This document shows, piece after piece, positions 1 to 64,000 of a stretch of DNA of 64,000 bases; position 1 is the stretch's first letter, and the number at the start of each line of letters is the position of its first letter. The DNA lies in IMG/VR virus record IMGVR_UViG_3300032291_001290, positions 1 through 64,000 of that record. One strand, written 5' to 3'. Made by a program: the position numbers and the translations under genes. The notes under the pieces are model-generated. The model was not told the DNA's origin and did no database searches. It saw nothing but the letters and a program-made list of their open reading frames with translations. This DNA is from a virus.

Positions 1-1
1 C

Positions 2-280
2 ACTGAAATCTATAATCCAAAAGACTTTCATAGCGACAATATGGATAGCATTGAAGAATATGAACCGCAAGGTGGTGGTGGCACAGACTTTGATTGCATC
101 TTTACTTACTTGAAAGAAAATGCTATTGAACCTAAACGTTTGATTGTGTTTACTGATGGATATCCCTGCGGGTCTTGGGGTGACCCTGATTATTGTGATA
201 CGACATGGATCATTCACGGTGATAAGAATCCCAACCCACCGTTTGGGACGTATGCAATCTATGATGATAAAGTCCAGTGA
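2..280 (+). CDS. VWA-like metallopeptidase-type protein, C-terminal part (5' truncated)
   Basis: The reading frame is open from the window edge, so only the last 92 residues are present. They contain a glycine-rich GGGGTDF turn followed by a hydrophobic strand ending in VFTDGYP. This is the MIDAS-like layout of the VWA-type C-terminal domain found in DUF2201 putative metallopeptidases. In bacteria and phages these proteins are usually encoded near MoxR-type AAA+ ATPases. Two AAA+ genes lie about 20 kb downstream, but a link to them is only inference. The substrate is unknown. The next gene overlaps its 3' end by 20 nt. Confidence 0.7.
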   Translation, partial: TEIYNPKDFHSDNMDSIEEYEPQGGGGTDFDCIFTYLKENAIEPKRLIVFTDGYPCGSWGDPDYCDTTWIIHGDKNPNPPFGTYAIYDDKVQ

Positions 281-515
281 AGAAGTAATAATTTACGAAT
301 CACCAGATGGAGGCAAGACGGTCTACTCACGCAAGAGTGGATCGCTTAAGCGCACATTGCATTGGGAAGATCCAGAACATAAACGCACACAAGAGGCACT
401 TAATAGATGGGCTAACTTAAAAGAAGCCGTACTATTAGCTGATAATAATGTAACTTTGAATGATGCTATTGAAAAAGTAGAAGCATTATATATTTTAATT
501 AGAGGCCCAAAATGA
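261..515 (+). CDS. conserved hypothetical protein, 84 aa
   Basis: A small, charged, probably helical soluble protein that I do not recognise. The frame is open further upstream, but only the double ATG at 261/264 gives a normal N-terminus and the short overlap with the previous gene typical of this genome. The N-terminal part is beta-like (EVIIYESPDGG). The C-terminal half is helical and ends in IRGPK. It overlaps the next start by 4 nt (ATGATG), so it is probably translated as part of the 2-1179 operon. Confidence 0.7.
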   Translation: MMIKSSEEVIIYESPDGGKTVYSRKSGSLKRTLHWEDPEHKRTQEALNRWANLKEAVLLADNNVTLNDAIEKVEALYILIRGPK

Positions 516-922
516 TGTATATTGGAACAAGTTTAGGTGGTTGCCTGCTTAGTCTTATGAACAAAGAAGTGTCCGAGGATGAGGTTATGATTATAATAAC
601 CCGTACCAATGCACCTGACTATGATAAATTCATTGGCGTAATTAAAGCATATCATGCACAGGGCAACCCTTTTTCTGATAATCCTGAGCGGTATGAGTTG
701 AGTGACTATGAATTAGATGATTTGATTGATCTTGCAAACAGATTATGGTATAGTGGTAAAATTCACCAACCAAGAAGTTTTTTGGGTACTACTAATTATA
801 GACACCCATTTAAACATGGTGATAAACTTTGGTTTCAAGTAGTGCCTACAATTGACAATACTACTCCGGCAGTAATAGATGCCTACGAAAAATATAAGAT
901 GTTGGATACGTTGACTAAATGA
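512..922 (+). CDS. conserved hypothetical protein, 136 aa
   Basis: The N-terminus MYIGTSLGGCLLSLMNKEVS continues into a V(M/I)IIITRTNAP strand and then a mixed alpha/beta body. I remember similar unnamed proteins in other T4-like marine phages but know no function. There is no signal peptide or membrane segment. The gene starts inside the end of the preceding gene and its TGA overlaps the next ATG (ATGA), so the four genes at 2-1179 form one translationally coupled operon. Confidence 0.75.
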   Translation: MMYIGTSLGGCLLSLMNKEVSEDEVMIIITRTNAPDYDKFIGVIKAYHAQGNPFSDNPERYELSDYELDDLIDLANRLWYSGKIHQPRSFLGTTNYRHPFKHGDKLWFQVVPTIDNTTPAVIDAYEKYKMLDTLTK

Positions 923-1179
923 GTGTTAATCCGTTACATTGGTTTGGTAATCGTGAAATAGAATATACTCCTAAGCATTTTACTTTAGCCAAAACTCCAC
1001 TCACAGAAGAATCCAAACTTTGGATATTGAACACTCTTGTTGGTAGATTTTCTGTATATCATGCTGATGAAATAGATCGGCATGATTCATTAACTGTTTA
1101 TGTTAGCCATAATATATTAGGGCGTCCTGCGTTTGAAGATCCTACTGAGGCAGTTTTTTATGAACTAACCTGGAGTTAA
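919..1179 (+). CDS. small protein with C-terminal YELTWS tail (LxW family)
   Basis: An 86-residue protein ending PAFEDPTEAVFYELTWS. The tail follows the same pattern (acidic turn, then (F/Y)xLxW at the extreme C-terminus) as the tandem mini-genes at 29.2-32.6 kb. The middle has a tryptophan-containing helix and short strands, also as in that group. I assign it to the family by pattern only; the N-terminal two thirds are highly divergent. Function unknown. The late promoter for the next operon begins shortly after it. Confidence 0.65.
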   Translation: MSVNPLHWFGNREIEYTPKHFTLAKTPLTEESKLWILNTLVGRFSVYHADEIDRHDSLTVYVSHNILGRPAFEDPTEAVFYELTWS

Positions 1180-1204
1180 AAAAAATAAGGTATCGTAAAC
1201 TTGT

Positions 1205-1212
1205 ATTAAATA
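1205..1212 (+). promoter_or_regulatory. T4-type late promoter octamer ATTAAATA
   Basis: ATTAAATA lies 25 nt upstream of the ATG at 1238, with AAGGAG as ribosome-binding site in between. It matches the T4 late consensus TATAAATA at seven of eight positions. It suggests that the gene at 1238 is expressed late. Confidence 0.5.
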
Positions 1213-1237
1213 TCTATAGTTACTCAAGGAGAATAAT

Positions 1238-1966
1238 ATGAGTTTTTTACGACACGTAGGCAAACATGGTGACCGAAAAGTTGCTATTATATTTCGTGAG
1301 ATTCCAGGCGAATCTCACATGTGCTTAGTCACATACACCGAAACACTTAATCAACACATTCATGATCCGTTGATACGTTGTATCGAAAGCGATATCGGTC
1401 AAAGCAGTGAATCATTATCTGATGCACTAAACCGTACATTAGGTTTGGATGGTAGACCTATTCTACAATTATTACATGCAGAAGGTTTGCTGAAAAAAGT
1501 ACAAACTGAAATGATTGTAGTTACTCCTAATCCACAGACTAAAATTAAATTGAGCGAACTCAATAAAATTTTAACTGAAATGAAACAGGGTGAATCTGCT
1601 GTAAAGCGTTTAGCTGAAATAGATGATAGTCGTGGTTTACAAACTCCCACTGAGGTTGCACGTAGAATGCGTGAACAAACTACACGTGATGCAAGAACTA
1701 CAATGCCGGTGGTATCAGCTAGTGCTGATGTATTAGGTGATCAAATGTTAGCAAACAATTTGCGTCAACAGGCTGCTAAGATGGATGCTGAGGCGAAAGG
1801 ACTACTAGCTGAAAGTGCCCTTCTACTTAAACAAGCCGCTGAAATGGACCCTGCTCCAGTAGCTAAAAAACCCAAAGCAACTAAAAAATCTGCGGTAGCA
1901 GAAGTTGCTCCAGTAGTTGAAACTGTTGCAAAACCAAAGAAAACAAGAGCTAAAGTTAGTGCATAA
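1238..1966 (+). CDS. conserved T4-like phage protein, 242 aa, Ala/Lys-rich tail
   Basis: Residues 1-110 form a conserved-looking globular part (MSFLRHVGKHGDRKVAIIFR, then HMCLVTYTETLNQHIHDPL). Then come helices likely to form a coiled coil, and a low-complexity Ala/Pro/Lys tail. I remember homologues in marine T4-like phages without an assigned role. A strong AAGGAG ribosome site precedes the ATG, and a late promoter octamer lies upstream, so a virion or assembly role is possible but unproven. The stop codon overlaps the next start (ATAATGAG). Confidence 0.75.
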   Translation: MSFLRHVGKHGDRKVAIIFREIPGESHMCLVTYTETLNQHIHDPLIRCIESDIGQSSESLSDALNRTLGLDGRPILQLLHAEGLLKKVQTEMIVVTPNPQTKIKLSELNKILTEMKQGESAVKRLAEIDDSRGLQTPTEVARRMREQTTRDARTTMPVVSASADVLGDQMLANNLRQQAAKMDAEAKGLLAESALLLKQAAEMDPAPVAKKPKATKKSAVAEVAPVVETVAKPKKTRAKVSA

Positions 1967-2262
1967 TGAGCCCTGAATTCATCGAAAAGTGGGAACACAT
2001 TCTTGAGGATGTTGAAAAAAATAAAATACCTATTCAGTTTATAAAAAAATTAATTATAAAACTTGAAGGTAAAAAACAACAGACTATAAACATTGAAAAA
2101 TTTTTATCTCAAGGATTAGACCCAGAACAGATAGAAGAAGCTGTCAGCAGAAAATTGCACGAACTAGATGAATTGGTAGTGAGTGTAGAATTTATACTTA
2201 ACGTACAAAATATTGCTGACACTGTACAACCTGAAACTGATAGACTTTTAAATAAGTTATGA
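1966..2262 (+). CDS. conserved hypothetical protein, 98 aa, all-helical
   Basis: A short, charged, apparently all-alpha protein with no cysteines or membrane segment. It starts MSPEFIEKWEHILEDV and ends PETDRLLNKL. It sits between the 242-residue protein and dihydrofolate reductase, overlapping both by 1-4 nt, so it is co-translated with the nucleotide-metabolism genes. I considered a small transcription or replication accessory factor but see no motif to support one. Confidence 0.7.
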   Translation: MSPEFIEKWEHILEDVEKNKIPIQFIKKLIIKLEGKKQQTINIEKFLSQGLDPEQIEEAVSRKLHELDELVVSVEFILNVQNIADTVQPETDRLLNKL

Positions 2263-2711
2263 AGTTGATATTAGCATGTGATCCTAAAGGGGGAATAGGC
2301 TACCAAAACAAGTTGCCCTGGAGTAAAATCGAGGGCGATTTGCCAAGATTCAAGGAACTAACTACTGGTAAAACAGTTATTATGGGCCGCAACACTTGGG
2401 AAAGTTTATCGAAAAAACCCTTACCAAATAGATTTAATATTGTAGTGTCTAGTAAATTAATTGATGGTGTTGTAACAATAAATCAAATTAGTACACTAGA
2501 TTATACAACTCATAAAGATGCATGGATTATCGGCGGTGCTAAACTTATTCATAGTAATTGGTGGTGTATAGATGAAGTACATTTATCTAAAACATTTACC
2601 GAATACACTTGTGATACCTATATTGATTTGTTACACTTAGAAAGACTATTTGATAAAGTGGATGAACAAAAATTCACTGACCATGTATACCAAATTTGGA
2701 AACGTAAATGA
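2259..2711 (+). CDS. frd: dihydrofolate reductase
   Basis: Reduces dihydrofolate to tetrahydrofolate with NADPH, regenerating the cofactor consumed by the adjacent thymidylate synthase during dTMP production. The 150-residue protein shows the family landmarks: N-terminal strand and GGIGYQNKLPW loop (about 10-20), TVIMGRNTWESL (about 39-50), and IIGGAKL in the second half. Length is close to bacterial DHFR (about 160). The start overlaps the preceding stop, and the 3' end overlaps td by 4 nt, the same frd-td pairing as in T4. Confidence 0.95.
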   Translation: MKLILACDPKGGIGYQNKLPWSKIEGDLPRFKELTTGKTVIMGRNTWESLSKKPLPNRFNIVVSSKLIDGVVTINQISTLDYTTHKDAWIIGGAKLIHSNWWCIDEVHLSKTFTEYTCDTYIDLLHLERLFDKVDEQKFTDHVYQIWKRK

Positions 2712-3607
2712 AACAATATCACGATTTACTACAAGACATTTTAGATAACGGAGAAATTAAAGATGATAGAACTGGTGTTGGCACCCATAGTGTTTTTGGA
2801 CGTCATCTTCGCTTTGATTTGCGTAGGGGCTTTCCCGCAATCACTACTAAGAAATTGGCATGGAAGGCTTGCGTCGGTGAACTTTTATGGTTTATTGAAG
2901 GCAGCAGTGATGAACGTAGATTGGCAGAACTCACCCATGGTACCAAAGATGGTACAGTTACGATCTGGACGCCAAATGCGCTTGCTCCGTATTGGAAGCC
3001 TAAAGCAGAATTCGAAGGTGACTTGGGTCGTGTATACGGCGTACAATGGAGGCATTGGAACAAATATACGACAGAGAAAGACATGGGCCCAGCGCACAAA
3101 GGTGGTACACGCCTTGCCGTTGACAAAACGGAAGTTGACCAGTTATCGAAAGTCATTGAAGGGTTGATACAAGATCCTAATGGTCGTAGACATATATTAA
3201 GTGCATGGAATGTTAGCGAACTAGACCAAATGGCTTTACCTCCGTGTCATGTTATGAGCCAATTTTATGTCAACAAAAATAAAGAACTCTCTTGTCATAT
3301 GTACCAGCGTAGTGTGGATGTTTATTTAGGGCTCCCGTTCAATATTGCTAGTTATGCTCTACTTACTCATTTGATAGCACACCATTGTGGTTTTAAAGTT
3401 GGCGAATTGATTATCAGCACAGGTGATACACACATATATAAAAATCATGTTGAGCAAGTAAATGAGCAACTATCACGGTCCGAATACCCACTCCCCACAT
3501 TGTGGTTGAACCCAGATGTGAAAGATATTGAAAAATTCACAATGAACGATATTAAACTAATTGATTATCAATCACATGGTCAATTGAAGGCACCGATGGC
3601 AGTTTAA
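2708..3607 (+). CDS. td: thymidylate synthase (ThyA type)
   Basis: Methylates dUMP to dTMP using methylene-tetrahydrofolate. The 299-residue length fits ThyA. Visible landmarks are DRTGVGTHSVFG (about 20-31), the WFIEGSSDE helix, the catalytic cysteine C180 in ALPPCHVMSQFYV, the QRSVDVYLGLPFNIASYA region, and the C-terminal ending APMAV. The reading frame is continuous with no intron, unlike T4 td. It forms a coupled unit with frd and supplies dTMP for phage DNA synthesis. Confidence 0.97.
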   Translation: MKQYHDLLQDILDNGEIKDDRTGVGTHSVFGRHLRFDLRRGFPAITTKKLAWKACVGELLWFIEGSSDERRLAELTHGTKDGTVTIWTPNALAPYWKPKAEFEGDLGRVYGVQWRHWNKYTTEKDMGPAHKGGTRLAVDKTEVDQLSKVIEGLIQDPNGRRHILSAWNVSELDQMALPPCHVMSQFYVNKNKELSCHMYQRSVDVYLGLPFNIASYALLTHLIAHHCGFKVGELIISTGDTHIYKNHVEQVNEQLSRSEYPLPTLWLNPDVKDIEKFTMNDIKLIDYQSHGQLKAPMAV

Positions 3608-3626
3608 TGTTAAAAGGTAGACCATA

Positions 3627-3896
3627 ATGATAACATGGCCGTCTGACGAGGCAACAATAATTGAATACAAAGTCTATTCAATACTAATGGGCGATGTAGA
3701 AGACCCTGATTTGATGATTGCAGAACCAATTTATAAATGGCAACAAACAGAAGCAGGTAAGTATGTAATGAAAAATTCAGCTCCTACACCAATGTGGCGA
3801 AGGAGTGTTGATACGAATTCATATGGTCATCAGTATATGATATTCGCATACTTCACCCCAAAACAATTAACATATTATAAGTTGAAATACGAATGA
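3627..3896 (+). CDS. small hypothetical protein with C-terminal YYKLKYE tail (LxW-like)
   Basis: An 89-residue protein preceded by AAAAGGTAG as ribosome site. The N-terminal half is alpha/beta with a YKWQQTEAGKYV segment. The C-terminal half has MWRRSV, then a strand (YMIFAYFTPK) and the terminal QLTYYKLKYE. The terminal pattern resembles the (F/Y)xLKW tails of the 29.2-32.6 kb array with W replaced by Y. Family membership is a pattern-based inference and function is unknown. Its TGA overlaps the start of the epimerase gene. Confidence 0.6.
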   Translation: MITWPSDEATIIEYKVYSILMGDVEDPDLMIAEPIYKWQQTEAGKYVMKNSAPTPMWRRSVDTNSYGHQYMIFAYFTPKQLTYYKLKYE

Positions 3897-4861
3897 ACAT
3901 TTTAGTAACAGGCGGTCTCGGCCTTATCGGACATCACGTAGTAAATAAATTAGAATCATTAGGACACGATGTTGTCATTACTGATACTCGTACTACTTAT
4001 GGAATTATTCCTCAAGATGAAATTGATTACTTGATGGGTGAACGTCTTAGGAAAATCAAGACAAATTATATATACAAGATTGATATTAGCAATAGTGATA
4101 ATATTGATTGGTTGATACAAAAACATCAGCCCAAAATTATTATTCACATGGCTAGTTTCCCTCGTCAAAAAGTTGTCAACGCTAATCCAGCGATAGGCGC
4201 ACGTACAATGATGGAAGGATTAATGAATCTATGTGAATCAGCAAAGAAACACAACGTAAGTAAATTCTTGTATATTAGCAGTTCAATGGTATACGGCGAC
4301 TTCAATGATGACGTAGTTGAAGACTATGATTGCAAACCACAAGGTCAGTATGGTATTATGAAACTTTCAGGAGAACACATTGTTAAAGATTATAGCCGTC
4401 GTAATTGTTTTAATCACACTATTATACGTCCCAGTGCTGTTTATGGACCGCTTGACGTTGAAGACCGAGTCATTGCAAAATTCATGCTCACAGCAATGCG
4501 CGGCGGTATGCTCAAAGTAAATGGTGCGAGTGAAACACTAGACTTTACTTATGTAGAAGATGCCGCAGATGGTATTGTAGCTGCCGCATTAAGTGAGAAC
4601 ACAAAAAACAAAACGTACAACATTACAAAGAGCCACAGTCGTAGTTTATTAGATGCGGCTAATCTAGCAGTTAAGATTGCAGGTAAAGGTAACATTGAAG
4701 TCAAAGACAAAGATGCCGATTTCCCTAGTCGTGGTGCTTTGAACATTGATGCCGCCCGTAGAGATTTTGGCTTTGATCCTAAGGTAGATGTAGAAGAAGG
4801 GTTTCAAAAATATTACGATTGGCTTAGCACCAGCGAATATTGGATAAAGAAAAATGTCTAA
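3893..4861 (+). CDS. NAD-dependent epimerase/dehydratase (extended SDR)
   Basis: A nucleotide-sugar 4-epimerase or dehydratase-type enzyme. The 322-residue protein starts with the Rossmann motif GGLGLIG (7-13), has the acidic cofactor-end residue near D31, the S-S-S segment 129-131 and the catalytic pair Y153/K157 in YGIMK. The segment RPSAVYGP is typical of extended SDRs. The exact sugar cannot be read from sequence. It is the first gene of a cluster with a radical SAM protein and a DegT-type aminotransferase, a combination typical of modified-sugar synthesis, perhaps for glycan, surface or DNA decoration. Confidence 0.9.
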   Translation: MNILVTGGLGLIGHHVVNKLESLGHDVVITDTRTTYGIIPQDEIDYLMGERLRKIKTNYIYKIDISNSDNIDWLIQKHQPKIIIHMASFPRQKVVNANPAIGARTMMEGLMNLCESAKKHNVSKFLYISSSMVYGDFNDDVVEDYDCKPQGQYGIMKLSGEHIVKDYSRRNCFNHTIIRPSAVYGPLDVEDRVIAKFMLTAMRGGMLKVNGASETLDFTYVEDAADGIVAAALSENTKNKTYNITKSHSRSLLDAANLAVKIAGKGNIEVKDKDADFPSRGALNIDAARRDFGFDPKVDVEEGFQKYYDWLSTSEYWIKKNV

Positions 4862-6059
4862 CACTTATTGCGTTTTATTATGGCTAAGTATTACCGTTGA
4901 TACTAATGGCGATATTAAACCTTGTTGTGTTTCTACTGATTTTATAAAAAAAACTGACGGAACTCATTTCAACTTAGGAAATGATTCTATTAATGATATA
5001 TACAACAGTCCTGATTTTTTAAATATCCGTCAACAGATGTTAGACGGTAAAGAAGTTTCAGGATGTTCACAGTGTTATAAACATGAAAGATCGGGCGGTA
5101 ATAGTCAACGTATTATTCACAATGAAAAATGGAAAGACCAACAATTTAATGATGTGATTGCTGATACTAGCATTCAATATTTTGATCTTAGATTTGGAAA
5201 CTTGTGTAATCTAAGTTGTAGAAGTTGTAACCCTAGGGCTAGTAGTAAATTTGCAAAGGTACTTGACGAACTGCGTGATACTGAAATACACAAGTTTCAT
5301 CACATTTATGATTTGTCAATAGATGAATGGTATGACACTACAATGTTTGAAAAAAACATTGAAAGTCAACTTAGTAATGTAACAAAGTTATACTTAACAG
5401 GCGGAGAACCAACCGTTATCAAAAAAAATATTGAAATGCTTGAAAGGTTCAACACACTTGGATATAGTAAAAATATTACATTAGTTATTAATTCAAACAT
5501 GACTAACTTAAACTCTACGTTTTATCAATTATTAGCAAATTTTAAACAGGTAGTATTCTTTGCTAGTATAGATGGAACAGGTGCTATACAAGAGTATTTG
5601 CGTTATCCTAGTAATTGGAATCAAATAGATAAAAATATAAAAACATTATTGACATATGATAATATGATAATTAGGACTACCCCCGTAATACAGATTACCA
5701 ACTTAAATAAGATTGTTGATTTGTTTGAGTATGTTGAATCTATTAACAGAGAACAAGGAAAATCTGTAATTGATATTATGCCAATCATATTAGAAAATCC
5801 TTCATATTTAAATCTTTCATACTTGCCCAAAGAATACAAAATGATGTGCTGGGAAAGAATCCAAGAATGGTTAAATACAAAATGCCAATTTCAATCAGAG
5901 ATTTTTTATAATAAAATGGAAGTATTGAAAAATAAATGTTTAGAAGAAGTTGATTACAAGGACAACCTCAAAAAATATATTGAATTTAATTCAATACTAG
6001 ATAATCATTGGGAACATCATTTACAAGTAGTAAACCCTGAACTTTGTAGTATACTATGA
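4854..6059 (+). CDS. N-twitch radical SAM protein
   Basis: Radical SAM enzyme with the [4Fe-4S] motif CxxxCxxC at C118, C122 and C125, followed by the GGEPT motif. A second cysteine set lies before the radical SAM core (C24, C25, C71, C74) and fits an N-terminal twitch-type auxiliary cluster domain; ordinary SPASM domains are C-terminal. Length 401 residues. It overlaps the epimerase by 8 nt and the aminotransferase by 4 nt, so the three act together, probably on a sugar or peptide substrate. A paralogue with the same cysteine layout is at 29400-30629. Confidence 0.88.
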   Translation: MSNTYCVLLWLSITVDTNGDIKPCCVSTDFIKKTDGTHFNLGNDSINDIYNSPDFLNIRQQMLDGKEVSGCSQCYKHERSGGNSQRIIHNEKWKDQQFNDVIADTSIQYFDLRFGNLCNLSCRSCNPRASSKFAKVLDELRDTEIHKFHHIYDLSIDEWYDTTMFEKNIESQLSNVTKLYLTGGEPTVIKKNIEMLERFNTLGYSKNITLVINSNMTNLNSTFYQLLANFKQVVFFASIDGTGAIQEYLRYPSNWNQIDKNIKTLLTYDNMIIRTTPVIQITNLNKIVDLFEYVESINREQGKSVIDIMPIILENPSYLNLSYLPKEYKMMCWERIQEWLNTKCQFQSEIFYNKMEVLKNKCLEEVDYKDNLKKYIEFNSILDNHWEHHLQVVNPELCSIL

Positions 6060-7111
6060 ACATACCACATTTTGGTCTGAAAAGACAGTATAAAAATTTA
6101 AGAGATGAGTTGCTAGATGCAACTGACTGTGCTATGAAAGACGGTCAGCTTGTGGGCGGGCATTATACTCGTTCGTTTGAAGAATGGTTGAAACATCGTA
6201 CAAAAACAAAATATGCTATAACTCTGCATAGTGGTACTCACGCACTTGAGATTATAGCCCGTTGGAAGAAATTTAAACATAGTGAGACAATGGAAGGGAA
6301 CCCTAAAGTTCTAGTTCCTAATCTAACATATCCCGCAACATTGAATGCGTTTTTAACTGCTGGTTGGGATGTTGAACTAAGTGATACAGACAAGAACGGT
6401 ATTATACTTCCTAACACTCAGGGAGGTGTATATGAATGTGTGATGGGTTATGCTGGCCGTAAACCTTGGGCTGATGCTAGTTACTCAACTGCGTACAGTG
6501 TCATAGTAGACGGAGCACAACACTGGTTAGTAGCAGATGGTGACGTAGGTTCTGGAATGTCAATTAGCTTTGATCCTACAAAGAACTTACCTAGTTCAGG
6601 TAATGGTGGTGCTATTGTAACTAATGATGAACATCTATATTTGTATGCTACAAAATACAGAGACAATAACAAACCTTACTTTCATGAAGCTGGTACTAAT
6701 AGTAAAATGAGTGAACAGGATTGTGCTCAAATATTAGTCAGAGCAAAGTATATAGACGAATGGCAAAACCGTAGAAGTGAGATAGCAAAATATTGGTGTG
6801 ATAGATTTAAAGAATTACCACTAACTTGTTTATCTGACACAGTAGATCCACATTCACATCAAAAATTTGTGATGTATCTGCCCGACCGTAATTCATTACA
6901 TACACATTTATTGACTGATGGAATTGATAGTAAGATTCATTATGAATATGTCTTGGGAGATCTCCCCTCAGCAAAAAACTTAACTAAACCTGATATGCTA
7001 AGTACTAGTGTAATGCTAAGTAGAGGTGTCATTAGTTTACCTATGTACCCTGAACTAACTGACACTGAGGTGAACTATATAGCAGATAGAATAGATAAAT
7101 ATTTTGAATAA
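6056..7111 (+). CDS. DegT/DnrJ/EryC1/StrS-family aminotransferase
   Basis: PLP-dependent sugar aminotransferase fold. The 351-residue protein shows the small-domain N-terminus (IPHFGLKRQYKNL), the cofactor phosphate-binding HSGTHAL (58-64), the aspartate D152 in VDGAQHW, and the Schiff-base lysine K176 in SFDPTKNLPSSGNGG. The lysine context matches catalytic family members rather than regulatory variants. It is translationally coupled to the radical SAM gene and completes an epimerase-rSAM-aminotransferase set for an amino-sugar or related product. The acceptor is unknown. Confidence 0.9.
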   Translation: MNIPHFGLKRQYKNLRDELLDATDCAMKDGQLVGGHYTRSFEEWLKHRTKTKYAITLHSGTHALEIIARWKKFKHSETMEGNPKVLVPNLTYPATLNAFLTAGWDVELSDTDKNGIILPNTQGGVYECVMGYAGRKPWADASYSTAYSVIVDGAQHWLVADGDVGSGMSISFDPTKNLPSSGNGGAIVTNDEHLYLYATKYRDNNKPYFHEAGTNSKMSEQDCAQILVRAKYIDEWQNRRSEIAKYWCDRFKELPLTCLSDTVDPHSHQKFVMYLPDRNSLHTHLLTDGIDSKIHYEYVLGDLPSAKNLTKPDMLSTSVMLSRGVISLPMYPELTDTEVNYIADRIDKYFE

Positions 7112-7114
7112 ATA
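7107..7114 (+). promoter_or_regulatory. late promoter octamer abutting the start codon (7120)
   Basis: AATAAATA ends 5 nt before the ATG at 7120. In T4 late promoters the first transcribed base is 6 nt after the octamer, which here is the A of the ATG. No Shine-Dalgarno is visible, so the mRNA is predicted to be leaderless. Confidence 0.6.
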
Positions 7115-7119
7115 ACTAG

Positions 7120-7578
7120 ATGTGGATACTATCAATATTACCTAACTGGGCTATTCATGCTTTGTTATTTGCTGGATTACTAGGCACAATAGCAGGATTT
7201 GTACTAGGTATGATTCCTGTAATAAAGCAGTATATTATTCCTATACGAATTATAAGCCTATTTGTTTTAGCACTTGGATTATTTTTAGAAGGTGGATTAG
7301 CTGACAATCAAGCCTGGGAATTAAGGGTGAAGGAAATGGAAGCTAAAGTAGCAGAAGCACAAGTTAAATCAGCCAAAGAAAACACCCAGCTTGTAGAAAA
7401 AGTAGTGACTAAAACACAATATGTTAAGGGTAAAACAGAATACATAACTAGATACCTTGATAGAGAAGTAATTAAAGATAACGAAGTTATTAAATATATT
7501 GAACAATGTCCGGCTATTCCACAAGAAATATTGAAGTCACATAATGACGCCGCAAATATACGCAAGGAGTCAAAATGA
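7120..7578 (+). CDS. putative inner-membrane spanin (Rz-like)
   Basis: A 152-residue protein with hydrophobic segments in the first 60 residues (about 8-30 and 40-58), then a long charged helix (VKEMEAKVAEAQVKSAKEN) predicted to be a periplasmic coiled coil, and a short C-terminal region with one cysteine (QCPAIP). This layout and the overlapping lipoprotein gene downstream fit an i-spanin, which spans the periplasm and fuses membranes at lysis. Two membrane segments instead of one is unusual. It carries its own late promoter, as expected of a lysis gene. Confidence 0.55.
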   Translation: MWILSILPNWAIHALLFAGLLGTIAGFVLGMIPVIKQYIIPIRIISLFVLALGLFLEGGLADNQAWELRVKEMEAKVAEAQVKSAKENTQLVEKVVTKTQYVKGKTEYITRYLDREVIKDNEVIKYIEQCPAIPQEILKSHNDAANIRKESK

Positions 7579-7889
7579 AAGACATTGCGAAACAACAAAG
7601 AATCAGCACAATACTATTTGTTATAGTGACAGTAATATTCTTTCTTGCTATGTGTACAGGATGTTCTACAACAGTTCCAGTCACAGCTAAATTTCCAGAA
7701 GTACCTGCTAGACTACTAGAACAATGTCCTGAAAAACTTCAAACAATTGAAGGTGACAAAATCAATATCGTTGATTTTACTAAAGTTGTAGTCACTAATT
7801 ACGGAACATACTATGAATGTGCAGTTAAAAATGATGCTTGGATAGAGTGGTATAACACTCAAAAGAAGATTTTCAACGAAGTTAAGTAA
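7575..7889 (+). CDS. putative outer-membrane spanin lipoprotein (Rz1-like)
   Basis: A 104-residue protein with a lysine/arginine-containing N-terminus, a hydrophobic signal segment (about 12-26) and a lipobox-like CTGC ending at C30, followed by a mature part of about 75 residues. It overlaps the preceding membrane protein by 4 nt. A coupled membrane coiled-coil gene plus lipoprotein gene is the usual i-spanin/o-spanin arrangement. Two further cysteines (in EQCPEK and YECAVK) may form a disulphide. No endolysin is recognisable nearby. Confidence 0.55.
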   Translation: MKDIAKQQRISTILFVIVTVIFFLAMCTGCSTTVPVTAKFPEVPARLLEQCPEKLQTIEGDKINIVDFTKVVVTNYGTYYECAVKNDAWIEWYNTQKKIFNEVK

Positions 7890-7890
7890 T

Positions 7891-7924
7891 CCTAACCTAG
7901 TGATAAATACACTATAGGTCTAGG
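7891..7924 (+). promoter_or_regulatory. late promoter inside an inverted repeat that covers the ribosome site
   Basis: The octamer GATAAATA (7902-7909) is flanked by CCTAACCTAGTG (7891-7902) and its imperfect complement at 7910-7924, including TAGGT and TAGG. The right arm contains the likely ribosome site of the gene at 7933. Predicted late transcription starts near 7915, so a late mRNA lacks the left arm while read-through mRNA would fold over the ribosome site. Confidence 0.65.
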
Positions 7925-7932
7925 ATTTTTAT

Positions 7933-8466
7933 ATGACACAACTAGTAATTAATATCGGAGCAGTTCCCAATGATGGCGAAGGCGATCCGTTACGCACGGC
8001 CTTTCAGAAAATTAATAACAATTTTACCCAGTTATTTGCTACCGGAACATTTACATATGATGCATACTCATTTGGAAATACTGCTGGTCAAATCATATTT
8101 GAAACTCCTGCTAACTTGTTTACACAAGGAACTTTTCAAATTAATTCAAGCAACCCAAACACCAATAACAGTCAGAATATTATATTAAACGTAAGTATTT
8201 CAAATGATGTAGCTAATGTTAAATGGAACGGACATAGTACCTTGCTTTTCAATACTCCAGTCACTACGTATGATGTAGATTTAGTTGGTGGAAATGTTCG
8301 TATACTAGTAAATCCTTTAGTGAATGCAAATGTATATCATTTTATTGCCGCACAAATTACATTCAGTACTGATGCTCCGGGAATACCGTTAGCACTTGAA
8401 GGATTGTCAGGGGATGTATTGGGCACAGAGACTTTAATTCCTATAACTACAGAACAAGCAGTATGA
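7933..8466 (+). CDS. putative virion structural or fibre-like protein, 177 aa
   Basis: The N-terminus (INIGAVPNDGEGDPLRTAF, then QKINNNFTQLF) is the short motif I associate with the start of T4-like fibre and baseplate-associated proteins. The rest is beta-rich and asparagine/threonine-rich, with few charges and no cysteine, as is usual for fibre proteins. It is preceded by a strong late promoter, and its stop overlaps the next start (ATGAG). The exact position in the virion cannot be read from sequence. Confidence 0.65.
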   Translation: MTQLVINIGAVPNDGEGDPLRTAFQKINNNFTQLFATGTFTYDAYSFGNTAGQIIFETPANLFTQGTFQINSSNPNTNNSQNIILNVSISNDVANVKWNGHSTLLFNTPVTTYDVDLVGGNVRILVNPLVNANVYHFIAAQITFSTDAPGIPLALEGLSGDVLGTETLIPITTEQAV

Positions 8467-8837
8467 GAGCAAAAGAATTCATAACTGAACAAAGTAATTT
8501 GCCCGATAGAATTACTAAACCAATGCCTTCTACATGGGTGATACCAGAGTTACAGAATCAAAATGCATATTTACAATATAGATTTTCTATAGCACTAGCT
8601 GGTGCAAGAGCGGCTCGTAATGGTGATATACCTAAGTTGGATAAAGAATCAGTTTGGGGAGAAAATCAATTAGTTTCAGGTTATATGAATCCAGACATTG
8701 AAAAAGACATTGATTTTGCTTTAGGAGAAATGGGTCTTAGTGGTAAAAAATTAGTTACAAGTAAACATAGTGAAGAAACAAGTGATACCGGCATAGGTAG
8801 CCCCGTAAAGGCTTTCAAAGGATATAAAAGAAAATGA
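8463..8837 (+). CDS. candidate internal head protein with capsid-targeting peptide (copy 1)
   Basis: A 124-residue protein starting MRAKEFITE. This resembles the T4 internal-protein targeting peptide MKTYQEFIAE, and ITE fits the gp21 prohead-protease rule (I/L-x-E, cut after E). The body (about 55-100) aligns by eye with the next gene, including WGENQLVSGYMNPDIE, and both end in a K-A/P-FKGYK-R/K-K tail. Packaging into the head and injection with DNA are inferred from T4 IPI-IPIII. The target in the host is unknown. Confidence 0.6.
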   Translation: MRAKEFITEQSNLPDRITKPMPSTWVIPELQNQNAYLQYRFSIALAGARAARNGDIPKLDKESVWGENQLVSGYMNPDIEKDIDFALGEMGLSGKKLVTSKHSEETSDTGIGSPVKAFKGYKRK

Positions 8838-9211
8838 GAGCAACTGAATTTATATCCGAATCTAAGATGGGTAAAATATCCCCACAACAACAACAAGCAA
8901 CTCGCGGGTTAAATATTTTTTCAAAAAAAATAGATGCCTATGATAGAAACTATGATTTAAATCGTTTAATGATGGCTGTCGCAAGTAGTGATGGTATACA
9001 TCCAATTGAAATGCCTGCAGAAAGTTGGGTAGGTAAACACAATACTGCACATGCCTACACCAAAGAAGAACAAGATATGCTTAAATTAGCATATAAAGCT
9101 GCTGGGTTAGAGTATATAGATTTAAACAACGGTAATTTAGATAGTGAAGAACTATCTGATACAAATACACAAAGTATAGTAAAGCCATTTAAGGGCTATA
9201 AGAAAAAATAA
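8834..9211 (+). CDS. candidate internal head protein with capsid-targeting peptide (copy 2)
   Basis: A 125-residue paralogue of the preceding gene, overlapping it by 4 nt. It starts MRATEFISE, again a T4-like targeting peptide ending in I-x-E, and ends IVKPFKGYKKK. The core contains ESWVGKHNTAHAYTKEEQ, which corresponds to the WGENQ region of copy 1, and a DLNNGNLDSEELSDTNT segment. Tandem duplication followed by divergence is the simplest explanation. Lysine-rich ends and small size also fit injected internal proteins. Confidence 0.6.
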   Translation: MRATEFISESKMGKISPQQQQATRGLNIFSKKIDAYDRNYDLNRLMMAVASSDGIHPIEMPAESWVGKHNTAHAYTKEEQDMLKLAYKAAGLEYIDLNNGNLDSEELSDTNTQSIVKPFKGYKKK

Positions 9212-9226
9212 CATAAGTCAACATTC

Positions 9227-9258
9227 AGAATAAGTAATATATAAAATTACAGGATTCT
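9227..9258 (+). promoter_or_regulatory. nested inverted repeat around the ribosome site of the gene at 9261
   Basis: AGAAT (9227-9231) pairs with ATTCT (9254-9258), and GTAAT (9234-9238) with ATTAC (9246-9250). The AGG of the ribosome site (9251-9253) is enclosed between the right arms. The loop carries TATAAAAT, only a poor late-promoter match, so the regulatory reading is tentative. Confidence 0.35.
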
Positions 9259-9260
9259 TA

Positions 9261-9953
9261 ATGATTGATATCAACAATACTCTCGACCTAATCAAATTAA
9301 AATTTTACAACGAATGGTTGTATACGGCCCACATTTATGATGAGGGTGATAGTCAAATGCATGACAAATTAACTAAGCAAGTTGTCACTCAGTATGTTGA
9401 CCCACTTAATTTACCTAAAAATGCAAAGATTATGGATTTGGGTTGTGGACCAGGATATTTTTTAGATTGCATGAAAGAGCGTGAGTACACCGATGTTGTA
9501 GGTGTAACATTAAGTCCTGGCGATATTAAAATTTGTGAAGACAAGGGTCATACAATTAAAAAATATGATTTAAGTTTTATTCCACAAAAGGACGGATACT
9601 ATGATGAAAGTGTAGACTTCATTTTCTTGCGTCATGCATTAGAACATAGTCCATATCCTATCTTTAGTTTGATGGAATACAATCGTATTCTAAAACAAGG
9701 TGCCAAAATGTACATTGAAGTTCCTTCCCCTGATTGTGAACGTAAACATGAATGGAACTTAAATCACTATAGTATTTTAGGTCAAAATCAATTAGCCGCA
9801 TTATTAGTACGTACAGGTTTTGATATTAATAAATTTGAAGTATTAGAGTTTGATATCGGAGGAAAATCTCCGGAAACAGGAGAAGATTTCACTGCTAAAG
9901 AGAAATTCTTCTGCATCTTAGTCACTAAGCAAAGACCATTAGATATTAAATGA
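9261..9953 (+). CDS. class I SAM-dependent methyltransferase
   Basis: Transfers methyl from S-adenosylmethionine. The 230-residue protein has motif I MDLGCGPG (58-65), an acidic cofactor region, FIFLRHALEH (the family's post-motif II segment) and a C-terminal beta-rich half. It resembles Methyltransf_11/23-type small-molecule or sugar methyltransferases rather than DNA methylases, as no DPPY or target-recognition motif is seen. Its end overlaps the next gene by 4 nt. With the sugar-modifying genes at 3.9-7.1 kb it may act on a glycan. Confidence 0.85.
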   Translation: MIDINNTLDLIKLKFYNEWLYTAHIYDEGDSQMHDKLTKQVVTQYVDPLNLPKNAKIMDLGCGPGYFLDCMKEREYTDVVGVTLSPGDIKICEDKGHTIKKYDLSFIPQKDGYYDESVDFIFLRHALEHSPYPIFSLMEYNRILKQGAKMYIEVPSPDCERKHEWNLNHYSILGQNQLAALLVRTGFDINKFEVLEFDIGGKSPETGEDFTAKEKFFCILVTKQRPLDIK

Positions 9954-10660
9954 AATCTAAATACCTCTATGTAATATATCCAGCTGCATGCGGAGGTAAT
10001 CATGTTTGTAATATGATTAGTTTGTGTGAAGGGTTTGAACAACGAGTTAGTAGTATTGAACAGTCTAATTACAAAGAATGGTTGTTGAATTATTATAACC
10101 AATATAATTTTTTTGCAAAACCTCATGCATATGTTAATGCTCATCTTGTAGATAGCATACAGCATGTGGATAAATTGTATGAGTATGTTGATAAAGAATA
10201 TGCATTAAATGCTCCTAGTACTTTAATTGTTCAAGGTCATTTATTCAACTTTTGGGCTGCTAGTGATAATGGTATTCTAGAAGAACTAGGACCTGACTAC
10301 AATGCAATCATTATGAGTTATCCACCAGAAAATTCAATGCCACGGAAACGTATAGAAGCATATAATTATGATTCTCCCGTAAAGGAATACACCTTTCCAT
10401 TAGACATATGTAAAAGTCATCCAATTGGTAAACCAAAAAATATGTCATTAGAAATAAATGAAAATAATGGATTTTATTTAGATACCGTTAAGTTTTTTAC
10501 CCTCGAGGGAAGTCAGTATTTGCGTGAATTACTAAAACATCATTTTGATGTAGAGTTACCAGTAGAAGCTGATGAATTACATTCTATGTGGTTTAAATGG
10601 ATGATACATGTTTTAAAACCTGAAAACATTGAATATTGGAATAATAAGCAACGAATTTAA
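9950..10660 (+). CDS. GGNH sulfotransferase-like protein (copy 1)
   Basis: The N-terminal strand-turn YPAACGGNHVCNMISL has a P-loop-like glycine turn followed by N-x-x-S, reminiscent of the PAPS 5'-phosphosulfate loop of sulfotransferases. The C-terminal part (FTLEGSQYLRELLKHHF, then LP and a histidine-containing helix) also resembles the last helices of that fold. The same plan occurs in the 232-residue protein at 52504. Sulfotransferase activity is an inference; no confirmed 3'-phosphate loop was identified. It is co-translated with the methyltransferase. Confidence 0.5.
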   Translation: MKSKYLYVIYPAACGGNHVCNMISLCEGFEQRVSSIEQSNYKEWLLNYYNQYNFFAKPHAYVNAHLVDSIQHVDKLYEYVDKEYALNAPSTLIVQGHLFNFWAASDNGILEELGPDYNAIIMSYPPENSMPRKRIEAYNYDSPVKEYTFPLDICKSHPIGKPKNMSLEINENNGFYLDTVKFFTLEGSQYLRELLKHHFDVELPVEADELHSMWFKWMIHVLKPENIEYWNNKQRI

Positions 10661-10668
10661 GATAAATA
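10661..10668 (+). promoter_or_regulatory. late promoter octamer abutting the start codon (10674)
   Basis: GATAAATA ends 5 nt before the ATG at 10674. The predicted start of transcription, 6 nt after the octamer, is the A of the ATG. There is no Shine-Dalgarno upstream. Confidence 0.65.
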
Positions 10669-10673
10669 TTCGA

Positions 10674-10949
10674 ATGTTCGATCCATTTAAGCAAGCTAAA
10701 CTACAAAATAGTTATTATAAACTCAAGGATGCAAAAATCCCTGAGAAGGATATGTCACTTGATGACTTAAAACGTTTAAGTGGGGCTGGCAAAATCACAG
10801 GTGAAATTGTCACTGCACCTGACCATGAACTTGCAGCCAAAAAGGCTCAGTACATGCGTGAGAACAACATCAAGCCCGGTGACAAAGAGTGGTTCAAAGT
10901 AATGTTTGCCAAGCCACATCTAACCGGCGAGAACCCTTTTTCAAAATAG
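10674..10949 (+). CDS. conserved hypothetical protein upstream of terminase, 91 aa
   Basis: Starts MFDPFKQAKLQNSYYKLKDA and ends LTGENPFSK. It is charged and mostly helical, with a middle DLKRLSGAGKITGEIV segment. Longer in-frame extensions use a TTG inside the previous gene and would read through the late promoter, so the ATG at 10674 is preferred. The position just before gp17 suggests a packaging-related small protein, but the true small terminase (gp16-like) is at 63302, so I leave this unnamed. Confidence 0.65.
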   Translation: MFDPFKQAKLQNSYYKLKDAKIPEKDMSLDDLKRLSGAGKITGEIVTAPDHELAAKKAQYMRENNIKPGDKEWFKVMFAKPHLTGENPFSK

Positions 10950-10961
10950 TATCAGTTAATC

Positions 10962-10969
10962 TATAAATA
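10962..10969 (+). promoter_or_regulatory. late promoter octamer TATAAATA abutting gene 17 start
   Basis: An exact match to the T4 late consensus. It ends 5 nt before the ATG at 10975, so transcription is predicted to start on the start codon itself. No ribosome-binding sequence is visible between or upstream. Confidence 0.75.
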
Positions 10970-10974
10970 TAGAT

Positions 10975-12528
10975 ATGAATAAGACTGGTTCGGCATCTTT
11001 AGTAAAAGATCCATATAAAAAAACATCATTTAAAACTCAACAAGAGTTAGATGATTTTGTAAAATGTTGTGATCCTAATACAGGTTATCTGTATTTTATG
11101 GATAACTTTTTTATGATCCAACATCCCACAAAAGGGAGTATGGTATATCATCCTTGGGCTTATCAGAAACGATTGATTGAAACTTATCACAAATATCGTT
11201 ACTCTATAAGTTTAATGCCACGACAGAGTGGTAAGTCAACATCAGCCGCAGGTTATTTACTTTGGTATGCAATGTTTGTACCAGACAGTACAATTTTAAT
11301 TGCCGCACACAAATATACAGGTGCTCAGGAGATTATGCAACGTGTAAGATATGCATATGAAAACTGCCCAGATCATATTAAAGCAGGTGTAACAACATAC
11401 AACAAAGGCTCATTGGACTTTGAGAACGGCAGTCGTATTGTGTCAGCCACAACAACTGAAAACACAGGTCGTGGTATGTCTATCACATTGTTATATCTGG
11501 ATGAGTTTGCATTCGTTCGACCAAGTATTGCTAAGGAATTTTGGACAGCTATTACACCAACACTATCTACTGGTGGTAAAGCAATTATCACAAGTACACC
11601 AAACAGTGATGAAGATCAATTTGCTTTTATTTGGAAAGGTGCTAACAAGACAGAAGATGAATTTGGAAATACCACTGAAGTAGGTATAAACGGATTCAGA
11701 GCATATCGTGCTTATTGGAATGAACAACCCGGTCGTGATGAAAAGTGGGCGGCTGAAATGAAAGCCCAATTAGGTGAGGATCGATTTAATCGTGAGATAG
11801 GCTGTGAATTTATTATCGCTGATGAAACTCTCATCAACCCAAACACATTATTAATGCTTGAAGGTATTGAACCTGTTTCACGTATGGGGCAAGTACGATG
11901 GTATAAAATGCCTGAAAAGGGCAACATATATACAGTGGCACTAGACCCTAGCTTAGGTACTGGTGGTGACCCTGCGGCAATTCAAATCTTTGAAGCAAAC
12001 ACAACAACACAAATCGGTGAATGGAAACATAATAAAACAGATATTCCTAATCAGATTAAATTGATTGCACAGATTAACAAACACATTTCAGAAATTACAG
12101 GTGAACCTAACAGTCTATATTATTCTATTGAAAATAATACAATAGGCGAAGCCGCACTTGTTTCATTAAATGAATACGGAGAATCTAATATACCCGGTAC
12201 ATTCATTAGCGAACCTGGGAAGAAGCGTAAAGGATTCAATACTTCAAATAAGAGTAAACTTACAGCATGTGCTAAATTTAAAACTCTATTAGAGAGCAAA
12301 AAATTAACTGTAAATAGTCGTAGTCTTATCAGTGAATTAAAAGCATTTGTCGCAAGTGGTGGAAGCTATGCGGCTAAAATAGGAGACACAGATGATTTGA
12401 TTATGGCCTCACTATTAACAGTTCGTATGATTCAGGAACTAGGGTCTTATCACTATGATTTGGATAATTATATGCGTGACCATGAAGAATTCGTGGCTCC
12501 CCTACCGTTCTTTGCCGTATTAAGTTGA
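10975..12528 (+). CDS. 17: terminase large subunit, DNA packaging motor
   Basis: ATP-driven DNA translocase and headful nuclease that docks on the portal. The 517-residue protein shows Walker A PRQSGKS (82-88), Walker B LLYLDEF with D176/E177, coupling motif TSTPN (206-210) and the RNase H-like nuclease start VALDPSLGTGGDP with D324, followed by further acidic residues near TDDLIMA. Shorter than T4 gp17 (610) but complete in both domains. It has its own consensus late promoter. The small subunit gene lies far away at 63302 rather than directly upstream. Confidence 0.97.
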   Translation: MNKTGSASLVKDPYKKTSFKTQQELDDFVKCCDPNTGYLYFMDNFFMIQHPTKGSMVYHPWAYQKRLIETYHKYRYSISLMPRQSGKSTSAAGYLLWYAMFVPDSTILIAAHKYTGAQEIMQRVRYAYENCPDHIKAGVTTYNKGSLDFENGSRIVSATTTENTGRGMSITLLYLDEFAFVRPSIAKEFWTAITPTLSTGGKAIITSTPNSDEDQFAFIWKGANKTEDEFGNTTEVGINGFRAYRAYWNEQPGRDEKWAAEMKAQLGEDRFNREIGCEFIIADETLINPNTLLMLEGIEPVSRMGQVRWYKMPEKGNIYTVALDPSLGTGGDPAAIQIFEANTTTQIGEWKHNKTDIPNQIKLIAQINKHISEITGEPNSLYYSIENNTIGEAALVSLNEYGESNIPGTFISEPGKKRKGFNTSNKSKLTACAKFKTLLESKKLTVNSRSLISELKAFVASGGSYAAKIGDTDDLIMASLLTVRMIQELGSYHYDLDNYMRDHEEFVAPLPFFAVLS

Positions 12529-12534
12529 CCCAAA

Positions 12535-12542
12535 GATAAATA
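12535..12542 (+). promoter_or_regulatory. late promoter octamer 4 nt before a start codon (12547)
   Basis: GATAAATA is followed by CACT and the ATG. Late transcription is predicted to begin on or immediately next to the start codon. No Shine-Dalgarno is present. Confidence 0.6.
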
Positions 12543-12546
12543 CACT

Positions 12547-14340
12547 ATGCCAATAAGTACAGAAACCCTTAATCGTAAATTATTCAAAGTATTATCTAAA
12601 TACAAACCAAAACCATTGGATACATCAGGTGAAGTAACTCCCGTAGAAGATGAAGCCGATGTTATAAAATTTAAATTTACTAAGGATGGGGTAGAATACG
12701 GTGATGTATTTGCTACCATTGATGATGATCGTGTATTGAAATTATATTTCGGAGATGATGTTGCAGATAGCCCATCAGCAAGTACAAAAGGATTAGATTA
12801 TAATGATTCCTGGGAAGGATTATTAGAATTTTTAAGTCGCTGGGCACATGACAATAGGGTGAAATGGAACCCAGACAATAACAAAGACCATTTAGTTCAA
12901 GATATGGCACGGAGAAAACACATGAAGAAAAAAGAAAACATAGGTGAGGGATATTATCCAATGGGCAAAAAAGCCAGCTATAGTGATAATATTCCTACTG
13001 TAAAAATTGTTATTGAACACACTCGCCAAATTGAAGAAGGTGAACAACGTTATCGTAACATCAACAAAATTTTCTTAGAGAATCAGTTAGGTGAAAGATT
13101 TTTACTTGATACTAAGAAGCCTGGTGTTGCACGTGTTTATGCTAGACATATTGCTGAAGGTGGTAAAGTCAATGATGAACGTTGGGGGCATATCAGTAGT
13201 TTATGTGAAGAATACAATAAGATGGCAGGATTTGTTCGTGCCACTCGCAACGGACAGTTTAATGAATCAGCACAAAAACTTGTTGAATCAGGCATTCAAC
13301 ACTATCAATCATTACGTGAAACATTAAGCAGAATGACAGGTAAGCGTGGATACAATATGTATTTTGAAAGTTGGACACCTGCATTAATGGAAGATGAAGT
13401 AGAAGAAGCAAATCTAAATGAATTGTTTGTACAAGAAACACTAGATCCACGTATTGAAAGTGTAATGCCAATACTTTCTAAGTTACACAAACAAGTTTCA
13501 GAAATGAAAGAAACAATTGATTTAGCTGAATGGGCTGATAGTTTGATTGAAGGTGGTGACGGTGGTGAAGCAAGTGAAGAACCTGTATTTACTGAACCAG
13601 TTGAAACATTGCCAACAGATGGTGCAGATGCACCGGCAGATGATTTAGATGAAGGTCTAGGTGATATTGCTAAGAAAGTTGGCGGCGTACTAAAGAAGGT
13701 AGGCAGTAAGGCTTTAGATACATTGGGTCATGGTAGTGACGAAGAACTATTAAAAGACTTACAAAGACGTTCCGGAGTTCCTGCATCAGCACAACATGGC
13801 AAACCTTCAATGGCTAAGACTAACGAAGAAGAAAGCATCAAAAGTAATAACTCAGTTGGCATTCCCAAAGAAGAACTAGATGAAGTAGATATGGGTCAGT
13901 ATGATGCTGTCAAGTCTACCCCTAAAGGCAAAGAAGATGATGACGTATTCAAAAAGTTCCGAGAAAAGTTACGTCAATATGGTGATGAATTAGAACAACG
14001 TCAAAAAGAAAAAGAAGTTGACGAAGGTTTAGATGCTAATCAAAAGCGTGTTGGTCAATTAGGTCCAACTGAGAAAGTTAAGAATAACAATATCGGTAAA
14101 CTAGTTGGTGCCAATGAAAACTTTATTAACACAGTTGACCAAGCTGTAGTCTCAGAAATGGACAAGAGCCAAACCCCCCCGGGACGTGATGATTATGTAA
14201 AGGGTCCAGAAGGTAAAGCAACACCAATTACTCCTAAAAAGATGGCTAATGATGCTAAGAAAGTTCTTGACAAACAAAAAGTTAAAGAAGGTCAATCAGA
14301 CTTAGACCGTATCTTAATCATAATGAATCATAGAAGATAA
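12547..14340 (+). CDS. large virion-associated protein, 597 aa
   Basis: Residues about 1-110 form an acidic alpha/beta domain. About 130-260 contain YYPMGKKASYSDNIP and an EGEQRYRNINKIFLEN segment that I remember from other T4-like marine phage virion proteins. The C-terminal third is acidic, repetitive and helical with several L-x-E sites (for example LNE). Late expression immediately after gp17 supports a head or packaging-associated role. Function unassigned. No membrane segment or enzyme motif was seen. Confidence 0.6.
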   Translation: MPISTETLNRKLFKVLSKYKPKPLDTSGEVTPVEDEADVIKFKFTKDGVEYGDVFATIDDDRVLKLYFGDDVADSPSASTKGLDYNDSWEGLLEFLSRWAHDNRVKWNPDNNKDHLVQDMARRKHMKKKENIGEGYYPMGKKASYSDNIPTVKIVIEHTRQIEEGEQRYRNINKIFLENQLGERFLLDTKKPGVARVYARHIAEGGKVNDERWGHISSLCEEYNKMAGFVRATRNGQFNESAQKLVESGIQHYQSLRETLSRMTGKRGYNMYFESWTPALMEDEVEEANLNELFVQETLDPRIESVMPILSKLHKQVSEMKETIDLAEWADSLIEGGDGGEASEEPVFTEPVETLPTDGADAPADDLDEGLGDIAKKVGGVLKKVGSKALDTLGHGSDEELLKDLQRRSGVPASAQHGKPSMAKTNEEESIKSNNSVGIPKEELDEVDMGQYDAVKSTPKGKEDDDVFKKFREKLRQYGDELEQRQKEKEVDEGLDANQKRVGQLGPTEKVKNNNIGKLVGANENFINTVDQAVVSEMDKSQTPPGRDDYVKGPEGKATPITPKKMANDAKKVLDKQKVKEGQSDLDRILIIMNHRR

Positions 14341-14349
14341 AGGGCAAAT

Positions 14350-14374
14350 AAACCTCACTTAAAAAGTGAGGTTT
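14350..14374 (+). terminator. hairpin after the 597-residue gene
   Basis: A perfect 11-bp stem: AAACCTCACTT (14350-14360) and AAGTGAGGTTT (14364-14374) with a 3-nt loop. No strong T-run follows, so it could be a weak terminator or an mRNA-end stabiliser between late upstream genes and the gp32 promoters. Confidence 0.6.
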
Positions 14375-14385
14375 ACCACATCTGG

Positions 14386-14393
14386 AATAAATA
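14386..14393 (+). promoter_or_regulatory. late-type octamer upstream of gene 32
   Basis: AATAAATA lies just before the sigma70-type -35 box, giving gp32 a possible second, late promoter. Continued gp32 synthesis through infection would fit. Confidence 0.45.
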
Positions 14394-14395
14394 CA

Positions 14396-14424
14396 TTGAC
14401 AGGATGAAAAAGTACTGCTATACT
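14396..14424 (+). promoter_or_regulatory. sigma70-type promoter for gene 32
   Basis: TTGACA (14396-14401), 17-nt spacer, TATACT (14419-14424). Predicted start near 14431, leaving a leader of about 73 nt before gp32. Confidence 0.85.
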
Positions 14425-14440
14425 TAATCATCGTGTTAGT

Positions 14441-14484
14441 TGTCTCATAGGGAGACAGCGAATAATAAAAACGAGACCATCTCA
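14441..14484 (+). promoter_or_regulatory. structured gp32 leader, possible autoregulatory element
   Basis: TGTCTC (14441-14446) pairs with GAGACA (14452-14457). A second GAGAC at 14473-14477 could pair with the same GTCTC instead. T4 gp32 mRNA carries an autoregulatory pseudoknot at a similar distance (roughly 40-70 nt) from the start. A complete pseudoknot could not be drawn by eye. Confidence 0.45.
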
Positions 14485-14503
14485 ATTTATAAGGAAATTT
14501 ATT

Positions 14504-15502
14504 ATGGCATCATTAGCAGACATTCGTGCCCGTATTGCGGCACAAGAAAACAAGTCAAACAGCAAGGGTTCTAATACCCAGTCTGACAACTCAATTTACC
14601 CCCACTGGAATATAGACGAAGGCAGTACAGCAACTGTACGTTTTCTACCAGACGGTAACGGTAACAACACATTCTTTTGGGTTGAACGTCAAATTATCAA
14701 ACTACCATTCAATGGTGTAAAAGGTGATCCTAACATTAAGAAGATTGATGTTCAAGTCCCTTGCGTTGAAATGTATGGCGACAGTTGTCCTGTATTGGCA
14801 GAAGTTCGTCCTTGGTACAAAGACGAAACACTAAAAGAAATGGCAAACAAGTATTGGAAGAAACGTAGTTATCTATTTCAAGGCTTTGTTCGTCAAAACC
14901 CATTAGGTGATGACAAGACTCCTGCAAATCCTATTCGTAGATTTGTTATCAGTCCGCAAATCTTTACAATCATTAAATCAAGTTTAATGGATCCTGAAAT
15001 GGAAGAATTGCCAACAGACTTAATGCGTGGTCTTGACTTTAACGTTAAGAAAACAAGTAAAGGTGGTTACGCAGATTATTCTACAAGTAACTGGGCACGT
15101 AAAGAAAGTGCATTGACTGAGGCAGAACAGGCAGCTATTGAAGCACATGGTTTATTCAACCTTGCTGACTTCTTGCCTAAGAAACCCGGCGAAGCAGAAT
15201 TACGTATCATTAAAGAAATGTTTGAGGCATCAGTAGATGGTCAAGCATATGATACTGAACGTTGGGGTCAATACTATCGCCCATGGGGTGTTGATGCACC
15301 TGCAGGAGCAACCGCGGATAAACAACAAGCCACTAACTCAAATAGCGCACCCGCAGCCGCACCCGTAGCAGAAAGTCAACCTTGGGATGATGAACCAAGC
15401 ACAACTACTGCCCCTATCGAAGTTCCAAAAGCAACTGGAACATCAAGCGATAAAGCACAAGACATTCTAGCAATGATTCGTGCTAGACAAAGCAAGTCTT
15501 AA
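14504..15502 (+). CDS. 32: single-stranded DNA-binding protein gp32
   Basis: Coats ssDNA at forks and recombination intermediates and works with UvsX, UvsY and the replisome. The 332-residue protein has the T4 gp32 layout: basic N-terminus (MASLADIRARIAAQENKSN) for cooperativity, an aromatic and charged core (TATVRFLPDGN, then FFWVERQ, KKRSYLFQGFV), and an acidic, Ser/Thr/Ala-rich C-terminal tail ending MIRARQSKS. Only two cysteines lie in the zinc region (about 86 and 94), so the T4 zinc site is changed or lost. It has its own early promoter and structured leader. Confidence 0.93.
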   Translation: MASLADIRARIAAQENKSNSKGSNTQSDNSIYPHWNIDEGSTATVRFLPDGNGNNTFFWVERQIIKLPFNGVKGDPNIKKIDVQVPCVEMYGDSCPVLAEVRPWYKDETLKEMANKYWKKRSYLFQGFVRQNPLGDDKTPANPIRRFVISPQIFTIIKSSLMDPEMEELPTDLMRGLDFNVKKTSKGGYADYSTSNWARKESALTEAEQAAIEAHGLFNLADFLPKKPGEAELRIIKEMFEASVDGQAYDTERWGQYYRPWGVDAPAGATADKQQATNSNSAPAAAPVAESQPWDDEPSTTTAPIEVPKATGTSSDKAQDILAMIRARQSKS

Positions 15503-15510
15503 TAGGGAAT

Positions 15511-15530
15511 GAAGGGGCATTTGCCCCTTC
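15511..15530 (+). terminator. hairpin downstream of gene 32
   Basis: GAAGGGGCA (15511-15519) and TGCCCCTTC (15522-15530) form a perfect 9-bp GC-rich stem with a 2-nt centre. No T-run follows; instead AAGGAG of the next gene comes 3 nt later. It may attenuate transcription or protect the abundant gp32 message. Confidence 0.65.
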
Positions 15531-15545
15531 TAAAGGAGAACTCCC

Positions 15546-15791
15546 ATGACATTACCAGATGAAAGATACAGAGCCTTAAAACAGGCTAAAAAATTAATGG
15601 AAGAATTATGTGATCCTGGCAGAACGCCAAGAGTACCTAGTTTAATCAGAGATCGGGCACGTGGAGCATTGCGCCACTTTCCAAGTGATTATGAACTTGA
15701 CAGAATGGCAGAAGATTGCCCCGAATTGCTTGATAAACATCCGTTTAGTGTTTATACTAACGGAAAAATGATTGGAGATAAAATTGGCTAA
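15546..15791 (+). CDS. BPSL0761-like small protein, 81 aa
   Basis: MTLPDERYRALKQAKKLMEE, then LCDPGRTPRVPSLIRDRARG and ALRHFP, closely follow the pattern of the BPSL0761 family of small proteobacterial proteins of unknown function. A perfect AAGGAG ribosome site precedes it. The stop codon lies inside the first codons of uvsX, coupling the two. A bacterial family member inside a recombination operon suggests capture from a host and is a weak clue to a proteobacterial host. Confidence 0.6.
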   Translation: MTLPDERYRALKQAKKLMEELCDPGRTPRVPSLIRDRARGALRHFPSDYELDRMAEDCPELLDKHPFSVYTNGKMIGDKIG

Positions 15792-16851
15792 ACCGTTTGA
15801 CGTAAGTAAATTTCGAAAAGAAATAACAAAAAGTATTGAAGGTCTATCAATAGGATTTAACGATCCTACCGATTGGATCTCGACAGGAAATTATGCACTC
15901 AACTATCTTATTAGTGGTGATTTTAATAAAGGCGTACCTCTTGGTAAAGTTACTGTCTTTGCCGGAGAGTCAGGAGCAGGAAAATCATTTATCTGTTCAG
16001 GAAACCTTGTTAGACACGCACAAGAAAAAGGAATCTTTGTAGTATTGATTGATAGTGAAAACGCACTTGATGAGGCATGGCTACATGCATTGGGTGTATC
16101 AACCGCAGAAGATAAACTATTAAAATTAAACATGGCTATGATTGACGAAGTAGGTAAAACTATTTCTATGTTTGTCAAAGACTACAAAGCATTAGCCGAA
16201 GCAGACCGACCAAAAGTATTGTTCGTTATTGACTCTCTTGGTATGCTATTAACACCAACTGACGTTAATCAGTTTGAGGCGGGTGATATGAAGGGTGACA
16301 TGGGTCGTAAGCCTAAAGCACTAACCGCACTTGTTCGTAACTGTGTTAACATGTTCGGTTCACTTGGCATCGGTCTAGTCGCTACTAATCACACCTATGC
16401 TAGTCAAGATATGTTTGACCCAGATGATAAAATCAGTGGTGGTCAAGGCTTTGTGTATGCAAGCAGTATTGTTGTTGCTATGAAAAAACTCAAACTCAAG
16501 GAAGATGAAGACGGTAACAAAATCACTGATGTACGTGGTATTCGTGCCGCATGTAAGATTATGAAAACACGCTATGCAAAACCATTTGAAAGTGTTCAAG
16601 TTAAAATTCCATATGAAACAGGTATGAGTCCTTATTCAGGTCTATTAGATATGATTGAGAAGGCTGAACTTGTTAAGAAGGAAGGCAATTCATTAGTCTA
16701 TACAACACTTGATGGTGAAATCATTAAGAAGTTCCGTAAGGCTTGGGAAGCAAACACTGATAATTGCTTAGACAAAGTAATGGCCGAATATTCAGAAAAA
16801 AATCAAAGTAAGCTAAGTACTGTAACACCTAAGGAGGAAGTTACAGAATGA
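15784..16851 (+). CDS. uvsX: UvsX RecA-like recombinase
   Basis: Strand-exchange protein for recombination-dependent replication and repair. The TTG at 15784 is preferred as start because GGAG lies 6 nt upstream; this gives 355 residues. Walker A GESGAGKS is at 61-68, followed by a RecA-type Walker B strand (KVLFVIDSLGML) and LVATNHTY. The C-terminus is acidic. It overlaps the BPSL0761-like gene by 8 nt and the next gene by 4 nt. With gp32 upstream and a UvsY candidate downstream it forms the presynaptic module. Confidence 0.96.
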   Translation: MAKPFDVSKFRKEITKSIEGLSIGFNDPTDWISTGNYALNYLISGDFNKGVPLGKVTVFAGESGAGKSFICSGNLVRHAQEKGIFVVLIDSENALDEAWLHALGVSTAEDKLLKLNMAMIDEVGKTISMFVKDYKALAEADRPKVLFVIDSLGMLLTPTDVNQFEAGDMKGDMGRKPKALTALVRNCVNMFGSLGIGLVATNHTYASQDMFDPDDKISGGQGFVYASSIVVAMKKLKLKEDEDGNKITDVRGIRAACKIMKTRYAKPFESVQVKIPYETGMSPYSGLLDMIEKAELVKKEGNSLVYTTLDGEIIKKFRKAWEANTDNCLDKVMAEYSEKNQSKLSTVTPKEEVTE

Positions 16852-17096
16852 ATTTAGATTTTATATCAGAAGTTTGGGAAGCATTACGATTGCACGTAGA
16901 TTTTAATGAGCGAAGTGATGCAGCCGACACACTAGTTAATCTATTGATTGATAATAATTATGAAATAGATGATATCAAAGAAGCCTTTAAGGACAAAGAT
17001 ATTACTACTGCACTAAAAGGCTACGCCGAAGCAAATTTCCAAGAAGAAGAATACGAAGAATACGAAGACGATTTTGACAAAGACGATTGGAATTAA
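16848..17096 (+). CDS. acidic conserved protein between uvsX and uvsY, 82 aa
   Basis: The N-terminal half is helical (MNLDFISEVWEALRLHVDFN, then ADTLVNLLIDNNYEIDDIKE). The C-terminus is extremely acidic (EEEYEEYEDDFDKDDW), like the tails of ssDNA-binding and DNA-mimic proteins. I recall homologues beside uvsX in other T4-like phages without a role. The acidic tail could bind the DNA site of UvsX or gp32, but that is speculation. Coupled to uvsX by ATGA overlap; the uvsY-like gene starts directly after the stop. Confidence 0.75.
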   Translation: MNLDFISEVWEALRLHVDFNERSDAADTLVNLLIDNNYEIDDIKEAFKDKDITTALKGYAEANFQEEEYEEYEDDFDKDDWN

Positions 17097-17558
17097 ATGT
17101 CAAATTGGTATACTCGTATTACTGTGGATCTCTCAGTAATACCAGATTTTATTTCATATTATGAATCAGAGTTACCTGTAGCAAAAGTTGATGTAAACAT
17201 TAAAGGCAATGTTGAAAAAAACATTGCCAGTTTACCTGGTGTTACAGAACATAGATTTAATCAACTACAAGAGATTGAAGCGGTATTAAATTACCTTAAT
17301 ATTCAATTACGGAAAATTCGCCGAAAACATTTTCAAAAATATTTAGAAGCGTATAATAGAGCATTGACAAGCCGTGATGCTGAAAAGTATGTTGATGGTG
17401 AGGACGAAGTAGTTGACTTTGAAGTGTTGATTAATGAAGTTGCACTATTGAGAAATAAATGGCTTGGTATATTAAAGGGCCTTGAAGCCAAACAATGGCA
17501 AATGGGGCATATCGTGCGTTTACGCACTGCTGGCATGGAAGATATTACAATTGGCTAA
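17097..17558 (+). CDS. uvsY: UvsY-like recombination mediator
   Basis: Loads UvsX onto gp32-coated ssDNA in T4. The 153-residue protein has a basic middle helix (NYLNIQLRKIRRKHFQKYLE), a NRALTSRDAEKY segment and a C-terminal LLRNKWLGILKGLEAKQWQM, then HIVRLRTAG. This resembles the C-terminal heptamerisation helix of T4 UvsY (137 residues), which also ends in a K-H-I-x-x-M/L-R segment. The call rests on this pattern plus its place after uvsX. Direct sequence similarity to T4 is low by eye. Confidence 0.65.
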   Translation: MSNWYTRITVDLSVIPDFISYYESELPVAKVDVNIKGNVEKNIASLPGVTEHRFNQLQEIEAVLNYLNIQLRKIRRKHFQKYLEAYNRALTSRDAEKYVDGEDEVVDFEVLINEVALLRNKWLGILKGLEAKQWQMGHIVRLRTAGMEDITIG

Positions 17559-18270
17559 TTCAATACCCACAGTTACTATTAACAATCCTTGGTTGGATAT
17601 TAATCTTAATGAAACTTTTAATCATAAAGAAGAACCGCAATCATTAACTGAAGATTTATTGGTTATGAGTGTCACGGCACATAGGTTGCGTAGTGAAAAC
17701 AATCCGAACAATACATGGGATGACATTACCAATGTCACTCAAGTAGGTCCAAAGATAATTGAACAGGACAGAGTTGTTGCAGACAATATCCGTGACTTTT
17801 ATAGCAAAAAGTTTTTGATATTGGCATTAATGGAAAGACCATTATCTAACTACAGAAAAGACTTAAGTGAATTCATTCATAGTGACGGTAGAAAATATGT
17901 TACTAAAACAATTGGTCTAGCGTATCGATTGCCTGAATTTTATTACTATGATTTGGCCTTCAATGAAATGACTAAGACACTACAACGGTCTTTAGATTTT
18001 GCCAGTTTAAAAACAGAAAATCAAATCAAGACATTAAATCCTATCAATAAATTTCAAATAAATTTTAGAAGAACAAAGGCAACTGAATATTGGCTTACTG
18101 ATTCAGATAATCGTATGTATGCAATAGAAGTAACCAATGACAATGTATTGAAAAAATTATGGGAACGTGAATTTATTAATGGGCCACTGTCTATCAAAGG
18201 TACATTCAGACCTCGGCGAAGAGATGATGCAACATATTTTTCAATAGAAAAATGGGAGTTAGAAATCTAA
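17551..18270 (+). CDS. conserved hypothetical protein, 239 aa, end of uvsX operon
   Basis: The TTG at 17551 is taken as start because TTGGCTAA overlaps the uvsY-like stop exactly as at the uvsX start; longer frames would run deep into uvsY. The protein begins with a proline-rich segment (NSIPTVTINNPWLDINLNE). Then come helices (EDLLVMSVTAHRLRSEN) and a C-terminal beta-rich half with basic clusters (TFRPRRRDDATYFSIEKW) compatible with nucleic-acid binding. No known motif was recognised. It is the last gene before a strong terminator. Confidence 0.65.
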   Translation: MANSIPTVTINNPWLDINLNETFNHKEEPQSLTEDLLVMSVTAHRLRSENNPNNTWDDITNVTQVGPKIIEQDRVVADNIRDFYSKKFLILALMERPLSNYRKDLSEFIHSDGRKYVTKTIGLAYRLPEFYYYDLAFNEMTKTLQRSLDFASLKTENQIKTLNPINKFQINFRRTKATEYWLTDSDNRMYAIEVTNDNVLKKLWEREFINGPLSIKGTFRPRRRDDATYFSIEKWELEI

Positions 18271-18273
18271 CAT

Positions 18274-18303
18274 AAAAGTAGTACTCAAGTACTACTTTTT
18301 TTG
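18274..18303 (+). terminator. rho-independent terminator of the gp32-uvsX block
   Basis: The stem AAAAGTAGTACT / AGTACTACTTTT (18274-18285, 18288-18299) is followed directly by a T-run. Strong and correctly placed after the operon. Confidence 0.9.
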
Positions 18304-18315
18304 TGGATAAAATGG

Positions 18316-18344
18316 TTGACAATGAATCGTTTTGGGCTTATACT
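18316..18344 (+). promoter_or_regulatory. sigma70-type early promoter (unit A)
   Basis: TTGACA (18316-18321), 17-nt spacer with AATCGTTTTGGGC, TATACT (18339-18344). About 50 nt from the -35 box onward recur almost unchanged at 23328. Confidence 0.88.
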
Positions 18345-18376
18345 ATAGTCTGTTCAGTTGATTAAAGGAGCTTTCA

Positions 18377-18649
18377 ATGACCCAAGTTTACGACCGTTTG
18401 ACAGAGCAACAAAAACGTGAGATTCGTATGTACGGTGTTACCGAAATTGAAATGCGTGAGGCTGTAGAACAAAGTCTTGCTTTTCGTCATCGTGGTCCTG
18501 CTATGATGGCTGCTAGCATCATGTCCGATTGTCAGGAAATGATTGCCCATGATAACGGCGGTTCTTACGATTTCATGGTCGTTGAAGATGTTCGCCAAGC
18601 ACTGAATCGTGCTAAGTGGATTTTGTTTGAATATTGCGACAAAAACTGA
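18377..18649 (+). CDS. early hypothetical protein, 90 aa
   Basis: A small soluble, probably helical protein (RLTEQQKREIRMYGVTEIEM and so on) with two cysteines (about 51 and 87). It has a dedicated strong promoter, an AAAGGAG ribosome site and terminators on either side of the early cluster, so it is a single-gene early unit. Codon use is more GC-tolerant than in the late genes. Likely a host-takeover factor by position; function unknown. Confidence 0.75.
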   Translation: MTQVYDRLTEQQKREIRMYGVTEIEMREAVEQSLAFRHRGPAMMAASIMSDCQEMIAHDNGGSYDFMVVEDVRQALNRAKWILFEYCDKN

Positions 18650-18678
18650 TTGACAGTTAATCCAAAGTCATTTATAAT
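18650..18678 (+). promoter_or_regulatory. sigma70-type early promoter for rIIA
   Basis: TTGACA (18650-18655), 17-nt spacer, TATAAT (18673-18678). Both boxes are perfect consensus. The ribosome site TAGGA precedes the ATG at 18711. Confidence 0.9.
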
Positions 18679-18710
18679 ATCATCTTTAAGACGAACACAT
18701 AGGACCATAC

Positions 18711-20870
18711 ATGATTCTAAATTCTGCTCCACAAAATCAAGCCGTACTTTCCAACGTCGGGGAAGTTGGTGAGTTTCGTATTCGCAATAGTGCTAAGGCA
18801 TTTAACATCCTAAGTTCAGGTTTGTATGCTAACAAAATTCGTGCTATCATCCGTGAGTTGAGTTGCAATGCAGTTGATAGCCACACTGCCGCAGGTAAGT
18901 TAGATACACCTTTTGATGTACACTTGCCAAACACTCTGGAACCTTGGTTTTCAATTCGTGACTATGGAACAGGACTCTCACATGAACAAGTTAAAAACAT
19001 TTACACTACTTACTTTGAAAGTACTAAAACAAACTCCAATGAATTTATTGGTGCTCTTGGTTTGGGCAGTAAGTCTCCCTTTAGTTACACTGATAACTTT
19101 ACGGTTACCGCGGTTCAAGGTAACAAGAAAGGTGTCTACACAGCCTTCATCAACGAACAAGGTGTTCCATCAATCGCAATGATGATGGAAGAAGAAACCA
19201 CAGACCCTAATGGTGTCGAGGTTAAATTCAGTGTGAACGAGCGTTATGACTTTGACAAGTTTCGTCAAGAGGCTCGGTATGTCTATGAATATTTTAAACT
19301 GCGCCCCGTGATTAGCGGCAGTGCAGATTTTAAATTTAAAGATCCTGAGTACAAAGAAAAAGATATTATTCCTGGTGTCCATCACCTTGAAGATGGTAGA
19401 TATAATAGTTATGCTATCATGGGCAATATCAAATATCCAATTGAAGTGCCCAATGCCGATACTGCTCTAGGAAAACTTTCTAGTCTACTGGGTTGCGGGC
19501 TTGTTATGGAATTTGATATTGGTGAACTTGATTTTCAAGCAAGCCGTGAAGGTCTAAGTTATATTCCTGAAACTATTGCTAGTATCAAGCGTAAACTTGA
19601 GGCATTGAATTTACGGCTTTCTATTCATATTGCTAACGAAGCCAACAAGATTGAAAACTTGTGGGAACGTGCTATCTACCTTGACGTTCGCCACAATGAT
19701 ATTCTTTGGACTAATGCGGTTATCAAGTATGTTACTGACACCAAGTTCGAATTGTTTAATAATGTTATTCAACGGTATAATAATTTAAAACGATTTGATC
19801 TGAATGTAAAAGACCTTGAAAGTAAGTACAATATCACTATTCGTGGATTTTCTAAATCACGCGGAGTTGGTACATGTTCTTCTATTAAGTTTCATACTGA
19901 TTATGACACTGTTAATGGTCAACAGGTCTTGAAACAAGAGTGGCATATTAATGTTAGCAATGGCGTACATTTTGTTATCAACGACACAAAAGTTGGTGCA
20001 TTAGAGCGTAGTAAGCATCATTGGAAGCATTCCAAGATGGAATCACATACCAATCATGTGTATGTGATTGAAGCATTTGACAAAAACAAGCCACTTAATA
20101 CTGAGGCATTTTTCAAGGAAATTTATAATCCACCTGCTAGTCAAATTCACAATGTAAGTGTATTACTAGAAAAAGACCGTGCTGGTGGTATGGGTAAGAA
20201 CGTCACTATCATGCATTTGGTTGAAGGAGCACGCCGAGGTCGTTGGAGCAATTCTACCCCAATGGTCTGGCATGATGCTGGTAAGGCTGATAGTTTTGAT
20301 AGTAATGAAACTTATTACTATCTGCCACTGAGTGGATTTCAATGTCTTGGAAGTATTAGTGATGTTAAAGAACTTTTCTCACATCTTAACCGATCCGGTA
20401 TGTTTACTGGTACCATTTATGGTGTTCGTAAATCTGATTTGGAATGGGTCAAGCTACAAAAGAACTGGGTCAACCTTGACGAACATATCAGGGATAAACT
20501 CAGTAAAATGGGTCAGGCTGATGTGATGGGTTTGGTCAAGAAGGCTATTGACTTTCAGGAACTATATCAGTATAATGCTACTCAACATGTGACAAATAAA
20601 AATAGTCCCTATGTTGTTTTGTTCAATACATTTAAGGATGTAAAGGTTGAAGAAACTAGTCGCAAGACACATCTTGAATGGCTGTGCAGAAATTATTATG
20701 TGCAAACTCAATCAAATGTTGACCCGTCACAATTGATTGATAAGTACACAAAAGAAGTTCAGGGTATGTATAAGCGTTATCCATTGTTGAAGCATATCAG
20801 CCGATACAACGTCCAGGCAAACGACATTGCTGAGTATATTAATTTAATTGATTCTTCCAAAGGAGTTTAA
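18711..20870 (+). CDS. rIIA: rIIA protector from prophage-induced early lysis
   Basis: A 719-residue GHKL-type ATPase-like protein, close to T4 rIIA (725). The Bergerat-fold motifs are visible: IRELSCNAVDSH (about 48-59), RDYGTGLS (about 84-91) and GALGLGSKSPFSYTD (about 109-123). In T4 rIIA and rIIB together block lysis exclusion by lambda Rex and affect late DNA metabolism. It lies directly upstream of rIIB, in the same order as T4, and has a perfect early promoter. Confidence 0.93.
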   Translation: MILNSAPQNQAVLSNVGEVGEFRIRNSAKAFNILSSGLYANKIRAIIRELSCNAVDSHTAAGKLDTPFDVHLPNTLEPWFSIRDYGTGLSHEQVKNIYTTYFESTKTNSNEFIGALGLGSKSPFSYTDNFTVTAVQGNKKGVYTAFINEQGVPSIAMMMEEETTDPNGVEVKFSVNERYDFDKFRQEARYVYEYFKLRPVISGSADFKFKDPEYKEKDIIPGVHHLEDGRYNSYAIMGNIKYPIEVPNADTALGKLSSLLGCGLVMEFDIGELDFQASREGLSYIPETIASIKRKLEALNLRLSIHIANEANKIENLWERAIYLDVRHNDILWTNAVIKYVTDTKFELFNNVIQRYNNLKRFDLNVKDLESKYNITIRGFSKSRGVGTCSSIKFHTDYDTVNGQQVLKQEWHINVSNGVHFVINDTKVGALERSKHHWKHSKMESHTNHVYVIEAFDKNKPLNTEAFFKEIYNPPASQIHNVSVLLEKDRAGGMGKNVTIMHLVEGARRGRWSNSTPMVWHDAGKADSFDSNETYYYLPLSGFQCLGSISDVKELFSHLNRSGMFTGTIYGVRKSDLEWVKLQKNWVNLDEHIRDKLSKMGQADVMGLVKKAIDFQELYQYNATQHVTNKNSPYVVLFNTFKDVKVEETSRKTHLEWLCRNYYVQTQSNVDPSQLIDKYTKEVQGMYKRYPLLKHISRYNVQANDIAEYINLIDSSKGV

Positions 20871-20871
20871 A

Positions 20872-21678
20872 ATGAGTTTTCCGTATTTGATTCAAGGCAA
20901 TAACATTGTCGTAGTGATTGGTAATCAACCACATACTATTAGTAAAACCCATATCACATACAACAAAGTGTTGGATGCGATTAAAGCAGACGATTGGGAA
21001 ACTGTAAAAGATGTTATCGAACCTAAGAAGGTCGTGTTGAACTATGGTCAGGGAAATGTCTCTGTGCAAGGCGAAACTCTTTACTGGAAGGGTAAAGAGT
21101 TGAACACTGGTTTGGCAACTCGTATGATTGCAATGTTGCAAGAAGGCTTTCCTATCGAACCAATGGTTAACTTTATGGAGAACTTGTACAAGAACCCTTC
21201 TAAGCAAGCGGTTACTGAATTGTATGGCTTCTTGGAAAAGAACAACTTGCCAATCACTCCTGATGGTCATTTCTTGGCTTACAAGAAAGTTCGTGCAAAC
21301 TACTTGGATGTACATTCAGGTACTATGGACAACAGCCCGGGTCGTATCGTTGAAATGGAACGCCATGATGTTGATGACAACCGTAACAACACCTGCTCAA
21401 CAGGCTTGCACTTCTGTGCTGAAAGTTATTTGAAGTCATTCGGTGGTGAGCGTACTGTGATTGTAAAAATCAATCCGGCAGACGTAGTGTCCATTCCAAG
21501 CGACTACAACGATGCTAAAGGTCGTGCATGTCGCTATGAGGTGATTGGCGAAGTTGGTGTGAATCCAAACGATGCAGTAGAGTTTACTCAACCAGTTCAG
21601 GAAAATGCTAACAATAACACTTACAATAGTCCAGAAAACACTGTTTGGCCGTTCGCGGTGCGGACAGATAGTTACTAA
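20872..21678 (+). CDS. rIIB: rIIB protector from prophage-induced early lysis
   Basis: A 268-residue partner of rIIA (T4 rIIB is 312). The ATG at 20872 follows AAAGGAG and starts 1 nt after the rIIA stop; upstream in-frame triplets lack a ribosome site. The C-terminal half carries the conserved rIIB block DGHFLAYKKV, then STGLHFCAESYLKSFGG and DVVSIPSDYNDAKGRACRYE. The final 30 residues are asparagine-rich and variable. It is transcribed with rIIA. Confidence 0.9.
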   Translation: MSFPYLIQGNNIVVVIGNQPHTISKTHITYNKVLDAIKADDWETVKDVIEPKKVVLNYGQGNVSVQGETLYWKGKELNTGLATRMIAMLQEGFPIEPMVNFMENLYKNPSKQAVTELYGFLEKNNLPITPDGHFLAYKKVRANYLDVHSGTMDNSPGRIVEMERHDVDDNRNNTCSTGLHFCAESYLKSFGGERTVIVKINPADVVSIPSDYNDAKGRACRYEVIGEVGVNPNDAVEFTQPVQENANNNTYNSPENTVWPFAVRTDSY

Positions 21679-21680
21679 CA

Positions 21681-21875
21681 GTGTCAATAGCTACACTTAC
21701 TTTTAACTACCTACTCTTAGGGTGGGTAGTTTTAATGACACTAAGATTTTTAGGTGAGTCAGTAAAAAATATGACAACTGCTTCATGGAAAGAATGGGTA
21801 CTTCACTTGTTGACAACATTCTCTCTAATGATGTATACTGTAGTCCTAGCATTATTAATTTTTATATCTCTTTAA
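21681..21875 (+). CDS. small membrane protein, 64 aa
   Basis: Two hydrophobic segments (about 4-23 and 41-63) separated by a short charged loop (ESVKNMTTASWKEW). The GTG at 21681, two bases after the rIIB stop, is the only upstream start; an ATG 18 codons later would remove the first membrane segment. No clear ribosome site, so it may be coupled to rIIB. A promoter for the next gene sits inside its 3' half. The product could be an inner-membrane early protein such as an immunity factor, but nothing specific is recognised. Confidence 0.5.
   Translation: MSIATLTFNYLLLGWVVLMTLRFLGESVKNMTTASWKEWVLHLLTTFSLMMYTVVLALLIFISL
21810..21839 (+). promoter_or_regulatory. sigma70-type promoter inside the 64-residue gene
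   Basis: TTGACA (21810-21815), 18-nt spacer, TATACT (21834-21839). Drives the AAA+ ATPase gene at 21890. Confidence 0.7.
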
Positions 21876-21889
21876 CTTTTGAGAAAAAC

Positions 21890-22942
21890 ATGTCATACTT
21901 TTTGAAAACAGGCAATACATTCCGCGTCACTAAGAAAGAGGCGATGGATATTACTGAAAAGTTGCCGGCAGGCAATTACATCATCCAAAAAAATGAAATG
22001 ACCGGCGAATTGTATTTGGCACAAATCGATGGGTTTCAATCAATCGGTAAAGTCTATGGTGATTCACTAAAGAATACTGACAGAATTGTTAACACATTCT
22101 TGGATCGTCCTGCAACCACTGGTGTGATGTTGACTGGTGAAAAAGGTTCTGGTAAGACATTGCTTACTAAGAACGTTTGTATCAAGTTGGCTACAATGGA
22201 TATCCCAACTATCGTTATCAACGCTCCTTGGTGCGGTGACAAGTTCAATAACTTCATTCAATCAATTGAGCAGCCATGCGCTATCTTGTTTGACGAGTTT
22301 GAAAAGACTTATGACCGTGATGACCAAGAGAAAGTTTTGACTTTGCTTGACGGTGTGTTCCCAACTAAGAAATTGTTCTTGTTGACATGTAACGATAAGT
22401 GGCGTGTTGATTCACACATGCGTAATCGTCCTGGTCGTATCTTCTACATGATGGATTTCAAGGGCTTGGATGCAGACTTCATTCGTGAATACTGTAATGA
22501 CAAGTTGAACAACAAACACCATATTAACTCTATCGTTAACGTAGGGTCACTGTTCGCAGAATTCAACTTTGACATGCTGAAAGCATTGGTTGAAGAAATG
22601 AATCGTTATAATGAAACTCCTCAAGAGGCATTGCAAATGTTGAATGCTAAGCCAGAATTCGATTCTGGTACTGAGTACGAAATCGACATCATGCACCATG
22701 GTAAGAAGATTGAGTATCACGGTAAGTTTGAGGGTAACCCCTTGCAACCAAAAGGTGTTGCAGTAGACTTTGATCCTGATCCAGAGAATGATGAAGGTGA
22801 CTATGAATACAAGGTGTTCAATCCTAACGCATTGGTTAAAGTCGATGCAAACAAAGGTGAATTCATCTTTGAAGATAACGGTACTACTTTGACCTTGACT
22901 AGAATCAAGAAACAACAATACCGCTACTACGATGCTTTCTGA
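21890..22942 (+). CDS. AAA+ ATPase, 350 aa (first copy)
   Basis: P-loop ATPase with Walker A GEKGSGKT (83-90), Walker B AILFDEFEK (D135, E136), a sensor-1-like LLTCND (about 165-170), and an arginine-rich MRNRPGRIFY (about 179-188) that looks like an arginine finger/sensor region. The first 60 residues form a small domain, and the C-terminal 90 residues are acidic and beta-rich. It is monodomain and resembles a BCS1/CbbX-like remodeller more than a replication clamp loader. A second, different AAA+ gene is at 23664, and a VWA-type gene is at the window start. Confidence 0.85.
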   Translation: MSYFLKTGNTFRVTKKEAMDITEKLPAGNYIIQKNEMTGELYLAQIDGFQSIGKVYGDSLKNTDRIVNTFLDRPATTGVMLTGEKGSGKTLLTKNVCIKLATMDIPTIVINAPWCGDKFNNFIQSIEQPCAILFDEFEKTYDRDDQEKVLTLLDGVFPTKKLFLLTCNDKWRVDSHMRNRPGRIFYMMDFKGLDADFIREYCNDKLNNKHHINSIVNVGSLFAEFNFDMLKALVEEMNRYNETPQEALQMLNAKPEFDSGTEYEIDIMHHGKKIEYHGKFEGNPLQPKGVAVDFDPDPENDEGDYEYKVFNPNALVKVDANKGEFIFEDNGTTLTLTRIKKQQYRYYDAF

Positions 22943-22961
22943 AAACGAAAGTATTCATTTT

Positions 22962-22987
22962 AAAGAGTGCTTCGGCACTCTTTTTTT
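22962..22987 (+). terminator. rho-independent terminator with TTCG loop
   Basis: AAAGAGTGC (22962-22970), TTCG tetraloop, GCACTCTTT (22975-22983), then T to 22987. Very strong intrinsic terminator after the AAA+ gene. Confidence 0.95.
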
Positions 22988-22989
22988 GG

Positions 22990-23018
22990 TTGACAATAAA
23001 TGATTTTGGTTATATAAT
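22990..23018 (+). promoter_or_regulatory. sigma70-type early promoter
   Basis: TTGACA (22990-22995), 17-nt spacer containing AAATGATTTTGG, TATAAT (23013-23018). Serves the gene at 23050. Confidence 0.9.
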
Positions 23019-23049
23019 AGATACTTAGACAGCAACGAAGAGGACTAAA

Positions 23050-23322
23050 ATGCGTACTAAGACTGTGATTGATGGTTTCAAAAACTCACAAAAATTCCGT
23101 ATTATTTTCAAGGGCGACGGAAGTGAAAACGATATCGGTATGTATATGACGATCCAGCAAATGACCGAACAATTTGCTACAGTCAATGCCCGCTCACTTT
23201 GTTGGGATGCTATGATTAAATTGTCTTATTTGCGTTATGAAGCCAAACGCAAAAATGAGCCGATTCCAACAGGTCTCGGTGACACTTTCCGTGGCAAACA
23301 AGTGCAAGTGGATTTGGTATAA
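23050..23322 (+). CDS. early hypothetical protein, 90 aa
   Basis: A small basic protein beginning MRTKTVIDGFKNSQKFRIIF and ending FRGKQVQVDLV. One cysteine, no membrane segment. It has its own consensus promoter and GAGGA ribosome site, so it is an independently regulated early gene. The tail is beta-like and the middle helical. No family recognised. Confidence 0.75.
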   Translation: MRTKTVIDGFKNSQKFRIIFKGDGSENDIGMYMTIQQMTEQFATVNARSLCWDAMIKLSYLRYEAKRKNEPIPTGLGDTFRGKQVQVDLV

Positions 23323-23327
23323 AACGG

Positions 23328-23356
23328 TTGACAACAAATCGTTTTGGGCTTATACT
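23328..23356 (+). promoter_or_regulatory. sigma70-type early promoter (unit B, near-copy of unit A)
   Basis: TTGACA (23328-23333), 17-nt spacer, TATACT (23351-23356). From the -35 box to the ribosome site it differs from the 18316 unit at only a few positions. Confidence 0.88.
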
Positions 23357-23388
23357 ATAGTCTGTTCAGTTGATTGAAGGAGTTGAAG

Positions 23389-23607
23389 ATGGGTTACAAA
23401 GTTGTTGCTGACAGTTATCAAATGGATCAGATGCGTACCAAATATGGTCCTCGCAAAGGTCTTGAAGGCCCGTTCAATTTCTCCGGCCGTGTGTTGTATT
23501 ATGACAACAAAGAAGGTCAGTATTATGACCCCACTACCGACTTCTATGTTGAGCAAGCGGAGATGGACCTCATTCATGCCCAATTAGTTGATCGCCTAAC
23601 GGCTTGA
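23389..23607 (+). CDS. early hypothetical protein, 72 aa
   Basis: The ATG at 23389 follows GAAGGAG; an upstream in-frame TTG would place the ribosome site inside the gene. The protein is tyrosine-rich (VLYYDNKEGQYYDPTTDFYV) with no cysteine or membrane segment. Independent early unit with a near-copy of the 18316 promoter. Function unknown. Confidence 0.75.
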   Translation: MGYKVVADSYQMDQMRTKYGPRKGLEGPFNFSGRVLYYDNKEGQYYDPTTDFYVEQAEMDLIHAQLVDRLTA

Positions 23608-23632
23608 CATTGAATCAAATTGGGCATATAAT
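23604..23632 (+). promoter_or_regulatory. sigma70-type early promoter (unit C)
   Basis: TTGACA (23604-23609), 17-nt spacer with GAATCAAATTGGGC, TATAAT (23627-23632). The -35 box overlaps the stop codon of the previous gene. Leader and AAAGGAGCTTTT ribosome region resemble unit A. Confidence 0.9.
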
Positions 23633-23663
23633 ACTTGTATTGATTGATTAAAGGAGCTTTTCA

Positions 23664-24677
23664 ATGTCTGTAATTCGTGTGTTGTCTGGTTCTTATCGTA
23701 ACGAGCCTGTCAAAGGTGAAATCTTCACACTTGTCAAGGGTTATCAACTTGGTTCTAAAGGTGGTTTTGTGACAGTAAAAAATGAAGGGCAGTTTCCCGG
23801 TCGTCCTGATCAGGTCCGTGTTCAAATCGATAATCAAGAATGTATTCAATTTATGTCAGGCAAGCCTACTGATGAACCTAAGGTCGAAACTGCACAGGAA
23901 TCCGAGAAGGAAGCGATGGATCGTATTGGTAGTCGTTTTCAAGTGCTAGATGAAATGTCTAAGGCATGTATCAGTGGTGACATTCGTGCTATGATTGTGA
24001 GTGGCCCTCCTGGTGTTGGTAAGTCACACGGCGTTAACTTGCAGATGGAAAAGGCAAGTTTGTTTGACAAAATTGCAGGCAAGCGCCCTCGCTTTGAAGT
24101 TGTTAAAGGTGCTATGAGTGGCATCGGTTTGTTTGCTATCTTGTACAAATATTCTGATTCTAAGAACGTGTTGGTGTTTGATGATTGCGATATTTGGGAA
24201 GACCCTGATGCATTGAATGTGTTGAAAGGTGCTTTGGATTCAGGCAAGACTCGCCGAATCAGTTGGAACAAAGACAGTCGCATTTTGCGTGAAGAAGGTA
24301 TTCCCAATACTTTCAACTTCAATGGCTCGGTGATCTTTATCACTAACTTGAATTTTGCTGACCGTCGTAGCAACAAAATCAAGGCTCACTTGGATGCGTT
24401 GCAAAGTCGTTGTCACTATTTGGACCTCACTATTAACAGCGAACGTGACAAAATGTTGCGTATCAAGCAGGTGCATCGTGATGCTGACGGTGGTTTGTTC
24501 AGTGACTATGATTTCACTGAGGAACAATCTGCCGAAGTTATGAATTTCATGTGGGACAATCATTCTAAATTGCGTGAAGTGTCCTTGCGTATGGCTTTGA
24601 AGATTGCAGACTTGGTTAAGATTAGCCCGAGCAATTGGCAGAATCTTGCTAAAGCAACTTGCATGAAAGAACAATGA
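23664..24677 (+). CDS. AAA+ ATPase, 337 aa (second type)
   Basis: Residues 1-65 form a small beta-rich domain (RVLSGSYRNEPVKGEIFTLV) resembling a KOW/SH3-like fold. The ATPase core has Walker A GPPGVGKS (114-121), Walker B VLVFDDCD (D173, D174) and sensor-1 VIFITNLNF with asparagine. It ends with a helical lid. Compared with the 21890 gene the core differs strongly, so this is not a recent duplicate. It may be a MoxR-like remodelling enzyme partnered with the VWA-type protein, but that is unproven. Expressed from its own early promoter. Confidence 0.85.
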   Translation: MSVIRVLSGSYRNEPVKGEIFTLVKGYQLGSKGGFVTVKNEGQFPGRPDQVRVQIDNQECIQFMSGKPTDEPKVETAQESEKEAMDRIGSRFQVLDEMSKACISGDIRAMIVSGPPGVGKSHGVNLQMEKASLFDKIAGKRPRFEVVKGAMSGIGLFAILYKYSDSKNVLVFDDCDIWEDPDALNVLKGALDSGKTRRISWNKDSRILREEGIPNTFNFNGSVIFITNLNFADRRSNKIKAHLDALQSRCHYLDLTINSERDKMLRIKQVHRDADGGLFSDYDFTEEQSAEVMNFMWDNHSKLREVSLRMALKIADLVKISPSNWQNLAKATCMKEQ

Positions 24678-24739
24678 TTGCCGTGTGAAGGCGAGGGGCA
24701 ATGTCAATAAGTCCCCACCCTATTTTTAAAGGAGTTTTT

Positions 24740-24853
24740 ATGTATCAGATATGGGATGGTGATCTTTATTTGTATAGTGTCGAAACCAAATACGAGGCTG
24801 ATGAAGCAAAAGAATCAGGTTTCAAAGTGATAAAGTCTAGCATAGTTATTTGA
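24740..24853 (+). CDS. mini-protein, 37 aa
   Basis: A very short frame (MYQIWDGDLYLYSVETKYEA and on, ending IKSSIVI) with a perfect AAAGGAG ribosome site 6 nt before the ATG, directly after the AAA+ gene and before a terminator. The amphipathic beta-then-helix-then-beta composition looks like a real small protein (GFKVIKSS). Function unknown. Confidence 0.6.
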   Translation: MYQIWDGDLYLYSVETKYEADEAKESGFKVIKSSIVI

Positions 24854-24873
24854 CGTTGATAGCGTTTTTTCAG

Positions 24874-24897
24874 GGGAGACTAAGGTCTCCCTTTTTT
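24874..24897 (+). terminator. rho-independent terminator
   Basis: GGGAGAC (24874-24880), loop CTAAG-like, GTCTCCC (24885-24891), T-run to 24897. Ends the early cluster. Confidence 0.93.
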
Positions 24898-24906
24898 ACC
24901 TGTTTG

Positions 24907-24936
24907 TTTGCATTCTTTATTAAGACTATATATAAT
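24907..24936 (+). promoter_or_regulatory. sigma70-type promoter abutting the start codon (24943)
   Basis: TTTGCA (24907-24912), 18-nt spacer, TATAAT (24931-24936). Transcription is predicted at 24943, which is the A of the ATG, and there is no Shine-Dalgarno. Confidence 0.65.
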
Positions 24937-24942
24937 GTAAAG

Positions 24943-25950
24943 ATGGTAGAACTAAAAACAGCAGAACACTTAATTTACTTTATGCAAGGTGATAATATTA
25001 GCCTTAGTCGTTATGACGAAAGGTTCATTAACAGCCTAGCCTCAATCTCACAGGTCACTACCAATCAAATAGGATTGTTCAATAGATTATTACACAAATA
25101 CAATAGGCAATTTGCAAAGCATGAATTATTTCCTGAACAACTTGTAAAGTTACCTTGGACAATGAAGGTGGTTGAGAGTTCACCTCAATATACTGACGGA
25201 CATATTTCTATAGAGAACAACACAATTATTTTCAAGTGTCCATACAATAGGAATTTTATTACTGAATTTAGGAATCAACCACTAAACAAGTTTGCATGGA
25301 ATAAAGAAACTAGATGGTATGAAATCAAGTATGGAATTTATTCTTTGAAATTTCTTATTGATACTGCTAACAAATTTTTTGAAACAATTCACTACTGCGA
25401 AAAAACATTAGCAATTATTGATGAATTACTTCCATACGAAACAGCAAAGTATTGGGAACCAACATTAGTAAAAGTAAATGGTAACTTGATGATTGCCGCA
25501 TCAAACGCCTATTTGGATGAGGCTATCAAAGATATAAAGTTAGACACAGATCCTATCACATTGTCTATGTTAGTATTTTACGGAATCAATATTGATTCTA
25601 GCCTATACGATACAAATGATGCAACAGAATCATTCTTTGCTAATAGGTATAATGAAATTGAAGTTTCAAATATACTAAATATAATACCCTGGCTGCAAGA
25701 AATAAATTGTGATCATGTTTATTTTTCTGGATCTTCATTAATTGCCGCAAATATTTCCTTGTTGAGAAAAAAATTAAAAGAAGCAAACATAACATTTACT
25801 GATAGTAATACTACTGTTTTCCCCAATGAAAATTCTTTTACGTTTCCTATTTTAATTAAACTTAAAAGAAAATTTGTATCACCGAATGACTCATTCAGAG
25901 TTGGAAAAATAATTCAACTTGTAAATTCACAACCAATAGAGATTAAATGA
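24943..25950 (+). CDS. HARP-like domain protein upstream of UvsW, 335 aa
   Basis: Residues about 25-55 form a helix resembling zinc-less phage DNA-binding segments (TTNQIGLFNRLLHKYNRQF). About 85-135 read IIFKCPYNRNFITEFRN, then FAWNKETRWYEI and LKFLIDTANKFF, which matches the logic of the HARP domain of SMARCAL1-type annealing helicases (F/YN, W near the middle, terminal F). It overlaps uvsW by 4 nt. An annealing or fork-remodelling partner of UvsW is therefore plausible. The ATG at 24943 is preferred over upstream in-frame triplets, which would lie across the terminator and promoter. Confidence 0.5.
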   Translation: MVELKTAEHLIYFMQGDNISLSRYDERFINSLASISQVTTNQIGLFNRLLHKYNRQFAKHELFPEQLVKLPWTMKVVESSPQYTDGHISIENNTIIFKCPYNRNFITEFRNQPLNKFAWNKETRWYEIKYGIYSLKFLIDTANKFFETIHYCEKTLAIIDELLPYETAKYWEPTLVKVNGNLMIAASNAYLDEAIKDIKLDTDPITLSMLVFYGINIDSSLYDTNDATESFFANRYNEIEVSNILNIIPWLQEINCDHVYFSGSSLIAANISLLRKKLKEANITFTDSNTTVFPNENSFTFPILIKLKRKFVSPNDSFRVGKIIQLVNSQPIEIK

Positions 25951-27425
25951 AACAATGTAAAATAATAGTTAAAGATGAAGTCAACGTAAAACTTGAGGGT
26001 CTTGAATTAGGTGAACGTAGGGCACTAATGAAGATGTTTGAGTATGAGATTCCAGGTGCTAGATATCTACCGAGTGTTAAACTTGGTAGATGGAATGGTA
26101 AGGTAAGTTATTTTAGTTTGGCTGGTAGCACATACATCAACTTACTAGCAGAGATATTGCCTGTACTTGACAGGGCAGGGTACGACATTGAATTAGAAGA
26201 TACTAGAGATTATATAACCAACTTTGAATTCGCTGAAGTGTCCGAGGATACGTTCAAGCATAAGAATTGGCCTAAAGGACATCCTATTGAAGGTCAACCA
26301 GTTGTGTTGCGTGACTATCAAATAAGTATTGTTAACAACTTCTTAAAGAACCCACAATCACTACAAGAGATTGCTACAGGTGCGGGTAAAACATTGATGA
26401 CAGCTACGCTCAGTCATAGTATAGAACAATATGGTCGTAGTATTGTTATTGTACCAAACAAAAGTTTAGTAACACAAACAGAAGCAGATTATATTAATCT
26501 AGGATTAGATGTTGGTGTTTACTTTGGTGATAGAAAAGAATACAACAAGACACACACTATATGTACTTGGCAAAGCCTGAACAACATGCTTAAGAAAACA
26601 AAAAGCGGTGAAGCAGAAGTAGAAATCGGAGACTTCATTGAAGGTGTTGTTTGTGTTATGGTTGATGAAGTGCATATGGCAAAGGCTGATGCACTTAAAA
26701 CATTATTAACAGGTGTGTTTGCTAAAGTACCTATTCGCTGGGGTTTAACTGGAACTATTCCTAAAGCAAAGTTTGAAGCACAGTCTTTATTTGTTAGTTT
26801 AGGGCCTGTCATCAGTAAATTATCAGCAAGCGAATTACAGGATCAAGGGGTTTTAGCACAGTGCCATGTAAACATTGTGCAACTAAAAGACGATGTAGAG
26901 TTCAGCAATTACCAAAGTGAGTTGAAGTTCCTCACTAGTGATGATAAGCGAATGCAGAAGATTGCTCAATTAGCAAATACTGTTAAAGATACAGGCAACA
27001 CTCTGATTTTAGTTGATAGAATCGAAGCTGGGCAATTACTTCATTTGAAACTTGAAGAATTGGGTGTACCGGAAGAGAATGTAGTATTCGTTTCAGGTAA
27101 CACTAAAGGCACAACAAGGATAGAACACTATGATGATATTGCTACAGCAACTAATAAAATCATTATTGCAACATACGGAGTAGCCGCAGTTGGTATCAAC
27201 ATTCCTCGCATCTTTAATGTAATGCTATTAGAACCCGGTAAGTCATTCGTTAGAGTTATCCAATCGATTGGTCGTGGCATCCGCAAAGCAGAAGATAAAG
27301 ATTTTGTGCAGATTTGGGATATCACAAGCTCCTGTAAATTTGCCAAAAGACATTTAACACAAAGAAAAACTTATTATAAAGAGGCTAACTATCCATTTGA
27401 TATTGAAAAACTTTCATACAAGTGA
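25947..27425 (+). CDS. uvsW: UvsW-type DNA helicase/annealing enzyme
   Basis: SF2 helicase that remodels forks and removes R-loops at the early-to-late replication switch. The 492-residue protein (T4 UvsW 503) has an N-terminal DNA-binding domain (about 1-100), the Q-like motif LRDYQ (121-125), Walker A ATGAGKT (143-149), DEVH (240-243), motif III LTGTIPK, and motif VI QSIGRGIRK. Complete in all helicase motifs. Coupled to the HARP-like gene. Confidence 0.95.
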   Translation: MKQCKIIVKDEVNVKLEGLELGERRALMKMFEYEIPGARYLPSVKLGRWNGKVSYFSLAGSTYINLLAEILPVLDRAGYDIELEDTRDYITNFEFAEVSEDTFKHKNWPKGHPIEGQPVVLRDYQISIVNNFLKNPQSLQEIATGAGKTLMTATLSHSIEQYGRSIVIVPNKSLVTQTEADYINLGLDVGVYFGDRKEYNKTHTICTWQSLNNMLKKTKSGEAEVEIGDFIEGVVCVMVDEVHMAKADALKTLLTGVFAKVPIRWGLTGTIPKAKFEAQSLFVSLGPVISKLSASELQDQGVLAQCHVNIVQLKDDVEFSNYQSELKFLTSDDKRMQKIAQLANTVKDTGNTLILVDRIEAGQLLHLKLEELGVPEENVVFVSGNTKGTTRIEHYDDIATATNKIIIATYGVAAVGINIPRIFNVMLLEPGKSFVRVIQSIGRGIRKAEDKDFVQIWDITSSCKFAKRHLTQRKTYYKEANYPFDIEKLSYK

Positions 27426-27437
27426 TAGAATAATACT

Positions 27438-27938
27438 ATGCGTATATTAACATTGGACAATTCATTTTATAATCTAGAAACACTCCCGGAAGAGATTGAT
27501 GACTTGAGGTTTGCAATACTAGATAATAGCAATACTAGTAATGTAGACTATCATTATATTCCATTAATATTCTTAGAGAGTTTCAGTGCTCCGGCACTAG
27601 TACTAAAGATAGGTAATAGTACAATAAAGATGCCAGTTGATTGGCAAATATTAATTGGAGAAAAAGAACACGGAGACTTAGAAACATTACCACTAACAAG
27701 TATTAATGATAGGGGATTCAATGCTTTTGAATTCAATCCACTAACAAGTTTCAGTCCTAGCTTTTTACCAATTGAGATTGTAGATATTTACCATGATGTA
27801 ACTTGGTATGCACCTAGATTAAAAAACGGGCAATTCTTGTGTGTTCCTATTGATGATGGTGATAAACCTAGATGTGTTTATTTTGTAAAAGAAATTAGTC
27901 GTAATTGCGAAATAGTAGATTATTCACAGGCATTTTAA
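27438..27938 (+). CDS. conserved T4-like protein, 166 aa
   Basis: Beta-rich soluble protein with LIFLESFSAPALVLKIG, KMPVDWQILIG and LPLTSINDRGFNAFEFNPLT, a pattern I recall near uvsW in other T4-like phages with no assigned function. The tail YAPRLKNGQFLCVPIDDG is equally conserved in memory. Starts 12 nt after uvsW and ends 1 nt before the next gene, so probably in the uvsW operon. Confidence 0.7.
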   Translation: MRILTLDNSFYNLETLPEEIDDLRFAILDNSNTSNVDYHYIPLIFLESFSAPALVLKIGNSTIKMPVDWQILIGEKEHGDLETLPLTSINDRGFNAFEFNPLTSFSPSFLPIEIVDIYHDVTWYAPRLKNGQFLCVPIDDGDKPRCVYFVKEISRNCEIVDYSQAF

Positions 27939-27939
27939 A

Positions 27940-28533
27940 ATGGCAACTAGAAAACCCGCAGTACCTGTTGACGAGAAATTTGAAAAACAAGACTTTGATT
28001 TGTTTGATGCATTAGCGGCTATAGATAAAAAAGATTATGATTATTATGATAGGCTAACAGAAGAACAGCAACGAAAATTTGTAGCCTACATGATGATTCA
28101 TTGGACTAGTGCTATCAAAGGATCGTCTGAACTACAGCAGTACTATTTGCAAAGTATTGATTATCATGCTAACAAGTATTATTTCAATGAGAATGTACAG
28201 AAACATCCTAAACTACAATGGTTGATGTTGTGTGCAAGTAGTCCAGGAGTAGGAAAACAATTTCATCAATGGATACCCGGTATCAATCAAAAGGTAGGTA
28301 AATTAGAAGCACCTGCTAAATTAAAAGAAATTAAAGAATACTATAAAAAGATATATCCAAAAGCAATCGAATCTGATATCACCGAAGTATCTGAAATATT
28401 TGTAACGTCACATAAAAGAAAATGTCAATTAGCAAAACTATTTCCTAATCTAAAACAAACTGATATCGAAACATTAAATGAAGTTATAACTGATAAACAA
28501 ATTGCAGAATATGAAAGAGAACTTGGCAACTGA
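27940..28533 (+). CDS. possible clamp-loader small subunit (gp62-like)
   Basis: A 197-residue, nearly all-helical protein. The layout resembles T4 gp62: an N-terminal F-x-x-I-x-x-I-D-K-K segment (LFDALAAIDKKDYDYYDRL), a central N-rich helix, HPKLQWLMLCASSPGVGKQF followed by HQWIP (T4 has a basic KRYGKW at this point), then YYKKIYPKA and a final lysine-containing helix. No gp44 large subunit lies in the window, so the context does not confirm it. No ATPase motif; GVGK here is not in a P-loop context. Confidence 0.45.
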   Translation: MATRKPAVPVDEKFEKQDFDLFDALAAIDKKDYDYYDRLTEEQQRKFVAYMMIHWTSAIKGSSELQQYYLQSIDYHANKYYFNENVQKHPKLQWLMLCASSPGVGKQFHQWIPGINQKVGKLEAPAKLKEIKEYYKKIYPKAIESDITEVSEIFVTSHKRKCQLAKLFPNLKQTDIETLNEVITDKQIAEYERELGN

Positions 28534-29215
28534 TTTACCCGCAAAATACGGATGTGAGTTTTGCAAACGTGACTTCTTAAAAGAAAGCACAGTGTTAAAA
28601 CACGTATGTGAACACAAACGTAGATGGATGGAAAAAGACAAGCACGGAAATCGTTTAGGATTTCAGTCTTGGATTCAGTTTTATAAAAAGAATACTGCAA
28701 GTAAAAAACATAAAACCTACGAAGAATTTATCAGTAGCGCATACTATATTGCATTTGTAAAATTTGGTAATTACTGTGTGAATATCAATGCAGTAAACCC
28801 GAGCAGATTAGTAGATTGGTTACTAAAGAATCAAATTAAAATTGACAACTGGACTAGTGATTCAGTTTACACAAAATATTTGATAGACCATTTAAAAATT
28901 GAAGATGCATTTGATGCTATACATCGTAGTGTAGAACAATGTATAACTTTAGCAACTGATGCAGGTATACAACCCAATGACGTTTTACGATATGGCAATG
29001 TCAATAAAATTTGTTATGCGATTACATCTGGTAAAATTAGTCCTTGGATGTTGTACTGTAGTGACAGTGGTGTAAAATTTTTAGAATCATTAAATCCAGA
29101 TCAAGTTAAAATAATATCAGACTATATAAATCCAGAACAATGGGCATTGAAGTTTCATCGTGAACCAAATATTAAACAACAAATCCAAGATACTCTCAAA
29201 CAAGCAGGGTACTAG
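28511..29215 (+). CDS. zinc-finger protein, 234 aa
   Basis: Starts inside the end of the previous gene (ATG 28511, overlap 23 nt). Residues 13-40 carry a C2H2-like finger: CEFCKRDFLKESTVLKHVCE, followed by HKRRW. The rest is helical with RLVDWLLKNQ, a long middle region and NPEQWALKFHREP near the end. Probably binds DNA or a replisome protein. I remember similar finger-bearing proteins in marine T4-like phages but not their role. Confidence 0.7.
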   Translation: MKENLATDLPAKYGCEFCKRDFLKESTVLKHVCEHKRRWMEKDKHGNRLGFQSWIQFYKKNTASKKHKTYEEFISSAYYIAFVKFGNYCVNINAVNPSRLVDWLLKNQIKIDNWTSDSVYTKYLIDHLKIEDAFDAIHRSVEQCITLATDAGIQPNDVLRYGNVNKICYAITSGKISPWMLYCSDSGVKFLESLNPDQVKIISDYINPEQWALKFHREPNIKQQIQDTLKQAGY

Positions 29216-29396
29216 AGTACGCATACCCTGGAAGAAAGGTGATACTATTAGTGATTGGAACGAAACATGTGCATGGGCTATGGAACAGTTCGGATTACCC
29301 GGTACTAGATATTATACTCACTCAGTGGAAGATTACATGGACTTTTACTTTCACAAAGAAGAAGATGCTATTCATTTTAGTTTGAGGTGGTTATAA
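29160..29396 (+). CDS. LxW-tail mini-protein 1
   Basis: A 78-residue protein. The only plausible start is GTG 29160, inside the previous gene by 56 nt; the conserved part begins near residue 18. The pattern WNETCAWAMEQFGLPGTRYY, then DYMDFYFHKEEDAIHF and the terminal SLRWL, matches members 4 and 9 of the array (W-N-E, helix, FG-x-P/R-G, strand, acidic turn, F-x-L-x-W). The codons for LRW (TTGAGGTGG) also form a possible Shine-Dalgarno for the radical SAM gene 4 nt downstream. Confidence 0.65.
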   Translation: MNQILNNKSKILSNKQGTRVRIPWKKGDTISDWNETCAWAMEQFGLPGTRYYTHSVEDYMDFYFHKEEDAIHFSLRWL

Positions 29397-29399
29397 ACT

Positions 29400-30629
29400 A
29401 TGGAACCAATTAAATGTGATTTAGCATTCGGCTCAGTCAATGTAGTAACAAACAACAATTATACAATTTGTTGCGTAGCTAGAGACTCCGTTCTTAATAA
29501 AAAACAAAATATCAGACTTCCGCACGTTGAAAAAATTAATGTTGAACCATTGCGTGAAATTCGCAGGTCACTTATAAACGGAGAGTTCCATTCAGCGTGT
29601 AGTAATTGCCAAGAAGGTGAAAAACTTTCTTCTATCTCACTGCGTACAATATGGAACAATGCATTAGAAAAATATAATATACCTATAACCGAGTTTGTTG
29701 ATCCTAATGATATGCGATACCTAAGTTATGCTTTTGGTAATAAGTGTAATAGTAAATGCATGATGTGTGGGCCGTCGAGTAGTGATTTATGGACAGATGA
29801 ATTTAATAAAATATGGTCTAAAACCCGACGTATTCAATTACCATTAGTAACACCCTCAAGCCAAATACATAAAAATAGCATCAGTGAAATGCTTGATACA
29901 TATCCAAACTTAGAACACATAACTTTATTGGGCGGAGAACCAACTATTATCGAAGAACATGTTTTCATGTTGGAAAAATTAATTAGTCAAAATAAAAGTA
30001 AAAATATTGAGTTGTCATATGTTACTAACTTGACAGGAATTAATGATGAATTAATTAATCTTTGGGGTAATTTTAAATCTGTTGGGTTTAATGTTTCAAT
30101 AGATGGATTTGATAAAGTTAATGAATACATTAGATATCCTTTTAAATGGAATAAAACTGATACCAACTTACGCACTATACTACAACATGCTAAAGACAAT
30201 AAATCAAAATTTAGTGCTAGTCTCAGTGCCACACTAAACCTTTATAACTGCATAGATATAGGAAATCTGATTGAGTATTGGTTTAATATTAGTAAAGAAT
30301 ACGATAATTTAAATTCAGGTATTTTAATTACTAGAGTAGTATATCCTGATTATACTAATTTAAATATTAGTTCAGTAGAACATCGTCAGCAAGGTAAACA
30401 AAAATTATTTGAGTTGTTGGACAAAATTAAAAAAGAACCCTATATTAATCCGTCGTATGAACAAAATATTAATTTAGTATTAGGACTTTTGGATGAACCA
30501 AAAACAACTAATGAAGCACTAATTAATGATGCAAAATATTTTATTACAGAGTCTGACAAATATAGAAATAGGAATATAAAAGATTTTATTCCTAAATTAT
30601 ATAATGACTTGTTTAAGGATAAAGATTAA
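29400..30629 (+). CDS. N-twitch radical SAM protein (second copy)
   Basis: A 409-residue paralogue of the 4854 protein with the same cysteine plan: N-terminal set C24, C25, C67, C70, and radical SAM CxxxCxxC at C116, C120, C123, followed by LGGEPT. It is inserted between mini-genes 1 and 2 of the LxW array, with ribosome site AGGTGG supplied by the end of mini-gene 1. No epimerase or aminotransferase is adjacent here, so its substrate may differ, possibly a small peptide such as an array product. Confidence 0.88.
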   Translation: MEPIKCDLAFGSVNVVTNNNYTICCVARDSVLNKKQNIRLPHVEKINVEPLREIRRSLINGEFHSACSNCQEGEKLSSISLRTIWNNALEKYNIPITEFVDPNDMRYLSYAFGNKCNSKCMMCGPSSSDLWTDEFNKIWSKTRRIQLPLVTPSSQIHKNSISEMLDTYPNLEHITLLGGEPTIIEEHVFMLEKLISQNKSKNIELSYVTNLTGINDELINLWGNFKSVGFNVSIDGFDKVNEYIRYPFKWNKTDTNLRTILQHAKDNKSKFSASLSATLNLYNCIDIGNLIEYWFNISKEYDNLNSGILITRVVYPDYTNLNISSVEHRQQGKQKLFELLDKIKKEPYINPSYEQNINLVLGLLDEPKTTNEALINDAKYFITESDKYRNRNIKDFIPKLYNDLFKDKD

Positions 30630-30884
30630 ATGTCACTTGAACAAGAACTAATGGAAAAAATGTCCAAAGAACTAGCAAAAGAAATTGACGAAGGTATTAT
30701 GTCAGACATGTTAATTGAGATTGGTTGGACTCCTGTTGAATTTTATTTTCAAGATAACTATCACGCTAACGATGTTAATTTTTGGTTGTTAAAACATTGC
30801 AAAAGTGATTGGCGTAGATTTGAAAAAAAATATTTGTTTGAAGATGTAAAAGAAGCTGAATGGTTCATATTGAGGTGGCTATGA
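30630..30884 (+). CDS. LxW-tail mini-protein 2
   Basis: An 84-residue protein beginning 0 nt after the radical SAM stop. The N-terminal half is charged and helical (MSLEQELMEKMSKELAKEI). The C-terminal half has VEFYFQDNYHANDVNFWLLK and ends EDVKEAEWFILRWL. The LRW codons (TTGAGGTGG) lie 1 nt before the next ATG (30881), placing a Shine-Dalgarno-like AGGTGG inside the conserved tail. Confidence 0.7.
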   Translation: MSLEQELMEKMSKELAKEIDEGIMSDMLIEIGWTPVEFYFQDNYHANDVNFWLLKHCKSDWRRFEKKYLFEDVKEAEWFILRWL

Positions 30885-31111
30885 ATAGCAAACAAAGACG
30901 CAAATCAAAACGTGCCCATCCTCATCATATTACTATCCATGCTCAATCAAATGAGATATACTTAGAGCATGATATAAAAGTAGTAAAGGCGTTTGAATGG
31001 TGCAAGAAAAAATGCAAAGGTCATGTTGCAAGAATTTACTTTCACGATAAAGCTATATTTAAATTTAGTAATCAAAAGGATGCAATGTATTTTGCATTGA
31101 AATGGATATGA
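30881..31111 (+). CDS. LxW-tail mini-protein 3
   Basis: A 76-residue basic protein (MNSKQRRKSKRAHPHHITIH) with start ATG overlapping the previous TGA. The C-terminal half is AFEWCKKKCKGHVARIYFHD, then FKFSNQKDAMYFALKWI. The helix with W-C, the F-x-F strand and the K-D-A turn before (F/Y)xLKW follow the array consensus. The following start ATG at 31102 is built from the AAATGG (K-W) codons. Confidence 0.7.
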   Translation: MNSKQRRKSKRAHPHHITIHAQSNEIYLEHDIKVVKAFEWCKKKCKGHVARIYFHDKAIFKFSNQKDAMYFALKWI

Positions 31112-31413
31112 TTAAAAAGCGTCAAATGACTAATAAATTATACGGGACTAACGGTGGCTGGGCCGCAATGCGTAATGTGAACCATGATGGTACAGGTAGT
31201 GTGTATGGTATGCCTTACCATCAAATAACTCCAATTGTGTCTAGCGGAGAATGGAATGAAATGGTTGAATGGTGTGTGTTTACATACGGACCAAGCGGTA
31301 CAGAAAATAAACCGGGAGTATGGACACCAAATGAAAGATGGTATGCTAATAATTCTAAGTTTTGGTTTAAAGACAAAAAAGATTGTGAATGGTTTTTGTT
31401 AAGATGGCAATGA
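31102..31413 (+). CDS. LxW-tail mini-protein 4
   Basis: A 103-residue protein; ATG 31102 lies in the K-W codons of the previous gene (a second ATG at 31108 overlaps its TGA). It contains GEWNEMVEWCVFTYGPSGTE, related to member 1, then a strand and the tail FWFKDKKDCEWFLLRWQ. The tail codons AAGATGGCAATGA hold both an AAGA-type ribosome site and the next ATG. Confidence 0.7.
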   Translation: MDMIKKRQMTNKLYGTNGGWAAMRNVNHDGTGSVYGMPYHQITPIVSSGEWNEMVEWCVFTYGPSGTENKPGVWTPNERWYANNSKFWFKDKKDCEWFLLRWQ

Positions 31414-31649
31414 CATATGTGCTTAATTATTTTGATGGTGCTAAAGGATGGGAAAATTCTAATCCAGGATGGCATGAAGCTATTATATACAATAACTCAC
31501 CCGATAAACATGAAAAAATGTTAGAATGGTTGTATAATAAAGTTGACAATGTTGAAAGACATGCTCGGTGGATTTGGTGCCAAGATCATGGTAAATTTAA
31601 ATTTAGATACGAGCGTGATTATATAATGTTTACATTAACATGGCAATAA
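31410..31649 (+). CDS. LxW-tail mini-protein 5
   Basis: A 79-residue protein starting on ATGA with the previous stop. HEKMLEWLYNKVDNVERHAR, WIWCQDHGKFKF and the tail YERDYIMFTLTWQ match the array consensus. The codons for T-W-Q-stop (ACATGGCAATAA) contain the next start ATG at 31640, out of frame by one. Confidence 0.7.
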   Translation: MTYVLNYFDGAKGWENSNPGWHEAIIYNNSPDKHEKMLEWLYNKVDNVERHARWIWCQDHGKFKFRYERDYIMFTLTWQ

Positions 31650-31864
31650 CTATTAAACTCAAAGATCGGCTACAGGCTGAAGAAGAACAATGGCTAGCAA
31701 AGAACATAGGACCTAGAATGCATTATCTTCATAATAGCATAGGGGGTCAAGGCTGGATAGTTAAAATGGAAAAGTATTCAAGGTATGATGTACCTAATAC
31801 TTGGACGTTAACATTAGAAGATGATAGATATGCTACAATTTTTTTATTAATGTTTCCGCAATGA
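31640..31864 (+). CDS. LxW-array mini-protein 6 (divergent tail)
   Basis: A 74-residue protein with the start built from the previous W codon (ATGGCAATAACT, MAIT). The body shows EEQWLAKNIGPRM, a W-containing middle and the tail RYATIFLLMFPQ, in which L-x-F replaces LxW. Included by position, size and junction logic rather than tail identity. Confidence 0.6.
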   Translation: MAITIKLKDRLQAEEEQWLAKNIGPRMHYLHNSIGGQGWIVKMEKYSRYDVPNTWTLTLEDDRYATIFLLMFPQ

Positions 31865-32142
31865 CTAATATACCTAAATCTTTTCAAGATTATGACGATA
31901 ATGATCCTATGATAGAGCATAGAAAGAACCGTTGGAAGTATTGGGAAGCGTTAAAAATTGTGCGTAAAGAATATATGGCATCATTGAATAAGGTAGATAG
32001 CCAGTTTGATGCCTATGACTTTGAGGATTATCTTGAAGCCAATTATGGAATAAAGATGAACATAGTAAACGGAAACATTACTGATGGGTATAAGATTATG
32101 GATGAGAAAAAATATATAATATTTTTATTAAAGTATCAATGA
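31861..32142 (+). CDS. LxW-array mini-protein 7 (LKYQ tail)
   Basis: A 93-residue protein joined to both neighbours by ATGA overlaps (CAATGA junctions). Helical N-terminus (MIEHRKNRWKYWEALKIV), acidic loop, then a strand and the tail MDEKKYIIFLLKYQ. W of the consensus is Y. Function unknown. Confidence 0.65.
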   Translation: MTNIPKSFQDYDDNDPMIEHRKNRWKYWEALKIVRKEYMASLNKVDSQFDAYDFEDYLEANYGIKMNIVNGNITDGYKIMDEKKYIIFLLKYQ

Positions 32143-32351
32143 TTAATCTTAAACTAGAAATATCTGCGGCAAAAGCAATAGAACGAGCAAATGAATTGCG
32201 TGAAGCTGGCTATGTTCAGGGTATAGACTTTGATTTTAGATATCATCCTAGTACACAGGATTACTATAACGGACCAATTAAACATAGCTTTGTGCTGTTT
32301 CACTTTTACAAAGAATCATTAGCAACTTATTATGGATTAAAATGGCAATAA
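32139..32351 (+). CDS. LxW-tail mini-protein 8
   Basis: A 70-residue protein. The helix ISAAKAIERANELREAGYVQ is followed by a strand and the tail HFYKESLATYYGLKWQ. The tail codons AAATGGCAATAA again hold the next ATG (32342), the same 10-nt junction as at 31640. Confidence 0.7.
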   Translation: MINLKLEISAAKAIERANELREAGYVQGIDFDFRYHPSTQDYYNGPIKHSFVLFHFYKESLATYYGLKWQ

Positions 32352-32626
32352 CAAAACTTACAGGTACGTTTGTACCAATACCGATCAGAAAAGATGAAAT
32401 TGATTATGTGATCCATGACCGTAATTATATGGGTAGTGGAAACAGAACATCATATGTATATGAGTGTAAAAAGAAAAAAGAAGATCCGGCTGTAATCGTA
32501 AAATGGTGTAGACGTAATTTTGGGGAAAGAGGTAGTGGTTGGGACTTTCTTTTAACGTCAGGAAATGTTACAATCATCATATGGGAAGACAAATTTAAAA
32601 CTATGTATGAACTCTGGCAACGTTAA
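32342..32626 (+). CDS. LxW-array mini-protein 9 (ELWQR tail)
   Basis: A 94-residue protein beginning MAIT through the K-W-Q-stop junction. The middle has EDPAVIVKWCRRNFGERGSG, which parallels the W-C helix and F-G-x-x-G turn of members 1 and 4, and the tail is FKTMYELWQR. The Q-R extension is unique in the array. It overlaps the next gene by 20 nt. Confidence 0.65.
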   Translation: MAITKLTGTFVPIPIRKDEIDYVIHDRNYMGSGNRTSYVYECKKKKEDPAVIVKWCRRNFGERGSGWDFLLTSGNVTIIIWEDKFKTMYELWQR

Positions 32627-32975
32627 TCTTTGTGAGGTGCGACAAATAAAAGATAGATATTCAGTTACCTGGAATAAGCACATTACTGGATTAAGTGTTT
32701 TTAGTGAGAAGGCTATAATTTTACTTGACATGATTATCAGAGATAGTAAATCTTGGGAAATAGGTATTCATTTGAGTAATGGTTATGTCTTGTGGATGAG
32801 TTGCACATTATTAAACACAATGGATACTGGACTATTAGCTGAGTATCTACAACATGCAGGCAATATAAAACATCCCGATGAAATTATAGGTGCAGTGTTT
32901 GACAACATGGATGATGTTGAAATCTTCACTAAACGATTAGAACAAAAATATATATGGCATGTGTTGAAACAATGA
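32607..32975 (+). CDS. array-terminal hypothetical protein, 122 aa
   Basis: The ATG at 32607 lies within the tail region of mini-gene 9. It is longer, with a different body (VTWNKHITGLSVFSEKAIIL and a GIHLSNGYVLWMS strand) and the tail QKYIWHVLKQ. It shares the K-Q-stop/ATGA junction (CAATGA) with the following endonuclease VII gene. It may be a distant member of the family or simply use the same junction. Function unknown. Confidence 0.55.
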   Translation: MNSGNVNLCEVRQIKDRYSVTWNKHITGLSVFSEKAIILLDMIIRDSKSWEIGIHLSNGYVLWMSCTLLNTMDTGLLAEYLQHAGNIKHPDEIIGAVFDNMDDVEIFTKRLEQKYIWHVLKQ

Positions 32976-33361
32976 ATAGTAAAAGATGTAATCGTTGTAA
33001 AGAAATAAAACTATTATCAGACTTTGGTAATGATAGTGGTGGTAAAAAACTACGGTCTGATTGTAGAGCATGTGACAGTATACTGGCTAAAGAACGTAGT
33101 GAAATAAAAAAAACTGCACCGTCAATACCTAACAATCATGTTTGTCCCATTTGTGAACAAACAGAAGAACAATTGAATGAAAACATTAATCCAACACTAC
33201 GCAAAAAAGGAAGACCATGGGTGATGGATCACAATCACGAACTAAAAACATTTCGCGGATGGTTATGTAGAAAGTGCAATTTGGGATGTGGTAATTTTAA
33301 AGACAATCCCGAACTATTAGACAAAGCGGCAACATATTTAAGGAATACACAAAATGGCTGA
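32972..33361 (+). CDS. 49: recombination endonuclease VII
   Basis: Resolves branched DNA (Holliday junctions, flaps) before packaging. The 129-residue protein (T4 gp49 157) has a zinc-binding treble-clef with C58/C61 and C99/C102, and the His-Asn core DHNH (86-89) in WVMDHNHELKTFRGWLCRKC. A CxxC pair near the N-terminus (C6, C9) and a second near 31-34 may form an extra zinc finger not found in T4. The start ATG overlaps the previous stop (CAATGA), so it is co-translated with the array. Confidence 0.9.
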   Translation: MNSKRCNRCKEIKLLSDFGNDSGGKKLRSDCRACDSILAKERSEIKKTAPSIPNNHVCPICEQTEEQLNENINPTLRKKGRPWVMDHNHELKTFRGWLCRKCNLGCGNFKDNPELLDKAATYLRNTQNG

Positions 33362-33902
33362 TATAATGATTGACATTGAGAGTTTGAATACAACACCTGA
33401 TTGTGTTATCTTAACTATTGGTGCAGTATTATTCGATCCAAAAGGTAATGGTATCTTGGATAAGATTGAATTACGCCCTACAATTGAGGATCAAACAGAA
33501 ACATATAATCGTACTATTAATGAAGATACACTGCGTTGGTGGGGTACACAAAGTGAGGCGGCACAAGAAGAAGCACTAGGTGATCGTGATAGAATGTCAT
33601 TCAAAGAGTGTATGGAGAAGTTATACAAGTTCTGTTGGAATCAAGGTAAACCATGGAGTCATGGTGCGCCGTTTGACATTGTTGTTATGGAACATGCTTG
33701 GAGACAACATAGTCAACTAGCACCCTGGCCCTATTATAATGTTAGAGACACACGTACATTGTTTGATATTGCAGGTGTTAGTCTTAAAGACGGTGGCCAT
33801 GTCACTAGTCACAAAGCAGTAGAAGATGCAGAACGACAGGCTATTGTTGTGCAACAAGCATATATGAAATTAATGAAAGCAGGATTGGTAACACCACGAT
33901 GA
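33354..33902 (+). CDS. dexA: DexA-type 3'-5' exonuclease
   Basis: DEDDh exonuclease that degrades DNA 3' to 5'. The 182-residue protein carries Exo I DIES (D7, E9), Exo II HGAPFDI (D108) and Exo III HKAVEDAERQA (H153, D158). T4 DexA is 227 residues; this is a compact version. Starts inside the endonuclease VII stop region (AAATGGCTGA), another W/G-type coupled junction, and overlaps the next gene by 4 nt. Confidence 0.88.
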   Translation: MADIMIDIESLNTTPDCVILTIGAVLFDPKGNGILDKIELRPTIEDQTETYNRTINEDTLRWWGTQSEAAQEEALGDRDRMSFKECMEKLYKFCWNQGKPWSHGAPFDIVVMEHAWRQHSQLAPWPYYNVRDTRTLFDIAGVSLKDGGHVTSHKAVEDAERQAIVVQQAYMKLMKAGLVTPR

Positions 33903-34510
33903 GAATCGATTCAGACATTGACATTGACTTTGGTAGTCGAGACCATTTATTGAAACTTATCAAGCACACACGTGCGGCTATGCGTAACGTTAAGCCTATA
34001 CGTAATCATGCAACTGGTATATATGTTACAGATATACCCTATGATCCAGTCAATGATATTGCAAGTATTGATTATACCGAAGCAGAAAAACGTGGATATT
34101 TTAAATTAGATTTGTTGAATGTACACGTATACGAAAAAGTACGTGATGAAATTCATTTAATAGAATTAATGCGTGATCCTGATTGGTCTAAGTTAACAGA
34201 CAGTAAATTTGTTGAACAATTGATTCACTTAAATAATCAGTTTTATAATCTACAAAAGATGCCAGAACCAGTAGATAGTATTCCAAGACTTGCTATGTTC
34301 TTAGCAGTAATTCGTCCGGGTAAGAAACATTTAATTGGAAAAATTTGGAGTGAAGTAGCAAAAACTGTATGGGATAAAGGAACAGATGGATATGTGTTTA
34401 AAAAAGCACATGCAATTGCTTATGCTAATCTAGTTGTAGTTCATATGAACTTATTGAGGGAGTCTCTTGACCAGAGTAATACTACGGCGTTTGGACCTGC
34501 GTTTACTTAA
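33899..34510 (+). CDS. DnaE-like mini-protein, 203 aa
   Basis: The order of short motifs matches bacterial polymerase III alpha: DSDIDIDFGSR (4-14), NHATGIYVTD (36-45, like the HAAG-V-x-S-D segment), YFKLDLLNV (67-75, like the K-x-D-x-L-G-L segment), RPGKK (139-143) and FKKAHAIAYANLVV (167-180, like NKSHAAAYA). The protein is far too short for a polymerase (C-family enzymes exceed 1,000 residues) and lacks a PHP domain. It might be a remnant, a regulator or a domain that binds like DnaE. It overlaps the minus-strand gene at 34451-34834 by 60 nt. Confidence 0.6.
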   Translation: MRIDSDIDIDFGSRDHLLKLIKHTRAAMRNVKPIRNHATGIYVTDIPYDPVNDIASIDYTEAEKRGYFKLDLLNVHVYEKVRDEIHLIELMRDPDWSKLTDSKFVEQLIHLNNQFYNLQKMPEPVDSIPRLAMFLAVIRPGKKHLIGKIWSEVAKTVWDKGTDGYVFKKAHAIAYANLVVVHMNLLRESLDQSNTTAFGPAFT

Positions 34511-34834
34511 CTCGGCCATGCTACATACAGGGCCATGCACGACTACTAGGCTCTTGTTGTTAAAGGTTCGAATGTAGGGCTTAAAAATAGCCCAGTCTTC
34601 CTTTAAAAATAAATTTATAGGAATAAGTCGATTGCTTTCCCACCACCAAACTTCTCCCAATTCTAAAAATTTCTCTTTAGTATCAGGGTCAATTATTGAT
34701 CCATAGTCATATATTGTAGTGACCATTTCGTCACGATTTTGTACTATCCCAACATAATCTTGGTTGGCATATGAACATACTGTTATGAACGGGTGATTTT
34801 CGCTTAAGCGTTTAAAAAATTCGTTGTGAATCAT
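34451..34834 (-). CDS. conserved T4-like protein, 127 aa, minus strand
   Basis: Begins MIHNEFFKRLSENHPFIT and ends with a basic stretch (KRRSKRRSITLVKRLPQ). The centre has NRDEMVTTIYDYGSI and WWWESNRLIPINLFL. I recall homologues with these segments in marine T4-like phages, function unknown. The ATG at 34834 is used; upstream in-frame codons precede a possible minus-strand late octamer (34852-34859). Its C-terminal 20 codons overlap the 3' end of the DnaE-like gene on the opposite strand. Confidence 0.7.
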   Translation of the reverse strand: MIHNEFFKRLSENHPFITVCSYANQDYVGIVQNRDEMVTTIYDYGSIIDPDTKEKFLELGEVWWWESNRLIPINLFLKEDWAIFKPYIRTFNNKSLVVVHGPVCSMAELSKRRSKRRSITLVKRLPQ

Positions 34835-34851
34835 TGTAATTTCAATAGATT

Positions 34852-34859
34852 TATTTAGT
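34852..34859 (-). promoter_or_regulatory. possible minus-strand late promoter octamer ACTAAATA
   Basis: Read on the minus strand, ACTAAATA lies 17 nt before the ATG at 34834. One C at position 2 deviates from the consensus. Confidence 0.4.
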
Positions 34860-34897
34860 ATTGGGTGAACCAAAGTTAATAAAAGAAAATCCCGTAG

Positions 34898-34905
34898 ACT
34901 AAATA
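34898..34905 (+). promoter_or_regulatory. late promoter octamer ACTAAATA
   Basis: ACTAAATA lies upstream of TTAGGAG and the GTG start at 34927. It is divergent with the minus-strand octamer at 34852-34859. Confidence 0.45.
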
Positions 34906-34926
34906 TAGTATTAGGAGCCTACATTT

Positions 34927-35688
34927 GTGTATTCAACATCAGTATTTTATTACTTTCAGCGCAATATTGTCGTGCTATTGTCAGGCTATTCACCAAGGAA
35001 ATATATGCCAGTCTACGCAAAACCATTAACATTGCATAAAGGAGTTGACAATCAACTTCAATTCCAATTCCTCAATCAGGAACAAAAACCCGTCGATATT
35101 ACTGGAAAGAGCATCACCTGTAGAATTCTTAACTACGAAGGAAATGAGATCCTTATTCAAAAAGCACTGACACTACAGTTGCCTGCAACTGGTATATGTG
35201 CGTTGTTTTTAGGTCCAGCAGACTTAGAAAATATTGAAGCACAGAAGTGTTACTATACTTTAGAAATTCCCGTAAATGAATTTGACTACCCTGTATTCGT
35301 AGATCAAAATGCAGGCGCACGTGGAGTAATGAATATCGTTAATAGTGTATTACCTAACTTTGTAGCCTCATATGAGTTAAGTATTCCAAGTGGTCAACAA
35401 TTCCCTAACATTAGCAACTCAAGTGGTGACCTAACTTACTATTCTAGTGTGCTTTCTACTAATGACAATCCCGTATTGACTATCCAAACTAAGTATGAAG
35501 AATTTTATGGTAACACTGTAATTCAAGGGTCAGCAATTGTTGATGGTGACTGGTACCCTATTATAACAACTGATACCGTTTCTAATACAACAGATACACT
35601 AGGGTATGTTATTCAAGGATATCATCCATACATAAGAATGGAATTCAACAGTAACTCGGGTGCAGTCACTAACATACTAACTAGGTAA
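34927..35688 (+). CDS. putative virion structural protein, 253 aa
   Basis: The GTG at 34927 lies 9 nt after AGGAG; an alternative ATG at 35005 also has AAGGAA. The longer form is preferred because its extra part (FYYFQRNIVVLLSGYSPRKY) resembles marine-phage homologues I remember. The body is beta-rich with LQFQFLNQEQKPVDITGK, and a second domain has FVDQNAGARGVMNIVNS. Late-type promoter. Function not assigned; a tail or head decoration role is likely. Confidence 0.6.
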   Translation: MYSTSVFYYFQRNIVVLLSGYSPRKYMPVYAKPLTLHKGVDNQLQFQFLNQEQKPVDITGKSITCRILNYEGNEILIQKALTLQLPATGICALFLGPADLENIEAQKCYYTLEIPVNEFDYPVFVDQNAGARGVMNIVNSVLPNFVASYELSIPSGQQFPNISNSSGDLTYYSSVLSTNDNPVLTIQTKYEEFYGNTVIQGSAIVDGDWYPIITTDTVSNTTDTLGYVIQGYHPYIRMEFNSNSGAVTNILTR

Positions 35689-35710
35689 ATCACCACAACT
35701 GTTGATTTAC
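35685..35710 (+). other. inverted repeat overlapping the primase promoter
   Basis: GTAAATCA (35685-35692) and TGATTTAC (35703-35710) form a perfect 8-bp stem. The right arm overlaps the -35 box. It may end upstream transcription or be an operator. Confidence 0.45.
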
Positions 35711-35731
35711 TGTATACAAATATGTTATACT
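35702..35731 (+). promoter_or_regulatory. sigma70-type promoter abutting the primase start
   Basis: TTGATT (35702-35707), 18-nt spacer, TATACT (35726-35731). Predicted start at 35738, the A of the ATG; no Shine-Dalgarno is seen. Confidence 0.65.
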
Positions 35732-35737
35732 GACTAG

Positions 35738-36709
35738 ATGTTTGATATACTATCAATACTTCCGGGTAAAAAGAAACTAACAAGTTCAGGTTGGACTAGC
35801 TTTAACGCAGTTTGTTGCAACCACTTTGGTCATAAACCTGATCGTAGAATGCGTGGCGGAGTAAAACTTGACGGTCATAATTGGTCCATGCATTGTTTTA
35901 ATTGTGGGTTCAAATGCAATTTTGTATTGGGTAGAAGCATCACATCAAAAACACGTAATCTATTAAGTTGGTGCGGAGTTGATAATGAACAAATTCAACG
36001 GTGGAGTTTAGAAAGTTTACAACACAAAGACTTATTAGATTTCACACAAGTTAAAAAAGAACGTGTAAAAATAAAGTTTAATGACCATGTATTACCTGAA
36101 GGTGAGATTGTTGATAGTAACAATCCAGCGCACAAGTTATATGTAGATTATTTAGAAAAACGAAAGATAGATACAAACGACTATCCGTTTTTAATTACTC
36201 CTAATGAATTTGGTAGAATGTCAAACAGAGTTATCATACCCTACACATACAAAAATAAAATAGTTGGACATACAAGTAGATTCTTAGATAACAAAATACC
36301 AAAATATATCAATGAACAACAACCAGGATATGTTTTTAATTTAGATGCACAGAAACCTGAATGGATTGTTTGTATCTTAACTGAAGGTATATTTGATGCA
36401 CTAAGTATCGATGGCGTAGCAGTCATGCATGATGAAATTAGTAATGATCAAGCACAACTACTAAGCACATTAAACAAACAAATTATTGTTGTACCAGATC
36501 GTGATAAGACTGGGTTAAAAATGTGTGATAGGGCATTAGAATTGGGATATCAAGTTAGTCTACCTGAATGGGATACTGACATAAAAGATGTGAATGATGC
36601 AGTAGTTAAATATGGCAAATTGCCTACCCTACTAAGTATACTTCATAGTGCAACAAATAGTAAAATTAAAATAGAAATGCAGAGGAAAAAAATTGTTAAA
36701 GGATTATAA
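35738..36709 (+). CDS. 61: DNA primase gp61
   Basis: Synthesises RNA primers on the lagging strand with the gp41 helicase. The 323-residue protein has an N-terminal zinc-ribbon (C26, C27, H29 or H32, C53, C56) and a TOPRIM core with E216 in ILTEGIFDAL and D254/D256 in VVPDRDKTG. T4 gp61 is 342 residues. It overlaps the helicase gene by 17 nt, giving a coupled primase-helicase unit. Confidence 0.92.
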   Translation: MFDILSILPGKKKLTSSGWTSFNAVCCNHFGHKPDRRMRGGVKLDGHNWSMHCFNCGFKCNFVLGRSITSKTRNLLSWCGVDNEQIQRWSLESLQHKDLLDFTQVKKERVKIKFNDHVLPEGEIVDSNNPAHKLYVDYLEKRKIDTNDYPFLITPNEFGRMSNRVIIPYTYKNKIVGHTSRFLDNKIPKYINEQQPGYVFNLDAQKPEWIVCILTEGIFDALSIDGVAVMHDEISNDQAQLLSTLNKQIIVVPDRDKTGLKMCDRALELGYQVSLPEWDTDIKDVNDAVVKYGKLPTLLSILHSATNSKIKIEMQRKKIVKGL

Positions 36710-38129
36710 TACTGAGGTTCAAAAACTCTTTTTGCGTATGATGATTACAAACGCAGAATTATATACACGGGTAATGAACATAATGAATCCGGAAAACTTT
36801 GACAAGTCACTAAGACCTGTAGCAGAGTTTATGAAGGAGTATAGTGAAAAATATAGTTTGTTACCCGACTGTACACAAATCAATGCAACTACAGGCATTC
36901 AGCTTGATGCCATTGAAGATTTTGGTGACAAACACACTGAATGGTTTCTCGCTGAGTTTGAATCATTTACAAAACGACAAGAACTAGAACGAGCGATTCT
37001 TAAATCAGCCGATATGCTAGAGAAGGGTGACTTTGGTCCTGTTGAAAAACTAATCAAAGATGCAGTACAGATTAGCTTACAACGAGACATGGGTACTGAT
37101 TACTTTGCTGATCCTAAAGCACGTATTAACAAGTATTTCAATTCAGGTGGACAAGTAAGTACAGGTTGGCCGCAACTTGATAAATTATTATATGGTGGAT
37201 TCAGTCGTGGTGAATTGAATATCTTTGCTGGTGGTAGTGGTTCAGGTAAATCATTAGTTATGATGAACATTGCATTGAATTGGTTACAACAGGGACTCAG
37301 TGGTGTTTATATCAGTTTAGAATTGAGTGAAGAATTAACTTCATTGAGAACTGATGCCATGTTGACCATGATGAGTACTAGAGATATTCGTAAAGATATT
37401 GACAATACTGAACTTAAAGTAAAGATGGCAGGTAAAAAATCAGGACAGTATCGTGTTAAGGGTTTGCCTGCACAAAGTAATGTCAATGATATTAGGTCAT
37501 ACTTAAAAGAAGTGCAGATTCAAACTGGTATCAAAGTTGACTTTGTAATGATTGATTATCTTGATTTGGTTATGCCAGTTAGTGTCAAGGTAAATCCTAA
37601 CGATCAGTTTATCAAAGACAAATACGTAAGTGAAGAATTACGTAACTTAGCAAAAGAATTAGGTATTCTTATGGTTACTGCAAGTCAATTAAATCGTAGT
37701 GCAGTTGAAGAAATTGAATTTGATCATAGTCACATTGCAGGTGGTATCAGTAAGATTAACACAGCGGATAATGTGTTCGGTATCTTTACAAGTCGTAGTA
37801 TGCGTGAACGTGGTCAATATCAAATTCAATGTATGAAAAGTCGTAGTTCTACTGGAGTAGGACAAAAGATTGATTTGGAATATAACATTGAAACTATGCG
37901 AATAACAGATACTGATCCAGATGGATATGCCGAACAACAATCAAAATTCAGACCTAGTCCTAGTCCAAATGATATTATGACTAGATTAAAACCACAGTCT
38001 ACATTGGCATCTTCTGATACTATTATTAATCAAGCTACAGGGGAAATATTAGAACCTGATAATAAACGCACATTAGCAGATGTTCAGGGATCAAAACTTA
38101 AAACATTATTAAATTCATTAAAAAAGTAG
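36693..38129 (+). CDS. 41: DnaB-type replicative helicase gp41
   Basis: Hexameric helicase that drives the fork. The TTG at 36693 has GAGG 7 nt upstream and gives 478 residues (T4 gp41 475). N-terminal helical domain (about 1-135), RecA core with Walker A GGSGSGKS (180-187), Walker B strand VDFVMIDYLD, and C-terminal motif segments (ASQLNRSAVEE, KSRSSTGVGQ). A TTG start with a 17-nt overlap probably keeps helicase in a fixed ratio to primase. Confidence 0.95.
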   Translation: MLKDYNTEVQKLFLRMMITNAELYTRVMNIMNPENFDKSLRPVAEFMKEYSEKYSLLPDCTQINATTGIQLDAIEDFGDKHTEWFLAEFESFTKRQELERAILKSADMLEKGDFGPVEKLIKDAVQISLQRDMGTDYFADPKARINKYFNSGGQVSTGWPQLDKLLYGGFSRGELNIFAGGSGSGKSLVMMNIALNWLQQGLSGVYISLELSEELTSLRTDAMLTMMSTRDIRKDIDNTELKVKMAGKKSGQYRVKGLPAQSNVNDIRSYLKEVQIQTGIKVDFVMIDYLDLVMPVSVKVNPNDQFIKDKYVSEELRNLAKELGILMVTASQLNRSAVEEIEFDHSHIAGGISKINTADNVFGIFTSRSMRERGQYQIQCMKSRSSTGVGQKIDLEYNIETMRITDTDPDGYAEQQSKFRPSPSPNDIMTRLKPQSTLASSDTIINQATGEILEPDNKRTLADVQGSKLKTLLNSLKK

Positions 38130-38132
38130 AGA

Positions 38133-38180
38133 TATCTTAAAATATAATTAAACCCAATTTTGATAAATACTATTAGGATA
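38133..38180 (+). promoter_or_regulatory. late promoter with possible ribosome-site hairpin
   Basis: Octamer GATAAATA (38162-38169). TATCTTAA (38133-38140) can pair with TTAGGATA (38173-38180, the ribosome site of 38186) with one G-T wobble. Weaker than the other cases because it is AT-rich. Confidence 0.5.
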
Positions 38181-38185
38181 CTCAT

Positions 38186-38434
38186 ATGCAAAAACAAACC
38201 CGCTCCCTTTTGCAGGAATTAGAAGCACTTGGAAATAATCGTGATACTTCCCACGTTATTGAAAACCGTGCCCACAATATTATTGTTAGTGCAATTCATT
38301 TAATTGAAATGATTAATCGTCATTATCCTGAGGAAAAAGCCCAACTTCTGGAAAAGAAACTTTTAAGTGCTATCAAAAGCAAAGATCAAACAAGATTTGC
38401 AAAATCTTTAAGGAAAAACCGTGAAACTGAATGA
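38186..38434 (+). CDS. conserved hypothetical protein, 82 aa
   Basis: An all-helical charged protein beginning MQKQTRSLLQELEALG and containing NIIVSAIHLIEMINRHYPEE and KRLLSAIK-like segments. I remember similar proteins in T4-like marine phages. Late promoter octamer GATAAATA at 38162-38169. It overlaps the next gene by 14 nt. Confidence 0.7.
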   Translation: MQKQTRSLLQELEALGNNRDTSHVIENRAHNIIVSAIHLIEMINRHYPEEKAQLLEKKLLSAIKSKDQTRFAKSLRKNRETE

Positions 38435-39989
38435 ATTTAAACAATTGAACGAACTAGACCTATCGCAGGCATTCGGAGACTATGGAGCCGCAGCTTTACA
38501 GCAAACAGGCAATAGACTAAATCCATTTAGTAAAACTGGGTCCGACCAATTGTCAGTACAAGATAAAATGGCTAAGAATATATTCATCAGTAACATGATA
38601 GGTAGAGCAAGTGCTGATTTGGATAGTGCTATCAAGGGCGGATTAGTAGATCCTAAAATAAAGGGCGGACAACCCACTGCAACACCTGCACAACCAACTA
38701 CACCAACTTCATCTACACAATCAACTACTACACAACAAGCTCCTGCAGGAGAAACCCCTGAACAAAAACGTATAAGATTACAAAAGGCTGCACAACAAAA
38801 TATAGATAAAACTGCGGCCCCAGTTAGTAAACTACCAGTTAATCAACCAACTGTGCAAGCAGGTAACATAAGACAAGCTAAACAAAAAGATGCTGCCGCA
38901 AATGCTCAATCACAGATGGCTCCGTTTACTAAACTACCAGCTAATCAACCAGCCGTACAAGCGGCAAATATCAGACAAAATAAACAGCAAGTAGCGGGGA
39001 CAACTGCTCAAGCACAAATGTCTCCGGTTAGCAAGTTACCTGCCGATCAAGCCGCGATTCAGGCTGCTAATATTAGAAAACAAAAACAACAGGCTGCTCA
39101 AGCAAATTTATTTAAAGAATCAACTTATGCTAAATTAGACTATATTTTAGAAAGTGTTATTAATATTGATGAAGCAGTAGCATCCAAGCAATCAATAAGT
39201 GATTTCATTCAACGATTTTTTAAAAAATATTTACAAATTCAAACTATACCTTCTCAAGTACAAACACAAGTAACAACTCTTGCAAATGAAATTGAAAGTA
39301 CTTATCCAAGAAATAAAGATGCACTTACTAAGTTGGCTAATTTAGGATATGCTTTTTCCTACAGTAATCAAGATAATGCAACAGATACAGCAGACGCAGA
39401 TACAACACAACCTGCAACTAATTCTTTTGCGGCAGGAATACAACAAGGTTTAGGAAAAAGTGCATCTGCATCGGATACAACTACAGCCTCACCAGCTACG
39501 GCTAATACAGTACCAACATCTACTATCAGGACCGAACCTACAACAACGCCTACAACAACTGTACAACCAACTAGTGATACTATCCCTGATCAAACAACTA
39601 CTGCTACTCCCTACAAACAAGCAATAGGATTGTTGGGTAAACTAGATAAAAAAGGCAAACAAAGAATATTATCTTATATTGAAAAACAATTAGGAAATTC
39701 TACTACAGCTAAATCAACAGGATATGATGCTGGTGCAAATGCTTTTGCACAAATGGGCAAACAACTAACACAGACTGGCGTTACTAATCCATCAACTACA
39801 ACAAAGACAAGTACAGGTGGAAAAGTTCAAAACACTGGATTAGGGGTAGTAAATACAAAGAGTAGAAACAATCCAAATATAAAACGTAGACCTAGAGTTA
39901 AGTCTGACACAGTTCCAACCAATACAGACCAAACTATAGCTAACCGTCAACAAAAATTAAAAACACGTAAACAAAAGGCACCAGCGTAA
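38421..39989 (+). CDS. large low-complexity virion protein with candidate targeting peptide, 522 aa
   Basis: Starts MKLNEFKQLNE, where LNE fits the I/L-x-E prohead-protease cut rule. About residues 130-227 hold three imperfect repeats of about 32 residues, each with a K-L-P-x-(N/D)-Q core and an A-x-N-I-R-x-x-K-Q end. A predicted helical domain follows (YAKLDYILESVINIDEA, then FIQRFFKKYLQIQ), then a Thr/Pro/Gln-rich linker, and a second helical segment. The composition suits an internal head or core protein. No known family. Confidence 0.55.
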   Translation: MKLNEFKQLNELDLSQAFGDYGAAALQQTGNRLNPFSKTGSDQLSVQDKMAKNIFISNMIGRASADLDSAIKGGLVDPKIKGGQPTATPAQPTTPTSSTQSTTTQQAPAGETPEQKRIRLQKAAQQNIDKTAAPVSKLPVNQPTVQAGNIRQAKQKDAAANAQSQMAPFTKLPANQPAVQAANIRQNKQQVAGTTAQAQMSPVSKLPADQAAIQAANIRKQKQQAAQANLFKESTYAKLDYILESVINIDEAVASKQSISDFIQRFFKKYLQIQTIPSQVQTQVTTLANEIESTYPRNKDALTKLANLGYAFSYSNQDNATDTADADTTQPATNSFAAGIQQGLGKSASASDTTTASPATANTVPTSTIRTEPTTTPTTTVQPTSDTIPDQTTTATPYKQAIGLLGKLDKKGKQRILSYIEKQLGNSTTAKSTGYDAGANAFAQMGKQLTQTGVTNPSTTTKTSTGGKVQNTGLGVVNTKSRNNPNIKRRPRVKSDTVPTNTDQTIANRQQKLKTRKQKAPA

Positions 39990-40009
39990 AAAGTGCAACT
40001 ATATTACAA

Positions 40010-40047
40010 AAATCCAGGATTTTAATAACCAAATCCTGGATTTTTTT
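40010..40047 (+). terminator. rho-independent terminator
   Basis: AAATCCAGGATTT (40010-40022) pairs perfectly with AAATCCTGGATTT (40031-40043), with a T-run to 40047. Confidence 0.9.
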
Positions 40048-40055
40048 GCATCAGG

Positions 40056-40063
40056 AATAAATA
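40056..40063 (+). promoter_or_regulatory. late promoter octamer AATAAATA
   Basis: Upstream of the gene at 40109 with a 46-nt region between octamer and ATG; AAAGGAA serves as ribosome site. A TGAATC/GATTCA hairpin lies in the leader (near 40070-40086). Confidence 0.6.
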
Positions 40064-40108
40064 ATAGTATGAATCAGTAGGATTCAAAACATTTAAAGGA
40101 ATTTCCAA

Positions 40109-40498
40109 ATGGCACAATTTACAAAATCAAACGGTGACTTACTACCAGTATTAAACTTAGACTACCCAGCATACACAAACAGTGGTGCAAACGCAGTTTC
40201 TACAGGTAATACAGTACAACCACAAGGTCCAAAACTAGACTACTTCACTATTACAGCGGCATCTAGCGGTGCATTGACAGGTACACAAGTTAATTTAATC
40301 ATACAAGCTACACAACAATTAGCTACAGTTTACATCTATGAATTCACAACTGCAGGTCCTGACACATTAGCAATGGCTGTTTATCCAACAGGCGCATGGA
40401 CAACTGCTACATTACAAACAGCAACACGTGCGGCATTGACAGCCGGTGGTGTAGCCAACGCAGTAGTTGCTTCAGCTACAGCTACATTCACAGGTTAA
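40109..40498 (+). CDS. putative virion protein, 129 aa
   Basis: Beta-rich, alanine/threonine-rich and almost without lysine. It starts MAQFTKSNGDLLPVLNLDYP and contains GPKLDYFTITAASSGAL. I recall very similar starts in marine phage structural proteins without role. It is a single gene between two terminators with its own late promoter, so probably abundant in virions (decoration-type protein), though this is inference. Confidence 0.65.
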   Translation: MAQFTKSNGDLLPVLNLDYPAYTNSGANAVSTGNTVQPQGPKLDYFTITAASSGALTGTQVNLIIQATQQLATVYIYEFTTAGPDTLAMAVYPTGAWTTATLQTATRAALTAGGVANAVVASATATFTG

Positions 40499-40513
40499 TC
40501 TTTAACTTGAATA

Positions 40514-40542
40514 AAAAACCCGGGAAATTCTCGGGTTTTTTT
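40514..40542 (+). terminator. rho-independent terminator
   Basis: AAAAAACCCGGGA at 40514 pairs with TCTCGGGTTTTTT (one G-T pair), followed by T-run to 40542. Confidence 0.85.
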
Positions 40543-40548
40543 ACCTCT

Positions 40549-40556
40549 ATTAAATA
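40549..40556 (+). promoter_or_regulatory. late promoter octamer abutting the start codon (40562)
   Basis: ATTAAATA ends 5 nt before the ATG. Predicted start of transcription equals the A of the ATG, and no Shine-Dalgarno is seen. Confidence 0.6.
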
Positions 40557-40561
40557 GTACT

Positions 40562-41017
40562 ATGCATATTATTACTTGTTACACTCTTTTTGACATTACA
40601 GTAACTAATGTACCTAATCGTCAACGCCCTGATATTGACAAGGATCCGCAAGAATGGTATTATAAGCGTAATACACAAAGTAATTTTGACACTATTCAAC
40701 AAGTAATATCCTTACGTAGTCAGCCTGAGATAATTCGTAAACCTAGCAAAATAGAAATTCGTTTCGATACATTTACTGATTTTGGATTTCTTTTTGAACA
40801 ACAAGAAGATGAAACATATCCTTGTTGGTCATTTGATTTTACTGTACAACACCCTAGTGTGTTCTATGACGGAATACATGATTTAGGATCATTATATCGT
40901 GATTGCGAAAGAGTTCCTATGATTAAATGTCACACTATGTGGGACAAACTTGACAATACTTTAGATAGTAGTGACGAACTAAGAAATATATTTTTTAAAA
41001 CACTGAACCATGATTAA
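40562..41017 (+). CDS. conserved hypothetical protein, 151 aa
   Basis: Begins MHIITCYTLFDITVTNVPNR, with a middle DFGFLFEQQEDETYPCWSFD and a final charged helix. I remember related proteins in marine T4-like phages. Late-promoted and coupled to the next gene by an 8-nt overlap. Possibly a tail or baseplate assembly protein; no motif confirms this. Confidence 0.65.
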   Translation: MHIITCYTLFDITVTNVPNRQRPDIDKDPQEWYYKRNTQSNFDTIQQVISLRSQPEIIRKPSKIEIRFDTFTDFGFLFEQQEDETYPCWSFDFTVQHPSVFYDGIHDLGSLYRDCERVPMIKCHTMWDKLDNTLDSSDELRNIFFKTLNHD

Positions 41018-41486
41018 TGAAAAAATATTCCAAAAGATAGAACAGACTATTCACAAAGATGATTTGAAACATCTACAGGATTTGTCTATCTTTCAAGATG
41101 CAACTGGTAAATATCAGTTATTCAATAAATATACTATTACAAAAATAAACGGATCATATGAAGTAGGTTTTTTTACTTCATCTAGTACAATACTTTTTTG
41201 GGAATTAAAAAATGCTGTTACTTGGTGTACATTTGATCGAAGAAATAAAATAATGGATTCAAAAAGAATTCTTGAACTTGACAAAAAACTAGCTAGACTT
41301 GATACCAATATTGTTGTACATCAAAAGATGGTAAAAAATAGCAAAAACAATGAAGAAAAATTGATATACCTTGCTAAATTGGGTGAAGAACGATTGATGC
41401 TTAAAAGATTAACCGAAGAGTTAAATGACTTTATACTTGATTCAAAGTTATGGCATTCAAAAAGATTCAATACTAAATCCCATTAA
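41010..41486 (+). CDS. conserved hypothetical protein, 158 aa, coiled-coil
   Basis: An N-terminal globular part (YTITKINGSYEVGFF, then FWELKNAVTWCTF) is followed by about 70 residues of charged helix (ELDKKLARLDTNIVVHQKMV and onward) predicted to be a coiled coil. Overlaps the preceding gene. Function unknown; a structural role is favoured because of late expression. Confidence 0.65.
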   Translation: MINEKIFQKIEQTIHKDDLKHLQDLSIFQDATGKYQLFNKYTITKINGSYEVGFFTSSSTILFWELKNAVTWCTFDRRNKIMDSKRILELDKKLARLDTNIVVHQKMVKNSKNNEEKLIYLAKLGEERLMLKRLTEELNDFILDSKLWHSKRFNTKSH

Positions 41487-41500
41487 TAAATTACATTAAA

Positions 41501-41508
41501 GATAAATA
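41501..41508 (+). promoter_or_regulatory. late promoter octamer GATAAATA
   Basis: Precedes the ATG at 41535 with a 26-nt leader carrying TTTGGAT as weak ribosome site. Confidence 0.6.
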
Positions 41509-41534
41509 CATTATATATTTCTTTGGATAAAACT

Positions 41535-42257
41535 ATGAAACTAACTGAACTTGATAACAAAACCCGTCACAATGCATCTAGAGCATTAAAAGAGCATTAT
41601 GAACTTCCGTTCGATGTGAACAAGATGTCTATCTCAACAACACGAACAATGCTTCAAAAAGTACGTGGATTAATGACTGAATCTAAACAGTCTTCTGATT
41701 TCTACAAACATCAAGCAACTCCTGCACATATGAAACTTGTGTTTATGGAGCAAGCCCTAGCAGATCATTTTAATGAATTGCGTTCACGCCCTCAACCACG
41801 TATTGTCATAGAAAATGAACAAGTTGAAAAATCACAAGTTGTTTTGGCTGCACAAGACTTAGTTGATAGCATACAAAAAATGCTTGAAGAAGTAGGTCAG
41901 ATGCAAGTTAAAGAATTACCTGCATTAGTATCAGGTATTGAATCTGAAATTGGTGTGAATGAAAGTCAAACATATAATGACCAAGTATCACAGCAATTAG
42001 ATCAATTAAGTTCCGCATTAAAAGAAGCATTCAACGGAATGAAGTCTGCATTAGGTACTGTAACAGGTGATGCCGGTGCACAAGCATTTGACGCCGGTGC
42101 TGAGTTAGGTATGGATGCAGGCATGGATGCAGGTTTAGAAGCTGGTGAAGAAGTAGGTATGGATGCGGGCATGGATGCAGGTTTAGAAGCTGGTGAAGAA
42201 GAAATTCCAGAACCAGAAGAAGCCCCGGTGTCTGGCGTTGGTAGAGCCAAACGCTAA
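41535..42257 (+). CDS. putative head-associated protein with tandem repeats, 240 aa
   Basis: ATG 41535 is preferred to the TTG four codons upstream. The protein is helical: KMSISTTRTMLQKVRGLMTE (LMTE is also a possible I/L-x-E cleavage site), QATPAHMKLVFMEQALADHF, then a coiled-coil region. The end is acidic with two tandem 16-residue repeats made of GMDAG and GLEAGEE units. I recall homologues of the central part in T4-like marine phages. A scaffold or core role is likely but unproven. Confidence 0.6.
   Translation: MKLTELDNKTRHNASRALKEHYELPFDVNKMSISTTRTMLQKVRGLMTESKQSSDFYKHQATPAHMKLVFMEQALADHFNELRSRPQPRIVIENEQVEKSQVVLAAQDLVDSIQKMLEEVGQMQVKELPALVSGIESEIGVNESQTYNDQVSQQLDQLSSALKEAFNGMKSALGTVTGDAGAQAFDAGAELGMDAGMDAGLEAGEEVGMDAGMDAGLEAGEEEIPEPEEAPVSGVGRAKR
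42108..42203 (+). repeat. tandem 48-nt coding repeat
   Basis: Two near-identical 48-nt units (42108-42155, 42156-42203) encode GMDAGMDAGLEAGEE plus V or E. This is a recent in-frame duplication, and the units themselves contain GGCATGGATGC sub-repeats. Confidence 0.9.
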
Positions 42258-42258
42258 T

Positions 42259-42588
42259 ATGTTTTTGTTTGAACTTGATAGTCCCGATCCAGATACTGTC
42301 AAACTTGTTGCGGTTGTCAATCAACTTAAAGATAGCATAAACAAGGGTCAAGAAAAAGCTGACTGGACTGAAGAAGAATTTTTATCATATCTTAGTGATT
42401 TTGGATTGAATTTATCCATTGATTCATTATATGATATGATAAAAAAACCACCACTCAATAAAGTCATAAGTAATATACAAGCAGGCAATGTTATTTTTGT
42501 AGGTCAAGAGTCAGGTGTTAAACCCAATCAAGACCAACAACAAAGCCAGCAAGTCGTAAACAACATGGCACATGATGCCATGAAGTAA
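42259..42588 (+). CDS. conserved hypothetical protein, 109 aa
   Basis: The ATG at 42259 lies 1 nt after the previous stop; longer frames lie inside that gene. It has a helical N-terminal half (VKLVAVVNQLKDSI, then FLSYLSDFGLNLSIDSLYDM), a short strand (GNVIFVGQES) and a glutamine-rich end. I recall homologues of this shape in marine T4-like phages. Probably co-expressed with the preceding head-associated protein. Confidence 0.65.
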   Translation: MFLFELDSPDPDTVKLVAVVNQLKDSINKGQEKADWTEEEFLSYLSDFGLNLSIDSLYDMIKKPPLNKVISNIQAGNVIFVGQESGVKPNQDQQQSQQVVNNMAHDAMK

Positions 42589-42590
42589 AA

Positions 42591-42911
42591 ATGATAAACA
42601 TTACAGATATAGCATCTCGCAAAGTAAAACAAACACTCTCTAAAAGAGGTAAAGGATTAGGAATCAGAATAGCAGTCAAAACGACAGGTTGTTCTGGTTT
42701 AGCCTATGTGCTTGAATACGTTGACAGCCCCGATGAACATGATATAAAAATTGATTGTGAGGGTTGTGCTTTGTATATTGATCCTAAAAGTTGTGCATAC
42801 TTACAGGGAATGACTATTGATTATGTCCGCAATGGACTAAATGAGGGATTTGAATTTCGTAATCCCAATGAACGTGATCGCTGTGGATGCGGAGAAAGTT
42901 TCAGGGTTTAA
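42591..42911 (+). CDS. IscA/HesB-like iron-sulphur carrier protein
   Basis: A-type Fe-S carrier fold, 106 residues. The three invariant cysteines are present: C34 in TTGCSGLAY and the C-terminal C98-G-C100. Extra cysteines at 56, 59 and 68 are unusual. The protein receives clusters and passes them to apo-enzymes; in this phage the two radical SAM enzymes are obvious clients. It is linked by 2-nt gaps to both neighbours. Confidence 0.9.
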   Translation: MINITDIASRKVKQTLSKRGKGLGIRIAVKTTGCSGLAYVLEYVDSPDEHDIKIDCEGCALYIDPKSCAYLQGMTIDYVRNGLNEGFEFRNPNERDRCGCGESFRV

Positions 42912-42912
42912 A

Positions 42913-43677
42913 TTGAAAATTACACATGTAGTAACAATAGGTTGTAGCTGGACTTATTGTCAAGGGTTAGATAGCCCATCAACTCAAGGTTGGCCTGCAT
43001 TAGTTGCCAAAAAGTTAAATGTTCCATTAGTTAATCTTGCTGTACCCGGGGCAGGAAATGATTTCATACATAGAGTATCACATGAATATATCTATAAAAA
43101 TTTATCTACAAATAGTAAACCATTATTTATAATTGCATGGAGCCAGTATTGGAGAAGAGAAACATGGCAGAAAAGAAATTACAATGACAGACATTTTAAT
43201 GATTATGCACCGTTTCATATGCCCGAAGAACATGAAAAACTACAAATAGTATTTGAGAATTTTTTAGTTAACTTCAACTATGAAGATTTTTTCAGAAAAA
43301 CTTTTGTTTATAAACTATCACTCATGAATCTTTTTAAGGTAATGGACATACCTTATATGATGACAGATTATTCTGACGATACAGCAGAAAAATACGAATT
43401 TTTACCTAAGTTAGCATACATGAGTGATATCATTGACAACAATCCTTATAGGATAGAACACTTCTATAAAATAGGAAGTGACGGTGAGCCTAAATTACCT
43501 TGCGGGCATGATGGAGAAAAAACTCAGAAAGTAATCGCAAACTACACGATTACACAAATTGATAGATTATTTCGTGGGTTACAAAAAATTGATGGTAATT
43601 TTGTATCATTAAAAGATTTTCAGGCAACTAGTAAATATCATCAGAAATTCCCAGAATGGTGTAAATTTAAATTATAA
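42913..43677 (+). CDS. SGNH-hydrolase-like protein, 254 aa
   Basis: The TTG at 42913, with AGGG 6 nt upstream, is preferred over frames within the IscA-like gene. The N-terminus HVVTIGCSWTYCQGLDSPS has the G-x-S-x-T-x-G-type nucleophile turn seen in some SGNH/GDSL-like proteins. LVNLAVPGAGNDFIHR has the second G-N block, and PLFIIAWSQYWRRE the third strand. A C-terminal catalytic D-x-x-H is not obvious. It may deacylate glycans or lack activity. Confidence 0.6.
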   Translation: MKITHVVTIGCSWTYCQGLDSPSTQGWPALVAKKLNVPLVNLAVPGAGNDFIHRVSHEYIYKNLSTNSKPLFIIAWSQYWRRETWQKRNYNDRHFNDYAPFHMPEEHEKLQIVFENFLVNFNYEDFFRKTFVYKLSLMNLFKVMDIPYMMTDYSDDTAEKYEFLPKLAYMSDIIDNNPYRIEHFYKIGSDGEPKLPCGHDGEKTQKVIANYTITQIDRLFRGLQKIDGNFVSLKDFQATSKYHQKFPEWCKFKL

Positions 43678-43682
43678 TGTAG

Positions 43683-43688
43683 TATAAT
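43683..43688 (+). promoter_or_regulatory. possible -10 box abutting the nuclease start
   Basis: TATAAT is 6 nt before the ATG at 43695, so transcription would start on the ATG as at 24943 and 35738. No good -35 box is seen. Confidence 0.3.
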
Positions 43689-43694
43689 TTGTAC

Positions 43695-44381
43695 ATGTAC
43701 AATCCAACCAAATATAAATACGAATCTTTACTCAGAACGACAGTAGACGGATCAAGAAAATACGCTACTCCAGACGGTGAAAAATTACCCAGTGTTACTA
43801 CGATACTAGAAGCAACTAAACCCGAAGAGGCTAAAAAAGCACTACAAGAATGGCGAAATCGTGTAGGACATAAAAAAGCACAAGAGATAACTACTGAAGC
43901 CGCAGGTCGAGGTACACGAATGCACAAGTGGATTGAGGACTATATCAAGACCGGTAAAATAGGTGAACCAGGATCAAATCCCTATAGTATTCAAAGCCAC
44001 ACAATGGCTCAGTCTATCATTTATCAAGGCTTGAGTAAATGTAATGAATTTTGGGGAACAGAAGTTCCATTATACTTCCCTAAAGTTTACGCCGGCACTA
44101 CAGATTTATGCGGTATACATGATGGTAGTGAAGCTATTATGGACCATAAACAATCTAACAAGTTAAAGAAACGTGAGTGGATTGAAGACTACTTTTTGCA
44201 ATTAACCGCATACGCAAACGCACACAATGAAGTACACGGAACAAACATTCGTAAGGGTGTTATTTTTATGTGTACAGCAGATAATGTATATCAGGAATTC
44301 ATTGTAGAGGGTGCAGAATTTGATAAATGGTCAGATAAATGGTTTAAGCGTGTAGAAGAATATTATATGAAATTCCTATAA
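43695..44381 (+). CDS. PD-(D/E)XK exonuclease (RecB/Cas4-like)
   Basis: A 228-residue nuclease. The core shows H77 in TRMHKWIEDY, E123 (WGTEVPLYF), D137 (AGTTDLCG), then D150-x-K152 (IMDHKQS) and the QLTAYANAHNEVHG helix typical of the RecB/Cas4 family. Likely a DNA processing or recycling enzyme. ATG 43695 was chosen over TTG 43689. Confidence 0.85.
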   Translation: MYNPTKYKYESLLRTTVDGSRKYATPDGEKLPSVTTILEATKPEEAKKALQEWRNRVGHKKAQEITTEAAGRGTRMHKWIEDYIKTGKIGEPGSNPYSIQSHTMAQSIIYQGLSKCNEFWGTEVPLYFPKVYAGTTDLCGIHDGSEAIMDHKQSNKLKKREWIEDYFLQLTAYANAHNEVHGTNIRKGVIFMCTADNVYQEFIVEGAEFDKWSDKWFKRVEEYYMKFL

Positions 44382-44399
44382 CGATTAGATCGGGTTTGT

Positions 44400-44436
44400 G
44401 ATAAATAAGTGTATATCGTGAAGAAATACACTTATG
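44400..44436 (+). promoter_or_regulatory. late promoter whose read-through hairpin covers the start codon
   Basis: Octamer GATAAATA (44400-44407). ATAAGTGTAT (44405-44414) is perfectly complementary to ATACACTTAT (44426-44435), which includes the first bases of the ATG (44434-44436); the AAGA ribosome site is in the loop. Predicted late mRNA starts near 44413, without most of the left arm. Confidence 0.7.
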
Positions 44437-46680
44437 GCTATAGTACAAATCAGTAAAATCCAACAAAGAGCAGGTAACTTAGTTGACCTACCTCAACTTG
44501 ATAATGCAGAGTTCGGCTGGGCAACCGATGACAAACGACTATTCATTGGAAGAACAGGAAATACTGTAGAGAATGAAAATATTGAAGTTTTAACTTCATA
44601 TTCAACTATTAGTTTTAGTCAAGTAGATGGTAGTGATGGCGGCAATCTTAATATTAATCTTGCAAATAATGGACAACTATTAACCTATATTGAAAGTACT
44701 AATACTTGGGAAAATTATCCAAGTACGGATATAATATCTGCTAATGCAAATTTTAAATTAGATTTAGGTAATGTAGAATATTTAAATATCAATGGCGGTG
44801 CTATTGGATATGTGTTAGAAACAGACGGAACAGGAAATCTTTCTTGGACTCCAAAAGGTACGTTGTATACCCCGATCATAGCACTATCAAATGCTACTCC
44901 AATCATAATGACAGTGGCAAACACCACACCATATACAAATAGTTTAGGTGTCACTATTTCTGGTGCAAATGGTGCAAATGCAAATACTATTGTTAATGGA
45001 CAAACGTTTTATGTTAAGCTAGCTAACAATTTTGCAACTACTGGTAACGTTGAGTTATATACTGATTCAGGATTAAGTACAGCGGCTGCAGGTACTAACT
45101 TAGGTGCATCAACACCAAATGTAGCAGTTGCTACAGCTAGCTTAAGTGGAACAGGCGGCGGCGGATCTGGTGCAGCCGGAGGTTCAACTACTACTGTTCA
45201 GTTTAATGATGGTGGCGTTTTAGCCGGAAACACCGGATTTACGTTTGATAAAAATACAACTCTATTAACAGTTAACGGAAATACTAATGTTGCTAATTTA
45301 AATGCCACATCAACTGTTACAGCACCAGTATTAATTTCTAACGTTAGTACAGGAACAGCACCATTAACAATTTCAAGTACAACACGTGTAAGCAACTTAA
45401 ATGTTTCTTATTCTAACGTTAGTGATTTTTCTGTTACTACGTTACAAACTACCGGAACATTCTATCCACTATTTGCAAATGCTACATCAGGAAATTTAGC
45501 ACATGGTGCAAATGCAAATTTATCTTTCAATGCAGCTACTGGCGCATTATCAGCTACATTAGTTACTGGTACACTAACTACTGCATCTCAGCCTAACATT
45601 ACAAGCGTTGGTACACTAACATCATTAAATGTATCAGGTAATATCACGGGTGGTAACTTAATTGGCCCATATGCAAATGGAACATCTAATATAAATATTC
45701 CTACTGCTTCTGGTAATATTGCAGTCAGTGTTGGTGGTACGTCAAACGTATTGGTAGTCACTACTACAGGATTAGTTGGTAATGTATTTGGTCCATTAGC
45801 AAATGGTAACAGTAATGTACGTATTGCCGCATCAAATGGCAATGTGACTATATCAGCAGTAGGTAATGCAAACATTGTTACTGTTACCGGAACTGGCGCA
45901 AACATTTCAGGAACATTTAGTGTTTCGGGTAATGCTAATGTAGGTAACTTAGGTACTAGTGGTAGAGTAATTGGTAGTATATTAGAAAGTAACGTAGCAA
46001 CAGGAACAGCACCATTAACAATTGCAAGTACGACACGTGTAACCAATTTAAACGTTGCATATGCAAACGTAAGTGATTTTAGTGCTATGACAGCCTTGAC
46101 AACGGGTACATATTACCCAACATTTGTCAGTGGCACAGCGGCAGCTAATTATGCATTAGGTTCAAATACTGCATTTAGTGCAAACATTGCTAATGGATAT
46201 TTTGTTGCAACAGGCATAACTACAACTAATATTAGTACTGGTGCAAACTCTACCGCAGGCAATTTGACCGGCAATTGGACATTAACAGCTGGTTCTAGAC
46301 TACAAGCAACATATGCTGACTTGGCAGAATATTATGAAGCTGATGCAGTGTATGATCCTGGAACTGTATTAGAATTTGGCGGCGAGAAAGAAGTTACACT
46401 AGCAACAGATGGAACATCAAGAGTTGCAGGTGTTGTGTCTACTGACCCAGCATATGTAATGAATACGAAATGTTCCGGTATTGCAACAGCAATTGCATTG
46501 CAAGGTCGTGTACCAACTAAAGTGCGTGGTACAATTAATAAAGGTGATATGATGGTGTCTGGTGGCAATGGATTTGCTAGACCCAGTTCAGCACCTCACA
46601 TGGGAACAGTTATCGGCAAAGCATTAGAAAACTTTGACGGAATCGAAGGCGTGATTGAAATTGCAATCGGCAGACTTTAA
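44434..46680 (+). CDS. large fibre protein, 748 aa
   Basis: The N-terminus (VQISKIQQRAGNLVDLPQLD, then AEFGWATDDKRLFIGRTGN) is the capsid-distal-fibre type start I associate with T4-like marine phages. The middle is long, Ser/Thr/Asn/Gly-rich and repetitive (NGSN, GNAN, STTRVTNLNV), a beta-structured shaft. The C-terminal 120 residues form a distinct domain (DLAEYYEADAVYDPGTVLEF, then GRVPTKVRGTINKGDMMV) resembling the cleaved chaperone-like tails of fibres. Probably a host-binding fibre. Confidence 0.8.
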   Translation: MAIVQISKIQQRAGNLVDLPQLDNAEFGWATDDKRLFIGRTGNTVENENIEVLTSYSTISFSQVDGSDGGNLNINLANNGQLLTYIESTNTWENYPSTDIISANANFKLDLGNVEYLNINGGAIGYVLETDGTGNLSWTPKGTLYTPIIALSNATPIIMTVANTTPYTNSLGVTISGANGANANTIVNGQTFYVKLANNFATTGNVELYTDSGLSTAAAGTNLGASTPNVAVATASLSGTGGGGSGAAGGSTTTVQFNDGGVLAGNTGFTFDKNTTLLTVNGNTNVANLNATSTVTAPVLISNVSTGTAPLTISSTTRVSNLNVSYSNVSDFSVTTLQTTGTFYPLFANATSGNLAHGANANLSFNAATGALSATLVTGTLTTASQPNITSVGTLTSLNVSGNITGGNLIGPYANGTSNINIPTASGNIAVSVGGTSNVLVVTTTGLVGNVFGPLANGNSNVRIAASNGNVTISAVGNANIVTVTGTGANISGTFSVSGNANVGNLGTSGRVIGSILESNVATGTAPLTIASTTRVTNLNVAYANVSDFSAMTALTTGTYYPTFVSGTAAANYALGSNTAFSANIANGYFVATGITTTNISTGANSTAGNLTGNWTLTAGSRLQATYADLAEYYEADAVYDPGTVLEFGGEKEVTLATDGTSRVAGVVSTDPAYVMNTKCSGIATAIALQGRVPTKVRGTINKGDMMVSGGNGFARPSSAPHMGTVIGKALENFDGIEGVIEIAIGRL

Positions 46681-46698
46681 AATAATAGGAAAAATAAA

Positions 46699-47229
46699 AT
46701 GGCATCATACGTATATACAGGTAATGCAGTATCACAGCAATCAGCTAATATTGCTACAGACAAGATTAGAATATCAACTACTGGTGTAGCTATTCACGCT
46801 GTAACAGGTTATCCCAGAGTAGTTGGTACTGGAACAGCAACGGCGGCAACTAACAGTGCAACAGTCACTGGTGTAGGTACTGCATTTGACACTCAACTTG
46901 AAGTTGGCGGTTGGATAGGTAATACAACCGGAACAACTGTGGGAATTGTATCAAGTATTGCAAACGCTACTAGTTTAACGCTTACTGCTAATGCAGGTGT
47001 AGCATTATCAAATGTTGCATACACTTTCAATAATGCAGGTGTTCCTTATGCAATTGCTACGCAACAGTCAGCAATTTTTTCTGCTAATGATAGTTATAAT
47101 AGCGTTTATTGCGGTCAAGGAAATGTAGTAGCGTTTCTTACAACAGGTGCTGGTGCTGGTAGTGAATTTAGTATCACTGAACTTGGTATGCCGCATGCTA
47201 ACATGGAAAACGGATACCTAATAGGTTAA
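46699..47229 (+). CDS. fibre-associated structural protein, 176 aa
   Basis: Starts MASYVYTGNAVSQQSANIAT, then beta-rich with a GTGTATAATNSATVTGVGTA motif typical of phage fibre repeats, ending SEFSITELGMPHANMENGYL. AGGAAA precedes the ATG. It sits between two fibre-type genes. Exact position unknown. Confidence 0.65.
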   Translation: MASYVYTGNAVSQQSANIATDKIRISTTGVAIHAVTGYPRVVGTGTATAATNSATVTGVGTAFDTQLEVGGWIGNTTGTTVGIVSSIANATSLTLTANAGVALSNVAYTFNNAGVPYAIATQQSAIFSANDSYNSVYCGQGNVVAFLTTGAGAGSEFSITELGMPHANMENGYLIG

Positions 47230-47236
47230 TTTTTAC

Positions 47237-47326
47237 TCCTTAAGATAAATATATAATACGCTTGCATTCGGCAAGTTTATGCAGTACCCACTGCGTAGCG
47301 GCTAGAACCCGCTAATTTTATAAGGA
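47237..47326 (+). promoter_or_regulatory. late promoter and three-hairpin leader with ribosome-site pairing
   Basis: Octamer GATAAATA (47244-47251). Hairpins: CTTGC/GCAAG (47261-47275), GCAGT/ACTGC (47281-47294), TAGCGG/CCGCTA (47296-47314). TCCTTA (47237-47242), just upstream of the octamer, complements TAAGGA (47321-47326), the ribosome site of 47334. Confidence 0.6.
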
Positions 47327-47333
47327 AAATCAA

Positions 47334-48608
47334 ATGGGACGTCCTCTAAAAATCGCAAAGGCTCAAGCAGTCTTACCAATTACTGATACAGCCGCAACAG
47401 GCAGTATCGTCACAATATCAGGTGGAAATTTAACTACTTCACCTACAGTTGGTATCGCTAAAGGTATGCCATTCGTAGTTGCTACTACAGTTGGTGGTTT
47501 AACTGCCGGTGTGACATACTATGTTAGTTCAATTTTATCAAACACAACGTTTGTTGCGGCAACTACTGATCCTAGTGTTCAACCACAAGTTTTAGCTACA
47601 TTAACTGACACAACAAGTGGGTCAGTATTAGCATCTTTTGCTGTTGTTGATGCATATTTCAACAATCCAAACGGTGGTGCTGGTTTCCCAGCAACAAACG
47701 CTAACACATATTCTGTAGTTGGTGGTAACATAGCTATCGTTGGTCCTCAAGTATTAGCACAAGTTGCTATTGGTATCAATGGTACAGGTACATTGTACAC
47801 ACCATTGACAGTTAATACTAGCAATGTGGTAGTGGGTGTAGGCACTGATCTTGCTAATTTAACTACGGGTGCGGCATTACAAATTGCCCAAGCTAACATC
47901 AACGGTAGTACCGATTTTGTTAATTTAGGTTTCGGAAGTGCTACAAAAGGTAACGTTACTGTAGTTGTTGCTAACACAACGGTATCAGGTAATGTTATCG
48001 GAACTTCAGGCAATGCTCAAACTCTTATTGTAGATATGCCAATCGCATTTGATGCAACATTTGGTGGTTTAACTTCAGGTACAACATACTTTGTTAAAAC
48101 TATTGCTAATGCTGCCGCTTTCACGGTATCAGCTTCACAAGGTGGCGAACCGGTAGCTCTTACAGCTAATGCATCTGTAACCGGTAATGCAATTATGAAT
48201 CGTGTTGTTTTAACTGCTAATGCTAACGTTGTTGCAAGTAATGCGGCATATGTATATGCAAACGATGAAGCTGGTTTTATTGTTCGTCAAAAAGGCAAAC
48301 AAAAATATCTAGTAACAGGTTCAGCAAGTGGTTTAACAGCACAGTGCTTTACAGCTAATCTTGCAAACACAGCATTGACTCCAAACACAATGCGTATTCT
48401 TGCTACATATGCTAACAGTGCTACTCAAACAGTGCAAAGTCTTTCTGATCACACTGGTGAGTTGTTTACTGCTACATCAGGTCCAATCGCAACGGGTAAC
48501 ATTGTATTCCAAAATGCTACTCCAGTATTTGCTACATTCAATACAGCAGAAGCGGCAAATACATACGGTGGTCAGCCTTATGAAATCGTACAAATTGCTA
48601 ACGCCTAA
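47334..48608 (+). CDS. structural protein, 424 aa, fibre or spike type
   Basis: Starts MGRPLKIAKAQAVLPITD; the body is Val/Thr/Ala/Asn-rich beta with GGLTAGVTYYVSSI and a similar GGLTSGTTYFVKTI repeat. Central FIVRQKGKQKYLVTGSASG. No lysine-rich or charged domain. Late promoter with a large structured leader. Probably a fibre-associated or decoration protein. Confidence 0.65.
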   Translation: MGRPLKIAKAQAVLPITDTAATGSIVTISGGNLTTSPTVGIAKGMPFVVATTVGGLTAGVTYYVSSILSNTTFVAATTDPSVQPQVLATLTDTTSGSVLASFAVVDAYFNNPNGGAGFPATNANTYSVVGGNIAIVGPQVLAQVAIGINGTGTLYTPLTVNTSNVVVGVGTDLANLTTGAALQIAQANINGSTDFVNLGFGSATKGNVTVVVANTTVSGNVIGTSGNAQTLIVDMPIAFDATFGGLTSGTTYFVKTIANAAAFTVSASQGGEPVALTANASVTGNAIMNRVVLTANANVVASNAAYVYANDEAGFIVRQKGKQKYLVTGSASGLTAQCFTANLANTALTPNTMRILATYANSATQTVQSLSDHTGELFTATSGPIATGNIVFQNATPVFATFNTAEAANTYGGQPYEIVQIANA

Positions 48609-48610
48609 AC

Positions 48611-48916
48611 ATGTCAGTAACCAAACTTAAAATGCAAGCAGAAACTGAAATTGCAGTGCTTCAGATTCAAGTTAAAAACATCGAAGATAAAGTCGGTGAG
48701 ATTAAAGAGGACCTGAAGCAAATTCATGAATGTATGGACAGAAACGCAGAAGAAACAAGAGAATTTCTTAAAACGATGCGTTCTGAAGATAACCTTGCAC
48801 ATGAAAAACTTGCAAGTAAAATCTCGGCACTTGAGAAATGGCGATGGATGATGATGGGAGCAGGTATAGTTCTAGGATCACTAGGATTTGATATGATAGC
48901 TAAAATGCTAAAATAA
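48611..48916 (+). CDS. XhlA/holin-like coiled-coil membrane protein, 101 aa
   Basis: A charged coiled-coil of about 60 residues (IAVLQIQVKNIEDKVGEIKE, then a KQIHECMDRNAEETREF segment) is followed by a C-terminal hydrophobic segment (about 78-95, WMMMGAGIVLGSLGFDMI). This layout resembles XhlA-type haemolysin/holin-accessory proteins. It may take part in lysis or anchor another protein. It starts 2 nt after the previous gene. Confidence 0.55.
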   Translation: MSVTKLKMQAETEIAVLQIQVKNIEDKVGEIKEDLKQIHECMDRNAEETREFLKTMRSEDNLAHEKLASKISALEKWRWMMMGAGIVLGSLGFDMIAKMLK

Positions 48917-48942
48917 AAAAAGAGACTTAGGTCTCTTTTTTT
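48917..48942 (+). terminator. bidirectional terminator between converging genes
   Basis: AAAAAGAGAC (48917-48926), loop TTAG, GTCTCTTTTT (48931-48940) with T-runs on both strands. It sits at the convergence of the XhlA-like gene and the Nudix gene and overlaps the last codons of the latter. Confidence 0.9.
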
Positions 48943-49343
48943 GTTAGTGCGTTCAATTTTTCTTGTACAATGTCAAAGTTGAAAGTGCTGAATAATCCTG
49001 GATGTAATGGCTTGGGGTATTGTCCCTCACCTACCCAAGCATACCCGCAATGTTCTTCATTTAACTTTGGAATGAATTCATTCTCAACTTCACAGAAAAA
49101 TGTATGGTAAGTAAAAGTATTATTAATAAATTTTTGTATAGGTATTAATTTAGCATTTTTTGGAAAGAAACCGATTTCTTCTTCACATTCTCTAGCAATA
49201 CCTTCTAGTAATGTTTCATCCAATTCTATTTTTCCACCAGGAATTCCCCAGTTGCCTGGATTCTTGCTATCAGTTCTTAATAGATATAGAAAACGTTTTG
49301 TGTTATGGTTATAAAAGAAAACGCCAGCGGATTGATTCTTCAT
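48927..49343 (-). CDS. Nudix hydrolase, 138 aa
   Basis: Hydrolyses nucleoside-diphosphate-linked substrates. The Nudix box is complete: GGKIELDETLLEGIARECEE and on to EIGF (36-58), with the R-E-x-x-E-E core. The ATG at 49343 is used; a GTG at 49358 is also possible. It is the last gene of a minus-strand operon with the neck/sheath-terminator genes, an unexpected place for a metabolic enzyme. It might regulate a nucleotide signal or remove an mRNA cap. Confidence 0.88.
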   Translation of the reverse strand: MKNQSAGVFFYNHNTKRFLYLLRTDSKNPGNWGIPGGKIELDETLLEGIARECEEEIGFFPKNAKLIPIQKFINNTFTYHTFFCEVENEFIPKLNEEHCGYAWVGEGQYPKPLHPGLFSTFNFDIVQEKLNALTKKET

Positions 49344-49361
49344 AATATGATTTATCACAAA

Positions 49362-50738
49362 TCATATCACAATAGAATAATCTCCCTCACCATACCAGCC
49401 TTCATACGACTTCATCCAAATTTTATCAACAAATCTATATTGAACACCTGTTGTTAAGTTGGTAACATATTCAAGCGTAGTACTAGTAGATGCATTAGCG
49501 TCAAATACCACGGACCATTCCATTGTAGTTGAGTCAAATTGAATAATATCATTAGCACGTGCAACCAAATTACCCCATGCCAAAGTAGGATCACCGGTAT
49601 GTCCTATATCTTCAACAATAAGATATCTACGACCATTAATAGGTCCAGGTAACCCTGCGTTTGGCCCAGTGACAAGAGGATTAATGACACCGTCGACAGG
49701 GTCCAATGTGTTTTGTGGCAGGGTATCTGGATCTATATTATAGATTAATAATCTATCATCAACTGGGTCAGGTACAATTGTACCAACAATATCGGTTGTC
49801 ATATAGGGATTTTGTAACCATATTTGACTTATACCGGGTTTAATGGTTCCGTATACGTTTAATACACTTGACCAATAAATGTCTGTGTTGGGTGGGGTTG
49901 GATCATCTAAACTTATATTATTAGGATCAAATGCTATAGCTTGTGGTAATATTTGCAATGAATTACCCAATAACAATATCTTGTATCCGTATGGAGTGAT
50001 CTTTTGTCTAGTACCCAACAACAAATCTTCATCTTGTATATCTGTTAAAGATTTTCCCATAAAAATACTTGAAATAATCTTTTCAATAACACCCATCTTT
50101 TTAAGTTTACTTGCTGTACTAATCCATATTGGCATATAGAATTTCCAAGTTAATACATCAATAGGATTACCTGTACCCTGAGGAATACTACGACTACTAA
50201 AAGTTAATCCGTCTTGATAAACTACACTAAGAGAAGTCCAATCAATAAAATTATCAGTACTTTGAATTTCTAGTGCTGGGTTAAACAATGTGCCAATTTG
50301 TTCAACTAGTTCAAGTTTTTGATTGTAATTAGTAGTCCAAAAATCTACAGTAATTCTTAATGTATATGGCACTGGCATTAATCGTTCAACTGTAAATGCT
50401 TGCCCTTGTGTTTGTTCATAAGTTTGTGTTTCACTATCATATGCACGTTGACGAACATTTACTATGTCAATAAATGTAGGGTCTTGAGTACGCCTTTGAT
50501 CGTATTCTAATCCACTAACATAATATGTAATTAGTGGTGCACTAGGAAGATTACTTGCACTATTGTTAGCAATAATAGTACTAGCTTGTCTACTGCTATC
50601 ACCATACATGACTGGTACACGCACAAGTATCTCATTGCCTGCAGGATCTTTACCTTTAGTAACTTGCCAGTTACTAAAAATCTTTGCAAATTGAATTAAA
50701 AATCTGCGTATCTGATTATCATAGAAAAATTGTGCCAT
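49362..50738 (-). CDS. 15: tail sheath stabiliser, gp15-like
   Basis: T4 gp15 caps the sheath and joins tail to head. The N-terminus MAQFFYDNQIRRFLIQFAK plus FSNWQV and VRVPVMYG parallels the T4 gp15 start (Y-F-Y-N-x-x-x-R-R-Y, F-S-N-I-Q-I, R-V-P-I-T-Y). The conserved block (PYTLRITVDFWT, then VEQIGTLFNPALEIQSTDN) is typical. At 458 residues it is much longer than T4 gp15 (272); the C-terminal half is extra. Minus strand, 9 nt after the gp14-like gene. Confidence 0.75.
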   Translation of the reverse strand: MAQFFYDNQIRRFLIQFAKIFSNWQVTKGKDPAGNEILVRVPVMYGDSSRQASTIIANNSASNLPSAPLITYYVSGLEYDQRRTQDPTFIDIVNVRQRAYDSETQTYEQTQGQAFTVERLMPVPYTLRITVDFWTTNYNQKLELVEQIGTLFNPALEIQSTDNFIDWTSLSVVYQDGLTFSSRSIPQGTGNPIDVLTWKFYMPIWISTASKLKKMGVIEKIISSIFMGKSLTDIQDEDLLLGTRQKITPYGYKILLLGNSLQILPQAIAFDPNNISLDDPTPPNTDIYWSSVLNVYGTIKPGISQIWLQNPYMTTDIVGTIVPDPVDDRLLIYNIDPDTLPQNTLDPVDGVINPLVTGPNAGLPGPINGRRYLIVEDIGHTGDPTLAWGNLVARANDIIQFDSTTMEWSVVFDANASTSTTLEYVTNLTTGVQYRFVDKIWMKSYEGWYGEGDYSIVI

Positions 50739-50747
50739 TTATATTCT

Positions 50748-52463
50748 TTATGTTTGCGGTGGTAATGGATCCGGGGATAACGTCAATATTGTAGACAATC
50801 CTTGACGTTGTGGAACAAATGTTCCGTCAGTTAACTTAGTTTCATTTGTATTATTAATAAATCCTGACAACTGTGATTTATCAAGTTGAGTAAATCCAGT
50901 CTCAGTACGTACATTTGTGGAAATTCTAACCCACAATCTTCCGTTCCAACGATATAGTATCTGTGGAAAATAATCAATTCGTAAGAAATAATCACCTACT
51001 TGTGGATTTTGTGGGAAACTAATACCTGCACCTGTAGGGAATCCATTTGGTGCCTCAGCAGTTCCGTCTAAGTATCCAGTAGAATAACCGAAACTTCTTG
51101 GACTACTACGAGCAATATATTGAAATGCTGGGTCACAGTCTGCTCTAAAATCCATCTCAGTACTAATAGTTCCGGTAAATCCAGGTAACTCAGGATTTTG
51201 ATCAGCAGTAGCATATGTATTATCAGCAGTACCATATGGACCTGTTATTTGGCCCATTGAATACACGGACAATATATTATCTCCGCTTACTGGGCCTGAA
51301 TTGCTATCTGTTCTTTGTGGTGCTACTTTAATTTTTTCTAAATTAACTGTATTGAATACGTCTAGTTTTTCATATCCCATATCAGCAGTCATATCCCAAA
51401 TACTGTTAATTGCAGCTTTTGAAATTTTAATTACTGGACTAGCATTTTTATAGTTTGAATTACTAACGTATGCAACAGTACCGGTAGTAGATACAGTTCC
51501 AGGTGCACCCGCGCTATCCACTACTACACTAATAGGTGGTGCGGGTTGATTATTCTTTTGACTAAGTTGACTATTACTTTCAAATTCACCGTATGTAGGC
51601 ACAACGTATAAATTACTTCTATCGTAACCTGCTTTAGGTACTAAACGAGCAGCCTCTTCAAGTACAGCATTATTAATATCAATATTTTTATTGTATGTAG
51701 CAAGTATATCTTTTAAATTGCTTGCAGTATCAAGTTCCCAATATGTGTCGTTAGGTGGCATTGTACCAGCAGGAACTTCAATTTTAGAAATATAGTTTTT
51801 ATCACCAAACGTGATGACGTACCCAGAAGGATATACTTTGTCCTTATCCCACACACCTAAATAATTGTCTTGGTTAATTGGCTCAGACAATATCTGACTG
51901 AATTCTTCACTGTCAACTAATGGCTCACATTTAATACGCCATAGATGAGGAAACCATGTTGGACTAAAACCTTCCGATGCATAATTTGCATCAGTGATTT
52001 GCATAAAACGTTTTAATGCTACGGGGATAGTTTCTTTGAGTGGATTGTAATCTAATAAGTGCGGAAGTTCAATTACATCCCCAACCATTAATTTTCTACC
52101 AACTAAGTCTATCATGTCATTGTAATGAACAGTGATAAAAATAATATCATTATTTAAGAACAATCCAAACTGTGACAAGTCAAAGTCTAAATTCTGCACG
52201 TTATAGTGACCGCGCAGTCTATAAACATTGGGATCATAACTTCTATCTCTGTTTTCTAAAAATAGTAAATCCTGTATATTTGTAGGATTTAGTACATCGT
52301 ATTGCGGTTGTGTGTAATCAATGGAAGCACCCTGATCAGTTGGTCCTAAATATTTATGTACATATAAATCGGTCGACCCAGCGGTAAACATCTCTGATAT
52401 GGTTCTATCAAAGAAATTATAATCATTTGTTTTATTAGGACGCCAAAGCGATAGTCTAGGCAT
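50748..52463 (-). CDS. 14: neck protein, gp14-like
   Basis: T4 gp14 is a neck component that binds gp13 and gp15. The 571-residue protein (T4 256) has DLYVHKYLGP near 30 and a middle with NFDFDLSQFGLFLNNDIIF-like segments. This resembles the T4 order Y-x-P-R, F-G-M-x-x-x-D-E-V and a later G-D-x-I-x-x-P segment (VGDVIELPHLLDY). It contains an added proline- and glycine-rich C-terminal half with a Y-R-W-N-G-R-L-W-V segment. First gene of the minus-strand neck operon. Confidence 0.6.
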   Translation of the reverse strand: MPRLSLWRPNKTNDYNFFDRTISEMFTAGSTDLYVHKYLGPTDQGASIDYTQPQYDVLNPTNIQDLLFLENRDRSYDPNVYRLRGHYNVQNLDFDLSQFGLFLNNDIIFITVHYNDMIDLVGRKLMVGDVIELPHLLDYNPLKETIPVALKRFMQITDANYASEGFSPTWFPHLWRIKCEPLVDSEEFSQILSEPINQDNYLGVWDKDKVYPSGYVITFGDKNYISKIEVPAGTMPPNDTYWELDTASNLKDILATYNKNIDINNAVLEEAARLVPKAGYDRSNLYVVPTYGEFESNSQLSQKNNQPAPPISVVVDSAGAPGTVSTTGTVAYVSNSNYKNASPVIKISKAAINSIWDMTADMGYEKLDVFNTVNLEKIKVAPQRTDSNSGPVSGDNILSVYSMGQITGPYGTADNTYATADQNPELPGFTGTISTEMDFRADCDPAFQYIARSSPRSFGYSTGYLDGTAEAPNGFPTGAGISFPQNPQVGDYFLRIDYFPQILYRWNGRLWVRISTNVRTETGFTQLDKSQLSGFINNTNETKLTDGTFVPQRQGLSTILTLSPDPLPPQT

Positions 52464-52482
52464 AGTATTTTACTTTAACACT

Positions 52483-52490
52483 TATTTATC
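52483..52490 (-). promoter_or_regulatory. minus-strand late promoter octamer GATAAATA
   Basis: Read on the minus strand, 19 nt before the ATG of the gp14-like gene. It abuts the plus-strand octamer at 52491-52498 with no base between. Confidence 0.7.
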
Positions 52491-52498
52491 AATAAATA
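52491..52498 (+). promoter_or_regulatory. late promoter octamer abutting the start codon (52504)
   Basis: AATAAATA ends 5 nt before the ATG at 52504, so transcription is predicted on the A of the ATG; no Shine-Dalgarno. Divergent with the minus-strand octamer. Confidence 0.65.
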
Positions 52499-52503
52499 TA
52501 TCC

Positions 52504-53202
52504 ATGACACCTGATATCTTTAGACAGTCAAAAAACTTGTTTTTAATCTTCCCGCCCGGTACAGGTGGAAATCACTTTGCTAACTTACTTAGTATGCACC
52601 CTGTTTTTGCTCCTAGATATACGCATCTAGATTATTATGAGAATATGGCACATAAATACCAATATTTTTTTGTTGACAAAATAGAAAAAGACCTTTATGG
52701 ATGTACTGCACATTTTAGTGATTTAGATAATCTGCAAATAAATCATTTGAAAGAGTTTGAATCAAAAATTATTAATCATAAAGAGCCTTATATATTTTGT
52801 TCACATGTAACGGAATATTTGATTAACAATAATGAAGGGTATCTCAATCCATATGAAAAAAAAATCTTCTGCCTTTTTAGCAAACCCACAGGGTCAAACG
52901 AGTTAGTAAATGATAGGATGAATAATGGTCCGTGGAATAGCGGGGAATCAGGCGATATGCCCTATCAAGATACCACTGTCCAATTCTTGTACGAAAAAGA
53001 AATATTTATAAGGAACACCAAGATTGACTCGGATAAAATTTTCACAATAGATACTGATATATTTTATAATGTGGATGGGTATGACTATATCTATGACACG
53101 ATTAGTATAAATTTAGGTATTGAACTTCCCGAAATTTGTCGTAAAATGCATACTCAATATATTGAATACTCAAGTATTATTTTTGACAAGGTTGACAAAT
53201 AA
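52504..53202 (+). CDS. GGNH sulfotransferase-like protein (copy 2)
   Basis: Same plan as the 9950 gene: N-terminal LIFPPGTGGNHFANLLSMHP with G-G-N-H-x-x-N-x-x-S, mid region with IFCSHVTEYLINN, and a C-terminal KIFTIDTDIFYNVDGYDYI, then LPEICRKMHTQY. The similarity places both in one family with a P-loop-like turn and sulfotransferase-like end. The function is inferred, not shown. It is late-expressed and divergent from the neck operon. Confidence 0.5.
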   Translation: MTPDIFRQSKNLFLIFPPGTGGNHFANLLSMHPVFAPRYTHLDYYENMAHKYQYFFVDKIEKDLYGCTAHFSDLDNLQINHLKEFESKIINHKEPYIFCSHVTEYLINNNEGYLNPYEKKIFCLFSKPTGSNELVNDRMNNGPWNSGESGDMPYQDTTVQFLYEKEIFIRNTKIDSDKIFTIDTDIFYNVDGYDYIYDTISINLGIELPEICRKMHTQYIEYSSIIFDKVDK

Positions 53203-53220
53203 TAGAAATTGATATATAAT
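53192..53220 (+). promoter_or_regulatory. sigma70-type early promoter
   Basis: TTGACA (53192-53197), 17-nt spacer, TATAAT (53215-53220), overlapping the end of the previous gene. It is outside the 14-25 kb early block and drives the gene at 53246. Confidence 0.9.
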
Positions 53221-53245
53221 TAATCTATTGTTAACAGGAGCAACT

Positions 53246-54397
53246 ATGGCAACACGTAAATCCAAGCAAACAAGTGATCATTTTGTCAAAGCATTAAGTC
53301 CTCGGGACGCTGATACAAAATATATGGGTGATGAACCCTTCTTCCCACTTCAACCAGATGAGAATGGTAGAACTTTAGCATTAACTCATGGTTTTACATG
53401 GTACAATCGTTTCTATGGTAAAAAAGATGCGAAAGAATTATTGTGTTTGTATTTGGAATATAACGACCGCACTATAGAAGCCAAACACTTACGTAAGGTA
53501 CATGAAAGCGAATTTTTAATGACCTTGTGTTGGCTTGCACGTATGACAATGCGTGGACTAGAACTCAATGAACATGAATCACTTACACTTGAAAATGAAA
53601 TCAGTCGTTTGTACAAACTTGTACATAAACCTGAAGTGGTAGAAAAAGAACCGAGCAATCGTCCTAATGTTCAGGAAATTATGCGTGAAAAGACATTTGA
53701 TGCTGCCGGTGAACTTGAAAGTATTTTTGATGATTGGATCACTGAAGGTAAAGTCACACAAAAAACAGTTGATGTTGTTGCTAAATTTAGCATTTTACCC
53801 CAACACATTCCATTGATTGTTGACATTTGGAAACGCAAGTTTGATGAATTTAACGAAGTCTCTGAAGGTAATGATGAACAATTGAACGAAGCCTATAGTT
53901 ATTTAGGCAAAGTTAAATTGCGTAATACAATTAAATTTATTGAACAAGTATTGAGTGACCTGAACAGTTATATCTCAATTAAGAAGGCAAGCAAAGCGCC
54001 TCGCAAACGTAAAGCAGTTCCTGTTGAGAAGATTGTTAGTAAACTTAAGTACTTGAAGGTATTCAAGGACCCGGTTAATAAACTTGATTTGATTAGTGTA
54101 CATCCAACTAAGTTGCATGGTGCAAGTGAGGCATGGGTGTATGATACTGCAAAACGCAAAATGCATCACTATATTGCCGATGAATATAGCAAGGTATTTA
54201 CTGTAAAGGGTAATACAGTATTGGGTTTTGACAACAATGCAAGTGAAATGAAAACTTTGCGTAAGCCCGGTGAACAGATTAAAGAAATTATGGGTAGCAA
54301 GCCTGCGGCACGTAAGTACTTTAAAGATATTAAAGCAGTTGGTGCAGTGCCCAATGGTCGCTTTAATGAGAACATGATTATTTTGAAAGCATTTTAA
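53246..54397 (+). CDS. conserved T4-like early protein, 383 aa
   Basis: ATG 53246 follows CAGGAG. It starts MATRKSKQTSDHFVKALSPR, contains GFTWYNRFYGKKDAKELLC, EFLMTLCWLARMTMRGLELN and RPNVQEIMREKTFDAAGELE, and its C-terminal half holds a basic stretch (KKASKAPRKRKAVP) and a beta-rich end. I recall homologues in environmental T4-like phages. A strong early promoter indicates an early function. No catalytic motif seen. Confidence 0.7.
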   Translation: MATRKSKQTSDHFVKALSPRDADTKYMGDEPFFPLQPDENGRTLALTHGFTWYNRFYGKKDAKELLCLYLEYNDRTIEAKHLRKVHESEFLMTLCWLARMTMRGLELNEHESLTLENEISRLYKLVHKPEVVEKEPSNRPNVQEIMREKTFDAAGELESIFDDWITEGKVTQKTVDVVAKFSILPQHIPLIVDIWKRKFDEFNEVSEGNDEQLNEAYSYLGKVKLRNTIKFIEQVLSDLNSYISIKKASKAPRKRKAVPVEKIVSKLKYLKVFKDPVNKLDLISVHPTKLHGASEAWVYDTAKRKMHHYIADEYSKVFTVKGNTVLGFDNNASEMKTLRKPGEQIKEIMGSKPAARKYFKDIKAVGAVPNGRFNENMIILKAF

Positions 54398-54398
54398 T

Positions 54399-54575
54399 AT
54401 GATAAGCAAACTTATATTTTGGTTAGGTGAGAATCGTAAAAAAGTAGGGTACTCTCTAGGTGGTATTAACATACTATGCGGATTAAATTCACTTGCATTT
54501 GGACAAACAAGCAACGGCTTTATACTACTTTTTGTAGGGTTTGTTCTTGTGTTTGATGCTTGGGGTACGCCATGA
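54399..54575 (+). CDS. small membrane protein, 58 aa
   Basis: Starts MISKLIFWLGENRKKVGYSL and ends FDAWGTP. It has a hydrophobic segment (about 42-52, ILLFVGFVLVF) and a second weaker one (about 18-33). ATG 1 nt after the previous stop, and its TGA overlaps the MazG start (ATGA), so it is coupled to both. Function unknown. Confidence 0.6.
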   Translation: MISKLIFWLGENRKKVGYSLGGINILCGLNSLAFGQTSNGFILLFVGFVLVFDAWGTP

Positions 54576-54988
54576 ATATTGATTTGAACAAATACAAAGG
54601 TTTTGTAGAGGCTGTAACTAGTAAACCTAGTAATGATTTAACAACCTTTATGGATCGATGTGATGAACTTGATGGCAATGACGGTGGTCCAGATATCAAT
54701 GTGTCGTTGCTTTTAACAGCATGTTTAGGATTAGCGGCCGAAAGTGGCGAGTTCATCGAAGTGCCCAAAAAAATTATTTTTCAGGGGAAACCACTAACTG
54801 ACGAAAATGTCTTTCACATGAAACGTGAATTGGGTGATATCATGTGGTATTGGATTAATGCATGTCGTGCATTGAATATTGACCCTAACGAGGTTATTGA
54901 CGAGAATGTGCGTAAGTTAGAATCACGTTATCCCGGTGGTTCGTTTGATGCCCACTACTCAGAAAATCGCAAAGAGGGTGATTTGTAA
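54572..54988 (+). CDS. mazG: MazG-type nucleotide pyrophosphohydrolase, 138 aa
   Basis: All-alpha NTP pyrophosphohydrolase. The metal-binding pattern E57-x-x-E60 and E86-x-x-D89 is visible in AAESGEFIEVPK and KRELGDIMWYW. The single-domain form is common in phages, where it may alter (p)ppGpp or dNTP pools. ATG 54572 is used because the preceding TTG lies inside the small membrane gene. Co-transcribed from the early promoter at 53192. Confidence 0.88.
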   Translation: MNIDLNKYKGFVEAVTSKPSNDLTTFMDRCDELDGNDGGPDINVSLLLTACLGLAAESGEFIEVPKKIIFQGKPLTDENVFHMKRELGDIMWYWINACRALNIDPNEVIDENVRKLESRYPGGSFDAHYSENRKEGDL

Positions 54989-54996
54989 TACATAGC

Positions 54997-55026
54997 GTTA
55001 CCTGATAAATACAATTATTAGGTAAC
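54997..55026 (+). promoter_or_regulatory. late promoter inside an inverted repeat that covers the ribosome site
   Basis: GTTACCT (54997-55003) and AGGTAAC (55020-55026) flank GATAAATA (55004-55011), with further inner pairing ATAA/TTAT. The right arm carries the AGG ribosome site of 55030. Predicted late start near 55017, which frees the ribosome site. Confidence 0.7.
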
Positions 55027-55029
55027 AAC

Positions 55030-55827
55030 ATGTCAACATCTCCAACAGCAAGTCCACTTTCTACCCCTGCCGGTTTAACACTAGATGAATTAAAAGAGGC
55101 ACTTTTTAGTAATCTGGGTTATCGTTTAGGTAATGGTATTATTGATATTGAGTTAGACCCTCAACATTATGAGGCTGCATACAACTATGCTATAAAAGTC
55201 TATCGTCAACGAGCGCAAAATGCCACAGCCGAATCATACACCTTGATGACAATAGTAAAAAATGTAGATACATATACATTACCACAAGAGTTTATTAATG
55301 TAAGATGTTTGTATCGTAGAACTGTTGGACTTGAAACTGGACCCGGTTCAAGTAGTTTTGATCCGTTTTCAAGTGCTATTTTGAACACTTACTTGCTAAA
55401 TTATAATTACGCAGGTGGAATGGCAACATATGATTTCTATGCAGGTTATGTTGAATTGGCTGCACGTATGTTCGGCGGATATGTAACTTATACATTTGAT
55501 CCAGTTACTAAAGTATTGAGAATTGTACGTGATCCAAAAGGGTCCGGTGAGCGTATTCTTATTTGGGCTGATGTTCAACGTCCAGAAGAAGTACTGTTAC
55601 AAGATCCTGGTGCTGGGGTTTGGATTGGTGATTTTATTTTAGCTAATCTTAAAATAATTATAGGTGAAGCACGTGAAAAATTCGGCACCATTGCAGGTCC
55701 AGGTGGCGGGTCAACACTAAACGGAACTGCTATGAAGGCAGAAGGCAAAGCCGCAGTGGAGCAACTGATTGACGAATTGAAACGATATGTAGATTATAGT
55801 CAACCGTTGACTTGGGTACAAGGTTAA
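55030..55827 (+). CDS. 13: neck/head-completion protein, gp13-like
   Basis: T4 gp13 joins head to tail. The 265-residue protein has the N-terminal helical pattern LDELKEALFSNLGYRLGNG, then ELDPQHYEAAYNYAIKVY (L-D-E-x-K and helical bundles typical of gp13) and a beta part with TYTLPQEFINVRCLYRR. The C-terminus is helical (EQLIDELKRYVDYSQP). T4 gp13 is 309 residues. Call rests on the N-terminal pattern and late expression. Confidence 0.6.
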   Translation: MSTSPTASPLSTPAGLTLDELKEALFSNLGYRLGNGIIDIELDPQHYEAAYNYAIKVYRQRAQNATAESYTLMTIVKNVDTYTLPQEFINVRCLYRRTVGLETGPGSSSFDPFSSAILNTYLLNYNYAGGMATYDFYAGYVELAARMFGGYVTYTFDPVTKVLRIVRDPKGSGERILIWADVQRPEEVLLQDPGAGVWIGDFILANLKIIIGEAREKFGTIAGPGGGSTLNGTAMKAEGKAAVEQLIDELKRYVDYSQPLTWVQG

Positions 55828-55837
55828 CCTAAACTAC

Positions 55838-55886
55838 TTTCTTTATTCACACTCCTGTAATATAATAAGTACTACAGGAGTTTTTC
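55838..55886 (+). promoter_or_regulatory. perfect stem with -10-like box in loop, terminator-like, before gene 1
   Basis: ACTCCTGTA (55851-55859) and TACAGGAGT (55873-55881) form a perfect 9-bp stem. The loop contains TATAAT (55861-55866), with only a poor -35 (TTTCTT, 55838-55843). The right arm includes ACAGGAG, the ribosome site of 55891. A T-run follows, so it can also terminate upstream transcription. Confidence 0.6.
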
Positions 55887-55890
55887 TTTT

Positions 55891-56553
55891 ATGATTATAG
55901 GTGTAACAGGTTTAATAGGTAGTGGCAAAGACACGATAGCTGATTATCTTTGCACACATAAAGGTTTCAAACGAGTTAGTTTTGCGGCAAGTTTGAAAGA
56001 TGCAGTTTCAGCAGTATTTGGTTGGGACAGAGAAATGTTAGAGGGTACAACTAAAGCCAGTAGAATATGGCGTGAACAAGTAGATCCCTGGTGGGCAGAA
56101 CGATTAAAAATGCCACACTTAACTCCACGTTGGGTATTACAATATTGGGGAACGGATGTATGCCGCAACAACTTCCATAATGATATTTGGGTAGCCTCAG
56201 TTGAATACAAGATATTAAAATCAGTTGAGGATATCGTAATCACTGATTGCAGGTTTACAAATGAGGTATCAGCAATAAAAAATGCCGGGGGCATTACTAT
56301 GCGAGTAGTCAGGGGAAAGCAACCTGATTGGTACGACTCAGCAGTTGCATATAACTTAGGCCCTGACAGGAATAGTCAGTGGGCAGTAAGTAAAAGAAGA
56401 TTAGATAAATTAAAAATTCATGCAAGTGAATACAGTAGTGTTGGTCTAACGTATGACTTCCATATAGACAATAACGGAACCATTGATGATTTGCATAAAG
56501 CAATATGCAAGATAGTTAGTAATCAATCTCAAGATCACCACGTTTCCATGTAA
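55891..56553 (+). CDS. 1: deoxynucleoside monophosphate kinase
   Basis: Phosphorylates dNMPs for phage DNA synthesis. The 220-residue protein (T4 gp1 241) has the P-loop GLIGSGKDT (7-15), DRE-type segment (WDREMLEGTT) and VQPD-like regions around WREQVDPWW. It is preceded by the stem described above. Its 3' end overlaps the minus-strand gene at 56516-56869 by 38 nt. Confidence 0.9.
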   Translation: MIIGVTGLIGSGKDTIADYLCTHKGFKRVSFAASLKDAVSAVFGWDREMLEGTTKASRIWREQVDPWWAERLKMPHLTPRWVLQYWGTDVCRNNFHNDIWVASVEYKILKSVEDIVITDCRFTNEVSAIKNAGGITMRVVRGKQPDWYDSAVAYNLGPDRNSQWAVSKRRLDKLKIHASEYSSVGLTYDFHIDNNGTIDDLHKAICKIVSNQSQDHHVSM

Positions 56554-56869
56554 TCTCTTTTTTCTTTACAACTTCTACGCAGTTTAAACAAATACTACGT
56601 AGGTTGGTTTGTGCAGTATTTTCTAAATTTCCGTCAATCAAAAATACTGTAATCTGAGAGGTAAAAAGACTTTTAAAGCCACATAAATCACATGTGGCTT
56701 TTTTCTTGTATCCACTTTTAGTCCAGTTTGATTTTCTAGGTTTTAACTTATTCTTTTTTCTGCCGCATTCATCACATGAACTACGATAATGTGTAGTACC
56801 TTCACGGATATAATTAATAGCCTTGTAATTTTTATTACATTTAGTGCAGATAGGTCTTAATAGTGCCAT
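56516..56869 (-). CDS. zinc-ribbon protein, 117 aa, minus strand
   Basis: Three CxxC pairs: C8-x-x-C11, C33-x-x-C36 and C60-x-x-C63, plus a later C-L-N-C (CLNCVE). The middle is basic (KKNKLKPRKSNWTKSGYKKK). I recall homologues in marine T4-like phages as HNH/zinc-ribbon proteins, but no clear H-N-H triad is visible here (a VFLIDGN segment replaces it). Probably nucleic-acid binding. Late promoter octamer directly upstream. Confidence 0.7.
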   Translation of the reverse strand: MALLRPICTKCNKNYKAINYIREGTTHYRSSCDECGRKKNKLKPRKSNWTKSGYKKKATCDLCGFKSLFTSQITVFLIDGNLENTAQTNLRSICLNCVEVVKKKEITWKRGDLEIDY

Positions 56870-56873
56870 ACAG

Positions 56874-56881
56874 TATTTAGT
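56874..56881 (-). promoter_or_regulatory. minus-strand late octamer 4 nt before the start codon (56869)
   Basis: ACTAAATA on the minus strand followed by CTGT and the ATG. No Shine-Dalgarno, so another leaderless candidate. Confidence 0.5.
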
Positions 56882-56886
56882 TAGGA

Positions 56887-56927
56887 ACCTTCGAAGGTAC
56901 GGCTAAACCGCTTTTTTTATTTTTTTT
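56887..56927 (+). terminator. possible terminator upstream of the sheath gene
   Basis: ACCTTCGAAGGT (56887-56898, perfect palindrome) and then CGG/CCG with a long T-run (to 56927). The stem close to the T-run is short, so confidence is low. Confidence 0.4.
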
Positions 56928-56935
56928 AATAAATA
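56928..56935 (+). promoter_or_regulatory. late promoter octamer AATAAATA of the sheath gene
   Basis: Followed by a 54-nt leader with AGGT/ACCT pairing and the AAAGGA ribosome site before the ATG at 56990. Confidence 0.6.
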
Positions 56936-56989
56936 ATAGTATGCATTTTAGGTGGTAAACCTCATAATTTTACATAAAGGAAAAATAAA

Positions 56990-59900
56990 ATGGCACTAAC
57001 ATCTCCAGGCGTAGAAGTAACAATCATTGACCAAAGTCAGTATCTTCCAGCCCCAACCAATTCTGTTCCGCTTGTTATCTTAGCTACGGCGCAGAACAAA
57101 GCTAATGCGTCTGGCACAGCAGTTGCACCAGCAACTACAGCCGCAAATGCCGGAAAACTATATCAAGTAACAAGTCAACGAGACTTGGTAGACTTGTACG
57201 GTACTCCGTTCTTTTACACAACAACAAACGGTACACCAATTCAGGGCTATGAACTTAACGAGTATGGTCTATTAGCAGCATATAGTTTATTAGGTGCAAC
57301 TAATCGTTGCTACGTACTACGTGCAGATATCGATCTAGCTAGCTTAGTAGGACAAACAGGTCGTCCATCGGGCGAACCCGATAACGGCGCATACTGGTTA
57401 GATACTTCAACAACCACTTGGGGCATTTATGAATTCAATGCTACAACAGGATTGTTTACATTGCAAATTCCTATAGTAATTACTGAATCGGCTAATATAT
57501 CAGGTGGTGTTCCACTATCTAGCATTGGTAGCATAGGTGATTATGCTATTAATGCAATACAAATTACAAATGAGCCTACTCAACAAGGTCAATATTTTTA
57601 CAAGACTACCAACAACGTATGGGTAGTGGTAGGTTCAGTAGATTGGCAAAATGATTGGCCAACTGCTCAGGGCACAGAATCAAATCCTACATTAAGTGCA
57701 GGTGATGTATTCAATATTAATGTTAGTGGATTATATAACTTGACTGTTACAGTTCCTAATTCACCTAACAATAATGTAGCTGGTGTAGCAAGTGCTATTA
57801 ACGCTTTAAATAACGGATACGTAAGTGCTAGTGTTACTTCAGGAAGATTGAATGTATATTCAGCACAACCTGCAAGCGGAAATCAATATATTTCGTTTAT
57901 TAACGTAAGTACTGGAACAGCAGTTGAAGATTTAGGTTTAACAGAAGATCCGTTTGATTATTATCAAACTGCATTAGCATTTGGTACATCTGCTCAGATG
58001 CCATTATGGACATCAAGTCAAACAGTTCCTCGCCCGACTGGTTCTGTTTGGATCAAAATTGGCTCTGCTGGAAATGGATTAAATCCAGTATTATCTGAAT
58101 ACAATGCAACAACCGCTGCGTTTAATGCACGGAATGTTACTTTGTATACATCTGACTGGGCTGCCAGTGCAAGTCTTGATTCAAGTGGTGGACAAGCTAT
58201 TCCTGCAGGAAGCATTTATGCACAGTATAATTTTACAGGTGTATTTGGAGAAGGTCCAGTTTACTTGTGGAAGAGAAGTGCATTAGGTCCTACTGTAGTT
58301 ACTAGTAGTGTAACTGATTATCTATCAACAATTACCGGAACTTTGTTTGCACAAATAAGTGTACCTGGTTCAGCAAGTTTATCAAGTACTACGTATCAAA
58401 TACCAATAGCAACTGGCGATACAGCTACTGATTTCGTAACAGCATGGTCTGCTACTAACATTCCTTTTACACAAGCACTTGTGACTACAGATGGAGCAAT
58501 TCAATTAGTTCACACTGAAGGTGGAGAAATAATTTTAGCTGACGTTTTCATTAGTGGTGGTAGTCAAGGTATTTCACAAGGTATCATTGACGAACTAGGA
58601 TTTATCAGTGGTACAACACCTGGTTGTAAATTTGGTACATCATATACATCATCATTTACTAAAGCAGTAACATCAACTTCAGGTAGTGGTATAAATGCAA
58701 CAATTCAAGTTCAGGCATTTTACGGTGTTTATAGATTAACAGGTGATGGTGTTGTTGCAAACGGTACAGGTTATGCAGTTGGTGACACATTAACAATCAG
58801 TGGTGCAACACTTGGTGGCACAACACCAGGGAACGATTTAGTATTAAAAGTCGCTACAATTTCAGGTGGTGGTGGTACTGGTCCTGCTACAGCGGTAACT
58901 TATGTTTCAGGTACACCTGCAGTTTATTACGGAACTCAATTGAGTAATTGGGTAGAGTTTACTTATACAGCTAACGAAGGCGCTCCAGTAGCGGCACCTG
59001 CTAATAACACAAACTGGTTCTGGAGTGTTGTTGACCAAGTAGACATTATGGTACAATATAATGGTCAATGGAATGGCTACGGTAACTTAAACTATGATAC
59101 TACAGGTTTCCCAACATCAGGTGCCAACACAACAAATCCAACTGGTCCGATTATAAGTGCTAGTGAACCAACAACACAAACTGATGGTACTGCACTAGTA
59201 TACGGTGATCTTTGGATTGATACAAGTGACTTAGAGGCTTATCCTATCATCCGTCGCTGGGAAGTAATAGATGCTACCACAGATGGTTGGGTATTAATTG
59301 ACAATGCAGATCAAACAAGTTCTAGGGGTGCTGTATTCTTAGATGCACGTTGGGCAACAAATGGAACTACAAATCCAGTTGATGATCCTATTCCCTCAAT
59401 CGTTAGTTTGTTAACAAGCGATTACGTTGATTTAGATGCTCCGGATCCTGCACTATATCCAGCTGGTATGTTGTTGTTCAACACACGCCGTTCAGGATAC
59501 AATGTAAAACAATATAGAGTTAATTACTTTAATAGTTTAAGTTTCCCTGACGAAACATTACCAACAGTAACATCTGCTTGGGTAAGTGTTAGTGGGTTAC
59601 AGTCAAACGGTGCACCATACATGGGCCGTCAAGCACAACGTAACATGGTTGTTGAATCATTGCGTTCAGTAGTTGATACTAACACTGATATTCGTGATGA
59701 AGATAATTTCTTCAACTTGTTAGCAGCACCTTATTACCCAGAACTACAACCTAACATGGTTGTATTGAATGCAGATCGCGGTGAAACAGGTTATATTATC
59801 GGTGACACACCAATGAGATTACCTGATGATGCTACTGCAATTCAAGCATGGGCTACTAACGCAGCCGGCGCAGAGAGTACAGGAGAAGCAGGTTGTGTAA

Positions 59901-60568
59901 CACGTAATACATATCTAGGTCTATTCTACCCAAGTGGAATTGCACCTGACTTGAGTGGCAACTTAGTTGCTGTTCCCCCAAGTCACATGATGTTACGTAC
60001 ATTCTTACGTAATGATACTGTTGCTTATCCTTGGTTAGCACCAGCTGGTACACGCCGTGGTAACATTGACAATGCTACAAACATTGGTTACTTAGATGCA
60101 ACTACTGGTGAGTTTATTACAATAAAAACACGCTTAGGTATTCGTGATGTACTATACATTAACTTTATCAATCCATTAGTATTCTTTACTGGTATTGGTT
60201 TGTTGAACTATGGTAACAAAACAAGTTTCAACTCACAGAGCGCATTAGATAGAGTAAACGTTGCACGTTTGATTGCTTATATTCGTAGACAATTAACATT
60301 GGCAGCAAGACCGTTCGTATTTGAACCAAATGACGCATTGACTAGAAATCAAATTGCTGGTGTAATTCAATCACTATTTGTCGATCTAGTTGCAAAACGC
60401 GGCATCTACGACTATCTTGTAGTCTGTGATGAAAGCAATAACACACCTGCAAGAATTGATAGAAATGAACTATGGGTTGACGTTGCAATTGAGCCTGTTA
60501 AGGCAGCTGAATTCATCTACATCCCAGTTAGAGTTCTAAACACAGGTGAGATAGCATCATTGGGATAA
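56990..60568 (+). CDS. 18: contractile tail sheath protein gp18, large form
   Basis: Sheath subunit. N-terminus MALTSPGVEVTIIDQSQYLP and C-terminus (RLIAYIRRQLTLAARPFVFE, then DALTRNQIAGVIQSLFVDLV, ending RVLNTGEIASLG) are typical of the T4-like sheath. The length is 1,192 residues versus 659 in T4. The extra sequence lies in the middle (about 130-720), with Trp/Gly-rich repeated segments (YWLDTSTTTWGIYEF and LWIDTSDLEAYPIIRRW) that look like surface-exposed domains inserted in the outer sheath domain. Confidence 0.93.
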   Translation: MALTSPGVEVTIIDQSQYLPAPTNSVPLVILATAQNKANASGTAVAPATTAANAGKLYQVTSQRDLVDLYGTPFFYTTTNGTPIQGYELNEYGLLAAYSLLGATNRCYVLRADIDLASLVGQTGRPSGEPDNGAYWLDTSTTTWGIYEFNATTGLFTLQIPIVITESANISGGVPLSSIGSIGDYAINAIQITNEPTQQGQYFYKTTNNVWVVVGSVDWQNDWPTAQGTESNPTLSAGDVFNINVSGLYNLTVTVPNSPNNNVAGVASAINALNNGYVSASVTSGRLNVYSAQPASGNQYISFINVSTGTAVEDLGLTEDPFDYYQTALAFGTSAQMPLWTSSQTVPRPTGSVWIKIGSAGNGLNPVLSEYNATTAAFNARNVTLYTSDWAASASLDSSGGQAIPAGSIYAQYNFTGVFGEGPVYLWKRSALGPTVVTSSVTDYLSTITGTLFAQISVPGSASLSSTTYQIPIATGDTATDFVTAWSATNIPFTQALVTTDGAIQLVHTEGGEIILADVFISGGSQGISQGIIDELGFISGTTPGCKFGTSYTSSFTKAVTSTSGSGINATIQVQAFYGVYRLTGDGVVANGTGYAVGDTLTISGATLGGTTPGNDLVLKVATISGGGGTGPATAVTYVSGTPAVYYGTQLSNWVEFTYTANEGAPVAAPANNTNWFWSVVDQVDIMVQYNGQWNGYGNLNYDTTGFPTSGANTTNPTGPIISASEPTTQTDGTALVYGDLWIDTSDLEAYPIIRRWEVIDATTDGWVLIDNADQTSSRGAVFLDARWATNGTTNPVDDPIPSIVSLLTSDYVDLDAPDPALYPAGMLLFNTRRSGYNVKQYRVNYFNSLSFPDETLPTVTSAWVSVSGLQSNGAPYMGRQAQRNMVVESLRSVVDTNTDIRDEDNFFNLLAAPYYPELQPNMVVLNADRGETGYIIGDTPMRLPDDATAIQAWATNAAGAESTGEAGCVTRNTYLGLFYPSGIAPDLSGNLVAVPPSHMMLRTFLRNDTVAYPWLAPAGTRRGNIDNATNIGYLDATTGEFITIKTRLGIRDVLYINFINPLVFFTGIGLLNYGNKTSFNSQSALDRVNVARLIAYIRRQLTLAARPFVFEPNDALTRNQIAGVIQSLFVDLVAKRGIYDYLVVCDESNNTPARIDRNELWVDVAIEPVKAAEFIYIPVRVLNTGEIASLG

Positions 60569-60575
60569 AATAAGA

Positions 60576-60593
60576 ATGCCCCCTCGGGGGCAT
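60576..60593 (+). terminator. hairpin after the sheath gene
   Basis: ATGCCCCC (60576-60583) and GGGGGCAT (60586-60593) with only a 2-nt centre. GC-rich and followed by a short T/A tract; likely partial terminator between gp18 and gp19. Confidence 0.65.
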
Positions 60594-60604
60594 CTTAATA
60601 AAAA

Positions 60605-60612
60605 GATAAATA
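60605..60612 (+). promoter_or_regulatory. late promoter octamer GATAAATA of the tube gene
   Basis: Followed by ACAGGAG (ribosome site) and the ATG at 60633. Usual leader length. Confidence 0.75.
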
Positions 60613-60632
60613 AAGATACAGGAGATTAAAAA

Positions 60633-61268
60633 ATGGCAACAGCCTCACAATCATTGTTCAACATGACAGTAGCATCTGATAATGCTGGCGGTAATCAGGG
60701 CTTACTAATGCCCAAACTACAATTCAGATTCAGAGTTAACTTTTTGAATTTTGGAGCAAGCGCAAGTTCAATCGAATTAACAAAACAGGTTATCGATTGC
60801 GCCCGTCCACAAGTACAATTTGCAGAAATTACATTACCAATTTACAACTCAACAATGTATTTGGCAGGAAAAGCAACATGGCAAACACTAGCTATCAACG
60901 TTAGAGATGATGCGTCTGGAACAGTAGCAAGATTAGTTGGACAACAATTACAGAAACAAATGGACTTTGTTGAACAAGCATCTGCGGCTACAGGTCAAGA
61001 TTATAAGTTCCAAACAAACATTGAAATCTTAGACGGCGGAAACGGTGCAAATGCTCCAATCGTTTTAGAAACTTGGGAATTGTATGGCTGCTTCTTGCAA
61101 ACAGTCAACTACAATACACTAAACTATGCAACAAACGAAGCAGTAACAATATCAATGACATTACGTTATGATAATGCAATTCAAAGCCCAATTGGCTCTG
61201 GTGTTGGTGCAGTTGTTGGTCGTGCCCTAGGTGGCGCTTCAGTAACAGGCATTGGCTCAGGTCAATAA
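60633..61268 (+). CDS. 19: tail tube protein gp19
   Basis: Forms the inner tail tube. The 211-residue protein (T4 163) shows the N-terminal strand KLQFRFRVNFLNF, then IELTKQVIDCARPQVQFAEI (typical tube motif) and the C-terminal TISMTLRYDNAIQ. A Gly/Ala/Val-rich C-terminal extension (GVGAVVGRALGGASVTGIGS) is extra. Directly downstream of gp18 with its own late promoter. Confidence 0.92.
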   Translation: MATASQSLFNMTVASDNAGGNQGLLMPKLQFRFRVNFLNFGASASSIELTKQVIDCARPQVQFAEITLPIYNSTMYLAGKATWQTLAINVRDDASGTVARLVGQQLQKQMDFVEQASAATGQDYKFQTNIEILDGGNGANAPIVLETWELYGCFLQTVNYNTLNYATNEAVTISMTLRYDNAIQSPIGSGVGAVVGRALGGASVTGIGSGQ

Positions 61269-61290
61269 TTAGTTTAGAAAAGTCTAGTAC

Positions 61291-62466
61291 ATGGCTGGAT
61301 TTTTTCAAGATTTAATCACAAACGCTGCCGGAACTTTTTTCGGCGGCGATTACCTTCGTGATTATACTCACGCTAGTAAAACATTTAGGACTAACGCATA
61401 TCAATATGCACCTAAATTCAAATATCTATTCCATGTCTACTTTGATATTAACTCTGAAGTATATTCACAAAATGTAAGTACTGGTGCTAATTTTGGTTTA
61501 GCAGTTAAAACAGTAAAACTTCCTAGCTTTACATTTGATACACATACATTAAATCAATATAATCGTAAAAGAATTGTACAGTCAAAAATCAAATATGATC
61601 CAGTAGACATATCTTTTCATGATGATAACGGCAACATCATACGAAGTATGTGGAAAGCATATTATAATTATTATTATGCTGACGGTACAAAACCTAGTGT
61701 GGTATTTGCTGGATCAAGGGGAGGGGCACCTGCTCAGCCTGGAGCTACTCTTGCTAACTACAATGAACGAACAACATACGTACCTTCTATAACAGGAAAT
61801 GAATCGTGGGGTTATATAGGTGATACTAATGTCCCAGCATCAGTTAGTGGTGTTAAGGTTCCGTTCTTTAAAAACATTACGGTTTTTGGTTTTAACCAAC
61901 ACAACTTTGTAGCGTATACATTAATCAACCCTATCATTAGTAGATTAAGTCACGATACATATGATTATGCTCAAAACTCTGGTACTATGGAAATGCAAAT
62001 GGGAGTAGAATACGAAACTGTTGTATATAATGAAGGTGCTATTGATGGTAAGACTCCTAGCAACATTGTTACCGGTTTTGGATTAGATGCCAATTATGAT
62101 AGAACAATAAGTCCAATAGCAAGACCAGGTTCTAATGCAAAAATATTAGGACAAGGTGGTTTAGTTGAAGGTGTCGGCGGTGCAATTGAAGCATTTGGTC
62201 GTGGTGATATATTAGGTGGTATTCAAGCTGCAGGTACTACATACAACACATTTAAAAATAAAAATTTAAAACAAATTGCAAGAGCAGAGGTTATTAGTGG
62301 TATAAAAAATGCTGTTCAGCAAACTCCTAATAGAAATCTAACTGTTGTTACTCCTATCTTTGGAGCAAGCCCAACCACACTAGGAACAGCAGGTGCACCA
62401 GTTAATGGACAAGCTACACCTCAATCAGTAGGTGTAAATCCCTACGCAGGCAAAAGAAATCCATAA
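61291..62466 (+). CDS. tail-tube-like structural protein, 391 aa
   Basis: Starts MAGFFQDLITNAAGTFFGGD and contains YAPKFKYLFHVYFDINSE, TVKLPSFTFDTHTLNQYNRK and KIKYDPVDISFHDDNGN, then a tube-like end (SGTMEMQMGVEYETVVYNEG). This is the tube fold with an extra C-terminal region (about 290-391) of low complexity. It may be a gp48/gp54-like tube initiator or a virion tube paralogue. It follows gp19 by 22 nt. Confidence 0.65.
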   Translation: MAGFFQDLITNAAGTFFGGDYLRDYTHASKTFRTNAYQYAPKFKYLFHVYFDINSEVYSQNVSTGANFGLAVKTVKLPSFTFDTHTLNQYNRKRIVQSKIKYDPVDISFHDDNGNIIRSMWKAYYNYYYADGTKPSVVFAGSRGGAPAQPGATLANYNERTTYVPSITGNESWGYIGDTNVPASVSGVKVPFFKNITVFGFNQHNFVAYTLINPIISRLSHDTYDYAQNSGTMEMQMGVEYETVVYNEGAIDGKTPSNIVTGFGLDANYDRTISPIARPGSNAKILGQGGLVEGVGGAIEAFGRGDILGGIQAAGTTYNTFKNKNLKQIARAEVISGIKNAVQQTPNRNLTVVTPIFGASPTTLGTAGAPVNGQATPQSVGVNPYAGKRNP

Positions 62467-62475
62467 TATTTAGGT

Positions 62476-62483
62476 AATAAATA
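62476..62483 (+). promoter_or_regulatory. late promoter octamer AATAAATA
   Basis: The ATG at 62492 follows 8 nt after the octamer, leaving a very short leader of about 2-3 nt. TAATA/TATTA flanks could pair weakly. Confidence 0.5.
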
Positions 62484-62491
62484 AACGTATT

Positions 62492-62851
62492 ATGCCAAGA
62501 ATATTAGATACCCGCTCAACATTAGATAACACAATCAGAATTTTTGATTCGTTTTATGCATTAGATTTAATCGTTAATGGAAACGAGTATGACATTGTGC
62601 ATGGTTATTTTATATCAATTTGTGAAACAAAAAATATTGCTGATAATTTTACTGCGGTGTTTTTTAGAGTTTCGCAAGATACCGGGATTACTGCATTAGA
62701 TTTATTAGACCAAATTAAAGGTACTAAGAAAATGGAAATGAATCAGATTCTTGCTTACTATCTTAATAGTTTCAAATCTAAAACATCTTTGTATGGAATC
62801 AGTGTTCGACCAAGACCTAATCAACCGGTTCAACGTAACATAGTACAATAA
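62492..62851 (+). CDS. conserved virion-associated protein, 119 aa
   Basis: Starts MPRILDTRSTLDNTIRIFDS, then DIVHGYFISICETKNIADNF and KKMEMNQILAYYLNSFKSKT, ending RPNQPVQRNIVQ. I recall a close pattern in marine T4-like phages located between tube and head-completion genes. Probably a structural or assembly protein. It ends 1 nt before the gp4 start. Confidence 0.7.
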   Translation: MPRILDTRSTLDNTIRIFDSFYALDLIVNGNEYDIVHGYFISICETKNIADNFTAVFFRVSQDTGITALDLLDQIKGTKKMEMNQILAYYLNSFKSKTSLYGISVRPRPNQPVQRNIVQ

Positions 62852-62852
62852 T

Positions 62853-63290
62853 ATGAGAAGTTGGGCACAAGGTATATTCACTCCCAAAAATCCACAGAAG
62901 TATGTAGGTAAACACAAACCTAAATACAGATCAGGCTGGGAATTAACCTTCATGACCTTTTGTGATACTAACAAAAATGTAACACATTGGGCTAGTGAAT
63001 CAATGTCTATACCATATAGAAGCCCACTAGATGGCAAAGTACATATGTACATACCAGATTTTTTTGTAGTTTATCAAAACAAATATGGTAAACAACTTGC
63101 GGAAGTTGTTGAAATAAAACCTAAAAAACAAAGTTTAATTGAAAGTCGTATTGCAAGTGCTAAAGATAGAGCAGTCGTTGCAGTAAACCACGCAAAGTGG
63201 CAATCAGCCATGGCATATTGTAAAGCACAAGGCTTTACGTTTAGAGTAATTACAGAGGATGATCTTTTTAGAAATGGTTCACGAAAGTAA
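62853..63290 (+). CDS. 4: head completion protein gp4
   Basis: T4 gp4 (also 50/65) finishes filled heads. The 145-residue protein has the family pattern RSGWELTFMTFCD and a PD-(D/E)XK-like core: D69 in YIPDFFVVYQ, E87 and K89 in VVEIKPKKQ, then a helix (AKWQSAMAYCKAQG). T4 gp4 is 150 residues. It lies between the conserved virion protein and gp16. Confidence 0.9.
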   Translation: MRSWAQGIFTPKNPQKYVGKHKPKYRSGWELTFMTFCDTNKNVTHWASESMSIPYRSPLDGKVHMYIPDFFVVYQNKYGKQLAEVVEIKPKKQSLIESRIASAKDRAVVAVNHAKWQSAMAYCKAQGFTFRVITEDDLFRNGSRK

Positions 63291-63298
63291 ATAAATAC
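63291..63298 (+). promoter_or_regulatory. late promoter octamer 3 nt before a start codon (63302)
   Basis: AATAAATA followed by CTT and the ATG. Even shorter than at the other sites; predicted transcription start would lie within the ATG, so read-through or a shifted start may be used. Confidence 0.45.
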
Positions 63299-63301
63299 TT
63301 T

Positions 63302-63784
63302 ATGACCAAAAAATTAGAAGAATTATTTGAATTGCCACAAAACGATATTGATAGTTTATCTAGACCTATCCCTGAAAATGCAGAATTAGTCACTACAACT
63401 GCATTAGATAACTTAACAAAGATTGAAGAAGCATTACCACAAGTACGTGGATTAGAAGCCGCTGACGGAGAAATGGATGAATTAGCAAGTTTAGCAACAT
63501 CAAGTTATAAAGACTTAATGGATTTAGGAATGCAGGTTGACAGTCGTTTTGCTAGTGAAATTTTCAATAGTGCTAGTAGTATGCTAGGCCATGCTATTAC
63601 AGCTAAAACAGCCAAATTAAACAAGAAATTAAAAATGATTGAGTTGCAATTAAAGAAAGCAACACTAGATCAAAAAGTTGCTAGTAAAACTGAAGAAATC
63701 GAAAACACTCCTCTGGGTGAAGGTAGAGAACTTGATAGAAATGAATTGTTAAAAATACTAGCAGGCAAAACTAATGAAAAATGA
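63302..63784 (+). CDS. 16: terminase small subunit, gp16-like
   Basis: The small subunit regulates packaging and DNA binding. The 160-residue protein (T4 164) has an acidic start (MTKKLEELFELPQNDIDSLS), a central helix pair (SSYKDLMDLGMQVDSRFASE, then SSMLGHAITAKTAKLNKKLK and MIELQLKK), and a C-terminal region ending LLKILAGK. This follows the gp16 pattern of T4-like marine phages. It is more than 50 kb from gp17 within the window. Confidence 0.8.
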   Translation: MTKKLEELFELPQNDIDSLSRPIPENAELVTTTALDNLTKIEEALPQVRGLEAADGEMDELASLATSSYKDLMDLGMQVDSRFASEIFNSASSMLGHAITAKTAKLNKKLKMIELQLKKATLDQKVASKTEEIENTPLGEGRELDRNELLKILAGKTNEK

Positions 63785-63790
63785 TAAATA
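63783..63790 (+). promoter_or_regulatory. late promoter octamer GATAAATA
   Basis: Precedes ACAGGAA and the ATG at 63811. The octamer overlaps the stop region of gp16. Confidence 0.7.
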
Positions 63791-63810
63791 ATATATACAG
63801 GAATTAAGAA

Positions 63811-64000
63811 ATGAAAAGCCTAAAACGATACATTATGGAAAGTGTACATACTTACAATTACACTATCAAAATTGCCGGAGAAGTTGATAAAAACTTTTTA
63901 GACATGTTTAAGTACAATCTAAACAAGTTTGACCCTATCAAAATTCACGATCCGGTTTCAACCCCTATACAAAAAGACCCGTATGGTTTCCCCAACGTAT
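63811..64000 (+). CDS. conserved T4-like protein with candidate targeting peptide (3' truncated)
   Basis: Cut by the window end; 63 residues are visible. It starts MKSLKRYIMES, with IME fitting the I/L-x-E cut rule of the prohead protease, so this may be an internal head or core component. It continues YNYTIKIAGEVDKNFLDMFK, then DPIKIHDP and PYGFPN, a conserved block I recall from T4-like marine phages just upstream of the capsid genes. The rest lies outside. Confidence 0.65.
   Translation, partial: MKSLKRYIMESVHTYNYTIKIAGEVDKNFLDMFKYNLNKFDPIKIHDPVSTPIQKDPYGFPNV

Follow-up and report, generated by a model that had tools for sequence, protein, structure and literature searches.

The window, that is, the whole analysed stretch of 64,000 nucleotides, carries between positions 29160 and 32975 ten small ORFs arranged head-to-tail, with a radical SAM gene interrupting them at 29400-30629, as the earlier note had seen. 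This slot is bordered on its left by a zinc-finger-type protein conserved in jumbo phages (28529-29215) and on its right by an Rv2179c-like 3'-5' exonuclease (33354-33902; PF16473, E 6e-33), both encoded, like all genes of the array, on the plus strand. Gene A (29160-29396), which overlaps the zinc-finger gene upstream, encodes 78 residues if its GTG start is right, ends in ..FYFHKEEDAIHFSLRWL, matches the tail profile at E 2e-7 and includes TTGAGGTGG at 29382-29390; its ortholog is present in 96 of 122 loci. The twitch-domain radical SAM protein (29400-30629; NF033640, E 1e-78; PF04055) is followed by gene B (30630-30884; 84 residues; tail ..EAEWFILRWL; profile E 4e-5), at whose end lies the joint TTGAGGTGGCTATGA (30870-30884, plus strand), encoding Leu-Arg-Trp-Leu-stop and holding both GAGGTG and the ATG of gene C at 30881. 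Gene C (30881-31111, listed from 30860; 76 residues; tail ..KDAMYFALKWI) is missing from the close relatives L012 and L013. Gene D (31108-31413, listed from 31102; 101 residues; AlphaFold model m02d79a86f989) combines a WC..FG helix with the tail ..KDCEWFLLRWQ, and gene E (31410-31649, listed from 31389; 79 residues) ends in ..RDYIMFTLTWQ (profile E 2e-6). Gene F (31640-31864; 74 residues; tail ..YATIFLLMFPQ) is a probable divergent member with a borderline E of 1.8, its orthologs being included in the family set. Then come gene G (31861-32142; 93 residues; tail ..DEKKYIIFLLKYQ; profile E 1.5e-4), gene H (32139-32351; 70 residues; tail ..SLATYYGLKWQ; AlphaFold model md4cae5f94b40) and gene I (32342-32626; 94 residues), another probable divergent member with a WCRRNFG helix and the tail ..FKTMYELWQR, whose profile match (E 0.0012) is on the first half. 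A small ORF without tail profile match (32637-32975, listed from 32565) closes the array and is not counted as a member.

The listed starts of genes C, D and E are probably too far upstream. Indeed, 'MVHIEV' and similar N-termini result from reading the tail of the preceding gene in another frame, so that the ATGs at 30881, 31108 and 31410, overlapping the preceding stop, are to be preferred. The family signature is carried at E<2e-4 by seven of the ten ORFs of the array (29160, 30630, 30860, 31102, 31389, 31861 and 32139, with tail-profile E values of 2e-7 to 1.5e-4), and one more is borderline. The array of mini-genes announced earlier thus stands, whereas the number of ten does not: as 31640 is borderline, 32342 divergent and the last ORF devoid of the family tail, the array comprises, as judged from sequence, seven firm members, two probable ones and one non-member.

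A profile search seeded on the tail, as the earlier note had suggested, was run on 166 loci and matched 734 of 4,137 plus-strand ORFs and none of the 4,528 minus-strand ORFs, all matches except one lying within three residues of the C-terminus; this strand asymmetry and extreme position exclude chance. The resulting signature, F-x-F-x(4)-D/A-x(2-3)-F-x-L-R/K-W, lies no more than a few residues from the stop. The family set includes 858 ORFs in the 166 loci, and its 547 unique members fall into 61 clusters at 40% identity. Profile-profile links among members reach 99% probability over 84-89 columns, and four pairs stay above 86% with the tail cut away. The array is one hitherto undescribed protein family, and the expectation of no named relative held for Pfam, PHROGs, NCBIfam, PADLOC and PDB sequences. 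No known N-terminal domain was found in the long-bodied members. Elsewhere in the window, tails resembling the family's close two ORFs, 919-1179 and 3627-3896, which the refined profile did not retain; a scan of the collection with the first of them returned one relative. What is named and delimited here is a gene family of giant phages that is large, with hundreds of members, and had no annotation.

Arrays of this kind were found in freshwater and soil giant phages, and counting the genes in related phages gave a median of five members per slot (range 0-15). Copies abound in jumbo phages: the cultured Sinorhizobium phage Phosso carries at least 40, together with an identical TTGAGGTGGCTATGA joint; there, T or A often takes the place of the R of LRW, and GAGGTG is matched less regularly. 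The family therefore extends beyond this array and lineage. Among cellular genomes (84,980 species), 11 pattern matches were obtained, and no ORF ending at any of them could be recovered. Pseudomonas PA5oct, RaK2 and SCTP-2 were considered as further carriers and discarded, with two weak matches, none and none, respectively.

The description of the array as a diversity cassette is borne out by gene-by-gene turnover, and exchange at repeated joints was found in the arrays compared. In L013, gene C is cleanly absent and the sequence switches at the ATGA joint, and in both L012 and L013 extra members stand beside gene A, flanked on both sides by tail repeats. Between related arrays, the ends of homology blocks lie no farther than 20 nt from a family stop in 80% of cases, compared with 11% of random positions, and 53% of the blocks start within the last 45 nt of family genes versus 13%, these values coming from 80 mutually non-independent slots in which conserved tails lengthen the alignments. 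Any gene-by-gene exchange would likewise place breakpoints at gene ends; recombination may nevertheless run through the tails themselves. The members evolve fast yet under purifying selection, as dN/dS, although higher than in flanking core genes (0.05-0.13), remains well below 1 in testable members (0.13-0.31, gene G being the slowest at 0.13). An array of selfish or neutral clutter, growing by duplication and drift as the tail renders insertion harmless, would fit the high turnover and the strong divergence. It is nonetheless unlikely, because purifying selection acts on all testable members and genes A, D, G, H and I are retained across many loci.

The fold was predicted for two divergent members, 31102 and 32139. 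AlphaFold proposes a beta-alpha-beta-beta-alpha arrangement in gene H (pLDDT 90) and in the core of gene D (pLDDT 77), so that the two models, far from being unrelated folds, would have this core in common. Together with the profile-profile links and a dN/dS several-fold above that of the replication core, this predicted fold upholds the view of one fast-evolving family expanded in place. Foldseek gave no significant match in the PDB (best E 0.43; PII/CutA-like structures at a TM of about 0.5). The gene H model matches A0A6J5LU58, A0A6J5KVQ9 and A0A6J5L8G4 of uncultured Caudovirales phages at a TM of 0.84-0.87; these uncharacterised proteins, with a gene H-like fold and neither name nor function, are probably unannotated members of the family. 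Pentatricopeptide matches of the 32139 profile in the PDB were rejected, being matches to helices of 17-18 residues repeated along chains with no single stretch significant. The element order is that of an RRM minus its last strand, and in alignments the F-x(5)-A-x(2)-F spacing resembles RRM strand 3 and helix 2. RNA-binding, RegA-like regulators tuning phage or host translation are therefore conceivable, but quite improbable, as no RRM match was obtained in Pfam or PDB sequence searches and the exposed RNP aromatic positions are, in our reading, not conserved.

The radical SAM gene travels in the array as incidental cargo, and a partnership with the small proteins is rejected since a radical SAM-like gene is present in only 7 of 91 slots. 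Its position inside the array and its weak similarity to cyclophane-forming maturases could suggest that the small proteins are precursor peptides, modified RiPP-like at their C-terminal Arg-Trp or Lys-Trp. This is very improbable: the best match of the enzyme is the NF033640 twitch-domain family rather than a maturase, such a count leaves no consistent pairing of maturase and precursor, and the tail motif is located in a predicted well-folded helix.

The tail probably also has a role at the DNA level. Where the next ATG overlaps the stop, Leu-Arg-Trp is spelled TTG-AGG-TGG, which contains the Shine-Dalgarno match GAGGTG. Some loci had been collected with a Trp-demanding pattern, and the codon test was therefore redone on anchor-only loci, the counts referring to a redundancy-reduced set. 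The tail Arg is AGG in 83 of 131 cases (63%) with an overlapping next ATG versus 5 of 37 (14%) without a start within 15 nt (p 5e-8), while AGG accounts for 7% of Arg elsewhere in family proteins; the tail Leu is TTG in 111 of 158 versus 15 of 51 cases. Among ATGA joints, a Shine-Dalgarno match of at least 6 nt accompanies 41% of those in the family and 6% of the others. It is missing at many joints, for instance TTGAAATGG after gene C, and is thus common rather than obligatory. No excess of promoter-like sites (28 versus 33 expected from shuffles) or terminator-like sites (2 versus 2.5) was detected in the array. Although the junction imposes this strong synonymous bias through the Shine-Dalgarno site inside the tail, and although TTG-AGG-TGG is so strongly preferred at overlapping joints, codon bias as the sole cause of the tail, which the earlier note had envisaged, is refuted, and the idea of unrelated proteins whose LRW end merely reflects the selection of ribosome-binding sites and ATGA overlaps at every gene junction is scarcely credible, since Trp is kept in 50 of 53 cases without a start within 15 nt downstream, Arg/Lys remain there as well, the conserved stretch (F-x-F...A..F-x-L) covers about 19 residues, and the predicted fold and profile-profile links reach past the tail.

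The reading that we consider rather probable is that the array consists of exchangeable plug-in cassettes, which encode small binding-type proteins and occupy a hyperplastic slot within the replication block. Each cassette would encode one small protein, a single domain of 60-110 residues built on a ferredoxin-like beta-alpha-beta-beta-alpha core, whose last strand and last helix would be fixed as the signature, leaving the remaining surfaces free to diverge. The DNA for Leu-Arg-Trp-x-stop often holds GAGGTG and an overlapping ATGA start, so that the cassette would carry the ribosome-binding site and start for any gene behind it. As each cassette supplies the next gene's ribosome site, cassettes could be inserted, removed or replaced without loss of operon expression, the shared 3' ends serving as putative sites of exchange. 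From the sequence comparisons, an embedded ribosome site and cassette exchange are well supported; translation of successive genes may be coupled through the embedded site. The proteins may be host-directed and would then form a rotating binding set against host or rival-phage targets, in take-over or counter-defence. PADLOC, whose library leaves out counter-defence proteins, returned no match for the nine small proteins.

A stronger version of the cassette reading is put forward tentatively, as a possibility with the odds against it. The tail codons would act at once as closing helix, ribosome-binding site and recombination joint of a self-propagating cassette system, through which jumbo phages could build and reshuffle operons of tens of binding proteins, tens of them encoded away from the main slot, and so keep a repertoire ready against the defences of their hosts. 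A gene end that holds the next gene's start signal offers a concrete molecular reason for the growth and reshuffling of tiny-gene arrays, an idea directly testable because Phosso is cultured and carries the same joints. Should the proteins turn out to act in take-over or counter-defence, searching for the tail would be an easy way to find hundreds of such factors.

Mobile regulatory cassettes of T4-type phages, the PeSLs, are the subject of Arbiol 2010 and Comeau 2014 (both as cited in PMC4503421). PeSLs are said to be composite promoter-terminator motifs between genes. As with PeSLs in T4-related genomes, short repeats at gene joints here would permit modular shuffling in plastic regions, and by analogy the array would work like such modular cassettes without being a member of that class. 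Indeed, the joint lies here inside coding sequence and includes a ribosome site, promoter- and terminator-like sites are no commoner than in shuffles, and the cassettes all belong to one protein family. T4-like phages also have hyperplastic regions, in which variable small accessory genes stand within a conserved replication core (PMC3797505). The present array is likewise a variable block of small genes in a replication core, but a block made mostly of one fixed-tail family that recurs elsewhere in jumbo genomes. A review (PMC7824862), which does not name the LRW-tail family in the passages searched, describes a lineage-specific zinc ribbon expansion of about 35 copies in Bacillus phage G. 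The domain is a different one here, and the two cases are alike in the huge multiplication of a small domain within a jumbo phage.

Ten small head-to-tail ORFs with a radical SAM gene between them lie at 29160-32975 of the window (64 kb out of a 101,416-base IMG/VR virus record), as the earlier note had described. Most belong to the LRW-tail family, small proteins ending in F-x-F-x(4)-D/A-x(2-3)-F-x-L-R/K-W near the stop codon. A 19-residue tail profile, made from sequences of the window and its relatives, was run on all ORFs of 166 loci (1.55 Mb). At E<0.1, it matched 734 of the 4,137 plus-strand ORFs, at most three residues from the C-terminus in 733 of them, and none of the 4,528 minus-strand ORFs of the same loci, even at E<1. 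Profile iteration yielded 858 ORFs (547 unique), forming 61 clusters at 40% identity. The family of ten genes first proposed is thus reduced: with the refined tail profile, membership is firm for seven window ORFs (E 2e-7 to 1.5e-4), gene F (31640) is borderline and the final array ORF falls outside, while gene I (32342) is a probable divergent member. The starts 30860, 31102 and 31389 are probably the previous gene's tail read through in another frame, the preferred ones being the ATGs at 30881, 31108 and 31410, each overlapping the preceding stop. Similar tails are found in two more small ORFs, 919-1179 (..AVFYELTWS), with one relative in locus L302, and 3627-3896 (..LTYYKLKYE), both dropped by the refined profile.

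AlphaFold predicts a beta-alpha-beta-beta-alpha fold for gene H (32139; pLDDT 90, 18 orthologs) and the same core with one additional strand and a disordered N-terminus for gene D (listed from 31102; pLDDT 77, 17 sequences), the tail being the final strand and final helix in both models. Profile-profile comparison links most large clusters (up to 99% probability, 84-89 columns), and four cluster pairs still exceed 86% once the last 19 residues are removed. This common core and these persisting links agree with the single family proposed earlier, having one fold as predicted in two members. No named family in Pfam, PHROGs, NCBIfam or PADLOC fits, as anticipated, and no catalytic signature was seen in members. 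Foldseek gives only weak ferredoxin-like matches in the PDB (PII, CutA; TM about 0.5, E>0.4), and unnamed uncultured Caudovirales phage proteins among predicted viral structures (TM 0.84-0.87). Two long members, L248:4433-4768 (NIGRQTGKST) and L034:7642-7983 (AAGRQSGKS), carry ahead of the tail a Walker A-like stretch reminiscent of terminase ATPase, with no significant PHROGs or Pfam match.

Codon use in the tail was analyzed in redundancy-reduced members from loci found via anchor genes. The Arg of Leu-Arg-Trp is AGG in 83/131 cases where the next ATG overlaps the stop versus 5/37 without a start within 15 nt (p 5e-8), and for the Leu the TTG counts in the two situations are 111/158 and 15/51 (p 4e-7); in the rest of the proteins, 7% of Arg residues are encoded by AGG and 21% of Leu residues by TTG. 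Within TTG-AGG-TGG lies GAGGTG, which is complementary to the anti-Shine-Dalgarno sequence. Shine-Dalgarno matches of at least 6 nt precede 41% of family ATGA joints (ATG overlapping the stop); for the remaining ATGA joints of these loci the figure is 6%. The embedded site is missing at some joints, such as the end of gene C, TTGAAATGG. That the tails reflect junction codon bias only is contradicted by the Trp, retained in 50 of the 53 members without a start within 15 nt. As read from sequence, the tail is therefore dual-coded, its amino acids being kept for the protein and its codons chosen for the next gene.

Among relatives, array genes are gained and lost between constant flanks. In pairwise comparison of 80 slots (zinc-finger gene to exonuclease or next gene), 80% of interior homology-block ends lie no more than 20 nt from the stop codon of a family gene, against 11% of random positions, and 53% of block starts lie in the final 45 nt of such a gene, against 13%. 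Like the family and its codon bias, these breakpoints are established at the sequence level, on metagenomic contigs whose related loci are not independent; the fold is a prediction, made for two members. For example, L013 (zinc-finger protein 93% identical) is without gene C and passes from the gene B tail through ATGA to gene D; in L012 (97%), other genes replace C and similarity picks up again inside C's tail. Both loci have an additional member after gene A, flanked on both ends by GAGGTGGCTAT. Array genes show dN/dS of 0.13-0.31 versus 0.05-0.13 for flanking core genes, and appear constrained but fast-evolving, in line with the earlier suggestion of a diversity cassette expanded in place. 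Gene G (31861-32142), which contains YGIKM...YKIMDEKKY, is the slowest-evolving member (0.13), is widely kept and may have a fixed role. Promoter-like and terminator-like sites in the array are at or below shuffled expectation in a crude scan, consistent with one operon. Each cassette would encode a protein and also carry the ribosome site and start of the following gene, so that any member could be added or removed without silencing the operon, the shared 3' ends acting as exchange joints; the coupling of translation and the recombination through the tails are both inferred. That the genes have a host-directed or counter-defence role is a guess, prompted by their accessory location, their divergence and their turnover.

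Around the array are genes for a UvsW helicase (25947), a zinc-finger-type protein (28529), an Rv2179c-like exonuclease (33354, PF16473) and an endonuclease VII-like HNH protein (32954, PF02945), as well as a gene that we read as clamp-loader-like (27940) and that has no match in Pfam. Since this block order is common to the jumbo phages RaK2, PA5oct, SCTP-2, Atu_ph07 and Phosso, the window most likely derives from a jumbo phage. The variable slot, from the zinc-finger gene to the exonuclease or next gene, spans 2 bp to 7.1 kb in 91 non-redundant examples and contains between 0 and 15 family members (median 5) plus assorted cargo. Radical SAM-like genes occur in only 7 of the 91, so the one in the array (29400-30629, a twitch-domain protein, NF033640, E 1e-78) is incidental. 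It is weakly similar to viperin (PADLOC pVip, E 1e-8), and the corresponding slot of L017 holds three radical SAM-like genes. Elsewhere in the window, a freshwater-2 RNA, a predicted cis-regulatory RNA, lies at 47260-47336 upstream of the gene at 47334 (Rfam RF02980, 65 bits).

Phosso, a cultured Sinorhizobium phage of 469 kb, has at least 40 members, several in tandem arrays joined by ATGA, and one of these shares the identical joint TTGAGGTGGCTATGA with the window. Its arrays (L303-L305, L009) are surrounded by tRNA genes and translation or protease genes (IF-1-like, threonyl-tRNA synthetase, ribosome recycling factor, Clp). The family has 29 members in a 364-kb IMG/VR record, 19 in one of 344 kb, 4 in Atu_ph07, 2 weak ones in PA5oct, and none in RaK2 or SCTP-2. 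The GenBank record of Atu_ph07 leaves unannotated an ORF of 109 aa (L010:9956-10285) that has the WC helix of the family and an F-F-F-F-x-x-K-S-D stretch. A pattern scan of viral contigs matched at least 120 stretches; among the matches listed, nearly all loci have family members, mostly several each. No convincing match was found in prokaryote genomes of 84,980 species. Searched excerpts on Atu_ph07, a Sinorhizobium jumbo phage and jumbo phages generally do not mention the family.

The array works like the mobile cassettes of T4-type phages, as these are cited in a passage of PMC4503421, and sits in what an excerpt of PMC3797505 calls a hyperplastic region. However, those cassettes are of promoter-terminator type, whereas the joint here is intragenic and translational; the array is therefore not a member of the T4-type mobile-cassette kind.
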